From contig JAQUVQ010000017.1 of assembly GCA_028693285.1 (NCBI GenBank), positions 1 to 47,628 of the forward strand: DNA of 47,628 bases, in the 5' to 3' direction. The stretch comes from Smithellaceae bacterium. Lineage in GTDB: Bacteria; Desulfobacterota; Syntrophia; Syntrophales; Smithellaceae. Shown here in pieces: positions 1 to 47,628 of this stretch. Every line of letters starts with the position of its first letter. The first letter of the stretch is position 1. The position numbers and the translations under genes were made by a program. Below the pieces are notes generated by a model. It did no database searches, had not been told where the DNA came from, and saw only the letters and a list, made by a program, of their open reading frames with translations.

Positions 1-1547
1 GAATTGCCGCACTTGATGTTGCCGCCCAGATTCGGCAGCGCCCGTTCGTGAAAGAGCTTGAACTGATAATTGAGCGTTTCGCCGGTTTCGCCTTCCAGAA
101 CTTTGAGCAGAAGTGAAAGCTTGGTGACCTCGCAGGCCTGAAAATCGATGTCCACACCGTAGATGTTGTTGAGCAAAATGCGCTTGCGTTCGGCGGTGGT
201 CAGATGCCACGCTCCGCCTTGCCCTTTGAAGAGAACCGGCTTTTTGGCTCTGGCGCATTTTTCGGGATCGTTTTCCGCATACCACTTTACATGCCAGTCC
301 AGCAGATGCTGATACGCGCCCAGCAGAAAGGACCCGGACCCGCAGGCGGGATCAAGAATGCGCAGTTTCTCCGCCGTTCTGGGTGTTTTTCCTTCAAGGA
401 GTTTGCCCACGGTGTTTTGAACGATATAGTCCACAATGTAGGTGGGCGTGTAGAAAACGCCGCCCGCCTTTTTGACTTCCGGCTTGTCTTCGACCACGGC
501 GCGATGGTCGCTGGTGAGACGGATGACCTTGCCCAGGAACTGTTCATAAACCTGGCCTAAAATGTCCGCGGGCAAAACGGAAAATTCATAAGGCGAATCT
601 GGATAGTAAAGGCGTTTGAGAATGTCCTTGAGCGGTTTGTCGTCAATGGTAAGCGACGTCGTGAGATTGTCGGGCGGTTCCGCCTCGTTTTTTTCATGAC
701 GGAAATGAAACAGGCCGGAGTTATAGCGGTCATCGGCTTTGTAGAACAGTTCCCGCAGCCTGGCGTAAGCATTATTGCCGTTGCAGAGGCCGCGCAGACT
801 GCCGTATTCCTCAATGCCCCGGTCTTCCGCGATGCGCAGGAAAATAATCCTGTCGATGGTGCGCTGAACGGCGTCGTTCAATTCCCTGACGCTCAGTGTG
901 TTGCGAAGTGCGATGTTGCGGGCCAGCATTTCGCGCCAGCTTTCGATCTCCGCCAGAAAAGCGCTGTCCACTTCGGCGGTGCCCCGTTTGCCTTTGTTAA
1001 ATTCGGCGTATTTGTCAAACGAGCCTTTGAGAATGGCGTCTTTGGAAAAGATGCCGGCGATTTCATCCCATTTTTCGTCGTACTGTTTGTAGGTATAGTA
1101 AAGGATGCGGGCCTTGTCCGCCCTGTCGGATTGGTCCGGCTTGACGCGGCAGTCGTAAACGGCAAATTCGTCAAAGTCGGTGACAATGGAAAGCGGCAGC
1201 TTTGCCGACCAGGCATAACGGCGAACCTGATAAGCGGGCGCGGGCGTGTCCTTGATGTTGATGGAGGGCTGCTTGGCTTCGACAAAGAACTTGCGCTGTC
1301 CGCCGATGCGAAAGGAATAATCCGGCGCTTTGGTGACGCCGCCGACTTTCACGGCGTCTTCATGAATGACGTCTTTATAGGCTTCGGCATTGCCCGCTTC
1401 ATTGTTGACATCCCAGCCCAGCGCTTGGAAAAATGGATCGATAAATTCCCGGCGCACCTGTGTTTCGTTGTAGGCGCCGGATTTGTAGGCTTCCTTGTTT
1501 CTTTCAAACCGTTCTATGAGATCAAGAATAATTTGCGGAGCGGGCAT
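1..1547 (-). CDS. Type IIG (Eco57I-like) restriction-modification enzyme, N-terminal part; gene continues beyond left edge
   Basis: The reverse strand is open without a stop from ATG 1547 to the window edge, giving about 515 residues; the C-terminus is missing. An AAGGAA ribosome site lies 6 bases before the ATG. A PD-(D/E)XK-type nuclease pattern is visible near the N-terminus (Asp76 in APDY, then Glu90-Ala-Lys92 in FFVEAK). Further on are the amino-methyltransferase pieces GGVFYTPTYIVDY and motif I DPACGSGSF (from about residue 399), followed by the motif-IV approach region IKCGN at the edge. Nuclease and methylase in one chain is the layout of Type IIG / Eco57I-family enzymes, which cleave and methylate DNA with one polypeptide. 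Intact or broken status, target recognition domain and specificity cannot be seen here. The neighbouring gene is divergent and unrelated. Confidence 0.85.
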   Translation of the reverse strand, partial: MPAPQIILDLIERFERNKEAYKSGAYNETQVRREFIDPFFQALGWDVNNEAGNAEAYKDVIHEDAVKVGGVTKAPDYSFRIGGQRKFFVEAKQPSINIKDTPAPAYQVRRYAWSAKLPLSIVTDFDEFAVYDCRVKPDQSDRADKARILYYTYKQYDEKWDEIAGIFSKDAILKGSFDKYAEFNKGKRGTAEVDSAFLAEIESWREMLARNIALRNTLSVRELNDAVQRTIDRIIFLRIAEDRGIEEYGSLRGLCNGNNAYARLRELFYKADDRYNSGLFHFRHEKNEAEPPDNLTTSLTIDDKPLKDILKRLYYPDSPYEFSVLPADILGQVYEQFLGKVIRLTSDHRAVVEDKPEVKKAGGVFYTPTYIVDYIVQNTVGKLLEGKTPRTAEKLRILDPACGSGSFLLGAYQHLLDWHVKWYAENDPEKCARAKKPVLFKGQGGAWHLTTAERKRILLNNIYGVDIDFQACEVTKLSLLLKVLEGETGETLNYQFKLFHERALPNLGGNIKCGN

Positions 1548-1710
1548 GGAAGTTCCTTACATTTCGACAAGAAATATTTGTAGAACTTTCTGACGTTGCT
1601 TCATATAGCCAATTGAAATTCTTATCAATAATTTTCTTGCGGATGCGCTTTTTTTATTTTCACATTTCCGACGTTGCATGCTATTAAACGCAAAAAATAA
1701 GGACATTGCC

Positions 1711-2619
1711 ATGAAGAAAGCGCCTCTTGTGTTCGGCATCGGCCAGTGCTCGCTGGATCATCTTGGCCTGGTCCCGGTTTATCCCCCTCCGGACGTGAAA
1801 TGCGAATTTACCAACCTGGTTCTGCAGGGCGGCGGCCCCGCCGCCACGGCGCTGGTCGCGCTGAAACGCTGGGGCGCCCGCTGCCACATCGCCGGTGTGC
1901 TGGGTGATGATGGTTTCGGAACGCAGATCCAGGCGCTGCTTTCCGCCGAAGACATAGACACGACAGGCCTGCAAATCCGCAAACAGCATCAGTCACAGTT
2001 CGCGTTTATCGCCAGCGAGCCTGCGCTGGCCCGGCGGACGATCTTTTACCAGATGCCCACGGGCGCGCCGCTTCGGCCGGAGGAAATCAACACCGGCATT
2101 CTGCTTAAGAGCCAGGCGCTGCATACCGATGGGCTGTTTACCGAAGCCTCGCTTTTCGCCTGCCGCAAGGCAAAGGAAGCGGGAATTCCCGTCATTGTGG
2201 ACGCGGGGACGCTGCGCGACGGCTTGCTGGAGATGGCGAAAATGAGCGACTGCTTTGTCACATCGGAAGTATTCTCCAACGCTTTTGCAGAAACGCCCGC
2301 CGAAACCTGCCGAAAGCTTGCCGCCATGGGCGTTCGCCTGCCGGGCGTCACGCTGGGCAAGCGGGGGTATGTGGCGCTGGTTGACGGACGCTTCATCGAA
2401 AAAGAAGCCTATCCGGCCAAGGCGATCGACACGACGGGCTGCGGCGACGTTTTCCACGCGGGCTTGATCCACGGAATTCTTCATGGATGGAGCGCGGAAA
2501 AATGCCTCGACCTGGGCGCCTGGGCGGCCGCGCGCGTCAGCGAACAAATGGGCGGACGCAGCGGCATTCCCGATATCCGCACTCTGCAGTCCAAATATCC
2601 CGGCGACCACGGCCGGTAA
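1711..2619 (+). CDS. PfkB-family carbohydrate kinase (ribokinase-like)
   Basis: A 302-residue sugar or nucleoside kinase of the PfkB/ribokinase fold, which transfers the ATP gamma-phosphate to a hydroxyl of a small sugar-like substrate in the cytoplasm. The first PfkB signature is seen as LQGGGPAATALVALKRWG near residue 40, and the second, with the catalytic Asp and anion hole, as DTTGCGDVFHAGLIHG near residue 250. The length is normal for the family. ATG 1711 is preferred over the upstream ATG at 1678 because a clear AAGGA lies 7-8 bases before it. It is monocistronic: the flavoprotein operon downstream has its own promoter at 2682. Substrate cannot be told from the sequence. Confidence 0.88.
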   Translation: MKKAPLVFGIGQCSLDHLGLVPVYPPPDVKCEFTNLVLQGGGPAATALVALKRWGARCHIAGVLGDDGFGTQIQALLSAEDIDTTGLQIRKQHQSQFAFIASEPALARRTIFYQMPTGAPLRPEEINTGILLKSQALHTDGLFTEASLFACRKAKEAGIPVIVDAGTLRDGLLEMAKMSDCFVTSEVFSNAFAETPAETCRKLAAMGVRLPGVTLGKRGYVALVDGRFIEKEAYPAKAIDTTGCGDVFHAGLIHGILHGWSAEKCLDLGAWAAARVSEQMGGRSGIPDIRTLQSKYPGDHGR

Positions 2620-2681
2620 AAGAGCCTGAAAATCAGGACGAGACCGCCGCAAACGCAAAAATGACAAGCACGGGATTTTCT

Positions 2682-2710
2682 TTGACAGAGCCGAAGGGTT
2701 TCACTATACT
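2682..2710 (+). promoter_or_regulatory. Sigma-70 promoter of the 2818-12750 redox operon
   Basis: TTGACA at 2682-2687 and TATACT at 2705-2710 are separated by 17 bases, a near-consensus housekeeping promoter. It lies about 100 bases upstream of the first gene of the operon (2818), inside a 198-base intergenic region that holds no other gene. Confidence 0.75.
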
Positions 2711-2817
2711 CGGGCGCGAAAATAATCTGTTTTCTGAACGTGCAACATCGTTTGTCAAAAGGCCGGTTTAAGTTATGGCCGGGACATCTTGCAATATTTC
2801 CGGAGAGGAGAAGGCTT

Positions 2818-4311
2818 ATGTCGGATTATGAAGTCGTGGTAATAGGAGCCGGCAATGGCGGACTGACGGCCGCGGCCGGGCTTGCCAAGCGCGGGCACAA
2901 AACGCTGCTGCTTGAAAGACACAATGTCCCGGGCGGATGCGCGACAAGCTTCGTGAGAGGCAGATTCGAGTTCGAAGTCGCGCTTCACCAGTTGAGCGGC
3001 ATGGGGCTGCCCGAATTTCCCGGGCCGCTGAGGGGACTGCTCAACGATCTGGGTGTGATGGACAAAATCGAGTTTGTCCAGCAGAAAAATCTTTACCGCG
3101 TGGTCGTCCCCGGACAACTGGACATCAATCTGAAAGCCGACCGGGCGGCGGTCATCGAATCTCTGACGGAAAGATTTCCGGCCGAAAAGGAGGGCATCCA
3201 AAAGTTCTTTGACCTTCTCTACGCGTTCTGCAACGAACTGGTGAACGTCCTGTTCATCCATGATCCGGAGGCCAGCCCCGAAAAATACCCTCTTTTCTTC
3301 AACCTCGCGCTGAAAAACTCGCAGGGCATTCTGGACGACTACCTCAAGGACCGACTGCTGCAGGCCGCTGTGACCATCTACTGGAGCTACGCGGGGCAGC
3401 CGCCGAGCCGGCTGAGTTTTATGGAGCTGGCGATGATGATCTGGGCGTATATCGAGTTTAAGCCCTGGCACATGAAGGGCGGATCGCAGGCCATGTCCAA
3501 CGCTATTTGCGACGCCTTTCTCCGCTGCGGCGGGGATGCGCGATTCAACTGCGCCGCCCGAAAAATCCTGGTCAAAAATGGAAGAGTAGCTGCCGTCGTG
3601 ACGGAGGATGGAGAAGAAATTGCGACAAAGTTCGTGGTGTCCAACGCCGGTCCGATTCGCACGCTCATCGACATGGTCGGGGCGGAAAACTGTCCGGCGG
3701 ACGAGCTGAAAAAGCTCAACGCCCGCACGGTCGGACTGTCGGCCTTCACCCTATACATGGGCTTCGACTGCGAACCGTCGGAGCTGGGAATCGACAAGGC
3801 GACCAACTTCATCTGCACCTCCACGGATGCCGATTACGCCCACAGCAAAATGAAAACGCTGGACGGAGCGGAGTACTCCCTGCTGACCTGCTATGACGTG
3901 GACGATCCGGACTTCTCGCCTGCGGGCGCCTGCCAGGCTTCTCTGGTCACGCTCCAGTACGCCCAACCCTGGATGAGCGTTCCCCCGTCGAAATACCACG
4001 ACACGAAATACCGCTTCGCTGAAAAATTGCTCGACCTTGCCGAGAAAGCCTTCCCCGACCTCCGGAAGCATCTGGAGGAGGCCGAACCTGCTACGCCGCT
4101 GACGCATATGCGCTATCTCGGACATCCTGGCGGTTCGATTTACGGATCGGAACATTTCACGCGGGAGACCAGCCTTTTTGTCGATTCCAAATCGGCGATC
4201 GAGGGGCTGTATTTCACGGGCGCATGGAACGGCTCGGGCGGATTTCAGCCGACGCTTCAGTCGGGCGCTTCCTCGGCCCGGCAGATCTCACGGCTTCTGA
4301 GAAAGCAGTAA
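2818..4311 (+). CDS. FAD-dependent oxidoreductase of the phytoene desaturase / carotenoid isomerase (CrtISO)-like family
   Basis: A 497-residue flavoprotein. The N-terminus is a classic dinucleotide-binding fold, VVVIGAGNGGLTAAAGLAKRGH then LLLERHNVPGGCATSF, the pattern of phytoene desaturases, carotenoid isomerases and retinol saturases. The C-terminal FAD segment GLYFTGAWNGSGGFQPTLQSG is also visible. ATG 2818 is chosen because GGAGAGGAG stands just before it; the longer frame from 2740 has no such site. No other carotenoid or terpenoid gene is nearby, so carotenoid chemistry is unlikely. As first gene of an operon with a ferredoxin reductase, a molybdopterin oxidoreductase and a crotonase, a C=C saturation or desaturation of an unknown substrate is a reasonable inference. 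Substrate and direction are unknown. Confidence 0.82.
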   Translation: MSDYEVVVIGAGNGGLTAAAGLAKRGHKTLLLERHNVPGGCATSFVRGRFEFEVALHQLSGMGLPEFPGPLRGLLNDLGVMDKIEFVQQKNLYRVVVPGQLDINLKADRAAVIESLTERFPAEKEGIQKFFDLLYAFCNELVNVLFIHDPEASPEKYPLFFNLALKNSQGILDDYLKDRLLQAAVTIYWSYAGQPPSRLSFMELAMMIWAYIEFKPWHMKGGSQAMSNAICDAFLRCGGDARFNCAARKILVKNGRVAAVVTEDGEEIATKFVVSNAGPIRTLIDMVGAENCPADELKKLNARTVGLSAFTLYMGFDCEPSELGIDKATNFICTSTDADYAHSKMKTLDGAEYSLLTCYDVDDPDFSPAGACQASLVTLQYAQPWMSVPPSKYHDTKYRFAEKLLDLAEKAFPDLRKHLEEAEPATPLTHMRYLGHPGGSIYGSEHFTRETSLFVDSKSAIEGLYFTGAWNGSGGFQPTLQSGASSARQISRLLRKQ

Positions 4312-4322
4312 AGGGGGAAACG

Positions 4323-5480
4323 ATGGCCAGAACAGAAATCATGAAAAAAGTAGCCGGATACGATGAAATCATCCGGGACAATATAATTCTCGAGAAGTAC
4401 GGATTCGACTATAACGCCAGAAAGGGAGAGGTGCAAAAGATCATCGATTCGCTTCACCCGCAAAGGCTTGACCTGACCGTGTCGGAAATCACGGAGCAGA
4501 CCGCAAGCGCGAAATCTTTCAAGCTGGTGAGCTCAAGCGGCTCTCTGCCTCCGTTTCAGGCCGGCCAGTACATCAATCTTTTCGTGGAGGCAGGCGGCAT
4601 CAGGACCAGCAGGCCATACAGCATCGCGTCCTCCCCCACGCAGACCGGCTATTACGAAATTACGGTCCGGCGGGTGGAAGACGGCTTTGTTTCGAATTTC
4701 CTGCTGGATGAACTGAAGACCGGCGACCGCCTGCAAGCCTCTTCCCCTTCGGGAAACTTCCACTACAATCCTCTTTTCCACGGGGACCGGCTGGCGTTCA
4801 TCGCGGGCGGCAGCGGCATCACGCCTTTCATGAGCATGATCCGCGAGATGGCGGACCGCAATCTGGACCGCAGAATGCATCTGTTTTACGGCAGCCGCCT
4901 GGAGGAGGACGTGATTTACCGGCAGGAAATCGAGCGGACTGCCGAAGCCCACAAAAACTTTACCTGGGATCTGGTCGTGTCCGAACCGGATCCTTCCTTC
5001 AGCGGATGCCGGGGGTTCATCGACGCGGACCTGATCGGGAAAAAACTGGAAGGAAAGGACTGGACGTACTTCGTCTGCGGGCCGGAGGCCATGTATCAGT
5101 TCTGTCTTCCCGAACTGGAAAAACGCTCGATCCCGGCAAGAAAAATCCGCGTCGAAGTCATGGGCGCGCCGAAAAACATTGTTTCCTATCCCGGCTGGCC
5201 GGAAAACGTGAAAGCAGGGGATGTTTTCCCAGTGGCCATCAAAGGGAAGAAGTCCATCCGCGCGGCGGCCTCGGAGCCGCTCATGATCTCGTTGGAAAAA
5301 GCGGGGGTGGTGATTCCCGCCCTGTGCCGTTCCGGAGAATGCAGCCTCTGCCGGACAAAACTGCTTTCCGGAAAAGTGTATCAGCTAAGCGGCGTTAAGC
5401 TGAGAAAATCCGACCGAACCTTCGGATATATCCATCCCTGCATGGCCTATCCGATTTCGGACATTGAAATCCTTCTGTAA
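4323..5480 (+). CDS. Ferredoxin-NAD(P) reductase-type flavoprotein fused to a plant-type 2Fe-2S domain
   Basis: A 385-residue electron-transfer protein. After about 45 unassigned residues comes an FNR-type FAD/FMN domain (RPYSIASSP, flavin-binding), a nucleotide-binding domain (GGSGITPFMSM near residue 165; FVCGPEAMY near 255), then a C-terminal 2Fe-2S domain with CRSGECSLC and a late HPCMAYP, the CX4CX2C...C pattern of plant-type ferredoxins. This is the order found in one-component reductases such as phthalate or vanillate oxygenase reductases, though no oxygenase is present and the setting looks anaerobic. ATG 4323 follows AAAGGGGGAAACG; a longer frame from 4224 runs into the previous gene. 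It starts 11 bases after the desaturase-like flavoprotein and is probably its redox partner (inference). Confidence 0.85.
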   Translation: MARTEIMKKVAGYDEIIRDNIILEKYGFDYNARKGEVQKIIDSLHPQRLDLTVSEITEQTASAKSFKLVSSSGSLPPFQAGQYINLFVEAGGIRTSRPYSIASSPTQTGYYEITVRRVEDGFVSNFLLDELKTGDRLQASSPSGNFHYNPLFHGDRLAFIAGGSGITPFMSMIREMADRNLDRRMHLFYGSRLEEDVIYRQEIERTAEAHKNFTWDLVVSEPDPSFSGCRGFIDADLIGKKLEGKDWTYFVCGPEAMYQFCLPELEKRSIPARKIRVEVMGAPKNIVSYPGWPENVKAGDVFPVAIKGKKSIRAAASEPLMISLEKAGVVIPALCRSGECSLCRTKLLSGKVYQLSGVKLRKSDRTFGYIHPCMAYPISDIEILL

Positions 5481-5498
5481 GGCCGGGAAAAGCCTGTG

Positions 5499-6248
5499 AT
5501 GAAAGTTGTCTTCTTAGGCACAAACGGCTGGTATGATACGGACACGGGGAATACGATCTGCACTCTGATCACCACCCCCGAGGCGGTCATTATCCTTGAT
5601 GCGGGCTACGGCCTTGCCAAGCTGGATCGTTTTCTGAAGCCCGGCGACGCAAGGCCCGTGTTCCTTTTTCTCAGCCACTTTCATCTGGATCACATTGCGG
5701 GCCTTCACACCCTGACCAAATTTCTACTCGGCGGCGGGTTGACCATCTGCTGCCCCGCCGGCGGCCGGGACGTTCTTCAAACGTTCGTGAATGCTCCGTT
5801 CACTGTCCCGCTCGAAGGTCTGCCCTATCCGGTCCGTATGCTCGAACTGCCGGGAGAAGCCGCATCCCTGCCCTTTCCCGTTCAGGCCCTGCCGCTTCTC
5901 CATTCAGGGCTGACGCTTGGATATCGTCTGGAGATCGGCGCGAAAGTCATCGCCTACTGCCCGGATACGGGTTACTGCGAAAACGCCGTGATCCTGGCGC
6001 GCGGCGCGGATCTGCTGATCACGGAATGCGCCTACAAAGAAGGTCAGTCGTCGGAGAGCTGGCCTCACCTGAATCCCGAGACGGCCGGCCGGATCGCCCG
6101 GGAAGCCCGAGCCCTGCGTCTGGCGCTGACTCACTTTGACGCCCGCATCTACCGAAGCCTGCCGGAAAGAATGGAGGCGCAAACCGCGGCCCGAAAGGAA
6201 TTTCCCGCCGCCTTTGCCGCCTGTGACGACATGATCCTTGAATGCTGA
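5499..6248 (+). CDS. Metallo-beta-lactamase-fold hydrolase (RNase Z-like subgroup)
   Basis: A 249-residue protein of the metallo-beta-lactamase superfamily. The metal motif HxHxDH is clear as LSHFHLDHIAGL near residue 65; later ligands are likely in CPDTGYCENAV and ALTHFDARIY. Such proteins hydrolyse esters, thioesters, phosphodiesters or act on RNA. Sequence style (GTNGWYDTDTGNT at the start, CPDTGY) resembles the RNase Z / phosphodiesterase-like branch more than true beta-lactamases. The ATG at 5499 is chosen; a GTG directly before it at 5496 is an alternative. It is the third gene of the redox operon, 18 bases after the reductase; a thioesterase-like or housekeeping role in that pathway is only a guess. 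Confidence 0.78.
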   Translation: MKVVFLGTNGWYDTDTGNTICTLITTPEAVIILDAGYGLAKLDRFLKPGDARPVFLFLSHFHLDHIAGLHTLTKFLLGGGLTICCPAGGRDVLQTFVNAPFTVPLEGLPYPVRMLELPGEAASLPFPVQALPLLHSGLTLGYRLEIGAKVIAYCPDTGYCENAVILARGADLLITECAYKEGQSSESWPHLNPETAGRIAREARALRLALTHFDARIYRSLPERMEAQTAARKEFPAAFAACDDMILEC

Positions 6249-6257
6249 AGACGCGCG

Positions 6258-7847
6258 ATGAAATTTAAGCTTTTTCCAAACACAGTTCCGGGAAAATGCC
6301 TTCTTGCTTCGCGTCATTTTCCCTGGGCTTTTGTGCGCCGGCTGCCGTTTTTGCCGGCGGCCGTTCTGTTCCTGACGCTCCTCGCGTCCTGCGCACCGCA
6401 ATATTTTTCACCCGTCCCCGGGGATGCTTTCACGCGCAAGGATCTGCGGGAGCTGTCCGGCCGAGAGCTTTGGCACGGGTTTGTTTTCAACGGTGAAAAA
6501 GTGGGGTTTGCCCGCCTGAAGATAGAACCGGATGCCAACGGGCAGGCCTACACACTGTTTTCCGAGGCCAGCCTGCGCATCCGTTTTCTCGGGATGGGCA
6601 AGAGCATCAGCATTCGGGGCGAAGATCGGGTGGCCCCCGATCTTTCGCTGATCTCTTTCCAATACGAACAGACGATGGACGACAAGCCCCTGATCCTCAA
6701 AGGCGAAATCCGTGACGGCCGCCTGTTGGTTGTTCAACGATCGGGGAGCGAAGCCAAAACCTTCGAAACAAAGATTTCGGATCCACTGTATCCGGCAAGC
6801 GGAATCAACCTTTATCCCGTCCTTCAGGGAATGAAGACCGGCGACGATTACGCCTATCCGGTCTATGATCCGCAGACGCAGTCCGTCGTGGACGTGTCCC
6901 AGTCGGTCGTTGCCTTTGAAGAAAGCCGGCGGCTTGGAATTGAACCCTCCTTCAAACTGGAGACGCGAATGTCGGGGCACGTCGCAGAAAGCTGGGTCAA
7001 TTCTCAAGGAGAAACAGTCTTCGAGCGCGGCATGGGGGGCGTGCTGATCACGTTCAAGGAAAGCGAAAAGGGCGCGAAGAGTTTTCTGGCCGAAGCAGGC
7101 ATGGGCAAAAAAGATTTGATTTTTGACTTCAGCCTCATCCGGACGGACACACCCGTCACCTGTCCCCGAAAAGCCGATTTTCTGGAGGCAACCGTCGAAA
7201 TCCCGAAAAACACCCTGTCTCCCCTGCAAAGCCCCCATCAGAATATTTCCCCGCAAGAGCGCGACGGAAAAACGGTTTGGATCTGCCGCATTCGCAAAGC
7301 GGACCCCGATGTTCCGGACCTGACCCGTCAGGCGCTGAACGCAAAAGATCGCTTCCTTTTCCTCGCCCCTTCGCATCACATTGAAAGCGATCATCCGGAA
7401 GTTCTCAAGGCGGCCCGGAAAGCTGTTGAAAACGCCAGGACACCCCGCGAAAAGGTCGAACGCTTAACCTCCTGGGTGGCAAATGAAATCAAGGATGAAC
7501 CGGTGGATTCTTTCTCTGCGCTGGAGGTCCTTCACGCCCGAAAGGGAGAATGCCAGGCCCACACGCTGCTTTACACGGCCATGGCCCGAGCGCTGGGAAT
7601 CCCCACGCGTTTGACCGGGGGCATCGTTTATATGGAAGGCATGGGATTTCTCTATCATGCCTGGGCTGAAAGCTTTGTGGACAAATGGATTCCCGTGGAT
7701 CCGACGTTCAATCAGGTTCCCGTGGACGCGACCCATATCAAACTGGTGGAAGGCCCCGATTGGCTTTCCCTCCTGCCCATGGGAAGCATCATCGGACACA
7801 TCAAAATCAGGAACATTCGGTTCCGTTGCGGCGAAAACAGCGATTGA
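6258..7847 (+). CDS. Transglutaminase-like lipoprotein
   Basis: A 529-residue predicted envelope lipoprotein. The N-terminus has a basic region, a hydrophobic stretch (FLPAAVLFLTLLASC) and a lipobox ending at Cys, so it should be lipidated and exported. The middle is a large beta-rich region without recognised motifs. The C-terminal third is a transglutaminase-like cysteine protease core with the triad visible as Cys432 (KGECQAHT), His467 (LYHAWAES) and Asp481 (PVDPTFN). Members of this fold act as proteases, amidases or crosslinking enzymes. It begins 9 bases after the metallo-hydrolase gene, so it is cotranscribed with cytoplasmic redox enzymes, which is an odd mix. The substrate is unknown. 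Confidence 0.8.
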   Translation: MKFKLFPNTVPGKCLLASRHFPWAFVRRLPFLPAAVLFLTLLASCAPQYFSPVPGDAFTRKDLRELSGRELWHGFVFNGEKVGFARLKIEPDANGQAYTLFSEASLRIRFLGMGKSISIRGEDRVAPDLSLISFQYEQTMDDKPLILKGEIRDGRLLVVQRSGSEAKTFETKISDPLYPASGINLYPVLQGMKTGDDYAYPVYDPQTQSVVDVSQSVVAFEESRRLGIEPSFKLETRMSGHVAESWVNSQGETVFERGMGGVLITFKESEKGAKSFLAEAGMGKKDLIFDFSLIRTDTPVTCPRKADFLEATVEIPKNTLSPLQSPHQNISPQERDGKTVWICRIRKADPDVPDLTRQALNAKDRFLFLAPSHHIESDHPEVLKAARKAVENARTPREKVERLTSWVANEIKDEPVDSFSALEVLHARKGECQAHTLLYTAMARALGIPTRLTGGIVYMEGMGFLYHAWAESFVDKWIPVDPTFNQVPVDATHIKLVEGPDWLSLLPMGSIIGHIKIRNIRFRCGENSD

Positions 7848-7913
7848 CAAACGATGCATTTTCATTAAAAGGGGTATAGAACGATTGGCCGACAGGCCGG
7901 AAAAGGAGATGCC

Positions 7914-10148
7914 ATGGGAACGATTCATAAAACCGGCTGTGTCCTCTGCGCGCAGAACTGCGGTTTGGAAATCGAAGTGGAAAATAACCGCATCGTCAAG
8001 GTCAGAGGCGACAAATCCAACGCCAAGAGCGAAGGGTATATCTGCCGCAAGGGACTGAACGTCGCCTATCACCAGCACAACGCCGACCGCCTGAAATATC
8101 CCCTGAAAAAAGTCGGGGACAAATTCGAGCGGATCTCCTGGGACCAGGCCATCGATGAAATCGCAGCGAAGCTCAAAAGCATTATCGACGAATACGGCCC
8201 CCGCGCCTTTGCCTACATGGGCGGCGGCGGACAGGGCTGTCATTTCGAAGCGGCTTTCGGCGTGCGTCTGATGCGGAGCCTGGGCTCTCAGTATCAGTAC
8301 AGCGCGCTGGCGCAGGAATTTTCCGGCGCCTTCTGGGTCTGCGGGCGAACGCACGGAAAGCAGTACCTTCATGATCAGCCGGATGTCGATAACACCGACG
8401 TTCTGCTGGTATTCGGCTGGAACGGCATGCAGAGCCATCAGATTCCACAGGCCCCGCGAAAGCTTCAGCGTCTGTCCAAAGATAAAGACAAAATGCTGAT
8501 CGTGGTCGATCCGCGCAAGACCGAAACGGCAAAGCTCGCCGACATTCATCTGCCCATCCGCCCCGGCACGGACGCCCTGCTGCTCAAAGCCATGATTTCC
8601 CTGATTCTAAAAGAAGGCTGGGAAAATAAGGAGTATCTTGCCGACCATACGTCGGGCTTTGATTCGGTGAAATCCTGTTTCGAAAACTTCGACGCCCGCG
8701 CCGCCGTGAAAACCTGCAATCTGGACTTCGATCAGGTCCGCGAAGTCACCCGCCTTTACGCCACGCGCAAATCGTCGCTGCGCTACGATCTGGGCCTTTT
8801 CATGGGACGCCACAGCGGTCTGAACTCCTACCTGATTGTGATTCTCCAGGCGATCAGCGGCAGGCTCTGTTCTCCCGGCGGCAACGTCATCAACGGACAT
8901 ATGATGCCCATCGGGCCGCATACGGATGAAAGAAATTCCAAAATCTGGCGCACGGTCGCCACCAATTCCTTTCCGGTCTGCGGTTCCTTTCCGCCCAATG
9001 TCATGCCGGAAGAAATTCTGTCGGATCATCCCGAACGGCTGAGAGCCGTAATTGTTACACAATCCAATCCGCTGCGCTCGTACGCGGACACGACGGCGTA
9101 TGAAAAGGCATTTCAGCGCCTGGATCTTCTGGTGACCGGGGAAGTCGCCATGACGGAAACCGCCGCCCTTTCCCATTATGTCCTGCCTTCCCGCACCGGC
9201 TACGAATCCTGGGACGGCACGTTTTTCCCGATGACCTATCCCGGCATATACTTCCAGATGCGGCGTCCCATCATCGAACCGGAGGGAGAGCCGCTGGAGC
9301 TGGGCGAAGTTCATTTGCGGCTTGCCGACAAACTGGGATTGATCCCCCCGATTCCCGAAAGCCTTTACCAAGCGGCCTTCGCGGACCGCGCCGCCTTCGG
9401 CAAAGCCCTGATGGAATATGCGATGACGGAGCCGAAAGCCCTGAAAGCCATGCCATTCATTCTGGGTAAGACGCTTGGCAAAGCCCTGGGCTCCGTTCAC
9501 CTGGCGGCGCTTTGGGGCATGCTGCTGGCCGCCCCCAAATCGCTGTATAAGAATGCCATTCGCGCGGGCTTTGCATCCGGTCCCGGCTTGGGCGAAGAAC
9601 TCTTTGGGCAAATTCTCGACCATCCCGAAGGCGTCTGGGCGGGAAAAATCGACCCGGAAAACAACTTTGCCGAGGTCAAAACCGAAGACGGCAGAATCAA
9701 TCTGTTCATCCCCGAGCTGCTCGATGAGTTAAAAGCGATCGAAGCGGCGCGTGAAGAAGAGGCCCTGGTTCTGCCTCCGGAATTTCCATTCATCCTGATG
9801 GCGGGCCGTCACATCGACAAGAACGCCAATACGCTCATGCGCGATCCCGCATGGAACGAAGGCAAACGCGCCTGCACGCTGGCCATGCATCCGGAAGACG
9901 CGGCCGCCTTGCATCTGAAAGACGGAGAGCAGGTGCGGGTCATCACGGAGGCAGGCACGGAAGAGATCGAACTGGAACTCACGGATGCCGCGCACAAAGG
10001 CCATGTGGTCATTCCCCATGGATTCGGGATGATATACAATGGCGTAAAGTACGGCGCCAACGTCAACCGCCTGACCAAAAACACGCACCGCGACCAGTTC
10101 GGCACGCCGATGCATCGATTTGTGCCGTGCCGGGTGGAACCTGCATGA
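7914..10148 (+). CDS. Molybdopterin (Mo/W) oxidoreductase, formate dehydrogenase/DMSO reductase superfamily
   Basis: A 744-residue catalytic-type subunit. The N-terminal 4Fe-4S site is seen as CVLCAQNCG followed by CRKG near residue 44. The MGD-binding core includes NTDVLLVFGWN and VVDPRKTETAKLADIH, and the last ~120 residues form the MGD-binding beta-barrel (MAGRHIDKNANTLMRDP onward). There is no twin-arginine signal, so it is cytoplasmic. The residue that normally ligates the metal (Cys or Sec about 28 residues before NTD) is not evident: that place reads ALAQEFSG, and the nearest Cys is about ten residues later in FWVCGRTHG. An AAGGAG site precedes ATG 7914. No dedicated partner subunit is next to it; the Fe-S protein three genes later or the ferredoxin reductase could serve. 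Confidence 0.85.
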   Translation: MGTIHKTGCVLCAQNCGLEIEVENNRIVKVRGDKSNAKSEGYICRKGLNVAYHQHNADRLKYPLKKVGDKFERISWDQAIDEIAAKLKSIIDEYGPRAFAYMGGGGQGCHFEAAFGVRLMRSLGSQYQYSALAQEFSGAFWVCGRTHGKQYLHDQPDVDNTDVLLVFGWNGMQSHQIPQAPRKLQRLSKDKDKMLIVVDPRKTETAKLADIHLPIRPGTDALLLKAMISLILKEGWENKEYLADHTSGFDSVKSCFENFDARAAVKTCNLDFDQVREVTRLYATRKSSLRYDLGLFMGRHSGLNSYLIVILQAISGRLCSPGGNVINGHMMPIGPHTDERNSKIWRTVATNSFPVCGSFPPNVMPEEILSDHPERLRAVIVTQSNPLRSYADTTAYEKAFQRLDLLVTGEVAMTETAALSHYVLPSRTGYESWDGTFFPMTYPGIYFQMRRPIIEPEGEPLELGEVHLRLADKLGLIPPIPESLYQAAFADRAAFGKALMEYAMTEPKALKAMPFILGKTLGKALGSVHLAALWGMLLAAPKSLYKNAIRAGFASGPGLGEELFGQILDHPEGVWAGKIDPENNFAEVKTEDGRINLFIPELLDELKAIEAAREEEALVLPPEFPFILMAGRHIDKNANTLMRDPAWNEGKRACTLAMHPEDAAALHLKDGEQVRVITEAGTEEIELELTDAAHKGHVVIPHGFGMIYNGVKYGANVNRLTKNTHRDQFGTPMHRFVPCRVEPA

Positions 10149-10161
10149 GAAAGGAGACATT

Positions 10162-10965
10162 ATGAGTGAACTGGTAAAAATCAACATTGCAAACCATATA
10201 GCGGATGTCCGCTTCAACCGGCCCGACAAATACAATGCGCTGAGTCTGGGAATGATCGACGCCATGGCCGACGCCATCAACCGGCTGGCAAAGGAGCCCG
10301 GCGTCCGGGTTGTTGTCATTTCCGGCGAAGGGAAGAGCTTTTGCGCCGGGCTGGATGTCGAGAACTTCGCGGCTCTCTTGTCCGGAGAAAACAAATTTCC
10401 CAATCTGACGGAGCGTTATCAGAACAGGATAACGAACATCTATCAGCATATCGGCTACGGGTGGAAAGAGCTTCCCGTGCCGGTGATCGCGGCCATTCAC
10501 GGCGTAGCGCTGGGCGGCGGTTTCCAGATCGCCATGGGGGCGGACATTCGCTTCAGCACGCCCGATGCCAAGTTCTCGCTGATGGAAATGAGATGGGGAT
10601 TGATTCCGGACATGAGCGTCACCCAGACCATCCGTGATTTCGTGTCGATGGACGTGGCCAAGGAACTGATCTTTACGGGCAAAGTCATCAAAGGCGAAGA
10701 GGCGGCCCGGTTGAATCTGGTGACGCACGTCTGTGAAAAGCCCCATGAAGAGGCTATGGTCCTGGCCCGGGAAATTGCGTCCAAAAATCCCGATGCCGTG
10801 CGCGCGGCCAAAAAGCTGATCAATGAGGTCTGGCATGGAGATTCCGCCAGGGGACTGATGATGGAATCCGAGCTGATGATGACGCTCATGGGAAGTCCCA
10901 ACCAGTTGGAGGCGATGAACGCAAACTTTACCAAGCAGCCGCCAAAATTCAAAGACCCGGCTTGA
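10162..10965 (+). CDS. Crotonase-family protein (enoyl-CoA hydratase/isomerase)
   Basis: A 267-residue crotonase-fold protein that should bind an acyl-CoA and stabilise an enolate in its oxyanion hole. Landmarks are FCAGLDVENF (first oxyanion-hole loop), GVALGGGFQIAMGADIRF and FSLMEMRWGLIPDM. The second catalytic Glu of enoyl-CoA hydratase is kept (LMEMRWG), but the first, normally in GGGxEL, is Gln here (GGGFQI). Loss of one acid suggests an isomerase or another crotonase reaction rather than plain hydration. ATG 10162 follows GAAAGGAGACATT and is preferred to the earlier in-frame ATG inside the previous gene. Its presence indicates that the operon handles a CoA thioester. Confidence 0.85.
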   Translation: MSELVKINIANHIADVRFNRPDKYNALSLGMIDAMADAINRLAKEPGVRVVVISGEGKSFCAGLDVENFAALLSGENKFPNLTERYQNRITNIYQHIGYGWKELPVPVIAAIHGVALGGGFQIAMGADIRFSTPDAKFSLMEMRWGLIPDMSVTQTIRDFVSMDVAKELIFTGKVIKGEEAARLNLVTHVCEKPHEEAMVLAREIASKNPDAVRAAKKLINEVWHGDSARGLMMESELMMTLMGSPNQLEAMNANFTKQPPKFKDPA

Positions 10966-10981
10966 AAAAAAGGAGGAAGAC

Positions 10982-11689
10982 ATGGACCTGAAGAAAGTCA
11001 ATGAAACGCTGAACACCTACATCCGGCCGCAGACTTTTCCCATTGCCGTCAGGCTATTCGCGGCCGGGGAAGCGCTTCCGGCCAAAGTCAAAATCCCCGT
11101 CCGGGATCTGGGCTATCCGATCGCGCTTTGCCAGGCATGGGCTCTCTCCCGGCGACACGGCATGGTTGTAGCCGTCGGCAAAGAAGACCAGTGCTGCATT
11201 GGAGGCCACATCGCCATGGGATTCATGGACCATCCTCCGCAGGGAGGTCTGGGCGACGATTCAAAAAATCATGAGCCGGGCCGCTACGCCTATATGGTGT
11301 CGGCGCCCATCGACCGGGCCGATTTCGAGCCGGACCTGATCTGTCTGTTCGTCAACTCCGCCCAGGCGATGCGCCTGGCGCAGGCTGCCGCCAACGGAGG
11401 CGGCGGCATCGCTCCGACGCTGCCGAGCGGCATGGGAAGCTGCGGAGACATTGCGGCGCGCACGGTCAAAACGGATCTGAGCCAGTTTATCCTTCCCTCG
11501 GGCGGAACCAGGGTCTATGCTTCCACGCAGGATGACGAACTCATTTTCACGATCCCGAAAAGTAAAATCGACCTTATGATGAAGGCGCTGCAGGATACGC
11601 ATGCCATCGGATTCCGCTACCCCGTCCTGACGGATGTGCGGCATCGTCCGAACCTGCCGCCCTTCCTCGAAATTCCGAAAAATGCGTAA
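10982..11689 (+). CDS. DUF169 family protein
   Basis: A 235-residue soluble protein recognised as DUF169 by its overall pattern: an N-terminal PIAVRLF strand, a conserved ALCQAW segment, DQCCIGGH with paired cysteines, then CLFVNSAQAMRL and a glycine-rich SGMGSCGDIAA stretch. The function of this family is not established; it is common in anaerobes and archaea and often lies near redox enzymes. The conserved cysteines could bind a metal or cluster (inference). It sits between the crotonase (16 bases upstream, AAAGGAGGAAGAC ribosome site) and the Fe-S protein, clearly within the same operon. Confidence 0.78.
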   Translation: MDLKKVNETLNTYIRPQTFPIAVRLFAAGEALPAKVKIPVRDLGYPIALCQAWALSRRHGMVVAVGKEDQCCIGGHIAMGFMDHPPQGGLGDDSKNHEPGRYAYMVSAPIDRADFEPDLICLFVNSAQAMRLAQAAANGGGGIAPTLPSGMGSCGDIAARTVKTDLSQFILPSGGTRVYASTQDDELIFTIPKSKIDLMMKALQDTHAIGFRYPVLTDVRHRPNLPPFLEIPKNA

Positions 11690-11721
11690 CCTCCGGGAAA
11701 GAAAATTAATGAGGTGAAGCC

Positions 11722-12736
11722 ATGTGGGATGCTTCAAAATGCGATTATTGCGGCGATTGTCTGGTCAGATGCCGCTATGTCGATTACGACAGGGACAGGG
11801 CCGCACGCGAAATAAAGCTTCTCATGGAAGGCCAGGCGGCGGATATTCTTGGGTCATGCATTACCTGCAACGCCTGTGTTCAAACCTGCCCCACCGGCGC
11901 CGATCCGGCCGATCTCATCTACACCTTGCAGGAGAAAACCGGGGCCAGTCCGATCATCGCAGGCTTTAAACCCTTTATCGATGCCGTCATTCAGGGGTTT
12001 GAAGAAGGCGGCGCAGGCATCATCGTGGAAGGAGAAGCAAACAAGCCTGTTTTGTCCCTGGATTCCTTCGGCATCAAGCAGTTTCCGAAAGGCACGATGG
12101 AAAGCCGAATGTTCAAAGGCATGACCGTGGTACGGGGAAAGCCGTACGCTTCCCTGGTCGGCATGTGCCATATGGGTGGTGCGAGTCTGACCGCAAGGTA
12201 TGCTCAAAAAGTGATTGAAGGCCTGTCCGCGCTCGGCAAGGATATCGTTTACCTGCACAACGAAGGATACGTTCTGGCCCATGTCAAAGCGAAGGAGTTG
12301 GGCATTGACGTCCCCTACCGGTATATGCACCTGTTCGAATACCTGCTCGACTATCTGAAGAGCAACGCAGGCGACATCACACCGCTGAACCGGAAAATCG
12401 CCTATCAGCCAAACTGCGCCGCCCGGTGGATTCCCCATCAGGACGCGTGGCTGGACGAAATTTTCGATCGGATCGGTGTAAAGCGCGTGTCGAGAAAATA
12501 CGAAGGAGTGGACGCCCTGTGCTGCGGCGGACCGGCGCTTGCCGTCAACCGGGAGCTGGCGGCGAAAATTCAAAACGACAACATTTGGGATGCCCGGGAC
12601 AATCAGGCCGAAGCCCTGGTGACCATCTGTCCCATGTGCGATCTCGTGCTCGGCGCCCCGACCGCAAAAGCCGGTTTGCCGAAAATATTCATCACCGATA
12701 TTTGCCGCATGGCCCTGGGCGAGGCGCCCTGGCCCG

Positions 12737-12750
<14 letters not shown>
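11722..12750 (+). CDS. Iron-sulfur protein with two 4Fe-4S sites and a CCG domain (HdrD/GlpC-like)
   Basis: A 342-residue electron-transfer protein. The N-terminus holds two ferredoxin-type sites, CDYCGDCLVRC and CITCNACVQTCP, about 40 residues apart. The C-terminal half carries one complete cysteine-rich (CCG) unit: QPNCAARW, then CCGGP, then CPMCD, the signature of HdrB/HdrD, GlpC and LutA-type proteins that bind a noncubane cluster. The first CCG unit looks degenerate (MCHMGGAS). It is the last gene of the operon, so it probably collects electrons from the upstream oxidoreductases and passes them to a thiol/disulfide or quinone-type acceptor (inference). Its end overlaps the convergent regulator gene by 14 bases, leaving no room for a conventional terminator. 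Confidence 0.82.
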
Positions 12751-14758
<2,008 letters not shown>

Positions 14759-14783
14759 TCACCTCTGCACAGAGAAATGCGGA

Positions 14784-14820
14784 TGTCTCACAAATGTCTC
14801 AATTTTGTCTCAGTGAGACA
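14784..14820. promoter_or_regulatory. Operator / upstream activating sequence: three TGTCTCA repeats plus one inverted copy
   Basis: TGTCTCA occurs at 14784, 14795 and 14806, each exactly 11 bases apart (one helical turn). The third copy with TGAGACA at 14814-14820 forms a perfect 15-base palindrome. The cluster sits 26-62 bases upstream of the regulator start and 86-122 bases upstream of a sigma-54 promoter on the + strand, a usual place for an enhancer. It is probably bound by the Fis-type HTH of the adjacent regulator and may also give autoregulation. Confidence 0.7.
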
Positions 14821-14903
14821 TCCTTAAAGCATTTTTTGATACAAAAATCCAGAGGAAATTTAAAAAAAGCAAAACAAAACAACAATATAAAATTATTTAA
14901 GAA

Positions 14904-14920
14904 TTGGCATACTGAATGCT
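14904..14920 (+). promoter_or_regulatory. Sigma-54 (-24/-12) promoter
   Basis: TTGGCATACTGAATGCT has the invariant GG (14906-14907) and GC (14918-14919) with exactly 10 bases between, and matches most of the TGGCAC-N5-TTGCT consensus. It points toward the operon starting at 15371 and would leave a leader of about 440 bases. Confidence 0.6.
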
Positions 14921-14966
14921 AGTCATTTTATAGAAATAATGATTGACTGAAACAAATACAATCAAT

Positions 14967-15021
14967 GCGGTTAATTTCACTAACCGCTAAAATCCCCCTT
15001 TTTTAATCCTACCGAAGGGGG
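14967..15021. repeat. Two consecutive hairpins in the leader before 15371
   Basis: GCGGTTA (14967-14973) pairs with TAACCGC (14981-14987) across a 7-base loop. CCCCCTT (14994-15000) pairs with AAGGGGG (15015-15021). The second resembles dispersed CCCCCTT/AAGGGGG-type repeat remnants of many bacterial intergenic regions; a role in attenuation is possible but not shown. Confidence 0.45.
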
Positions 15022-15129
15022 AGAGGGATTCGGGGAGTAAATAGGTATCTCCAACATGCCTTCCCTGGACCCTCTCCCTCGCCTTCCTTGAACGCGTCTT
15101 CAGGCTCATCTTTTTGATAATTGCGTTTC

Positions 15130-15238
15130 TTTTCACTCATCACTTTTCACTTGTCTTTTTCCATCCACAATCCACTATTCACCATCCACCATCCACCATT
15201 CACTCATCGCTCGTCACTCGTTACTCATCACTCATATC
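15130..15238 (+). repeat. G-poor low-complexity tract of CATCAC/CCATCCA/CACTCAT units
   Basis: About 110 bases made of degenerate repeats such as CACTCATCAC, CCATCCACCATCCACC and TCACTCGTTACTCATCACTCA, almost without G on the + strand. It lies in the untranslated leader between the sigma-54 promoter and 15371. The rest of the 14821-15370 gap shows no convincing gene: the open frame at 15121-15408 is only this low-complexity tract read through. Confidence 0.7.
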
Positions 15239-15370
15239 CCTCCTTGACCCCCGTGCTTTTTCAGTGTAGGAAACCATCAGTGATCCGAAAGAAAGGAGGC
15301 CGTTTCGCCCACAGTTTCCTTTTATTTTTTTCGGGGCATGATCATCACCCCAACGTAAAAGGAGACCATC

Positions 15371-15721
15371 ATGAGCGAAGCAGACGGACCCAGAATCACA
15401 AACATTAAGATCAATCCCGACAACCTTTACAAAGAAGAGTCTTTTACGGATCTGACCTTCGCCACGATCCGGCGCCTCACGCCGGTCAAAATCGACGGTT
15501 CGACGGATGAGAGCCGCCAGCCCCTTTTCACCGGAATGGCTCAGCTCATGTCCCCCAACGGACCGATCCCGGTTCAGTGCCTGATCGAAGGCGCCTCAAC
15601 GCTCAGCGATGCGGCGGCCAAACTGCCCGACGCCATTGAAAAAGCGGTTCAAGGCATGATCGCCGAAGCGCAGGAACTGGAGCGGCAGGAAGCCTCCAAA
15701 CTCATTGTCCCCGGCCAATAA
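15371..15721 (+). CDS. Conserved-looking small protein of unknown function
   Basis: A 116-residue soluble protein that I do not recognise. It has no signal peptide, membrane segment or cysteine cluster; it has one cysteine (VQCLIEG) and an acidic, helical C-terminus (DAIEKAVQGMIAEAQELERQ). An AAAAGGAGACCATC ribosome site precedes ATG 15371. Coding character is supported by its normal codon pattern and by tight linkage: the next gene starts 15 bases later. As first gene of the operon likely driven by the sigma-54 promoter at 14904, it may be a small regulator or chaperone-like partner of the enzymes that follow (inference). Confidence 0.75.
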   Translation: MSEADGPRITNIKINPDNLYKEESFTDLTFATIRRLTPVKIDGSTDESRQPLFTGMAQLMSPNGPIPVQCLIEGASTLSDAAAKLPDAIEKAVQGMIAEAQELERQEASKLIVPGQ

Positions 15722-15736
15722 CAAAGAGGTGCAGCC

Positions 15737-16126
15737 ATGATCGACAACACCATCGCCGCCTGGCACAAACTGGTTGAAGAAAGAGACGCAGCCGGTCTGG
15801 ACCGCATTCTTGCGGAGAACGTCGTTTTTCATTCCCCCGTGGTCCATACGCCGCAGGCCGGAAAACCGATCACCACCCTGTACCTGACGGCGGCCCTGCA
15901 CGTCCTCAACAACGACACGTTTCACTATCTTCGGGAAGTCGCTTCCGGCAACCATGCCGTGCTTGAATTTCTGACGGTCATTGACGGCATCTCCATCAAC
16001 GGCGTAGATATGATCACTTGGGGCGAAGACGGCAGGATCACCGACTTCAAGGTGATGCTCCGTCCGCTGAAAGCCGTCAACCTGGTTCACAAAATGATGG
16101 GGGAAATGCTGCAGAAGATCAAGTGA
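15737..16126 (+). CDS. NTF2-like / SnoaL-like protein
   Basis: A 129-residue protein with the cone-shaped NTF2/SnoaL pattern: an N-terminal helix (IAAWHKLVEERDAAGLDRILAENVVFHSPV), then strands including HAVLEFLTVIDGISINGVDMITW and a final DGRITDFKVMLRP strand. This fold serves hydrolases, isomerases and simple ligand-binding proteins. No definite catalytic pair is obvious; His and Asp residues are present in the pocket region. It stands between the small unknown protein and the XRE-cupin regulator with short spacers, with an AAAGAGGTGCAGCC ribosome site. A role on the substrate of the downstream acyl-CoA dehydrogenase is possible. Confidence 0.7.
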   Translation: MIDNTIAAWHKLVEERDAAGLDRILAENVVFHSPVVHTPQAGKPITTLYLTAALHVLNNDTFHYLREVASGNHAVLEFLTVIDGISINGVDMITWGEDGRITDFKVMLRPLKAVNLVHKMMGEMLQKIK

Positions 16127-16150
16127 CGCCTTTTTTACAGGATGAAATCC

Positions 16151-16699
16151 ATGGCAAAAGTAAAAGAACACAAGAAGTCCTTCGGTCAGAGCATCAAGGC
16201 ATACCGCGAAAGCAGAAAACTGAGCATTAAAGACCTGGCGCATGAAACAGGCTATCCGGCCGACCTTCTGGAAAAGGTTGAAAAGGATGAAACCACCGCC
16301 CCGGTGGCGCTTGTTCTGCAGTTGAGCCGCACGCTGAAAGTGGACGTCGCCGCGCTGGACGGCGACGAAAACAAAAAAGCCTCCTCAAGAGTCAAAAGCC
16401 AGAAAAAGCGCGCAGGCTCCTACGCCTACACGCAGTTGACCAAATCCGGCTCCGATAAGCATCTGGGCGCGTATCTCGTCACCATCGAGCCCAACACCGC
16501 CCACGAAGGCGTGGAATACCACCACGAAGGGGAAGAGTTCGTCTATGTCTTAAAGGGAAAGCTTTCCATTTCGGTCGGCAGGAACACCAGCCTTCTGGGA
16601 CCGGGCCAGTGCATTCACTTCAATTCGGCGCTGCATCACGCGCTGAGCAATCCTTCCCCCGACAAAACGGAACTTCTCGTCGTTCTGTATATTCCCTGA
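16151..16699 (+). CDS. XRE-family regulator with C-terminal cupin sensor domain
   Basis: A 182-residue two-domain regulator. Residues ~10-65 form an XRE/Cro-type helix-turn-helix (SIKAYRESRKLSIKDLAHETG, then PADLLEKVEKDE). A lysine-rich linker (KASSRVKSQKKR) leads to a cupin-2 barrel with the metal or ligand motif EYHHEGEEFVYVLKGK and a closing FNSALHHALSN. HTH-cupin proteins generally sense a small metabolite and repress or activate a nearby metabolic gene. ATG 16151 has AGGATGA at good distance; ATG 16142 is an in-frame alternative adding three residues. It precedes the acyl-CoA dehydrogenase by 10 bases, so it may tune that operon together with the sigma-54 regulator. Confidence 0.85.
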   Translation: MAKVKEHKKSFGQSIKAYRESRKLSIKDLAHETGYPADLLEKVEKDETTAPVALVLQLSRTLKVDVAALDGDENKKASSRVKSQKKRAGSYAYTQLTKSGSDKHLGAYLVTIEPNTAHEGVEYHHEGEEFVYVLKGKLSISVGRNTSLLGPGQCIHFNSALHHALSNPSPDKTELLVVLYIP

Positions 16700-16709
16700 A
16701 GGAAAAACG

Positions 16710-17849
16710 ATGGCCTTTGAAATCACAAGCGAACAGGAAATGATCCGGCTCATGGCCAGGGATTTTGCCAGAAAAGAGCTGGAACCGATGGCGGCGGCAT
16801 GGGAGCGTCAGGGCATTTTCCCGATGGACGCAGTCAAAAAAATGGGGGAGCTGGGCCTTTTGGGCATGATGGTGCCGCCTGAACTCGGCGGCTCCGGCGC
16901 CGGCGCGGTAGCCTACTCCCTGGCGCTGCAGGAAATCGCCTATGCGTGCGCGTCAAGCGCGGTCACCATGTCGGTCGCCAACCTCTCCACGGAGCCGCTT
17001 CTCAAATTCGGCAGCCCGGAGCAGAAAGAAAAATGGCTGGTGGGACTTGCCGAAGGATCGCTTCTCGGCGCGTTTGCTCTGACGGAGCCGGGCGCCGGCT
17101 CCGACCCGGGATCGATGACAACCACCGCCGTCCTTCGGAAGGACAAATACATCATCAACGGCACCAAAGTCTTTATCACGCACGGCCAGTATGCCGATGT
17201 CATCAACCTGATCGCCCGGACGGGCCAGGAAAGAGGCGCCAAAGGCCTCTCGGCGTTCATCATCGAAAAAGGCATGCCCGGGTTTACCATCGGAACCAAA
17301 GAGGACAAACTGGGGCTGAGGGCGTCCAATACCGTAGAACTGGTGTTCGAGGACTGCGAGGTTCCCGCGAAAAACCTGCTGGGCAATCCCGGCGAGGGAT
17401 TCAAGGTGGCCATGCTCGCCCTGGACAGCGGCAGAATCGGCATTGCCTCCCAGGCCGTCGGCATCGCCAGAGCGGCGCTGGATGAAGCGCTTTCCTATAC
17501 GCAGCAAAGGCGTCAGTTCGGGAAAACCATCAATTCGTTCCAGGCCATTCAATTCATGATCGCGGATGCCGCAACCCGAATTGAAGCGGCATCCTGGCTG
17601 ACGCTGGCCGCGGCCGACCGCAAGGATCGCGGACTGAAGTTCACCAAGGAAGCTTCCATGGCCAAACTGTACGCCTCGGAAACGGCCAACAAGGCCGCCT
17701 ACATGGCGCTGCAGGTCCACGGCGGATACGGCTACACCAAAGAGTACAAAGTCGAACGCCTGTACCGGGACGCCCGCGCCACGACCATCTATGAAGGCAC
17801 ATCGGAAGTTCAGCGCATCGTCATCGCCAGAGAAGTCATCAAACCATGA
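16710..17849 (+). CDS. Acyl-CoA dehydrogenase
   Basis: A 379-residue FAD enzyme that removes two hydrogens across the alpha-beta bond of an acyl-CoA and hands electrons to ETF or an equivalent. FAD and substrate motifs are visible: ALTEPGAGSDPGSM near residue 125, FITHGQYADV, RRQFGKTINSFQAIQ, and the C-terminal LQVHGGYGYTKEYKVERLYRDARATTIYEGTSEVQR. The catalytic Glu of the IYEGT motif is present, so it should be active. AAGGAA lies before ATG 16710. It ends the operon and converges on otsB, 21 bases away. Chain-length or ring specificity cannot be assigned; it differs clearly from the second acyl-CoA dehydrogenase at 23517. Confidence 0.92.
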   Translation: MAFEITSEQEMIRLMARDFARKELEPMAAAWERQGIFPMDAVKKMGELGLLGMMVPPELGGSGAGAVAYSLALQEIAYACASSAVTMSVANLSTEPLLKFGSPEQKEKWLVGLAEGSLLGAFALTEPGAGSDPGSMTTTAVLRKDKYIINGTKVFITHGQYADVINLIARTGQERGAKGLSAFIIEKGMPGFTIGTKEDKLGLRASNTVELVFEDCEVPAKNLLGNPGEGFKVAMLALDSGRIGIASQAVGIARAALDEALSYTQQRRQFGKTINSFQAIQFMIADAATRIEAASWLTLAAADRKDRGLKFTKEASMAKLYASETANKAAYMALQVHGGYGYTKEYKVERLYRDARATTIYEGTSEVQRIVIAREVIKP

Positions 17850-17870
17850 TCCTTCGCAAGAAAGCCGGAC

Positions 17871-18650
17871 TCAGGATCGCCCGAGTATCCGGTTGATCTC
17901 GCGCAAAAGACGGGCGATTTCAGACTGCTCCCGAAGAAAGAAGCGGGCGCTGCTGTCATTCTTCCTGCCCACACGAACGGCGAGAATGCGCTTATGGTTC
18001 AGCCGGAAAACATCTTCATCGGTCTCGTCATCTCCGGCAAAAAACGCCTTTGAACACCCCGCCTGCCGCATGAGCAGCTTCAGAGCAGCGCCTTTGTCCG
18101 GAGCGTCTTCCGGAATCAGATTTTCAACGCATTTGCCCCCGACAAGCCTGGGCGGCGGAACCAGCCGGCCGGCGGCCCGGCGAATCATGGCATGTGCTTT
18201 TTTCCGGTTTTCGGCGTGCCGGTAGTGAACGGAAATCGTTGAACCCTTGTTTTCCATCACGATGCCTTCGCGGTCTTCCGCCGGAATGAGCGCTTCAAGC
18301 TGACGCTGCCAGTCCCGCGTTGCGCGGACAAAAGCCTTCTCCCGCGCCTTCCATCCCGAAAGCCCTTCCGCGCCGTGGTTCCCGACCAGATAACGGGGCG
18401 CAAACATCAGATGCCTGAGGGCGTCCGGGCGGGAACGCCCGGTAATGACCGCAACGGGCGCCTTTCCGGCAAGAACGGACAATTCCTCCTGGACCGCATC
18501 GGGTATTCCGGCGGCATCCGGGTGCGATACAATGGGCGCCAGCGTGCCGTCGAGATCAAAGGCAAAGAGCGTTGACCGATCCAGGAAATGCTCGAGAACG
18601 GGGAAAGAGTTCTTTTCGAAGAGATATTGAGCGGACGAATCCTGGCTCAT
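17871..18650 (-). CDS. otsB: Trehalose-6-phosphate phosphatase
   Basis: A 259-residue HAD-superfamily phosphatase that converts trehalose 6-phosphate to trehalose. HAD motif I is FDLDGTLAPIVSHP (nucleophile Asp near residue 33), motif II includes AVITGRSRPD, and motif IV GDDETDEDVF is near the C-terminus. The internal RATRDWQRQLEALIPAEDREG and ENKGSTISVHYRHAE are typical of OtsB. The start at 18650 overlaps the otsA stop by one base in an ATGA arrangement, indicating translational coupling; a longer frame from 18728 would lie inside otsA. Confidence 0.93.
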   Translation of the reverse strand: MSQDSSAQYLFEKNSFPVLEHFLDRSTLFAFDLDGTLAPIVSHPDAAGIPDAVQEELSVLAGKAPVAVITGRSRPDALRHLMFAPRYLVGNHGAEGLSGWKAREKAFVRATRDWQRQLEALIPAEDREGIVMENKGSTISVHYRHAENRKKAHAMIRRAAGRLVPPPRLVGGKCVENLIPEDAPDKGAALKLLMRQAGCSKAFFAGDDETDEDVFRLNHKRILAVRVGRKNDSSARFFLREQSEIARLLREINRILGRS

Positions 18651-20899
18651 AGCGCGACACCGATCCGTTCCGCCAGCTTTTCGCGCCGGCGGATGCGCGC
18701 CGCGTCCAGAAGCATTCGGGCCGCCCACCGGTAAACATTGAAATCTCTCACCATGGACCGCATGCTGCGCATCCGCGCCTGCTGTTCGAACTCGGGCATG
18801 GTGAGGGCCTGGTAGAGGGCGTCGGCCGTCTGTTCGATGTGATAGGGGTTGACAATCAGGGCTTCATAGAGCTCGTGGGCCGCTCCGGTAAAACGGCTGA
18901 GCACAAGGACTCCCCGTTCGTCGTCGCGGGCCGCTACGAATTCCTTGGCCACCAGGTTCATGCCGTCATGCAGGCTCGTCACCAGGCAGACGTCCACGGC
19001 GCGGTAGTAGCGGTTGATGTCGCGCGGTTCGTGATGCTCCACCCTCAGATGAACCGGCTGATAGCCGTCGCGGGAAAATCGTTCGTTGATCTGAGCGGCC
19101 AAAGCCCGTACACGGGCATCAAAGGCCTGGTATTCTTCAAGAACGGATCGCGACGGAGCGGCGATCTGGATGAAGCAAAACCGGCCGGCCATGTCCGGGT
19201 GCGTCTCCAGCAGACATTCGACGGCCCTCAAACGCTCGAGAATTCCCTTGGTGTAGTCCAGCCGGTCAACGCCGAGCCCCAGCAAAATATCCTTCCCGAG
19301 GTTCAGCTCACGTCGTATGTCTTCCCTGCAGCGGGCGACCGGCGGCTGCGTTTCCTGCCACGGCGACGGCCATTGGATGGAAATCGGATAGGCTTCAACC
19401 AGCGTGAGATTGCCGCCGTGGGAAATCGTGGAAGACGCGTAATTCACCCGCGTTTCGAGGTAGCGGTCCACGGTTTCCAGGAAATTCTTGCAATGGAAAG
19501 GCGTGTGAAAACCGACAATCGTGCTTCCCAGCATGCCTCGCAGGATTTCTTCGCGCCAGGGGCAAATGCCGAAGGATTCCGGATTCGGCCAGGGAATGTG
19601 CCAGAAGGTGATAATGGTTGCCCTGGGAAGAGACTGGCGGAGCATGCCCGGCAGCAGAGCAAAATGGTAGTCCTGAACCAGAACGACCGGGTCATCCCGT
19701 TCGGCTTCCCGGGCCACCGCGTCGGCAAAACGCTGATTGATCGCCACGTACCGGTTCCAGTCTCCGGTCCGGAAAATGGGACGCACATGCGCAATGTGGC
19801 ACAGCGGCCAGAGGCCCTCGTTGGCCAAACCGTAGTAGTATCCCTTCTCCTCTTCTTCCGTAAGCCAGATGCGCCGAAGCGTATATTCAGGATGCTCCGG
19901 CGGCACGCGGACATAATCCTTTTGGTCCACGACCTCCCGGTCGGCCGTGCCGCTGCCATGGGCGATCCATATTCCGGAGCAGGCGCGCAGGACCGGCTCC
20001 ACCGCCGTCACCAGTCCGCTGGCCGGGCGCTGAATCTCAATCCCTTCCCTGCCTTTCATGTGAATGTACGGCTCCCGGTTGGAAACCACAAGAATCTGCT
20101 CCCCCGCCAGTTGCTGGAAAAGCAAACTGCGGAGCGAATCCGGATTCCAGGAAAGAGTGAGATCATCGGCCATGCGCTTTTCCGCATCCATCGTGCGCAG
20201 GAGGGCGCGCAGATCACCCACCAGCGGCTGAAGTTCGGAGCTGGAAGACCTTGCAAAAGGCCTGATCAGGCCTTCGCCGCGCAGCAGGGCGCGGACGCCC
20301 GTCATCCAGCCGCGCCAGCTCAGATGGGCGATCAGGACGGTGATCACGGAGGTCACCAGGGAAAGAACGGCAAACAGGACCAGAAGATACTTGCGCGTGT
20401 CCTCGCTGCGCTGCCGGAAAAAGCTCATGTCGTGCAGCAACACCAGGGAGCCGGCCGGCATTCCCTCCATGAGAAAGGGATTGACGGCAACATGCACCAG
20501 CCCCTGCGGCAATTCCAGCAGCGATGGGGTTTTCCGGAGAGAAGGATCAGGAATGGAACAGCCGAGGCCGTCGGGAAAAGCCCGGGTTTTGAAGAGCAGA
20601 TTTCCCTGAACGTCGCAGTACCCCAGCGCAAAAAGGCGCTCGTCCTGCGTGGCGCGGGCCAGCAGGGACTGAATCTTTTTTTTGTTGCCCTGTTCCAGAA
20701 GTTCGCCCAGAGGCTCCTGGAGTGTGCTGGTCACCAGTTTTGACCGAATGTCCATGTCCCGCACCGACCAGCGCAGCGTCAGCTTGTCCACCAGGGGCAC
20801 CACCGCGTAAGCCAGGAGCGCCATGGCCGCGACGAGGGGAACGACAAAGCGCAGCGTAAGTCTCAGCGACCGGGAAGATTTGATGCTTTGAAGGCTCAT
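18647..20899 (-). CDS. otsA: Trehalose-6-phosphate synthase (GT20) with an N-terminal membrane/sensor module
   Basis: A 750-residue protein, far longer than the usual ~470-residue OtsA. The C-terminal part from about residue 270 is a GT20 glycosyltransferase that joins UDP- or ADP-glucose to glucose 6-phosphate: [41 protein letters not shown] and [19 protein letters not shown] are all present. The first ~270 residues hold a membrane helix at about 15-36 ([21 protein letters not shown]), a ~120-residue extracytoplasmic sensor-like segment, and a second helix at about 171-193 ([20 protein letters not shown]), then a HAMP-like stretch. So the synthase is tethered to the inner membrane and may respond to an external cue (inference). 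A GGGAGGGAAGG site precedes the ATG; it lies 13 bases after the GH15 gene. Confidence 0.92.
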
Positions 20900-20912
20900 C
20901 CTTCCCTCCCTT

Positions 20913-22703
20913 CTAAAACGCGCTGTCCCAGCGCCTACTTAAGCGAATGGCGGAGTTGATCAGGCCCACCATGCTGTAGGTCTGAACAAAATTCCCCCAG
21001 GGATCGCCCGTGCGCGGATCGATGTGCTCGGCCAGAAGCCCGTGGCGGCTGCGGCGGGACAGAAGGTTTTCAAACAGCGCGCGGGCCTCCTCGCCGCGGT
21101 TCAGGGCGGCCAGGGCGTAAATGTACCAGAAGGTGCAGACCACAAAGGCGTTTTGAGGAACGCCGAAATCGTCCGTCTCCACGTAGCGGTAAATATAATC
21201 GCCGCGCCTGAGCTCCTTTTCAATCGCTCCCGCCGTCAGGGCAAAGCGCGGATCATCGGCGGGCAGAAACCCGATGTCGTGGAGCAGCAAAAGACTGGCA
21301 TCCAGCGAATCTCCGTCAAATGCGCCGACGAAAGACTGCTTTTTTTCATTCCACGCGCGGCGGCAGATGGTTGCGTGAATCCGGTCCGCCCGGCTCTGCC
21401 AGCAGGCGGCCCGTTGGGCCAAACCGATATAAACCCCGATTCTGGCCAGACGGTCGCAGGCCGCCCAGCACATCAGGCTGGAAAACGTGTGAACCCGCAA
21501 CTTGTTGCGCGTTTCCCACGGCCCCGAATCCGGCTGGTCGTGAACGGCAACGGCCGCCTCTCCCAGAAGCTCCAGCCTTGAGAAGAGAGCCGCTCCTCCC
21601 CGGTGGGCAAGTCTGCGGTCAAAAAAGGTGTGCGCCACGGCGAGGATGGCCGATCCGTAAACGTCATGCTGAATCTGTTCGCAGGCCTGGTTGCCGATCC
21701 GGACGGGCCCCATTCCCCGATAGCCGGGAAGGCTTTCGACGTCCCGCTCGTCCAGTCTCGCTCTGCCGTCAATGCCGTACACCGGCTGAATCCGGCCGTT
21801 GGGCGTTCCCGCCGCCACGTTGATGAGGTAATTCAAATACCGTTCCATCGTATTGGTCGTGCTGAGGCGGTTGAGGGCATTGACGACAAAATAGGAATCT
21901 CTCAGCCAGCAGTAGCGGTAGTCCCAGTTCCGGCCGGAATCCGGCGCTTCCGGAATCGATGTCGTCATGGCCGCGATGATGGCGCCCGTATCCTGAAACG
22001 TATTCAGCTTCAGGGTTATGGCGGCGCGGATCACCTCTTCCTGCCACTCAAAGGGAATGGACAGGTCTCTGACCCAGTTGCGCCAGCTTCCGATGGTTTC
22101 ATCCAGGAAACGGCGCGACAGATCGCCGATGGCGTCCGGAATGGTTTCGTCCGGCCCCAGAATCAGCGTGGCGGCGGTTTCCAGGAAAAAGGGGATTTCC
22201 TGAAGCACGGCGGTTACGGAAATGTCGGTGGTCAGGCGTAAAATCCAGGACGGCGCGACGTAGCGGATGTGATGACTGCCGTGGGTGACGGTGCAGCTCT
22301 GGCCGCCGTATTCGCACACGGGGCGGATGCGCACGCAAATGCGCGGCGTCCCGTGAATACGCCGGATTCGGCGAATCATCATCATCGGCATGAACGTCCG
22401 GCCGTACTGATGGAACCGGGGAGCAAAATCCGTGATTTCGATGGACGCGCCGTGCCGGTCCGTGAGCCGGGTCACGAGAACGGCCGTATTGGGCAGATAG
22501 GACTGGCTGGACTCCGCCTGATCGATCAGCTCCACCGCGCAATAGCCGGCCCCTTCTCCATCGGCATGTTCGCGCAAAAGAGAGCAGAAAACCGGGTCTC
22601 CGTCGAACCGGGGCAGACAGCTCCAGACGATTTCACCGCGCTCATCAATCAAAGCGCCGATGCGGCAGTTGCCGATCAGGCCGAGCTCAAGGGAATTTTT
22701 CAT
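20913..22703 (-). CDS. Glycoside hydrolase family 15 (trehalase/glucoamylase-like)
   Basis: A 596-residue GH15 enzyme. The N-terminus (LGLIGNCRIGALIDERGEIVW, FDGDPVF) and core motifs NWDYRYCWLRDSYFV, YGIDGRARLDERDVE, LPGYRGMGPVRIGN and LAEHIDPRTGDPWGNFVQTYS are typical of the intracellular bacterial GH15 branch that includes trehalases; the Glu in the last motif is a likely catalytic base. No signal peptide is seen. It is the first gene of an operon with otsA and otsB, so it most likely hydrolyses trehalose or a related alpha-glucoside (inference). The ATG at 22703 follows AAGGAAAACGTTTG; a TTG just upstream is not needed. Confidence 0.9.
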   Translation of the reverse strand: MKNSLELGLIGNCRIGALIDERGEIVWSCLPRFDGDPVFCSLLREHADGEGAGYCAVELIDQAESSQSYLPNTAVLVTRLTDRHGASIEITDFAPRFHQYGRTFMPMMMIRRIRRIHGTPRICVRIRPVCEYGGQSCTVTHGSHHIRYVAPSWILRLTTDISVTAVLQEIPFFLETAATLILGPDETIPDAIGDLSRRFLDETIGSWRNWVRDLSIPFEWQEEVIRAAITLKLNTFQDTGAIIAAMTTSIPEAPDSGRNWDYRYCWLRDSYFVVNALNRLSTTNTMERYLNYLINVAAGTPNGRIQPVYGIDGRARLDERDVESLPGYRGMGPVRIGNQACEQIQHDVYGSAILAVAHTFFDRRLAHRGGAALFSRLELLGEAAVAVHDQPDSGPWETRNKLRVHTFSSLMCWAACDRLARIGVYIGLAQRAACWQSRADRIHATICRRAWNEKKQSFVGAFDGDSLDASLLLLHDIGFLPADDPRFALTAGAIEKELRRGDYIYRYVETDDFGVPQNAFVVCTFWYIYALAALNRGEEARALFENLLSRRSRHGLLAEHIDPRTGDPWGNFVQTYSMVGLINSAIRLSRRWDSAF

Positions 22704-22960
22704 CAAACGTTTTCCTTATTTGAGGTTGTCCATTTTTTTCCATCGCAAATCACTCAACGGAGGTATGCCGGAAGCGATCAGGGAGCAACGGCGGACAGTC
22801 GGTATCGGTCAATTCGAGAACAGCGTTTGGTTAGAGGCGAAAGATTTGCTCATAGGCGTCTTGAGTATAGGAAAAGCCGCCGGGGATGTCAATGATGAAT
22901 CGATTCCGTGAAAGCCGCCGCGGCAATCCGAATAAAATGATTCAAAATTTCATTTTACGG

Positions 22961-22988
22961 TTTGTTTTTTTGTGATAGAAAAAACAAA
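22961..22988. repeat. AT-rich inverted repeat before the 23005 lipoprotein gene
   Basis: TTTGTTTTTT (22961-22970) and AAAAAACAAA (22979-22988) are perfect inverted 10-mers around an 8-base loop, 16 bases before the start codon. Together with the weaker AAAATGA/TCATTTT pair at about 22934-22956, it is the only structure seen in the 22704-23004 gap, which otherwise holds no gene. Confidence 0.5.
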
Positions 22989-23004
22989 AACAGGGAGCGT
23001 AAAC

Positions 23005-23514
23005 ATGCGTAAACCGGGAATGGTCTCAGCGGCCCTGCTGGCCGCGGTGCTCGCGGGGCTTTCGGCGGGCTGCTCGGGAAAGCTGCTCAAAGACATGGGC
23101 AGCTTCAAGCCGAGCGTCGAGGCGACGGAAAATTTCAAAAAGTTTGTTGTCCGGAGCGACTATGCCTATTTCATCAGCGGGTCGGACGTTTATCCCCTTG
23201 CCATTTTCGGCCTTCAGAAAGATTGGATCATCGACAGCGATGAGGACCTGTGGAAAAAAATCGAGCCGAAGCCGGAGGTCATGGCCGACCTCGTCACCAA
23301 CATGCAGAGGCGACTCAACGAGTGCTGCTATCAGAGCCCCCACGGCCTTGACATTCTGGACAACCAGGGCCGGAAAATCGGCGAGTGGTACTCCATGCTG
23401 GGACTCATCATCGGCATCAAAATAAAAGAAGGGGGAAAGGTGGTCATCTATCCCCCTTCCGATACGGACGACGTTAAAAAATACCAGGACAGAACCAGCG
23501 GCAAGGGCCGGTAA
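23005..23514 (+). CDS. Small predicted lipoprotein of unknown function
   Basis: A 169-residue envelope protein. The N-terminus is a clean lipoprotein signal (basic MRKPG, hydrophobic VSAALLAAVLAGL, lipobox LSAGC), so the mature protein starts at about Cys24 and is probably anchored in the outer or inner membrane. The mature part has a two-cysteine pair in NECCYQSP and no motif I recognise. A GGGAGCG site precedes ATG 23005; the GTG at 22972 would place extra residues before the signal and is rejected. It is a single gene, converging on the acyl-CoA dehydrogenase with a 2-base gap. Confidence 0.82.
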   Translation: MRKPGMVSAALLAAVLAGLSAGCSGKLLKDMGSFKPSVEATENFKKFVVRSDYAYFISGSDVYPLAIFGLQKDWIIDSDEDLWKKIEPKPEVMADLVTNMQRRLNECCYQSPHGLDILDNQGRKIGEWYSMLGLIIGIKIKEGGKVVIYPPSDTDDVKKYQDRTSGKGR

Positions 23515-23516
23515 GA

Positions 23517-24659
23517 TTACCTTGCCTGCAGCGCCCTGCCGATGGTCATGATTTCGGCTTCCTTGGTCCCTTCGTAAAGCTCCAGGATTTTTGCATCCCG
23601 GTACCATTTCTGCACGGGGTACTCTTCAATGTATCCATAGCCGCCGTGCAGCTCCACGGCGTAATTCGCGCAGAAGACGGCGGTCTGCCCGCCGTAGAAT
23701 TTAGCCATGGCCGCAAGCGTGTAATCGGGTTTCCCCTGATCGATCAGCCACGCCGCCTTGTACACCAGGCCGCGCAGCGCTTCTATGCGGATGGCCATTT
23801 CCGTAAGTTTCATCTGGGTGATCTGAAAAGCGCCCAGCGGAGCGCCGAAAGCGGTTCTTTCCTTGACATACTTGATGCTGGTTTCCAGGCACGCCTGCGC
23901 AAGCCCCAGGGCCTGGGCGGAAACCATCACGCGGGTGATGTCGAAAAAGTGCATGAGCTGGCGAAAGCCATTCCCCTCTTTTCCCACCAGATTGGATTGG
24001 GGAACGCGCACGTCTTCAAACGCGATCTCCGCCGTGTCGCTGGCGCGAATGCCCATCTTCCCGTGAATCTTGTTGCGCGTCACCCCTTTGGCGTCCGCCG
24101 GCACGATGATCAGGCTGAAGCTGTTGTGCTTCTTTTGATCGGGGTTGGTGATGCATTGCGCGACCATGAAATCACATACGGTGCCGTTCGTAATGAACAT
24201 TTTATTGCCGTTGATCACGTAGTCGGTTCCGTCCTTGACGGCCCGCGTCTTGTAGCCCGAGACATCCGTTCCCGCATTGGGTTCGGTGTAGGCGCCGGCG
24301 CACACTTGAACGCCCTGGCAGACCGGCGGCAGATAGGTTTTTTTCTGCTCTTCCGTTCCGTAGTTGAGGATGGACTCGCAGCCGAAGCCGGAGGCCACGA
24401 TATTCAGGCCGATGCCCATATCGATTTTGGACAATTCTTCCGTGATGATGGCATTGCCTAAGATGCCGGCGCCGGACCCTCCGTAGGCTTCCGGAATCCA
24501 CGCGCCGACCAGGCCGTTTTCGGCCGCCTTTTTCCGGATTTCCGGCAGATATTTCTCCTGCTCGTCGCACTGGGCGGAAACCGGCGCAATTTCCGCCGCG
24601 GCAAATTTATAGGCCATCTCCTTCAACATCCTCATTTCTTCCGTCAATTCGAAATCCAT
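23517..24659 (-). CDS. Acyl-CoA dehydrogenase
   Basis: A 380-residue FAD-dependent acyl-CoA dehydrogenase. Motifs include GAYTEPNAGTDVSGYKTRA near residue 120, MFITNGTVCDF, RTAFGAPLGAFQITQ, and the C-terminal ELHGGYGYIEEYPVQKWYRDAKILELYEGTKEAE. The catalytic Glu in YEGT is kept. Its sequence style (EPNAGTDVSGY, EGTKEAEIMTIGRAL) recalls short-chain and alicyclic acyl-CoA dehydrogenases of benzoate- and cyclohexanecarboxylate-degrading syntrophs, but that specificity is inference. It follows the 3-hydroxyacyl-CoA dehydrogenase gene by 75 bases on the same strand, making a beta-oxidation pair. Confidence 0.92.
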   Translation of the reverse strand: MDFELTEEMRMLKEMAYKFAAAEIAPVSAQCDEQEKYLPEIRKKAAENGLVGAWIPEAYGGSGAGILGNAIITEELSKIDMGIGLNIVASGFGCESILNYGTEEQKKTYLPPVCQGVQVCAGAYTEPNAGTDVSGYKTRAVKDGTDYVINGNKMFITNGTVCDFMVAQCITNPDQKKHNSFSLIIVPADAKGVTRNKIHGKMGIRASDTAEIAFEDVRVPQSNLVGKEGNGFRQLMHFFDITRVMVSAQALGLAQACLETSIKYVKERTAFGAPLGAFQITQMKLTEMAIRIEALRGLVYKAAWLIDQGKPDYTLAAMAKFYGGQTAVFCANYAVELHGGYGYIEEYPVQKWYRDAKILELYEGTKEAEIMTIGRALQAR

Positions 24660-24734
24660 GGATTATTTCTCCTTTTCATCAGTATTTAGATTGTTGCGAC
24701 GGCATGGAAGCCCGCATCCGCCTGCCGGATGATT

Positions 24735-25592
24735 TTATTTTTTGCCGTAATCGTAAACGCCCCGACCGGTTTTCCGTCCGAAATTTCCGGCGCGGACCAG
24801 CTTTCTCAAAATGGGCGCCGGACGGTATTTGTCGCCCAGTTCCCTGTGCAGGCCCTCGATAACGCGCAGCAGCGTCTCATTGCCCACCAGATCGGCCAGC
24901 GCCAGCGGCCCGATCGGATGATTGCAGCCCAGCACCATGCCTTTATCGATGTCTTCGGCCGACGCCAGCCCCTCGTCCAGCACAAAGAAGGCCTCGTTGA
25001 GCATGGTGCACAGAATCCGGTTGACGACAAAGGCCGGGGCCTCCTTTACCGTAATAACCTCTTTGCCGATTTTTTTGCCCCACTCCTGGGCGGCCCGCAG
25101 CGTTTCATCGGAGGTCTGATGACCGCGGATGATTTCCAGCAGACGCATCACCGGAACGGGATTGAAAAAATGCGTGCCGATGAAACGATCCGGCCGGCCG
25201 GTCACGGCCGCCATTTCCGTAATGCTGAGGCCGGACGTGTTGGTGAAAAACAGGCAGTGTTCGGGAACAACGGTTTCCAGTTCGGCATAGACTTTTTTCT
25301 TGACGTCCATGACTTCGATCACGACTTCCACCACAACGTCCGCGCCCGCGGCGGCCTGCTTCAAATCCAGCGTGGGTGTGATGCGGCCGAGAACCGCCTC
25401 CATGTGCGCCTGGGTCATTTTCCCTTTTTCGACGTCCCGGGCCAGGTTCTTTTTGATCGTGTTCATGCCTCCCTCCACGAACCGCTGTTCGATGTCCCGA
25501 AGAGCCACTTCGTACCCAGCCTGAGCGCAAACCTGCGCAATGCCGTTCCCCATCAGTCCCGCGCCCAACACACAAATTTTCTTGATTTCCAT
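24735..25592 (-). CDS. 3-hydroxyacyl-CoA dehydrogenase (3-hydroxybutyryl-CoA dehydrogenase type)
   Basis: A 285-residue NAD(H)-dependent dehydrogenase that interconverts 3-hydroxyacyl-CoA and 3-ketoacyl-CoA. The Rossmann motif [20 protein letters not shown] is at the N-terminus; the catalytic region [16 protein letters not shown] and the domain-linking [10 protein letters not shown] are present; the C-terminus ends with [14 protein letters not shown]. The length matches monofunctional bacterial HbdA/PaaH proteins without a crotonase domain. An AAGGAGAATGCTTT site precedes the ATG. It starts the two-gene beta-oxidation operon with the acyl-CoA dehydrogenase. The direction in the cell (fatty or aromatic acid breakdown versus acyl synthesis) is not shown. 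Confidence 0.93.
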
Positions 25593-25736
25593 AAAGCATT
25601 CTCCTTATCGAAAAATATTTTTCAACTTCCTGTTTACTGGGTGAATCTTGCCGGAAAAAATGCATCGGATGATTCGCTATTCAATGCGCTTGATGGTGTT
25701 TCTTAATTTTTTTTGACGGGGAAATCAACCACTTTT

Positions 25737-27500
25737 TCAAAAAAATGTTCCGCGCGAATCACCGGATGCCTGCCCTTCCGCCGCGTCCCGCCCTTCGGCG
25801 ACTCTCAGCCGGAAACCGTCTTTTTCCGTTTGCAGCAGCAGGCCGCACAGGTGGAACCGGCGGGCAAAGGAGTCGATTTTTTTCTTCCGGTGGGGCGTCG
25901 GCGCCTCGCCGCACCGGCCCGCGGGCGACACTGTCACAAAAAGACCGCTGCGATCCATGCCCGTCTCGATGCGGATAGAGGTCGGATGCGCCTGCGCAAG
26001 CCAGTCCAGAAAGGTCAGGAGCGTATTCGAAAAACGGCCGGCCGCGAGCGATACGTACGGCAGGGGCCTGTGCGGCAGGAAATGAACGACGGGGCGTTCG
26101 GCGGCCGGCTCGTGGCCGATGCGCAGAACCAGAGCGGCCAGAAACTGCGCGTCATCCTCCACGTAATCCAAAACGGAGTCGGTGAGGTGAGGGCTGTTCT
26201 GCCCCGCCCGCAGCACATCGTCGATCACCGCGTTGACGTCCGTTGGAATAAACTCCTCAAGATTGCGGCGTCCGTTCGCAATGCCGATAAAATCCAGAAG
26301 CAGGCTTGTGCCCCGGTGAATCAGCGGCTGGGGCAGGATGGCGGCCAGCGGCCGGGGATCAAAGAGCGATTTTACCTGTTCGACAATCGCCAGTGCGCCG
26401 TGCGCGAATTCCACCCGACGGATTTTTCCGGAATCCAGCCCGCGGCAGAGTTTGCGAAACTCCAGCAGGCAGGCGTCAATCTTCTCCATGGGCATCGCGC
26501 TGCGGCACCGGCAGGCGGCCTCTTCCTCCTCCAGACACTCCAGTTGATAGGCCACGTAGAGAAGGCGGCCGGCAATCGACGAAAAAACCTCCTCGGCTTC
26601 GTCCAAAAGCTCCAGCGCGTAGTCGGTGATCTGAAAGAGGCGCTCCTCGTTCATCCGGCTTACGTCGCCCAGCGAGAGGGTTTTGCGCTGAAGCCGCTGC
26701 AGGATGTCGCGGACTTTCCCGGACGGAATCAGGCCGCCGTGTCCGGGATAGCAGATCCTGACCGGCTTGTGATCCAAAAGCCATTGCACGTGCTTTTGAG
26801 TTTCGATGAGATGCTCCCGGTGCCAGCCGGAAATTCCGGCAACCATCGGATTGGCCGCGGCGAGCAAATCGCCGATAAAGAGAACTTCGCCGGCGCGGAT
26901 GCAGATGCTGTCGGGGCTGTGTCCGGGCGCCGAATATATTTCCAGGACGTCGCCTCCACCGATCGAGATGGTCTGCTGGAACATCGGCTGCTCCAGATTC
27001 GCGTGGATCGCCTCGGTCATGATGGTCATGCCCACGCCTTGCATCAGCGAAATGGAACGGGGGGCTTTTCTTCGTTTGTCGGTTTCCGTAAGCAGGCGGA
27101 TATCCGGCCGCAGGGACGGAAAAGCCACGCCGTAGAGTTCCGCGATGGTTTTTGCCGAATCTCCCTCACTCAGATAATCGGCCCCCTGTTCCTGGATGGC
27201 GATCCAGACGGGAGCCGTCGTCATGATCTGCCGGTGCCTGCCGACCTCCAGGGAATGGTCCAGATGACAGTGGGTCAGGTAAACGACGACCGGTCGGGAT
27301 CGTTCCCGCTGACAGTCCGTCAGGATCCGGTTCAGGTCGGCGGTCTGCGCGGCCAGCGCCCCGGCGTCGATCAAAAGAATCTGCCGGGGTGTGCGAATGA
27401 TGCAGGAATTGGAGGAGAGAAGATCGGGCTTGCGCAGATACGGATAGATTTCCGCCTGCCGACTTCCCGGAAGAGGCTGCCAGACCTGATTCTGAAGCAC
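25737..27500 (-). CDS. Metallo-beta-lactamase-fold protein with a C-terminal degenerate histidine-kinase-like region
   Basis: A 587-residue two-part protein. The first ~300 residues are a metallo-beta-lactamase fold: VVYLTHCHLDHSLEVG gives HxHxDH, APGHSPDSICI the next His and YPGHGGLIPSG the last. The remaining ~290 residues start with long helices (LFQITDYALELLDEAEEVFSS) and end with a segment shaped like a kinase ATPase domain (VNAVIDDVLRAG, FSNTLLTFLDWLAQAHP, GLFVTVSPAG), but the N-box Asn and the D-x-G-x-G are missing, so no kinase activity is expected. The start is GTG 27500 with AAAGGAG 6 bases before. It lies 27 bases after the AOR gene in the same operon. Function is unknown. Confidence 0.75.
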   Translation of the reverse strand: MLQNQVWQPLPGSRQAEIYPYLRKPDLLSSNSCIIRTPRQILLIDAGALAAQTADLNRILTDCQRERSRPVVVYLTHCHLDHSLEVGRHRQIMTTAPVWIAIQEQGADYLSEGDSAKTIAELYGVAFPSLRPDIRLLTETDKRRKAPRSISLMQGVGMTIMTEAIHANLEQPMFQQTISIGGGDVLEIYSAPGHSPDSICIRAGEVLFIGDLLAAANPMVAGISGWHREHLIETQKHVQWLLDHKPVRICYPGHGGLIPSGKVRDILQRLQRKTLSLGDVSRMNEERLFQITDYALELLDEAEEVFSSIAGRLLYVAYQLECLEEEEAACRCRSAMPMEKIDACLLEFRKLCRGLDSGKIRRVEFAHGALAIVEQVKSLFDPRPLAAILPQPLIHRGTSLLLDFIGIANGRRNLEEFIPTDVNAVIDDVLRAGQNSPHLTDSVLDYVEDDAQFLAALVLRIGHEPAAERPVVHFLPHRPLPYVSLAAGRFSNTLLTFLDWLAQAHPTSIRIETGMDRSGLFVTVSPAGRCGEAPTPHRKKKIDSFARRFHLCGLLLQTEKDGFRLRVAEGRDAAEGQASGDSRGTFF

Positions 27501-27527
27501 GGGAGACTCCTTTCCAGCCGTGAATCT

Positions 27528-29711
27528 TCACCCGTTCAGGCGGGCGATGATTGTCCTGGCTTCCTGGGTCAGAAAACGCCATACGCCGATTTGCTCAAGC
27601 GTCTCCACCTTTGGGACGCCCGAATCCGTCCAGCCCCGCTCGCGGTAATAGACAAGAATCAACTGACGCAGCTCGTCTTTTCGATGCCGCATCAGAATGG
27701 CGCGCTTTTCGCCCGTGGGCATTCGCTGAATTTCCGGCAGCGGCAAATTCAGGATCACGGAAAGTTGCCCGTCGTTATAATCTTTCTCCAGTTCATAGAG
27801 CGCGTCCTCCGTGGGCCCGATGGCCCGGTCGGGAATCCAGTCGCGATCCCCGGTCGCGGATTGAAAAAACAGGACATTCATCACGCGCTGCAGATTGATG
27901 TCCCGGTCCGTTTGTTCGAAGATCTGCTCCCAGGTCAGATTCGTGCCCAGCATGCCGTTGTAGAAATCCGCATACAGTTCCTGCGACGCCGGATTGATGT
28001 AAATGTCGGCATGGCCCTGCTTCATGGAATCGGGATTGAAAACATCCACCCAGGGCAGCTTGCACAGGCCCAGATTGTCGTTGCCGAGGCGAACGCGGGG
28101 ATAGGTGATGAGCGCTCTGGCCTTGGATTCAAACGTGGGAAAGGCGCCCAGCAGATCCACTTTGACCAGCCAGGCGGCTGCGTGGTGCGCGCCGATGTCG
28201 CTGGCCGCCGCGTAGGAAGCCTGCATGGATAGAGACCTGTGCGTGCGATACAGGGAAAAAGGAAGGCCTTTGGTCTGCATGGCAAAGGCCTGCAGCTCCT
28301 CAAGCGGCTTGGTTCTTGCGGTTCGCGCCGCGTATTTATCGGCGATCCAGCCGGTCAGGCCCACCATGCCCCGGGCGGCGGCGCGGGCCAATTCGGTCCG
28401 GCGGTACGCCAGATCATGGATGAACTGCAGCGCCGCCTGCTCATCCCCCCACGTCAGGCTAAAGCCGTCCGTGTCTTCTCCCGTCAGGTATCCGCGCTGG
28501 CCGCATTCCATGATAAATGCCATGAGAACGGCCGTGGTAATGGTATCGATGCCGTAGTTGTCGCAGTGCCAGTTGGCTTCCATGATAAATTCAGGATGCC
28601 ACATGCCCAGGTTCGAGCCGAATCCCGCGGCGGTTTCATACTCGGGGCCGTCCACCCAGACCCTTTGTCCGCGATGCTCGCCGGATGTCAGCGTGACCCA
28701 GCCGCCCTTGGTGCAGCGAAGATTGCAGCCCGGAAAGCATCCGTCCATCCCGCGGTGTTCGAACAGCCGCTGGGCGTAAATTTTGCCGCAGACCTGATCC
28801 GCCTGCGGGTGTGAGCCGCGCTGGTAATTATACACAGGCAGGGACTGGTACTCGTCCTTGTTCATAAAAGAAATCAGACCGGCTGAACCTTTCAGATGCA
28901 TTTTCAGCGCCTGCGGATCGACGTCCCGGACAATCCCGTGCAGTTTCGCCCCCGCCTTTTTAACCTTGTTCCAGTCGGCCGCCCCGTAAGGATTTTCTCC
29001 GCGGGGAAAAGCGGTCAGAACGACGATGGCCGCGATGCGCTTATGGCTCATCACGGACCCCAGACCCGTGCGGCCGGCCTGTTTGGTGCGGAAAAGGCCT
29101 TTGCCGCCGGGAACCGGCTTCGTGGCGTCATAGTAATGGCTGTTGATGCACCCGAAAGACGTATGCGCCGCTCCGATGCCGGTCGTCAAAAAGGCCAGGT
29201 CCTTTTTCTCGTGGCCCTCGCGCAAAAACCGGTCCACAAGCGTTTTCTCAAGGTGAAAAACCTGATCGTCTTCGGAGACGCCGACGATGGAGATTTCCCG
29301 TTTGAAACCGTCAATGACAATCATGACCGGCTCACGGGCGGCTCCCGCGACTGTCAGCGCGTCAAACCCGGCATATTTCAGATAAGCGCCGAAATGGCCT
29401 CCAAAATTGGAGACACCGGGAATGCCGGTCAGCGGCGACAGGGAAATCGCCATGCACTTGCTCGTTCCGGGAAACTGCGGAATGCCGCCCAGCGGCCCCG
29501 GCGAGAAAATCAGGGGATTTTCCGGATCAGAGGCTTTGGTCCGGGAAGTAACCTGCTCATGCAGCAGATAAAGCCCCAGCCCCCTTCCGCCGATAAAGAA
29601 ATCACGAACTTCGGGATCCAGCGGACGGACCTCCATTTTGCCGGTCGCTACGTTGATGGAAAGGATTCGGTTGGCGTATCCCTGCTGAAGCGGTTGAACC
29701 GTATATTGCAT
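27528..29711 (-). CDS. Aldehyde:ferredoxin oxidoreductase (AOR) family tungsten/molybdenum enzyme
   Basis: A 727-residue AOR-family oxidoreductase, longer than the ~605 residues of classical AOR. The N-terminal domain is recognised by ILSINVATGKMEV, FFIGGRGLGLYLLHEQ and PLTGIPGVSNFGGHFGAYLKYAG, and the tungstopterin-binding domain by GRTGLGSVMSHKRIAAIVV. Cluster ligands are Cys325, Cys329 and Cys333 (CFPGCNLRC) and Cys550 (LGLCKLPW); the CX3CX3C spacing differs from the CX2CX3C of archaeal AOR. Members oxidise aldehydes to acids with ferredoxin, or, in the BamB branch, reduce benzoyl-CoA. ATG 29711 with AAAGGAACAGCAA is chosen over 29768. It sits just beyond the terminator of Flox-Hdr cluster 2. 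Substrate unassigned. Confidence 0.9.
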   Translation of the reverse strand: MQYTVQPLQQGYANRILSINVATGKMEVRPLDPEVRDFFIGGRGLGLYLLHEQVTSRTKASDPENPLIFSPGPLGGIPQFPGTSKCMAISLSPLTGIPGVSNFGGHFGAYLKYAGFDALTVAGAAREPVMIVIDGFKREISIVGVSEDDQVFHLEKTLVDRFLREGHEKKDLAFLTTGIGAAHTSFGCINSHYYDATKPVPGGKGLFRTKQAGRTGLGSVMSHKRIAAIVVLTAFPRGENPYGAADWNKVKKAGAKLHGIVRDVDPQALKMHLKGSAGLISFMNKDEYQSLPVYNYQRGSHPQADQVCGKIYAQRLFEHRGMDGCFPGCNLRCTKGGWVTLTSGEHRGQRVWVDGPEYETAAGFGSNLGMWHPEFIMEANWHCDNYGIDTITTAVLMAFIMECGQRGYLTGEDTDGFSLTWGDEQAALQFIHDLAYRRTELARAAARGMVGLTGWIADKYAARTARTKPLEELQAFAMQTKGLPFSLYRTHRSLSMQASYAAASDIGAHHAAAWLVKVDLLGAFPTFESKARALITYPRVRLGNDNLGLCKLPWVDVFNPDSMKQGHADIYINPASQELYADFYNGMLGTNLTWEQIFEQTDRDINLQRVMNVLFFQSATGDRDWIPDRAIGPTEDALYELEKDYNDGQLSVILNLPLPEIQRMPTGEKRAILMRHRKDELRQLILVYYRERGWTDSGVPKVETLEQIGVWRFLTQEARTIIARLNG

Positions 29712-29757
29712 TTGCTGTTCCTTTGAAAATAGTCCGCGCACGTTACGGCAATCCGGG

Positions 29758-29786
29758 AAAAAATTCAACCATCAAAAGAGGTTGAA
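29758..29786 (-). terminator. Intrinsic terminator after the EF-hand gene
   Basis: On the reverse strand TTCAACC pairs with GGTTGAA (7 bp, 9-base loop) and is followed at once by six T. It lies between the EF-hand gene and the AOR gene and should end Flox-Hdr transcript 2. Confidence 0.8.
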
Positions 29787-29800
29787 GGATGGACGATCCC

Positions 29801-29825
29801 CCCTGGGGCAAAAGCTTCCCCAGGG
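29801..29825. repeat. GC-rich hairpin before the terminator
   Basis: CCCTGGGG (29801-29808) and CCCCAGGG (29818-29825) form a perfect 8-bp stem with a 9-base loop. It stands just upstream (in transcription order) of the 29758 terminator and could protect the 3' end of the mRNA. Confidence 0.6.
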
Positions 29826-29855
29826 ACGGTCCCGCCGCGTGGTGCAACACGCTTC

Positions 29856-30260
29856 TCAGAACGTGAAGAGATTGAAAGGGGAATAGAGATCGGAGCGGTC
29901 GGAGGCCCATTCATTCCGATCGATATGACCGCTCTTATCTTTGTCCAGGGAAAAGAACCTTTTTCTTGCGGCCTGCTGGTGTTCGCTTTTATGGATTTTC
30001 CCGTCCTGGTTGGCGTCGGCTTCCCGAATCCATCGATCCGCGTCGGTCTTTTTATTGGGTTGCATCTCTTCTTTCGTCACGACGCCGTCCCGGTTCTTGT
30101 CCAGAAAGTCAAACGCCGCGCCTGACGCATCCAGGTATTCCTGGTGGCTGATTTTCCCGTCTTTGTTTTTATCCGCCTTCGGCAAAACGGCCTCCGCGGC
30201 AAAAACCAATGAAACGGCAAAAAGGATCATCACGATCACTGCAAGTATTTTCTTCATCAT
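29856..30260 (-). CDS. Exported EF-hand calcium-binding protein
   Basis: A 133-134-residue protein. It begins with a signal peptide (MKKILAVIVMILFAVSLVFAA) and then has four EF-hand loops: DKNKDGKISHQEY, DKNRDGVVTKEEM, DANQDGKIHKSEH and DKDKSGHIDRNEW. Acidic residues at loop positions 1, 3 and 12 (or the Glu substitute) are mostly present, so Ca2+ binding is likely, probably in the periplasm. GAGGTTA precedes two adjacent ATGs (30260, 30257). It starts only about 14 bases after the floxA stop of cluster 2 and before that cluster's terminator, so it appears to be cotranscribed with cytoplasmic electron-bifurcation genes. That link has no obvious functional explanation. Confidence 0.85.
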   Translation of the reverse strand: MMKKILAVIVMILFAVSLVFAAEAVLPKADKNKDGKISHQEYLDASGAAFDFLDKNRDGVVTKEEMQPNKKTDADRWIREADANQDGKIHKSEHQQAARKRFFSLDKDKSGHIDRNEWASDRSDLYSPFNLFTF

Positions 30261-30274
30261 TAACCTCTTTTTGA

Positions 30275-31135
30275 CTAAAAATCGCGCGGCAGCTCTTCCA
30301 GTTCCGCCAGTGAAAACACCGGCCCGTCCGAACAAACGTATTTGTAGCCGACATTGCAGCGGCCGCATTTGCCGATGCCGCACTTCATGCGCATTTCCAG
30401 CGACGTCAGAATATTCTCCTTGGAAAAACCCAGATCAAAGAAAACCGGCAGCGTGAATTTAATCATGACTGGCGGGCCGCAGATGACGGCCACCGCGTTT
30501 TCGGGGGACGGCGCGACGTCCTTGCAGACGGCGGGGACAAATCCTTCCCTGCCCTTCCAGGTTTCATTGCCCTTGTCAACGGTAATGATGGTCTTGATGT
30601 CGCTGCGCTTTTCCCAGGCGGCCAGCTCATCCTTGTAGCAGAGCAGGCCCGGGGTCCGCGCGCCGTAAATGACGGTGATGTCGCCGAAGCGGGGGCGGTT
30701 GTCCCCGTGCAGCATATATGTGACCAGCGACCTGAGCGTGGTGAAAGCGAATCCGCCGCCGACCACAACAATATTCTTTTTCTCCAGAAACTCAATCGGC
30801 CAGGGATGCCCCAACGGCCCCCGCAGGCCGATTTTGCCGCCCTCTTCCATGTCGTGCAGCGCCGCCGTCACCAGCCCGGGCACGATGGCGCCCGCCCGCT
30901 GGACCGTAAACTCGACGTAGCCCGGCTCCGTAGGCGACGAGGCGATGCCGATCGGAGACTCTCCTTTTCCGTAAATGGACAGCTCCGCGAACTGGCCGGG
31001 CAGATACTGAAACCGGGACTCATCCTCGGCATTCAGAAATTTAAAGCGGAACGACTTGATGTCATGGGTATCCACTTCGTCGGTGATTTTGACAATCTCA
31101 ACCGGCATGGGGATATAGGGATTCGTTGAACGCAT
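30275..31135 (-). CDS. floxA: FloxA-like FAD/NAD(P)-binding oxidoreductase subunit with 2Fe-2S site (cluster 2)
   Basis: A 286-residue flavoprotein of the ferredoxin reductase / PyrK / sulfhydrogenase-gamma type. Flavin motif GIASSPTEPGYVEFTVQRAG is near residue 70, the NAD-binding loop VVVGGGFAFTTLRS near 110, CGPPVMIKFT near 225, and the C-terminal Fe-S motif CGIGKCGRCNVGYKYVC at about 248-263. In Flox-Hdr complexes this subunit exchanges hydride with NAD(H). ATG 31135 is chosen because GAGGAAGAAT precedes it. It is the sixth gene of the cluster and is closely similar to the copy at 37123 (shared PYIP, GESPIGIASSPT, GREGFVPAVCK, MRMKCGIGKCGRCNVG). Confidence 0.9.
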   Translation of the reverse strand: MRSTNPYIPMPVEIVKITDEVDTHDIKSFRFKFLNAEDESRFQYLPGQFAELSIYGKGESPIGIASSPTEPGYVEFTVQRAGAIVPGLVTAALHDMEEGGKIGLRGPLGHPWPIEFLEKKNIVVVGGGFAFTTLRSLVTYMLHGDNRPRFGDITVIYGARTPGLLCYKDELAAWEKRSDIKTIITVDKGNETWKGREGFVPAVCKDVAPSPENAVAVICGPPVMIKFTLPVFFDLGFSKENILTSLEMRMKCGIGKCGRCNVGYKYVCSDGPVFSLAELEELPRDF

Positions 31136-31186
31136 ATTCTTCCTCAAATTGGTTTATTCCCGAATGCGCCTTTGGGGCGTTCGGCG

Positions 31187-32224
31187 TCACGCCTTCATGG
31201 CTTCTTCGACAATGGAAAAAATATCGATATTCACCGGACAATACCGCGTGCAGCGGCCGCAGCCCACGCAGGAAATCACGCCGTATTTCCGGACATGGTA
31301 AGAATACTTGTGGTTAATTTTCTGCCGCAGGCGCTGATATACTTTCGTGCGGGGATTGTGGCCGCTGGCTTCCAGCGTGAAATCCGTGAACATGCAGGCG
31401 TCCCACACGCGGCGGCGTGTTCCCTGCTGAAACAGGGTTTCATCACAAATATCGAAGCAATAGCAGGTCGGACACGCAAAGGTGCACACGCCGCAGCTCA
31501 AACAGGCGTTGGATGCCTTCTCCCAGAAATCCGTGTTGTGAAAAAGATCTTCCAGCTTCTTCGTGATGACTTCGGCGTCCACGCAGGTAAAACGCGTTTT
31601 GAAATCCCGCCCCGCGGCCACCGTGTCGTCAAAAAATTTCTCGTCATCGGCCGACGCTCCGGCCAGGCCGCCCATTCCGGTCAGCAGCGCCTCCCCCTTG
31701 CCGGTGATGCTTTTGAGGAGCAGATCGTCGCCGCGGCGCACCATGAAGATGTCGCTGCCTTCGGGATCAGCCGCGCCGATGCCCAGCGTCTGATAAAATT
31801 CCTCCGGCTCGGCGGGCGCGCCGAGGTCGAAGGCGTATCCGATGATGGCGGCCGCTTCTCTTCGGGCCTGCCAGTAGGGATCCACGTCTCCGGTGCCGGA
31901 AAAATGGATGTCCATGATCTCAAAGCTCTTCACGTCGCAGGGACGCACCCCGAAAAGAATCAAGGGCTTTCCCTGCGGCTCGACCGGTTCGGCCTCCTGC
32001 ATGGGCCTGCCCGTCCGATAGCGGACGAAATCTTCCGTCTGCGGAAAGAAAACGGATTTGGGGCTGATGACGGTATTATGAAAATTCAGGTCCACCCGCT
32101 TCGCGTCGGTGATTTCGCGAAATTGGAAGCCGGCGTCCTCGCGGACCGGGGCGACCAGCGTTCCCTTTTCCATCAGCGCGGAAGCCAGATCGGATAATTG
32201 ATTGACGGTGGTTTTCTTCAGCAC
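31187..32224 (-). CDS. floxB: FloxB-like 4Fe-4S subunit (cluster 2)
   Basis: A 345-residue iron-sulfur protein related to the beta subunit of cytoplasmic sulfhydrogenases and to FloxB. Two 4Fe-4S sites are seen: CLSCGVCTFACPTC near residues 240-255, and CVGCGRCTRYCP near 318-330. The N-terminal half has GVRPCDVKSFEIMD, typical for the family. The start is GTG 32224 with AAGGAG eight bases before. It should carry electrons between the NAD-linked FloxA and FloxC/FloxD. It lies between floxC (12 bases) and floxA (about 51 bases). Confidence 0.88.
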   Translation of the reverse strand: MLKKTTVNQLSDLASALMEKGTLVAPVREDAGFQFREITDAKRVDLNFHNTVISPKSVFFPQTEDFVRYRTGRPMQEAEPVEPQGKPLILFGVRPCDVKSFEIMDIHFSGTGDVDPYWQARREAAAIIGYAFDLGAPAEPEEFYQTLGIGAADPEGSDIFMVRRGDDLLLKSITGKGEALLTGMGGLAGASADDEKFFDDTVAAGRDFKTRFTCVDAEVITKKLEDLFHNTDFWEKASNACLSCGVCTFACPTCYCFDICDETLFQQGTRRRVWDACMFTDFTLEASGHNPRTKVYQRLRQKINHKYSYHVRKYGVISCVGCGRCTRYCPVNIDIFSIVEEAMKA

Positions 32225-32236
32225 AACAAAAGCTCC

Positions 32237-33103
32237 TTATTCCAAAATTTTGTCGGAATCTTCCATGCGGAAATTGACCAGCACGGGCTTGTCTTCAATG
32301 CTCATCCCCGCGGCCTGGCCGAACATTTCTTCGCAGTCTTTGGCTACTTTCTTGTGGAACAGATACAGAGGAATGTCCACCGGGCAGGCGCGCGAGCACT
32401 CGCCGCAATCGATGCAGCGGCCGGCCAGATGATGAAACCGGGTCAGATGGTACATCAGGTTGCCCGCCGGCTCCGGAGATTTCTCTCCCCACCGGGGCTT
32501 GCGCTGATCGATGAAGCAGGGATCGCAGTAGCACATCGGGCAGGCCTTGCGGCAGGCGTAGCAGCGGATGCACCGATCCAATTCTTTTTTCCAGAACGCA
32601 AAGCGCGCGTCCCGGTCCATCGCTTCATATTCGGCCAGCACGGCGTAAGGAGATGAGACCGGCTGTCCGTGCACCTCTTCGCCGATCAGGACATCATACA
32701 GCACGGGATTATACAGGCCGCAGGTGGTCTTGCCGTCGATGAGCTCACCTGTCTTGGGGTTTTTGATGCCGTACACCGGAATGCCGAGAATTACCAGGTC
32801 GCGCCGCTTGACCTTGTCTTCCTGAATGAGCTGAACCACGGCCCGGCTGTCCGCCGCCTTGACGGCGACGGCGATTTTGGTTCCCCGCGGATACCGGACC
32901 AGATATCTGGCTGGATTGTGGGTGCAATACTCGTTGAACACGATGCCGTCCGCGTCGGAAGGACACTTGGCAACATAGGGCATGGGATGTTTTTCGTCGT
33001 AGCCTTTACCCCACGCGAGCACCAGGCTCACCTCGCCCGATTCCAGAAGCCTTCGGGCTTCGGTCTTTAATTTCTCTTCAATTTGCTGAAAGCTGACTGC
33101 CAT
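32237..33103 (-). CDS. floxC: FloxC-like 4Fe-4S subunit (cluster 2)
   Basis: A 288-residue protein with an N-terminal FrhB/FloxC-like domain (TKIAVAVKAADSRAVVQLIQED, DLVILGIPVYG) and two C-terminal ferredoxin-type sites, CIRCYACRKACPMCYCDPC at about 176-195 and CIDCGECSRACP at about 227-238. Extra cysteines in the first site (MCYCDPC) match its paralogue at 40539 (SCYCPVC). Predicted electron wire within the Flox module in the cytoplasm. It starts 16 bases after floxD. Confidence 0.87.
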   Translation of the reverse strand: MAVSFQQIEEKLKTEARRLLESGEVSLVLAWGKGYDEKHPMPYVAKCPSDADGIVFNEYCTHNPARYLVRYPRGTKIAVAVKAADSRAVVQLIQEDKVKRRDLVILGIPVYGIKNPKTGELIDGKTTCGLYNPVLYDVLIGEEVHGQPVSSPYAVLAEYEAMDRDARFAFWKKELDRCIRCYACRKACPMCYCDPCFIDQRKPRWGEKSPEPAGNLMYHLTRFHHLAGRCIDCGECSRACPVDIPLYLFHKKVAKDCEEMFGQAAGMSIEDKPVLVNFRMEDSDKILE

Positions 33104-33119
33104 ATGCTCCCTCGCGCTT

Positions 33120-33533
33120 CTATGAAATCTTGAATTTGGTCTGGGGTCCCAGCGCTTTGATCTGTCCGGTGAACTCGGTCACAACCTGGGCGAACTTGTT
33201 TCCTTCGGAGGCGGAAATCCATTCGACACGGAATCTCCCCGGCTCCAGGCCTGCAAATTCCAGAATTTTTTTGGTCACGGCCAGGCGTCTTCGCGCATAG
33301 AGGTTCCCGGTATTGTAATGGCAATCGCCCGGATGGCATCCCCCGACCAGCACGCCGTCGGCGCCCAGCTGGAACGCGCGGAAGATAAACGAAGGGTTGA
33401 TCCGGCTGGAGCACATAACGCGGACCACCCGGATATTCTGCGGATACTGCAAACGCGTGGTCCCCGCCAGATCCGCTCCCGTATAGGTGCACCAGTTGCA
33501 GGCAATGCCCAGTATCTTCGGTTCAAATGACAT
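33120..33533 (-). CDS. floxD: FloxD/MvhD-like 2Fe-2S subunit, cysteine form (cluster 2)
   Basis: A 137-residue protein of the MvhD / FloxD family that connects the NAD-linked module to HdrA. The family cysteines are all present: CNWCTYTGADLAG near the N-terminus, CSSR at 41, and GGCHPGDCHYNTGN with Cys66 and Cys71, followed by WISASEGNKFAQVV. Cys66 aligns with the TGA-coded position of the cluster-1 paralogue at 41574. It is separated from hdrA by about 170 bases that hold a palindromic repeat (33578-33702). Confidence 0.92.
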   Translation of the reverse strand: MSFEPKILGIACNWCTYTGADLAGTTRLQYPQNIRVVRVMCSSRINPSFIFRAFQLGADGVLVGGCHPGDCHYNTGNLYARRRLAVTKKILEFAGLEPGRFRVEWISASEGNKFAQVVTEFTGQIKALGPQTKFKIS

Positions 33534-33577
33534 GAATAAACTTCCTTTCTAAAAACAAACGTAATACCCTTTAATTC

Positions 33578-33702
33578 AGGTCGTTCAAAAATGTCCCAGA
33601 TGCGCGGCGCGCAAGGCCTTCGGAGTGAGGCGTATAGTTTCATACGCCGCAGCGACGAAAGGTCGAAGCGCAACAAAGCAGATGGGCATTTTTCAACGAC
33701 CT
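33578..33702. repeat. 125-bp palindromic (MITE/REP-like) element inside the hdrA-floxD gap
   Basis: The ends are inverted copies with one mismatch in the outer 16 bases: AGGTCGTTCAAAAATG at 33578 and the complement of CATTTTTCAACGACCT ending at 33702. Inside, CCCAGATGC/GCAGATGGG-type arms and a central GCGTAT/ATACGC stem let the whole unit fold into a long imperfect hairpin. It ends one base before the hdrA stop codon. No transposase is encoded. Confidence 0.82.
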
Positions 33703-33703
33703 A

Positions 33704-35653
33704 TCAAAATTCCATTAAGCCTTCCATTTCAGCAAGTACCTGTTCATTGGTAAAGTGCCTCGCGATAATCGCCGAGGACGGGCAGACGGACGCGCACAGC
33801 CCGCAGCCCTTGCACAGCGCCTCGTTGATTTCGGATACACCCTTGGGCTCGTTGAAGAACGGGGCGCCGTAGGGACAGACGCGCACGCAGTTCTGGCAGG
33901 CGCAGCAGGAGGCCGGATTGACCATGACCGTTGTGGCTTCCAGCTCCAATTTGTCTTTGACGACAATGGTCAGGGCTTCCGCCGCCGCGCCGTTGGCCTG
34001 CGCCACCGTGTCCGGAATATCCTTCGGACTCTGGCACACGCCGGCAATGAAGACGCCTTCCGACATCGTGGACAGAGGCGCCAGCTTGGGATGGCGCTCC
34101 ATGAAAAAACCCTGCTTGTCCGTGCTCAGATTGAACAGCCGCGCGACGTCCTTGGCATTCGAGCGGGGAATCATGGCCGGCGACAGCACAACCATGTCCA
34201 CGGGCAGTTTGATGAACTTGCCCGTGATGGTGTCTTCCGCTTCCACAATCAGGCGGTCCGGTTCGTCCACGCTTTTCGCCACGCGGGCAACCTTGCCGCG
34301 GATGAATTTCACGTCCTCTTCAATGATGCGGTTGTAAAATTCCTCATAGCCCTTGCCGGCGGCGCGGATATCAATGTAAAACTGATAGACGTCAGCGGAC
34401 GTTTTTTCCTTGAACAAATGGGCGAATTTCAGCGAATACATGCAGCAGACGCGGCTGCAGTGTTCGTGGCTGTTCTTGTCGCGGCTGCCGATGCAGTGCA
34501 GAATGGCAATCGCCTTAGGTTCGCTGCCGTCGCGCAGCGTCACCTTGCCGCTCGTGGGCCCGGCGGAGTTGAAGAGCCGCTCCACTTCCAGCGCGTTGTA
34601 AACGCCGGGATATTTGCCGTAGCCGTACTGAATCAGATCCCGCGTATCCATGAGGTCATACCCGGTGGCCACGATGACCGCGCCGACTTTCACGGTGCTG
34701 AAGGTATCCTGCTCACCGAAATCGATGGCCTTCTGCTCGCAGACCTTCTCGCAGAGGCGGCACTTGCCCTTTTTAAAGAACGTGCAGGCCTCGCGGTCGA
34801 TGACCGGCTTCTGCGGCACGGCCTGCGGGAACGGAATGTAGATGGCCTTGCGCTTCACCAGACCTTCATCCCATTCGGACACGCTCTTTCCGGGGCATTT
34901 CTCCGTGCACGCCAGGCACGCGTTGCATTTGTTGTGATCGACATAGCGCGCCTTCTGACGGATGGTGATGTCGAAGTTTCCGACAAAGCCCTTGACCTCG
35001 CTCACTTCACAGGATGTCATGAGCTGAATGTTCTTGTGCTGAAGCACGCTGTCCATCTTGGGCGTGAGAATGCAGGCGGAGCAGTCGAGCGTGGGAAAGG
35101 TCTTGTCAAACTGCGCCATGTGGCCGCCGATGGTGGAATTCTTTTCAACCAGATATACTTTTCTGCCAGTATTGGCCAGCTCCAGCGCCGCCTGGATGCC
35201 GGCAATGCCGCCTCCCAGCACCATGACATCGGGATTGACGTCGATCACGCGCGAGGTGAGCGGCATCAGCAGCCGGGAGCGGCTCACCGCGCCGTTGAGC
35301 AGCGCCTTGGCCTTGGCGGTTCCTTCGTCCAGATCATGCGTCACCCAGGAAACCTGCTCGCGGATATTCACGATGGTTAACAGGTACTGATTGAGGCCGG
35401 AAGCCGCCAGCACCTTGCGGAATGTCTGTTCGTGCATGAGCGGCGAACAGGCCGTGACGATCACGCGGTCCAGCCGATGTTCCCTGATGTCGTTCGCGAT
35501 CATCTCCTGGCCGGGCGTGGAGCACATGAATTTGTAATCCTTTGCAACAACCACATCCGGCAGGGTGGAGGCAAACTGCGCCAGTTCGCTTACCCGCACG
35601 GTTTTCGCTATATTCAATCCGCAGTGGCAAACAAAAACACCAATTCTGCTCAT
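33704..35653 (-). CDS. hdrA: HdrA-like electron-bifurcating FAD/4Fe-4S subunit (cluster 2)
   Basis: A 649-residue protein with the full standard HdrA layout: N-terminal domain VFVCHCGLNI ... ACSPLMHEQTF (~1-145), thioredoxin-reductase-like FAD domain VLGGGIAGIQAALELANTG (~150), a 4Fe-4S insert CNACLACTEKCP (~243-254), conserved HCIGSRDKNSHEHCSRVCCMYS (~375-400), and two C-terminal ferredoxin sites CACQNCVRVCPYGAP (~582) and CKGCGLCASVCP (~613). HdrA holds the FAD where electron bifurcation takes place. It lies between the fused HdrCB gene and floxD. The stop is followed at once by a palindromic element. Confidence 0.95.
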   Translation of the reverse strand: MSRIGVFVCHCGLNIAKTVRVSELAQFASTLPDVVVAKDYKFMCSTPGQEMIANDIREHRLDRVIVTACSPLMHEQTFRKVLAASGLNQYLLTIVNIREQVSWVTHDLDEGTAKAKALLNGAVSRSRLLMPLTSRVIDVNPDVMVLGGGIAGIQAALELANTGRKVYLVEKNSTIGGHMAQFDKTFPTLDCSACILTPKMDSVLQHKNIQLMTSCEVSEVKGFVGNFDITIRQKARYVDHNKCNACLACTEKCPGKSVSEWDEGLVKRKAIYIPFPQAVPQKPVIDREACTFFKKGKCRLCEKVCEQKAIDFGEQDTFSTVKVGAVIVATGYDLMDTRDLIQYGYGKYPGVYNALEVERLFNSAGPTSGKVTLRDGSEPKAIAILHCIGSRDKNSHEHCSRVCCMYSLKFAHLFKEKTSADVYQFYIDIRAAGKGYEEFYNRIIEEDVKFIRGKVARVAKSVDEPDRLIVEAEDTITGKFIKLPVDMVVLSPAMIPRSNAKDVARLFNLSTDKQGFFMERHPKLAPLSTMSEGVFIAGVCQSPKDIPDTVAQANGAAAEALTIVVKDKLELEATTVMVNPASCCACQNCVRVCPYGAPFFNEPKGVSEINEALCKGCGLCASVCPSSAIIARHFTNEQVLAEMEGLMEF

Positions 35654-35779
35654 ACCTTCTCCTAGCTTTCTTTCCTTGAAAAACCGCCCGTCCGGGCCGT
35701 TTCCGTTCTGTCTTAAAACACCGGCCCCGCGGCCCCGTCCATTCAGGAGCTCCGCGCCGATGGTCCGCCCGCTCTCATA

Positions 35780-36955
35780 TCAAACGGCGCAGGCGTCTCC
35801 GACCGGTTCGTCGATGTTGATTTCCAGACTTTCGAGGAGGAGCTCCGTCACATCCCGGATTTGAATCCGTCCGTCAACATTCAGCGTCCGCGCGCTGTCT
35901 TCAAACATGGTGATGCAGTACGGGCAGGCGGTCGCCAGAACCTTCGCGCCGGTCCCCATGGCTTCCTCGATGCGCAAATCGCTCAGGCGTTCGCCTTTGG
36001 CCTTCTCCGTCCACAATCCGCCGCCCCCGCCTCCGCAGCACATGCTTTCTTCGCTGTTGCGCTCCATCTCGACAAACGCCACGCCCGGAAGGGCCTTGAG
36101 GATGTCGCGGGGCGCGTCATACACCTTGCTGTGCCGTCCCAGGTAGCACGGATCGTGATACGTCACGGTAAGACCGCCGAAATCCTTTTTGGGAACGAGT
36201 TTTCCGTCCCTGATCCATTGAGACATCAGTTCGCTGAAATGCGTGACGTCATAATCCGCGCCGTAATCGTTGTTGAATGTCGCCAGGCAGTGGGGGGAGA
36301 CCGTAATAATTCTGGAAACCTCATTGGATTTGAAATAATCGAGGTTTTTGCCGCGGAGACGCTCGAAAAGCTCCGCGTCGCCCACCTTGCGCAGGCTCTC
36401 GCCGCAGCAGTTGATGTCGGGAGAGGGCATCCCCCAGCTCACGCCGGCCAGATTCAGAATTTCCGCCGCCGCTTTGGCAAGCCTCATGTTGCGGGGATCG
36501 TAACAAACCGTGCAGCAGGTCCAGAACAGATAGTCCATGCCCGGCGCATAAACGGGATATTTCTCCTTGGCCCAGTCATTGCGCGCGGCCGGGTCGCCGG
36601 ACCAGGGATTGCCGCGGGCGGAGAGGGATCCGACAAAGGCCCGCAGGCTCTGCGGCAGCATGCCGCCGCCGCTGTACACATTGCGGATGGCCGTTACGAT
36701 GTCGATGAGTTCAACGCCCCGCGGACAGCGTTCCACGCAGAACCGGCAAGTGGAGCAGCCCCACATAAAATCCTCGATGCCGTCCAGGCCCAACTGGCCG
36801 TAGCGCACGAGCTTGCGGATATTGAAATGGGTGATCGGCGTCCAGGGGCAGGTCCCGGAACAAGTGCCGCACTGGTAGCATTTTTTCAGCGCCTCGCCGC
36901 CCGCCTCCATGATCGCCTGGGACATCTCCAGATAGGGGGTAACCGTTTGTGACAT
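35780..36955 (-). CDS. hdrD: HdrD-like protein: HdrC and HdrB modules fused (cluster 2)
   Basis: A 391-residue protein whose first ~110 residues are an HdrC-like pair of 4Fe-4S sites (CYQCGTCSGTCP, CSTCRFCVERCP) and whose rest is HdrB-like with cysteine-rich CCG units: WTCCTVCYDPRN and NCCGES, then DPCYLGRHS, CCGGGGGGLW and CPYCITMFED. Fusion of HdrC and HdrB gives an HdrD-type catalytic subunit, expected to reduce a disulfide or similar acceptor at noncubane clusters. It is the first gene of cluster 2 (ATG 36955, CGGGAGATGTTGC before it), about 126 bases ahead of hdrA. Confidence 0.9.
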   Translation of the reverse strand: MSQTVTPYLEMSQAIMEAGGEALKKCYQCGTCSGTCPWTPITHFNIRKLVRYGQLGLDGIEDFMWGCSTCRFCVERCPRGVELIDIVTAIRNVYSGGGMLPQSLRAFVGSLSARGNPWSGDPAARNDWAKEKYPVYAPGMDYLFWTCCTVCYDPRNMRLAKAAAEILNLAGVSWGMPSPDINCCGESLRKVGDAELFERLRGKNLDYFKSNEVSRIITVSPHCLATFNNDYGADYDVTHFSELMSQWIRDGKLVPKKDFGGLTVTYHDPCYLGRHSKVYDAPRDILKALPGVAFVEMERNSEESMCCGGGGGGLWTEKAKGERLSDLRIEEAMGTGAKVLATACPYCITMFEDSARTLNVDGRIQIRDVTELLLESLEINIDEPVGDACAV

Positions 36956-37033
36956 GCAACATCTCCCGTCATGAATGGATCAATTTATGCTTCTGCTAGC
37001 ATAGAAAAAAACAAACATCAATTTTTTTTGCTC

Positions 37034-37055
37034 TCCCCGCCCTCGCAGGCGGGGA
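37034..37055. repeat. GC-rich hairpin upstream of Flox-Hdr cluster 2
   Basis: TCCCCGCC (37034-37041) pairs with GGCGGGGA (37048-37055) across a 6-base loop. On the reverse strand it is followed by an A run rather than T, so it is not an intrinsic terminator by itself. It lies in the 167-base gap between the two Flox-Hdr clusters. Confidence 0.6.
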
Positions 37056-37064
37056 CGCCGCTTC

Positions 37065-37090
37065 AAAAAAAAGGGAACCCAAAGGCTCCC
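37065..37090 (-). terminator. Intrinsic terminator after floxA of cluster 1
   Basis: On the reverse strand GGGAGCC pairs with GGTTCCC (7 bp with one G-U, 4-base loop), followed directly by eight T. It is 33 bases past the floxA stop and separates the two Flox-Hdr transcripts. Confidence 0.85.
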
Positions 37091-37122
37091 TTTTAAAACA
37101 GTTTTGAAGAATTCGGGGTTGG

Positions 37123-37962
37123 CTAGTATTCCGGCGTCAGTTTATCCAGTTCCGCGAGCGAGAAAACCGGCCCGTCCTTGCAGACATATTTGCTGCCGAC
37201 GTTGCACCGCCCGCATTTGCCGATTCCGCATTTCATCCGCATTTCCAGTGACGTGATGATATTTTCCTTCGAAAAGCCGAGCTCAAAGAAGACCGGCAGG
37301 GTGAAGCGAATCATCACGGGGGGGCCGCAGATCACCGCCACGGCGTTTTCCTTGCTGGGCGCCACTTCCTTGCAGACGGCGGGAACAAATCCCTCTCTGC
37401 CCTTCCAGGTCGCATCGCCCTTGTCCACTGTGACGTTCAGGTTCAGGTCGGTTCTTTTGCCCCATTCCGTCAATTCATCCTTGTACAGCAGGAGGCCGGG
37501 ATTCCTCGCGCCGTAAATCACGGTGATGTTGCCGAACCGTTTGCGGTTGTCGCCGTAAATCATGTAGTTGATCAACGAACGAAGCGTCGTGAACGCGAAA
37601 CCGCCGCCGACAATCACGATATTCTTGCCTTCCAGAAAATCCAGCGGCCAGGAATTGCCCAGCGGCCCGCGGATGCCCATGATCGTTCCCTCCTCCATTT
37701 CATGGAGCGCCGAAGTCACGACGCCGGCCTTCTGAACGGTGAATTCGACATAGCCTTTTTGCGTCGGAGAAGAAGCGATGCCGATGGGCGATTCGCCTTT
37801 GCCGAAGATGGAGAGTTCGCCGAACTGGCCGGGAATGTAGGCGTATTTCTGTTCGTCTTCCGGATTCACGAATTTGAAGCGGAACGTTTTAATGTCCTTG
37901 GTATCGACCTCGGTAATGATTTTATCCACTACAACGGGATAAGGAATATACGGGTTTTGCAT
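37123..37962 (-). CDS. floxA: FloxA-like FAD/NAD(P)-binding oxidoreductase subunit with 2Fe-2S site (cluster 1)
   Basis: A 279-residue close paralogue of the protein at 30275. Motifs: GIASSPTQKGYVEFTVQKAG (flavin), IVGGGFAFTTLRSLINYM (nucleotide), CGPPVMIRFT, and C-terminal CGIGKCGRCNVGSKYVC at about 246-262. Predicted to exchange hydride with NAD(H) for the cluster-1 Flox-Hdr complex. The ATG follows GGGAGTTCGTA. Last gene of the cluster, 14 bases after floxB and ahead of a strong terminator. Confidence 0.92.
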   Translation of the reverse strand: MQNPYIPYPVVVDKIITEVDTKDIKTFRFKFVNPEDEQKYAYIPGQFGELSIFGKGESPIGIASSPTQKGYVEFTVQKAGVVTSALHEMEEGTIMGIRGPLGNSWPLDFLEGKNIVIVGGGFAFTTLRSLINYMIYGDNRKRFGNITVIYGARNPGLLLYKDELTEWGKRTDLNLNVTVDKGDATWKGREGFVPAVCKEVAPSKENAVAVICGPPVMIRFTLPVFFELGFSKENIITSLEMRMKCGIGKCGRCNVGSKYVCKDGPVFSLAELDKLTPEY

Positions 37963-37976
37963 TACGAACTCCCTGA

Positions 37977-38999
37977 TTATAATTTAGAAATATCTGCAAC
38001 CACTTTACGGATATCAATGTTTACGGGACAAGCCATGACGCACCGGCCGCAGCCCACGCAGGAAATCGCATTGAACATGTCAATGTAATACTTGAACTTG
38101 TGCATGGTCCGCTGGCGCCATCTCTCCTTCTGCGAAGAACGCGGATTGTGTCCGGACGTTTCCTTTGTGAAGAGCGGAAACATGCAGGAATCCCAAGACC
38201 GGATGCGCACGCCGTCCGATCCCTTGACCTCGTCGCTGATATCGAAGCAGTGGCAGGTGGGGCACATAAACGTGCAGGTTCCGCAGGCCAGGCACTTGCG
38301 ATGAATGGTGTCCCAGAAAGGATTGTCGAAATTGACGTCGAGAATCGGTTTGATTTCATGCGCCGGAATTTTGGACTGGATCGCATCCCTGGCTTTGGCG
38401 GCAATCTCCGCTTTCTTGGCATCGGCGGCCGCGTCGGCTTTGGCGTCGCCGAAATAGGAGGCGAGCTTCTCGCCCTTATCGGTGATGAATTCCACCAGAT
38501 AATCGCCTCCGAGGTCGGTGAGCAGTATGTCCGCGCCGTCGGCTGAAACCGGCTCTCCGTCCACCGACGTGCAGAAACAGGTTGCGTAAGGCGGCTTCAC
38601 GCAGGCCAGCGAGATCACCGTCGTGTTTTTCCGTTTTTCAATATAGTACGCGTCCTTGTATTTTTCCTGATCGAAAAGCTTGTCCAGCAGAACAAAGCTG
38701 TGGGCGTCGCAGGGGCGCACGCCGAACAAAACCGACTGCCCGGATTGATTGACCTCCGACGAAAATTCCATGCCTTTCGGCGTGCGGGTGAACTTCATCA
38801 GGGTCTCCGTGTGAGGGAAGAAAACATTTTTCGGCGCGTTTTTGGAATTCAGATAGGTGAAAACCGGCTCGTCGCCCGTTCCGAGGGGTGCAAAAAGAAC
38901 GTTGTCTTCTTTCTTTACCGGCGCCCAAACCATCGCATCTCCGGCCATTTTCCTGGCAATACCCGCCAGCGCATCTTTCTTGATCAAACGTTTTTCCAT
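37977..38999 (-). CDS. floxB: FloxB-like 4Fe-4S subunit (cluster 1)
   Basis: A 340-residue paralogue of 31187. Two ferredoxin-type sites are visible: CLACGTCTFMCPTCHCFDI near residue 235-252 and CVGCGRCVMACP near 315-326; GVRPCDAHSFVLLDKLF is the shared family motif in the first half. An extra CVKPPYATCFC stretch near residue 130 adds three cysteines, absent from the cluster-2 copy, and might bind another cluster (inference). It follows hdrB by about 68 bases and precedes floxA by 14. Confidence 0.88.
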   Translation of the reverse strand: MEKRLIKKDALAGIARKMAGDAMVWAPVKKEDNVLFAPLGTGDEPVFTYLNSKNAPKNVFFPHTETLMKFTRTPKGMEFSSEVNQSGQSVLFGVRPCDAHSFVLLDKLFDQEKYKDAYYIEKRKNTTVISLACVKPPYATCFCTSVDGEPVSADGADILLTDLGGDYLVEFITDKGEKLASYFGDAKADAAADAKKAEIAAKARDAIQSKIPAHEIKPILDVNFDNPFWDTIHRKCLACGTCTFMCPTCHCFDISDEVKGSDGVRIRSWDSCMFPLFTKETSGHNPRSSQKERWRQRTMHKFKYYIDMFNAISCVGCGRCVMACPVNIDIRKVVADISKL

Positions 39000-39067
39000 A
39001 ATTATCCCTAATTAATTTTTTATCCAGCTTATCAGTTTCAAAGCGTCGGGTGTTGTTTCCTCACCGA

Positions 39068-39916
39068 TCAAATCAAACGCAGTTGATTCAGAAGCGGCTG
39101 AGGATCGGTCAGGTGCGAATTGAAGGTATCCTTCGAACCCGGGAGCCCCATCGCCAGCGAAATCAATTCCGTAAAGTAGAACACCGGCATCTTCATGTTC
39201 GGACTGGGGCGCATTTCCAGGTTGGCCATGCACATCGGACATGCCGTGACCACACAGTTGGCGCCCGCTTCTCTCGCCGCAGCCATCAGCTTGTCGCACA
39301 TCGCCACCACGATGGGGGTTTTGCTGACCGAGAGCGAACCGCCGCAGCAGTCCGTTTTATACGACCAGTTCTTCACGTCCGCCCCCAGCGCTCCCATCAT
39401 TTTGTCGAGCATGAAGGGGTTTTCGTAATTTTCAAACTGGCAGACTTCCGGCGGACGAAGCAGCAGACAGCCGTAATAGGACACGGGCTTGAGGCCGGTC
39501 ATGGGTTTTACGACTTTCGCGGCCAGTGCGTCGATGCCGATTTCATTGTAAATCACGTCAATCGGGTTGCGGATGGAGATGCCGCCCTGATACCTGGCGC
39601 CCAGCACTCCTTCGATGCGGGCTTTGAGGTCCTTGTCGGACTTCAGGTGATGCTCCGCCATTTTGAAGCGGTTGAAACAGGCGGCGCAGGGAACCATGAC
39701 ATCCATTGCGTCCTTTTCCGCGGCGATCAGATTGCGCGCCGGCAGGGCGATGGACAGATCGAAATTCGTGTTGTGCGCGGCCGACGCTCCGCAGCAGGAC
39801 CAATCGTCGACTTCTTTGAGTTCGATGTTGAGGGCTCGGCTGACGGCCTTCATGGACTGATCGTATTCTTTTCCCATCGCGTGCAGTGAGCAACCCGGAT
39901 AATATGAAACTTTCAA
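39068..39916 (-). CDS. hdrB: HdrB-like cysteine-rich (CCG) subunit (cluster 1)
   Basis: A 282-residue HdrB with two complete CCG units: PGCSLHAMG ... SCCGASAAHN ... CAACFNR in the first half, and YYGCLLLRP ... CCGGSLSVSK ... CPMCMANLEM in the second. These bind the two noncubane 4Fe-4S clusters that split disulfides in methanogen HdrB. The start codon is TTG 39916, supported by a strong AAAGGAGG eight bases before. It follows hdrC by about 71 bases. In this bacterium the natural acceptor is unknown, as coenzyme M/B disulfide is not expected. Confidence 0.93.
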   Translation of the reverse strand: MKVSYYPGCSLHAMGKEYDQSMKAVSRALNIELKEVDDWSCCGASAAHNTNFDLSIALPARNLIAAEKDAMDVMVPCAACFNRFKMAEHHLKSDKDLKARIEGVLGARYQGGISIRNPIDVIYNEIGIDALAAKVVKPMTGLKPVSYYGCLLLRPPEVCQFENYENPFMLDKMMGALGADVKNWSYKTDCCGGSLSVSKTPIVVAMCDKLMAAAREAGANCVVTACPMCMANLEMRPSPNMKMPVFYFTELISLAMGLPGSKDTFNSHLTDPQPLLNQLRLI

Positions 39917-39987
39917 GAGAGTAGCCTCCTTTTAAACTGTTACTTCAGCGCGCCCTGGCCGCCGGGGGCCTTTCGCGCGATATTCCA

Positions 39988-40515
39988 TCATTTGCTCTTT
40001 GTTTTCTCAAAAATGCCTCGAACCGATTTCAGATCCCGCGTCCTGGGCGGCAGAAGCGCCAGTTTCCCCTTCAGGAGCATGGTCGGGGCAAGGTCCGCAT
40101 CCGAAAAGAGGTCTCCGGATTTAAGTTTGTAATGAACCGTCATCAGCATTTCATGGACGCGTCCGCCGAACTTGATGCTGGACAGGAACGCCTCGTGGAA
40201 TTTGAGAACGTTGGCCTCTTTTGCGGCAACCCCTTCTTCAATCGCCATCTGGCGGAGAACGTCCATCATCCGCGCAATGTCCACCTGGTTGGGGCAGCGG
40301 GTAATGCAGGTCTCACACGACAGGCAAAGCCAGATCGTCGAACTGGACAGCAGCTTGTCCTTCTGGCCGTTCTGGATCATCTTGATCACCTTGTTGGGGT
40401 TATATTCCATGTAGGACGCCGCGGGACATCCGGCCGAGCATTTCCGGCAGTGATAGCAGGCCTGCAGCGGAACGCCGTGTATTTTTTTGTTTACTTCTTC
40501 CAGAAAAGTTTCCAT
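39988..40515 (-). CDS. hdrC: HdrC-like 4Fe-4S subunit (cluster 1)
   Basis: A 175-residue ferredoxin-like subunit with two 4Fe-4S sites, CYHCRKCSAGCP near residue 20 and CLSCETCITRCP near residue 64, then a helical C-terminus. It links HdrA to HdrB. Length is normal for HdrC. It starts 23 bases after floxC, so an Hdr gene is placed inside the Flox genes in this cluster. Confidence 0.92.
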   Translation of the reverse strand: METFLEEVNKKIHGVPLQACYHCRKCSAGCPAASYMEYNPNKVIKMIQNGQKDKLLSSSTIWLCLSCETCITRCPNQVDIARMMDVLRQMAIEEGVAAKEANVLKFHEAFLSSIKFGGRVHEMLMTVHYKLKSGDLFSDADLAPTMLLKGKLALLPPRTRDLKSVRGIFEKTKSK

Positions 40516-40538
40516 GTAAACTCCATCATCTCATTCAA

Positions 40539-41549
40539 TTACGGGTTGTAGACAAAATCGCCTTTATCGTGATGTTCATCGAATTTCCCCAGGGGCGGCA
40601 TGTCTTCCATGCCGGACCCGGCCCGGTTGCCGAAAAATTCAAAGCAATCCTTGTCGAGTTTCTTGAGGAATTTGCGCAGATCCACGCCCATCGGACAGAC
40701 GGCGACGCAGGAACCGCAGTCCACGCAGCGTCCGACCATGTGATACAGACGCATGAACTGGAACACCTGCGTATCGGTCGCGTCCTCGCCAATGCCAACC
40801 CACTGCGGCTGGCTCTGCTCCACAAAGCAAACCGGACAGTAGCAGGAGGGACAGGCCTGGCGGCAGGCGTTGCAACGCATGCACTTTTCCATTTCCTTGG
40901 TGAAATACGCCCAGCGTTCTTCCATGGCCTTGGCTTCGAACGCGTTGACTTCGTCGTATTCCGCATCCGGGTTCATGGGCGGCGCGGGCGATCCGATCAT
41001 CACGTCGGAAATAATCGGATTGTTGAAGCGGCAGGTCTTGCAGCAGTCCGCCAGCACGTCTTTGAGCACGACGGTCTTGTCGCCGTCGGACGTTTTCATC
41101 TTGATCTGGCCGCCCTCGACGGCGCCGTCCATGATATCCGCGCCGTCAATTTTCACTTTCAGTCCTTTGCCGTCCACGTAGCCGTCGCAGGGAACGCCGA
41201 TGATGCAGACGTCGTCGCGTTCATACTGTCTTTCCTGCAGATGGATGACCATGGAGCGCGTCGTGCAGCCGCGGGCAACCACACCGATGATTTTCCTCTT
41301 CCGGTCTTCCGGTTTCACGCGCTTCTGTGAATTTTTGTGCTGCGTGATCAGATCGTGCACAAACTTGGCCAGGTTCTGTGAGCAGAGGTTGTTCCAGACC
41401 AGTTTGTCGGCCTCTTCCGGCTTCGTGATGAAACAAGGCGTCGCCGTCAACGGAAGCGTTCCTTTTTCATAGCCGATAATCACCTCGGCCTTCTTTTCCA
41501 AAAGCAGCCTCTTTGCTTCTTCCCGCAATTTTGTTTCGATGTTTTCCAC
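40539..41549 (-). CDS. floxC: FloxC-like 4Fe-4S subunit (cluster 1)
   Basis: A 336-residue paralogue of 32237, about 48 residues longer. The N-terminal FrhB-like part has KIIGVVARGCTTRSMVIHLQE and DVCIIGVPCDGYVD; a CCKTCRF stretch near residue 167 is extra. C-terminal ferredoxin sites are CMRCNACRQACPSCYCPVC (about 221-240) and CVDCGSCVAVCPMG (about 274-286). The start is GTG 41549. It lies 24 bases after the selenocysteine-coding floxD. Confidence 0.88.
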   Translation of the reverse strand: MENIETKLREEAKRLLLEKKAEVIIGYEKGTLPLTATPCFITKPEEADKLVWNNLCSQNLAKFVHDLITQHKNSQKRVKPEDRKRKIIGVVARGCTTRSMVIHLQERQYERDDVCIIGVPCDGYVDGKGLKVKIDGADIMDGAVEGGQIKMKTSDGDKTVVLKDVLADCCKTCRFNNPIISDVMIGSPAPPMNPDAEYDEVNAFEAKAMEERWAYFTKEMEKCMRCNACRQACPSCYCPVCFVEQSQPQWVGIGEDATDTQVFQFMRLYHMVGRCVDCGSCVAVCPMGVDLRKFLKKLDKDCFEFFGNRAGSGMEDMPPLGKFDEHHDKGDFVYNP

Positions 41550-41573
41550 AGTGATGATTTCCCCGTTTATGTA

Positions 41574-42032
41574 TTATTCTATTAAATCAGACTGGCCAAT
41601 CGTCTTGACCATCTTTTTGGCCGGTCCCAGTGCCTGGATTTTCTCCGTGGCACCCTTGATGACCTGCGCCCACCGGTCACCTTCCGATGCGGAGACCCAG
41701 GTAAAGATGGTCCGGTCGCCTTCCACACCGATGTAGTTCAGGAAACTTTTTAACGTCGCAAACTTGCGCCGCGCCACCAGATTTCCTGAGATATAGTGGC
41801 ATTCACCCGGGTGTCAACCCGAAACCAGAACGCCGTCGGCGCCGGTCTGCAATGCCTTCACGATGTAGAAAGGATTGATCCTTCCGGTGCAGGGAACGCG
41901 GATAATTCTCACGTTGGTCGGGTACTGAATTCTGCTGATCCCCGCCAGATCGGCTCCCGCGTAAGTGCACCAGTTGCAGACAATGGCAACGAATTTTGGT
42001 GTCCATTCCTTGTTTGCTGTGTTTTCAGCCAT
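41574..42032 (-). CDS. floxD: FloxD/MvhD-like 2Fe-2S subunit, predicted selenoprotein (TGA 41814-41816 read as Sec73)
   Basis: The reading frame runs from ATG 42032 (AAGGAG seven bases before) to 41574, interrupted by a single in-frame TGA at 41814-41816. Read as selenocysteine it gives 152 residues: [13 protein letters not shown], then [25 protein letters not shown], then [14 protein letters not shown]. The TGA falls exactly on the first conserved cysteine of the C/U-HPG(D/E)CHY motif, which is Cys66 in the cluster-2 paralogue; family members with Sec here are known (VhuD of methanococci, BamF of Geobacter). The frame continues with full conservation after the TGA, so a pseudogene is unlikely. 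Automatic callers will split it in two (41814-42032 and 41574-41777). It links Flox to the giant HdrA. Confidence 0.9.
41773..41816 (-). promoter_or_regulatory. Candidate bacterial SECIS element following the floxD UGA
   Basis: Just after the UGA, GCCAC (41796-41800) can pair with GUGGC (41773-41777). Inside, UCAG/CUGG closes a small GAAAU loop, with unpaired bases on the 5' side. Distance from the UGA (about 13 bases) fits bacterial SECIS hairpins, but the apical loop is not an exact match to the Escherichia coli type. Confidence 0.45.
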
Positions 42033-42076
42033 ATATTCTCCTTCCAGCGGCAATGCGGCCTGATCAGCCGTTCGCC

Positions 42077-45000
42077 TTAATTGATATTAAATATCTGCGC
42101 CAGCACTTCTTCGTTGTTGAAGCCGTTGAGGTCCACCGCGTTCATGCGGCAGGACGCCGTGCAGACACCGCAGCCTTTGCAAAGAACCGCGTTCACTTCG
42201 GCGCACCCTTCCGCGGGATTCACGCGAATCGCGCTGTAGGGACAGTTGATTTCGCAAAGCCCGCAGGCCGAACATCTTTCCTTGTTCACATAAGCGGTTT
42301 TGCCTTCCGCCTCGATGAAATCAAGACTCAACACCAGGCAGGCGCGCGAAACGGCGGCGTTGGCCGATGTAACGGTCTCGTCGCTATACTTGGGCGAATG
42401 TGACATGCCGCACATGAACACGCCGTCGGTTGCGAAATCCACCGGGCGCAATTTGACGTGCGCTTCCAGGAAGAAACCGTCCTGATTGGTGGGAACTTTC
42501 AACATATTGCCGATGGTTGCGTTTTCCGGATTCGGCACGACGCCAATACTTAAGGCTACGACATCCGCAGGCAGATTGACCGCTTCATTGAGAATCGGAT
42601 CGAAAACCTTCACTTCCACTTTGTCGCCCGCCGCCACGACTTCGGGCTTACGGTTTTCTTCGTAGGAGATGAATTTGATGTTCGCTTCACGGGCTTTCTT
42701 GTAATAGTCTTCCTTGAACGCGAAGGTGCGGATATCACGATAAAGGATGGTAATGTCGCGGGACGGATCGGCCGTTTTGAGTTCCAGCGCATTCTTGATG
42801 GCCTCGCCGCAGCAGTAACGGCTGCAGTAAGGTCTTTCCTTGTCGCGGCTGCCGACGCATTGAATCATGACCACATTCTTCACGGCGGCCAGCTTCGCGT
42901 CTTTCTCATAGATCATCGTCTCCAGCTCACGCTGCGATTTCACTTTGGCGTTTTCTCCGTAGAGGTACTCTTTCGGTTTGTTTTCATAAGCGCCGGTGGC
43001 GACCAGAACGATGCCGTGCTCGAAAACTTTCTCGCCGTCCTTCGCCTTGACGGTGGTTTTGTAATTGCCGATAAATCCTTCAATCTTTTCAATATGGGCC
43101 GAGGTAACGACAGTGATTAAAGGATTCTTGTGAATTTTTTCCAGAAGTCCCGTCAAATGAGCGCGCGCGTCCAGTCCTTCGAGCGTCTTATACAGGTGGT
43201 TGTAGTTGCCGCCCAGTCTATCTTCCTTTTCAATGAGGAAGGAGGCAAACCCCTGATCGGCCAGCGACAGCGCCGCGGTCATGCCGGCAAGGCCGCCGCC
43301 GATAATCAACGCCTGATGATTGACGGACAACTGCCCCGGTTTTAACGGCTTGAGATACTGGGCCTTCGCCACCGCCATGCGGAGCAGGTCTTTGGCTTTC
43401 TGGGTGGCTTTTTCCGGCTCGTGCATGTGCACCCATGAGTTCTGGTCGCGGATGTTGGCCATCTCGAACAGGTAGCGGTTCAATCCGGCCTTTTCGCAGT
43501 TTTCCTGGAACAGGCCTTCGTGCGTCCGGGGCGAGCAGGAAGCGACGACCACGCGGGTCAGATCCTTTTCCTTGATGACTTCCGCCATCTTCACGGCCGT
43601 GTCCTGCGAGCAGGTAAACAGGTTGTCCGCCGTGTAAACGACCGTGGGCAGCGTCGCCGCATAGTCGCGGACTTCGGGAACATTCACCACGCCGCCGATG
43701 TTGATGCCGCAGTGGCAGACAAACACGCCGGTGCGCACCCCCTGGCCGCGCATATCTTTTTCTTCCGGATTTTCCACCGGCGTAATCATCGTGCCGCGCC
43801 TGGAGGCGAGCAGGCCTTCCGCGCAGGCGGCGGCGGCCGAGGCTTCCATCACCGTCTCCGGAATGTCCTTGGGTCCGCCGAAAGCGCCGCAGACAAACAC
43901 GCCGGGCCGCGACGTCTGAACGGGATTGTCCAGAGACGTCTTGCAGAAGCCGTGCTCTTCCAGCTCAATGCCTAAACTTGCGGAAAGTTTTTTGGCTTCT
44001 TTGGGCGGCATCAAACCGACCGACAGGACCACCATGTCGAATTCCTCCTCGGTGAAGGTGCCGTCGGGGTTGGTGTATTTGATCAGCAGGTTGTTGGACT
44101 GCTGCAATTCTTTGATGGAGGACGGCATGGAGCGGATGTAGCGGATGCCGTATTCATCCTTGGCGCGATTGACAAAGCGGTCGAAATCCTTGCCGTGAGC
44201 GCGGATGTCCATGTAGAAAATGGTGGGCTCCAGACCCTTGGCGTGCTCCTTGCCGATGATCGCCTCTTTGGTGGCGTACATGCAGCAGACCGACGAGCAC
44301 CAGCTGTTGCCGCAGGAAACGTCGCGGGAGCCGACGCACTGAATGAAGGCGACCTTTTTGGGCTCCTTGCCGTCGGAGATTCTCTGCACGTGGCCGAAGA
44401 AAGGACCGGACGCGGACAGGATACGCTCGAACTGAAGCGCGGTGACCACGTTCTTGTATATGCCGTAGCCGTATTCGCCGCGCTGGCTGGCGTCGAAAAC
44501 CTGGAAGCCGGCCGATGCGATGACGGCTCCGACTTCAATCGTTTCTTCCTCCATCTTCATGTCGTGATCGATGGCTTTGGCGATACAGGCCTCGACGCAC
44601 TGGTAGCACTCGGAGCAGATGCCGCAGGCCAGACAGCGATGCGCTTCCGCGATCGCCTGGGCCTCGGAAAAGCCAATGCCGACTTCCTGGAAACTGGTGC
44701 GGCGCTCTTCCGGTTTCATGTTCGGATATTTTTCCCGGGATACTTTGGGAACATCGGAGAGGTCCGCTTTGTCCGCCAGGTCTTTGGTCCAGTCTTTTTC
44801 GCGGCCGGCCTTCATATCCTGACCTTGCAGATAACGATCAATCGATTTGGCCGCTTCCTTGCCGGAAAAAACGGCTTTGACCACGGTCTGCGGACCGGTG
44901 GAAACGTCGCCGCCGGTGAAAATGCCGGCAACGTTGGTTGCGTAAGTGATTTGATCAAAATCCAGGTTGTTCCATTTATTGATGGAGACGCCGCTTTCCT

Positions 45001-46504
45001 TGGTGATGAAGGAGAGATCCGCTTCCTGGCCGATGGCCGGAACAATGGCGTCGCATTCGACGATGAATTCGGAGCCTTTGATTTCAATGGGACGGCGGCG
45101 GCCGCTCTTGTCCGGCTCGCCCAGTTCCATGCGCGTGCATTCGATGCCCGTCACTTTTCCGTCCTTGCCCACCACGCGCTTGGGGGCAACGAGGAACTTC
45201 ATTTCAATTCCTTCTTCCAGCGCTTCTTCGATTTCCTCCGGAGAGGCGGGCATTTCGGCGCGGGTCCGGCGATAGAGAATAAAGACATTCTTGGAGCCGC
45301 TGCGCACCGCCGTGCGGACCGCGTCCATCGCAACGTTGCCGCCGCCGATGACCGCCACCCGGTCGCCCAGAGCGACTTTTTCGCCGAGGTTGATCTTCAT
45401 CAGATAATCCACCCCGTGAACCACGCCCTGCATGTCTTCGCCGGGAATATTGAGCTTGCTGCTCTTCATCGTGCCGCAGCCGATGAAGATCGCACTGTAG
45501 TCGCTTTTGAGTTTGTCGAAGGAAATATCCTTGCCGATTCTGGTGTTGAGGTGAATTTTGACGCCCAGATCCTGAATAACCTTGATTTCCGCGTTCAGAA
45601 CGTTCTTGGGGAGGCGGTATTCGGGAATGCCGACCGCCATCCAGCCGCCCGCCACGGGCAGGGCTTCAAAAACTTCCACATCGTAGCCTTCAATGGCCAG
45701 ATAGTAGGCGCATGTCAGACCCGAAGGACCGGCGCCGACCACGGCGACTTTCTTGCCCTTGCTTTCTTTCTTTTCCGGCAGATAGCGCGTGTCGCTGTTT
45801 AAATCCAGATCCGCGACAAAACGCTTCAGGTGCATGATGTCGATCGGTTCATCCACCTTGCCGCGCATACAGGCGGTTTCGCAGGGGTGGTTGCAGACGC
45901 GGCCGCAAACGATGGGGAACGGGTTGTCCTGCTTGATCAGTTTAAGGGCTTCCTTGAATTTCCCTTCGGCGATCAGCGCCACATAACCCTGAACGCTGAT
46001 GTGCGTCGGGCAGCCGGCCTTGCAGGGCGAAGTGCCCAGCTTGTCGATCGCGAAGCCGCTGGGAATGGCCTGCGGAAAGTGCCGATAGACGGCCTTTCTT
46101 TCGCTTAAATTGCCGTTGAACTCCGCTTTGACCGTGATGGGGCAGACTTTGGCGCAATCGCCGCAGCCCGTGCATTTGTCCAGGTTGATGTAGCGGGGGG
46201 CGGAGGTGAGTTTGACCTTGAATTTTCCCGGCTCGCCTTCCACGGATTCCACCGTGCGCCGCGTTTTGATCGTCACATTCGGATGGCGTCCGACCTCGAC
46301 CAGCTTCGGAGACAAAATGCAGGCGGAGCAGTCGTTCGTGGGAAAGGTTTTGTCCAGCTGGGCCATGACGCCGCCGATGCTGATCCCGCTTTCCACGAGA
46401 TAGACTTTCATTCCTGAATTGGCCAGATCGAGAGAGGCCTGAATGCCGGCGATACCCGAGCCGACCACCATTACCGCACCAATTTTTTCGTTATCTTTTA
46501 CCAC
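42077..46504 (-). CDS. hdrA: Giant HdrA: HdrA-NfnB/GltD-HdrA fusion, electron-bifurcating flavoprotein (cluster 1)
   Basis: A 1475-residue protein, over twice the length of the cluster-2 HdrA. Order seen: an HdrA-type FAD start [19 protein letters not shown] with 4Fe-4[13 protein letters not shown] (~108-119); an NfnB/GltD-like insert with CKAGCP (~160), [30 protein letters not shown] (~253) and [17 protein letters not shown] (~388); ferredoxin site [13 protein letters not shown] (~625); the rest of the first HdrA with [17 protein letters not shown] (~730); then a second HdrA unit from [12 protein letters not shown] (~925), [19 protein letters not shown] (~1068), [15 protein letters not shown] (~1220), and two C-terminal sites [12 protein letters not shown] and [11 protein letters not shown] (~1411-1452). 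Several flavins and 4Fe-4S clusters are expected. Start is GTG 46504 with GAGGTG before it. First gene of the cluster. Confidence 0.93.
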
Positions 46505-46539
46505 GTGTTCGCACCTCGTAATTTGTATAAGCAGCCCTG

Positions 46540-46566
46540 AAAAAATCCGTCCGACGCATTGTCGGA
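46540..46566 (-). terminator. Hairpin plus U-run in the region before hdrA; weak terminator or attenuator
   Basis: On the reverse strand TCCGAC pairs with GTCGGA (46550-46566, 5-base loop); alternatively ATCCG pairs with CGGAT directly before six T (46540-46545). It lies 36-62 bases before the hdrA GTG. It may end readthrough from engB or attenuate the Flox-Hdr transcript. Confidence 0.4.
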
Positions 46567-46600
46567 TCAGCGTCCGTCGGCTAACACACTTTATTTACCG

Positions 46601-46642
46601 TGTCAAGCGCAGAAGATGAATTTAGTTTGATTTTAGATTATA
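46601..46642 (-). promoter_or_regulatory. Candidate promoter elements for Flox-Hdr cluster 1
   Basis: The reverse strand has a perfect -35-like TTGACA (46601-46606) with only a poor -10 downstream, and, further upstream, a perfect TATAAT (46637-46642) with a poor -35. The region is AT-rich, unlike its surroundings. The gap 46505-46823 holds no gene. Confidence 0.3.
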
Positions 46643-46769
46643 AGATATTGTAATAATTGACATATATATTTGACCACCGTTCAGAATATGCGCAATTTTC
46701 CCTAAAATCCGCCGCGAAATCAAACCTCCGGATTTTCTTCTTGATTCGTCTTTGCGCCGCCGGAAACAA

Positions 46770-46793
46770 TGACCGGCCGGTCAGAGGCCTCTG
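46770..46793. promoter_or_regulatory. Two abutting perfect palindromes, possible repressor operator
   Basis: TGACCGGCCGGTCA (46770-46783) overlaps CAGAGGCCTCTG (46782-46793) by two bases. Both are perfect dyads. They lie 31 bases past the end of engB and about 270 bases before hdrA. The first resembles dyads bound by TetR-type repressors, but no such gene is in view. Confidence 0.35.
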
Positions 46794-46823
46794 TGCAACG
46801 GCGCAATAGAACGTCCATGAAAG

Positions 46824-47423
46824 CTAAATACTTTCCAGACCGGCCAGGTGCTTTTCGATAAACTGCCAGAGTTCCTCCGTGCCCTTTCCGGTTTTTGCGG
46901 AGAAAAGAATCGTGTTTCCCGAAGCGCCCTTCCCCATCGCCTTTTCAATGAGCTTCTTCTGCCCCAGCGCCTGCTGGTTGGACAGTTTATCCGACTTTGT
47001 CAGAATCACCGCGTAGGGAATGCGGTAATGCTTCAGCCAGTCGCGCAGGGAAAGGTCTTCCCTGCCCGGATCGCGCCGAATGTCCAGGATAAAGATCACC
47101 AGGGCCAGATTCCGCCGCTCCCGCAGATAGGTTTCGATCATTGCCCCCCAGTCCTTCTTGACGGACTGAGGCACTTTGGCAAAGCCGTACCCCGGCAAAT
47201 CCACAAAGAAGAGCCGGTTGTTCACGGTAAAGAAATTGATCAACTGCGTCCGGCCGGGCGTATTGCTGGTTTTGGCCAGGCTCTTCCGGCCGACCAGCGC
47301 GTTGATCAGGGAAGATTTCCCGACGTTGGATCGCCCGACAAAGGCAATTTCCGGCAGGATGCCCGGCGGATACTGATTCGGCCAGACGGCGCTTTTGACA
47401 AATTCGGCACTGGTGATTTTCAT
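46824..47423 (-). CDS. engB: Ribosome-assembly GTP-binding protein EngB (YsxC/YihA)
   Basis: A 199-residue GTPase needed for large ribosomal subunit assembly. G-motifs are all present: GRSNVGKSSLIN (P-loop), TPGRTQLINFF (switch I region), DLPGYGFAKVP, TKSDK and SAKTGKGTEEL. Length is normal for the family. ATG 47423 is used; a TTG at 47432 in the same frame is an alternative and is closer to an AAAGGA. It is a housekeeping gene unrelated to the Flox-Hdr cluster downstream. Confidence 0.95.
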   Translation of the reverse strand: MKITSAEFVKSAVWPNQYPPGILPEIAFVGRSNVGKSSLINALVGRKSLAKTSNTPGRTQLINFFTVNNRLFFVDLPGYGFAKVPQSVKKDWGAMIETYLRERRNLALVIFILDIRRDPGREDLSLRDWLKHYRIPYAVILTKSDKLSNQQALGQKKLIEKAMGKGASGNTILFSAKTGKGTEELWQFIEKHLAGLESI

Positions 47424-47452
47424 AAACGTCAACGATCCTTTTTCAGTTCAGA

Positions 47453-47535
47453 GCGGATTTTAATCCGCCAAATCCCGTGATTGATGTAGCGCAGGACTTT
47501 AGCCCCGTCTAGCCTGAAGTCCCGCCTGAAGTCCC
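47453..47535. repeat. Hairpin and 12-bp tandem duplication upstream of engB
   Basis: GCGGAT and ATCCGC (47453-47468) form a 6-bp stem. GCCTGAAGTCCC occurs twice head to tail at 47512-47535, and its AAGTCC arm can pair with GGACTT near 47494. The rest of the 47424-47628 end region shows no gene. Confidence 0.5.
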
Positions 47536-47628
47536 GCACCCCATTTACACATCATGGCGTCCTACGGACAACGTATTAAATATAAAGAAGAATTCATTGA
47601 CAATCGGTTTTCTCCGTGCAATAAGAAC

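Follow-up and report, generated by a model that had tools for sequence, protein, structure and literature searches.

The sigma-54-dependent sRNAs Qrr, CrcZ and NrsZ are short structured molecules encoded directly behind promoters that depend on enhancer-binding proteins. Qrr1 is mentioned in PMC10162802, and NrsZ is mentioned in PMC9731577. In Desulfovibrio, one-component sigma-54 activators have been described that lie adjacent to their target promoters, have operators made of upstream half-sites and control very small regulons (PMC4641369). The sRNA GlnZ stems from the 3' UTR of the glnA mRNA, the transcription of which is driven by sigma-54 and NtrC (PMC9731577). MalH and MicX are related RNAs that derive from the 3' end of an mRNA in one species but have a promoter of their own in another, and the 3'-UTR RNA FarS has been linked to fatty-acid metabolism (PMC9438474).

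The locus analyzed here lies in a 47,628-nt stretch of DNA (hereafter, the window) from a Smithellaceae bacterium (contig JAQUVQ010000017.1, assembly GCA_028693285.1), and combines several of these traits. It shares with the Desulfovibrio systems (PMC4641369) the activator-adjacent promoter, the very small regulon and the upstream half-sites, of which three are present in one case reported there, but differs from them in its motif (TGTCTCA), in a fixed 3+3 mirror of six half-sites and in that the conserved product in the window's clade appears to be an RNA. As in GlnZ (PMC9731577), an enhancer-dependent sigma-54 promoter would govern a catabolic or assimilatory mRNA that carries a structured RNA in its 3' UTR, a likeness seen in the arrangement; here, however, the coding region has been lost in one clade, leaving the RNA directly behind the promoter, and no Hfq gene was found. 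MalH/MicX and FarS are found in Enterobacteria and Vibrio, work with Hfq and are not reported to be remnants, under sigma-54 control, of a gene that was lost (PMC9438474). The Smithella element also differs from Qrr, CrcZ and NrsZ in the class of its regulator, in originating from an mRNA 3' UTR and in lacking an Rfam match. Neither a coding-region loss that retains enhancer, promoter and 3' RNA nor a six-site mirror enhancer turned up in a brief search of the literature; what seems novel is the combination of a lost coding region with a retained enhancer, promoter and structured 3' RNA, together with the six-site mirror enhancer.

The activator encoded in the window (Table 1) presents Pfam matches to Sigma54_activat (7e-65), AAA_lid_14, PAS and HTH_7, with a GAF match slightly below the cut-off. 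Upstream of its start, three TGTCTCA copies at 11-base spacing, the last of them within a perfect 15-bp palindrome (14806-14820, TGTCTCAgTGAGACA), were confirmed exactly to the base as described in an earlier sequence-only reading. Two further inverted half-sites, one degenerate and one reading TGATACA, had been overlooked in that reading, so that the array it described corresponds to the direct half of a 3+3 mirror plus the first inverted site. Taken alone, the heptamer is about as frequent in the window as expected (5 copies vs 3.3), but the palindrome has no second occurrence with up to two mismatches in the 2.68-Mb genome. The genome-wide search for TGTCTCA-N4-TGTCTCA arrays suggested in the same reading returned, at up to one mismatch, a single place, the array's own locus, and a reversed-pattern control gave 0 matches. 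Other single-mismatch matches to the array, outside this genome, were discarded as chance occurrences, one falling inside a coding region (L099) and two having no sigma-54 motif nearby (L100, L103).

Table 1. Coordinates of the features described at the activator locus (window positions).
Feature	Position	Strand	Details
One-component sigma-54 activator (enhancer-binding protein)	12737-14758	-	Weak GAF, PAS, AAA+, C-terminal HTH
Direct half-sites TGTCTCA (three)	14784-14790, 14795-14801, 14806-14812	+	Spacing exactly 11 bp
Inverted half-site TGAGACA	14814-14820	-	Position +1 from palindrome centre
Inverted half-site TAAAGCA, decayed	14825-14831	-	Position +12; TGAATCA in most relatives
Inverted half-site TGATACA	14837-14843	-	Position +24
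Sigma-54 promoter	14904-14921	+	GG 14906-14907, GC 14918-14919, within TTGGCATACTGAATGCTA
Predicted non-coding transcript	14931-15095	+	Conserved in four ACS-less species; z = -4.5 vs shuffles
RNA element, ~120 nt	14965-15087	+	Covariance model R2 match, 114 bits
RNA hairpin I (GCGGUUA / UAACCGC)	14967-14987	+	6/7 pairs changed on both sides in 14-species alignment
CU-rich linker, unpaired (AUCCCCCUUUUUUAAUCCUACC); candidate interaction region	14988-15013	+	Left without pairing by most single-sequence folds
RNA hairpin II, long imperfect stem	15017-15080	+	Basal-stem cells 99% paired
Sigma-70-like promoter of 15371 operon	15244-15272	+	TTGACC-N17-TAGGAA
15371 operon	15371-17849	+	116-aa unknown, SnoaL-like, XRE-cupin, acyl-CoA dehydrogenase (Pfam)

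Orthologs of the activator were identified across the genus at 69-91% identity, one of them split across two contigs. The sequence-only reading had made its proposal depend on the array being conserved in relatives, and all 13 activator-ortholog loci indeed carry six half-sites about a single palindrome, the first three direct and the last three inverted, at intervals of 11-12 bp. Relative to the palindrome centre, these start at -29, -18 and -7 (TGTCTCA) and at +1, +12 and +24 (TGAGACA, TGAATCA and TGATACA). In the window's clade the three direct half-sites are perfect and the +12 half-site has decayed. Over 16 operators, information content averages 1.56 bits at half-site positions vs 0.94 bits between them (P = 3e-6). 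The -24 GG and -12 GC elements of the promoter are present in the window with consensus flanks (TGGCATACTGAATGCT), and their position places the predicted +1 at ~14931. The corresponding motif, TGGCA[TC]-N5-[AC]TGC (more loosely, TGGCA[TC]-N5-NTGC), was found at 13/13 activator loci and at three fad-type (thiolase-operon) loci, with its GG 90-93 bp from the palindrome centre at every locus measured. The invariant geometry, the recurrence of the arrangement before a second operon in three relatives and the presence of rpoN in the window's genome strongly support the claim that an operator array and a sigma-54 promoter lie beside their likely activator. Comparative sequence evidence hence strongly supports a role for the array as enhancer of the adjacent one-component activator, which would bind it and activate the promoter. 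This enhancer is a new example of a well-known kind, and its strictly conserved 3+3 layout provides a clean natural template for studying how an oligomeric activator is seated on DNA.

In the relatives whose activators are 69-76% identical to that of the window, the gene directly divergent from the activator encodes a ~552-aa AMP-binding acyl-CoA synthetase (ACS). This gene is missing at the locus in the window and in two relatives, L032 and L036; in a third, L053, the sequence ends ~500 bp upstream of the activator, and those ~500 bp match the ACS-less arrangement. The four form a fully supported clade in the activator tree, surrounded by ACS-bearing lineages, and this nested position indicates that the loss of ACS is derived. 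All the genomes compared are draft MAGs, that of the window being 99% complete, and the occurrence of the arrangement in four separate MAGs speaks against an error of assembly. Outside this locus, the closest ACS paralogue in the window's genome is only 63% identical.

The regulon was delineated with a composite search pattern combining the palindrome and the two outer inverted half-sites. The pattern was found at one place beside the activator in each activator-bearing genome, and a second match was confined to G008, G013 and G011, where it lies in all three cases upstream of a thiolase gene and is accompanied by a sigma-54 motif. The beta-oxidation operon behind this second operator, readable in G008 and G013, encodes a thiolase and a FadB-type protein and, in G013, also an acyl-CoA dehydrogenase. 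The thiolase operon lacks both operator and promoter in G014, which has no activator ortholog, and likewise in G018. The window's own genome has no such thiolase operon, and palindrome, array and composite-pattern searches found no second operator copy there. Taken together, the presumed ACS and thiolase/FadB-type targets point to fatty-acid (or other carboxylic-acid) catabolism as the process that the regulator probably activates.

The 165 bp behind the sigma-54 promoter are near-identical in the four members of the ACS-less clade and diverge abruptly at ~15095. Folding of this stretch yields -54 kcal/mol, with z = -4.5 against shuffled sequence. The 3' two thirds of this stretch were recovered in ACS-bearing relatives just behind the ACS stop codon; the RNA element is located behind the sigma-54 promoter in four species and follows the ACS stop codon in the remaining ones. 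With a covariance model, 14 genomes of the genus gave one copy apiece, against none among 31 other members of the family and 24 more from the order. Within the genus, the element is present in all genomes bearing an activator ortholog, as well as in G010, where the contig ends inside ACS, and is absent from the six other genomes, most of them incomplete.

Two hairpins separated by an unpaired linker make up the predicted structure. The sequence of hairpin I is wholly different between lineages, and its pairing is kept. In alignment A2, in which hairpin I was re-registered by hand after RNAalifold had missed it on the earlier alignment A1, 11 pairs have both sides changed, the covariation score is higher than in all 500 shuffles, and 91.4% of cells are paired vs 50-56% when partners are slid; since A2 was fitted to the structure, the slid and shuffled controls lean in its favour. 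Single-sequence folds return the same two hairpins. The linker, with near-invariant CCCC and UUUUU stretches, is among the most conserved parts of the element and reads AUCCCCUUUUUUUCCUGCC in most relatives; the element's tail is also CU-rich. On the promoter's strand, 28 G-U pairs were counted vs 16 A-C cells, a weak indication that the element is read from that strand.

Several alternative identities for the element were considered and rejected. A dispersed repeat is at odds with the single copy per genome obtained both by DNA search and by covariance model. No Rfam family matched at gathering score, the only sub-threshold matches being eukaryotic hairpins, and the RNA constitutes an unclassified family. 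The sole candidate small ORF, with 13 codons from 14965, overlaps hairpin I, which differs in ACS-bearing relatives. Three negative results weigh against a stand-alone RNA. Downstream of the element, no intrinsic terminator can be seen. A search with the Pfam model found no Hfq gene in the window's 99%-complete MAG, in which control models did match, and duplex energies of linker and tail against the start regions of nearby genes identified no consistent target.

The sequence-only reading had named the 15371-17849 acyl-CoA dehydrogenase operon as the probable target of the sigma-54 promoter. Applied to the ACS-less clade, this would mean that the promoter was rewired to the operon after the loss of ACS, with the hairpins contained in a ~440-nt leader. 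In the window and in L032, promoter and operon do lie on the same strand with no intervening gene. In ACS-bearing relatives, however, homologues of the 15371 and 15737 genes are located beyond ACS or absent, with ACS, and sometimes one further gene, separating promoter and 15371 homologue in most of them. The operon has a sigma-70-like promoter element of its own, TTGACC-N17-TAGG, conserved in 9/10 aligned loci, including those with ACS or other genes in between, and the ~270 bp that separate the element from the 15371 gene are poorly conserved and repeat-like. Furthermore, L036 lacks the operon yet retains array, promoter and RNA element; beyond the element its DNA is unrelated, and the next recognizable gene encodes a nucleotidyltransferase on the opposite strand. 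Synteny and the operon's own promoter hence argue against it as a conserved target; we regard the rewiring as very unlikely, and read-through from the sigma-54 promoter into 15371 as possible in the window and L032. A cis-acting leader of the 15371 operon can likewise be discarded, given that L036 and L043 have the element without the gene, and that in L038, L039, L041 and L047 a nitroreductase-like gene comes first behind the element. The array could, alternatively, serve chiefly to autoregulate the activator gene, for instance with the bound activator repressing its own promoter. In the window and most relatives the array lies 25-60 bp ahead of the start codon of the activator gene, a location that would suit such a role. 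Against it, this distance grows to ~100-180 bp in L038 and L044, vs a fixed 90-93 bp to the sigma-54 promoter, and the same array precedes thiolase operons away from any activator gene. Autoregulation as the main function of the array thus appears highly improbable; as an additional one, it is compatible with enhancer function at the divergent promoter.

The retention of promoter and element in L036 in spite of unrelated downstream DNA points to the RNA element as the common product of the promoter in the clade. Double hairpins at mRNA 3' ends can serve simply as transcript protection, and the position of the element immediately after the ACS stop codon in relatives would fit a mere mRNA 3' end that terminates or stabilizes the ACS transcript, and that persists in the window as a recent relic without a role of its own. 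The divergence accumulated since the loss of ACS speaks against this. At fourfold-degenerate sites of the activator gene, the window is 71-73% identical to its three sisters, and these are 72-81% identical among themselves. Identity within the clade is much higher, at 92-100%, over segments 14958-15000 and 15001-15095. If positions matched at a rate of 0.72, the probability of at least 117 matches in 123 positions would be ~5e-11, and the element is hence conserved far above fourfold sites. Moreover, the unpaired linker is highly conserved, which a plain protective hairpin would not need. We therefore consider a relic of this kind rather unlikely. The action of the element could nonetheless be confined to mRNA 3' ends or take place at the DNA level.

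The reading that we favour, and hold to be probable, is that the adjacent activator acts through the array, as its enhancer, on the sigma-54 promoter, and that this promoter now produces a stand-alone RNA that was formerly the 3' UTR of the ACS mRNA. Sequence comparison documents the conservation of operator and promoter, the second operon, the loss of ACS and the structure and constraint of the element; that the RNA is transcribed on its own is a prediction. Under the proposed mechanism, the activator would sense a small molecule and bind the six mirror-arranged half-sites, three direct and three inverted, one helical turn apart. On such a 3+3 array it would presumably act as a higher oligomer, and a hexamer would fit, with one DNA-binding domain per half-site. 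Its AAA+ domain would then open the sigma-54 polymerase ~92 bp downstream. The ancestral product would have been an ACS mRNA with a structured RNA in its 3' UTR, as is probably still the case in today's ACS-bearing species. The thiolase/FadB-type operon found in some relatives would likewise be driven by a copy of this control region. With the ACS coding region lost in the window's lineage, the promoter would now transcribe the RNA element directly, and the product in this clade would be a ~160-nt non-coding RNA alone, spanning ~14931-15095. Its CU-rich linker and tail may act in trans, base-pairing with purine-rich ribosome-binding sites. The broader proposition that a non-coding RNA gene born by coding-region loss, its enhancer, promoter and structured 3' UTR having been preserved by selection, regulates fatty-acid catabolism without Hfq, and that the six half-sites hold one hexamer, is tentative and open to considerable doubt. 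Because some genomes have the ACS coding region and others lack it, comparing them allows a direct test of the origin of sRNA genes from mRNA 3' ends. The element represents a candidate regulatory RNA connected with the use of fatty acids by Smithella, which live in methanogenic communities.

Additional features were observed in the vicinity of the locus. The leader of the 15371 operon (15244-15370) is conserved in the alignment of upstream regions, where CCGAAA(A)AAAGGAGGC ... TTTTTCGGGG could pair, hiding a GGAGG, and it is possibly regulated. Neither Pfam nor NCBIfam gave a match to the 116-aa protein encoded at 15371-15721; it is 76-96% conserved across the genus, and the SnoaL-like gene comes behind its own wherever it was found. 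Between the RNA element and the 15371 promoter, positions 15120-15240 consist of low-complexity direct repeats (CACTCATC and CCATCCAC units), and related CTCGTCGCTCGTC repeats occupy the corresponding gap in L032. On the other side of the locus, the activator gene and a plus-strand gene for an Fe-S/CCG protein (11722-12750) are convergent and overlap by 14 bp (12737-12750).

Half-site variants and a divergent sigma-54 motif are also frequent near the activator's more distant paralogues, suggesting that the array layout may be typical of this activator subfamily. A family of this kind, in which every activator seems to have its own version of the half-site, is suited to the study of a specificity code. 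Divergent sigma-54 motifs were observed upstream of paralogues at L046, L048, L049, L052, L054 and L055, and several paralogue loci carry half-site variants, such as TGTCCCA or tandem TGTCTCA.
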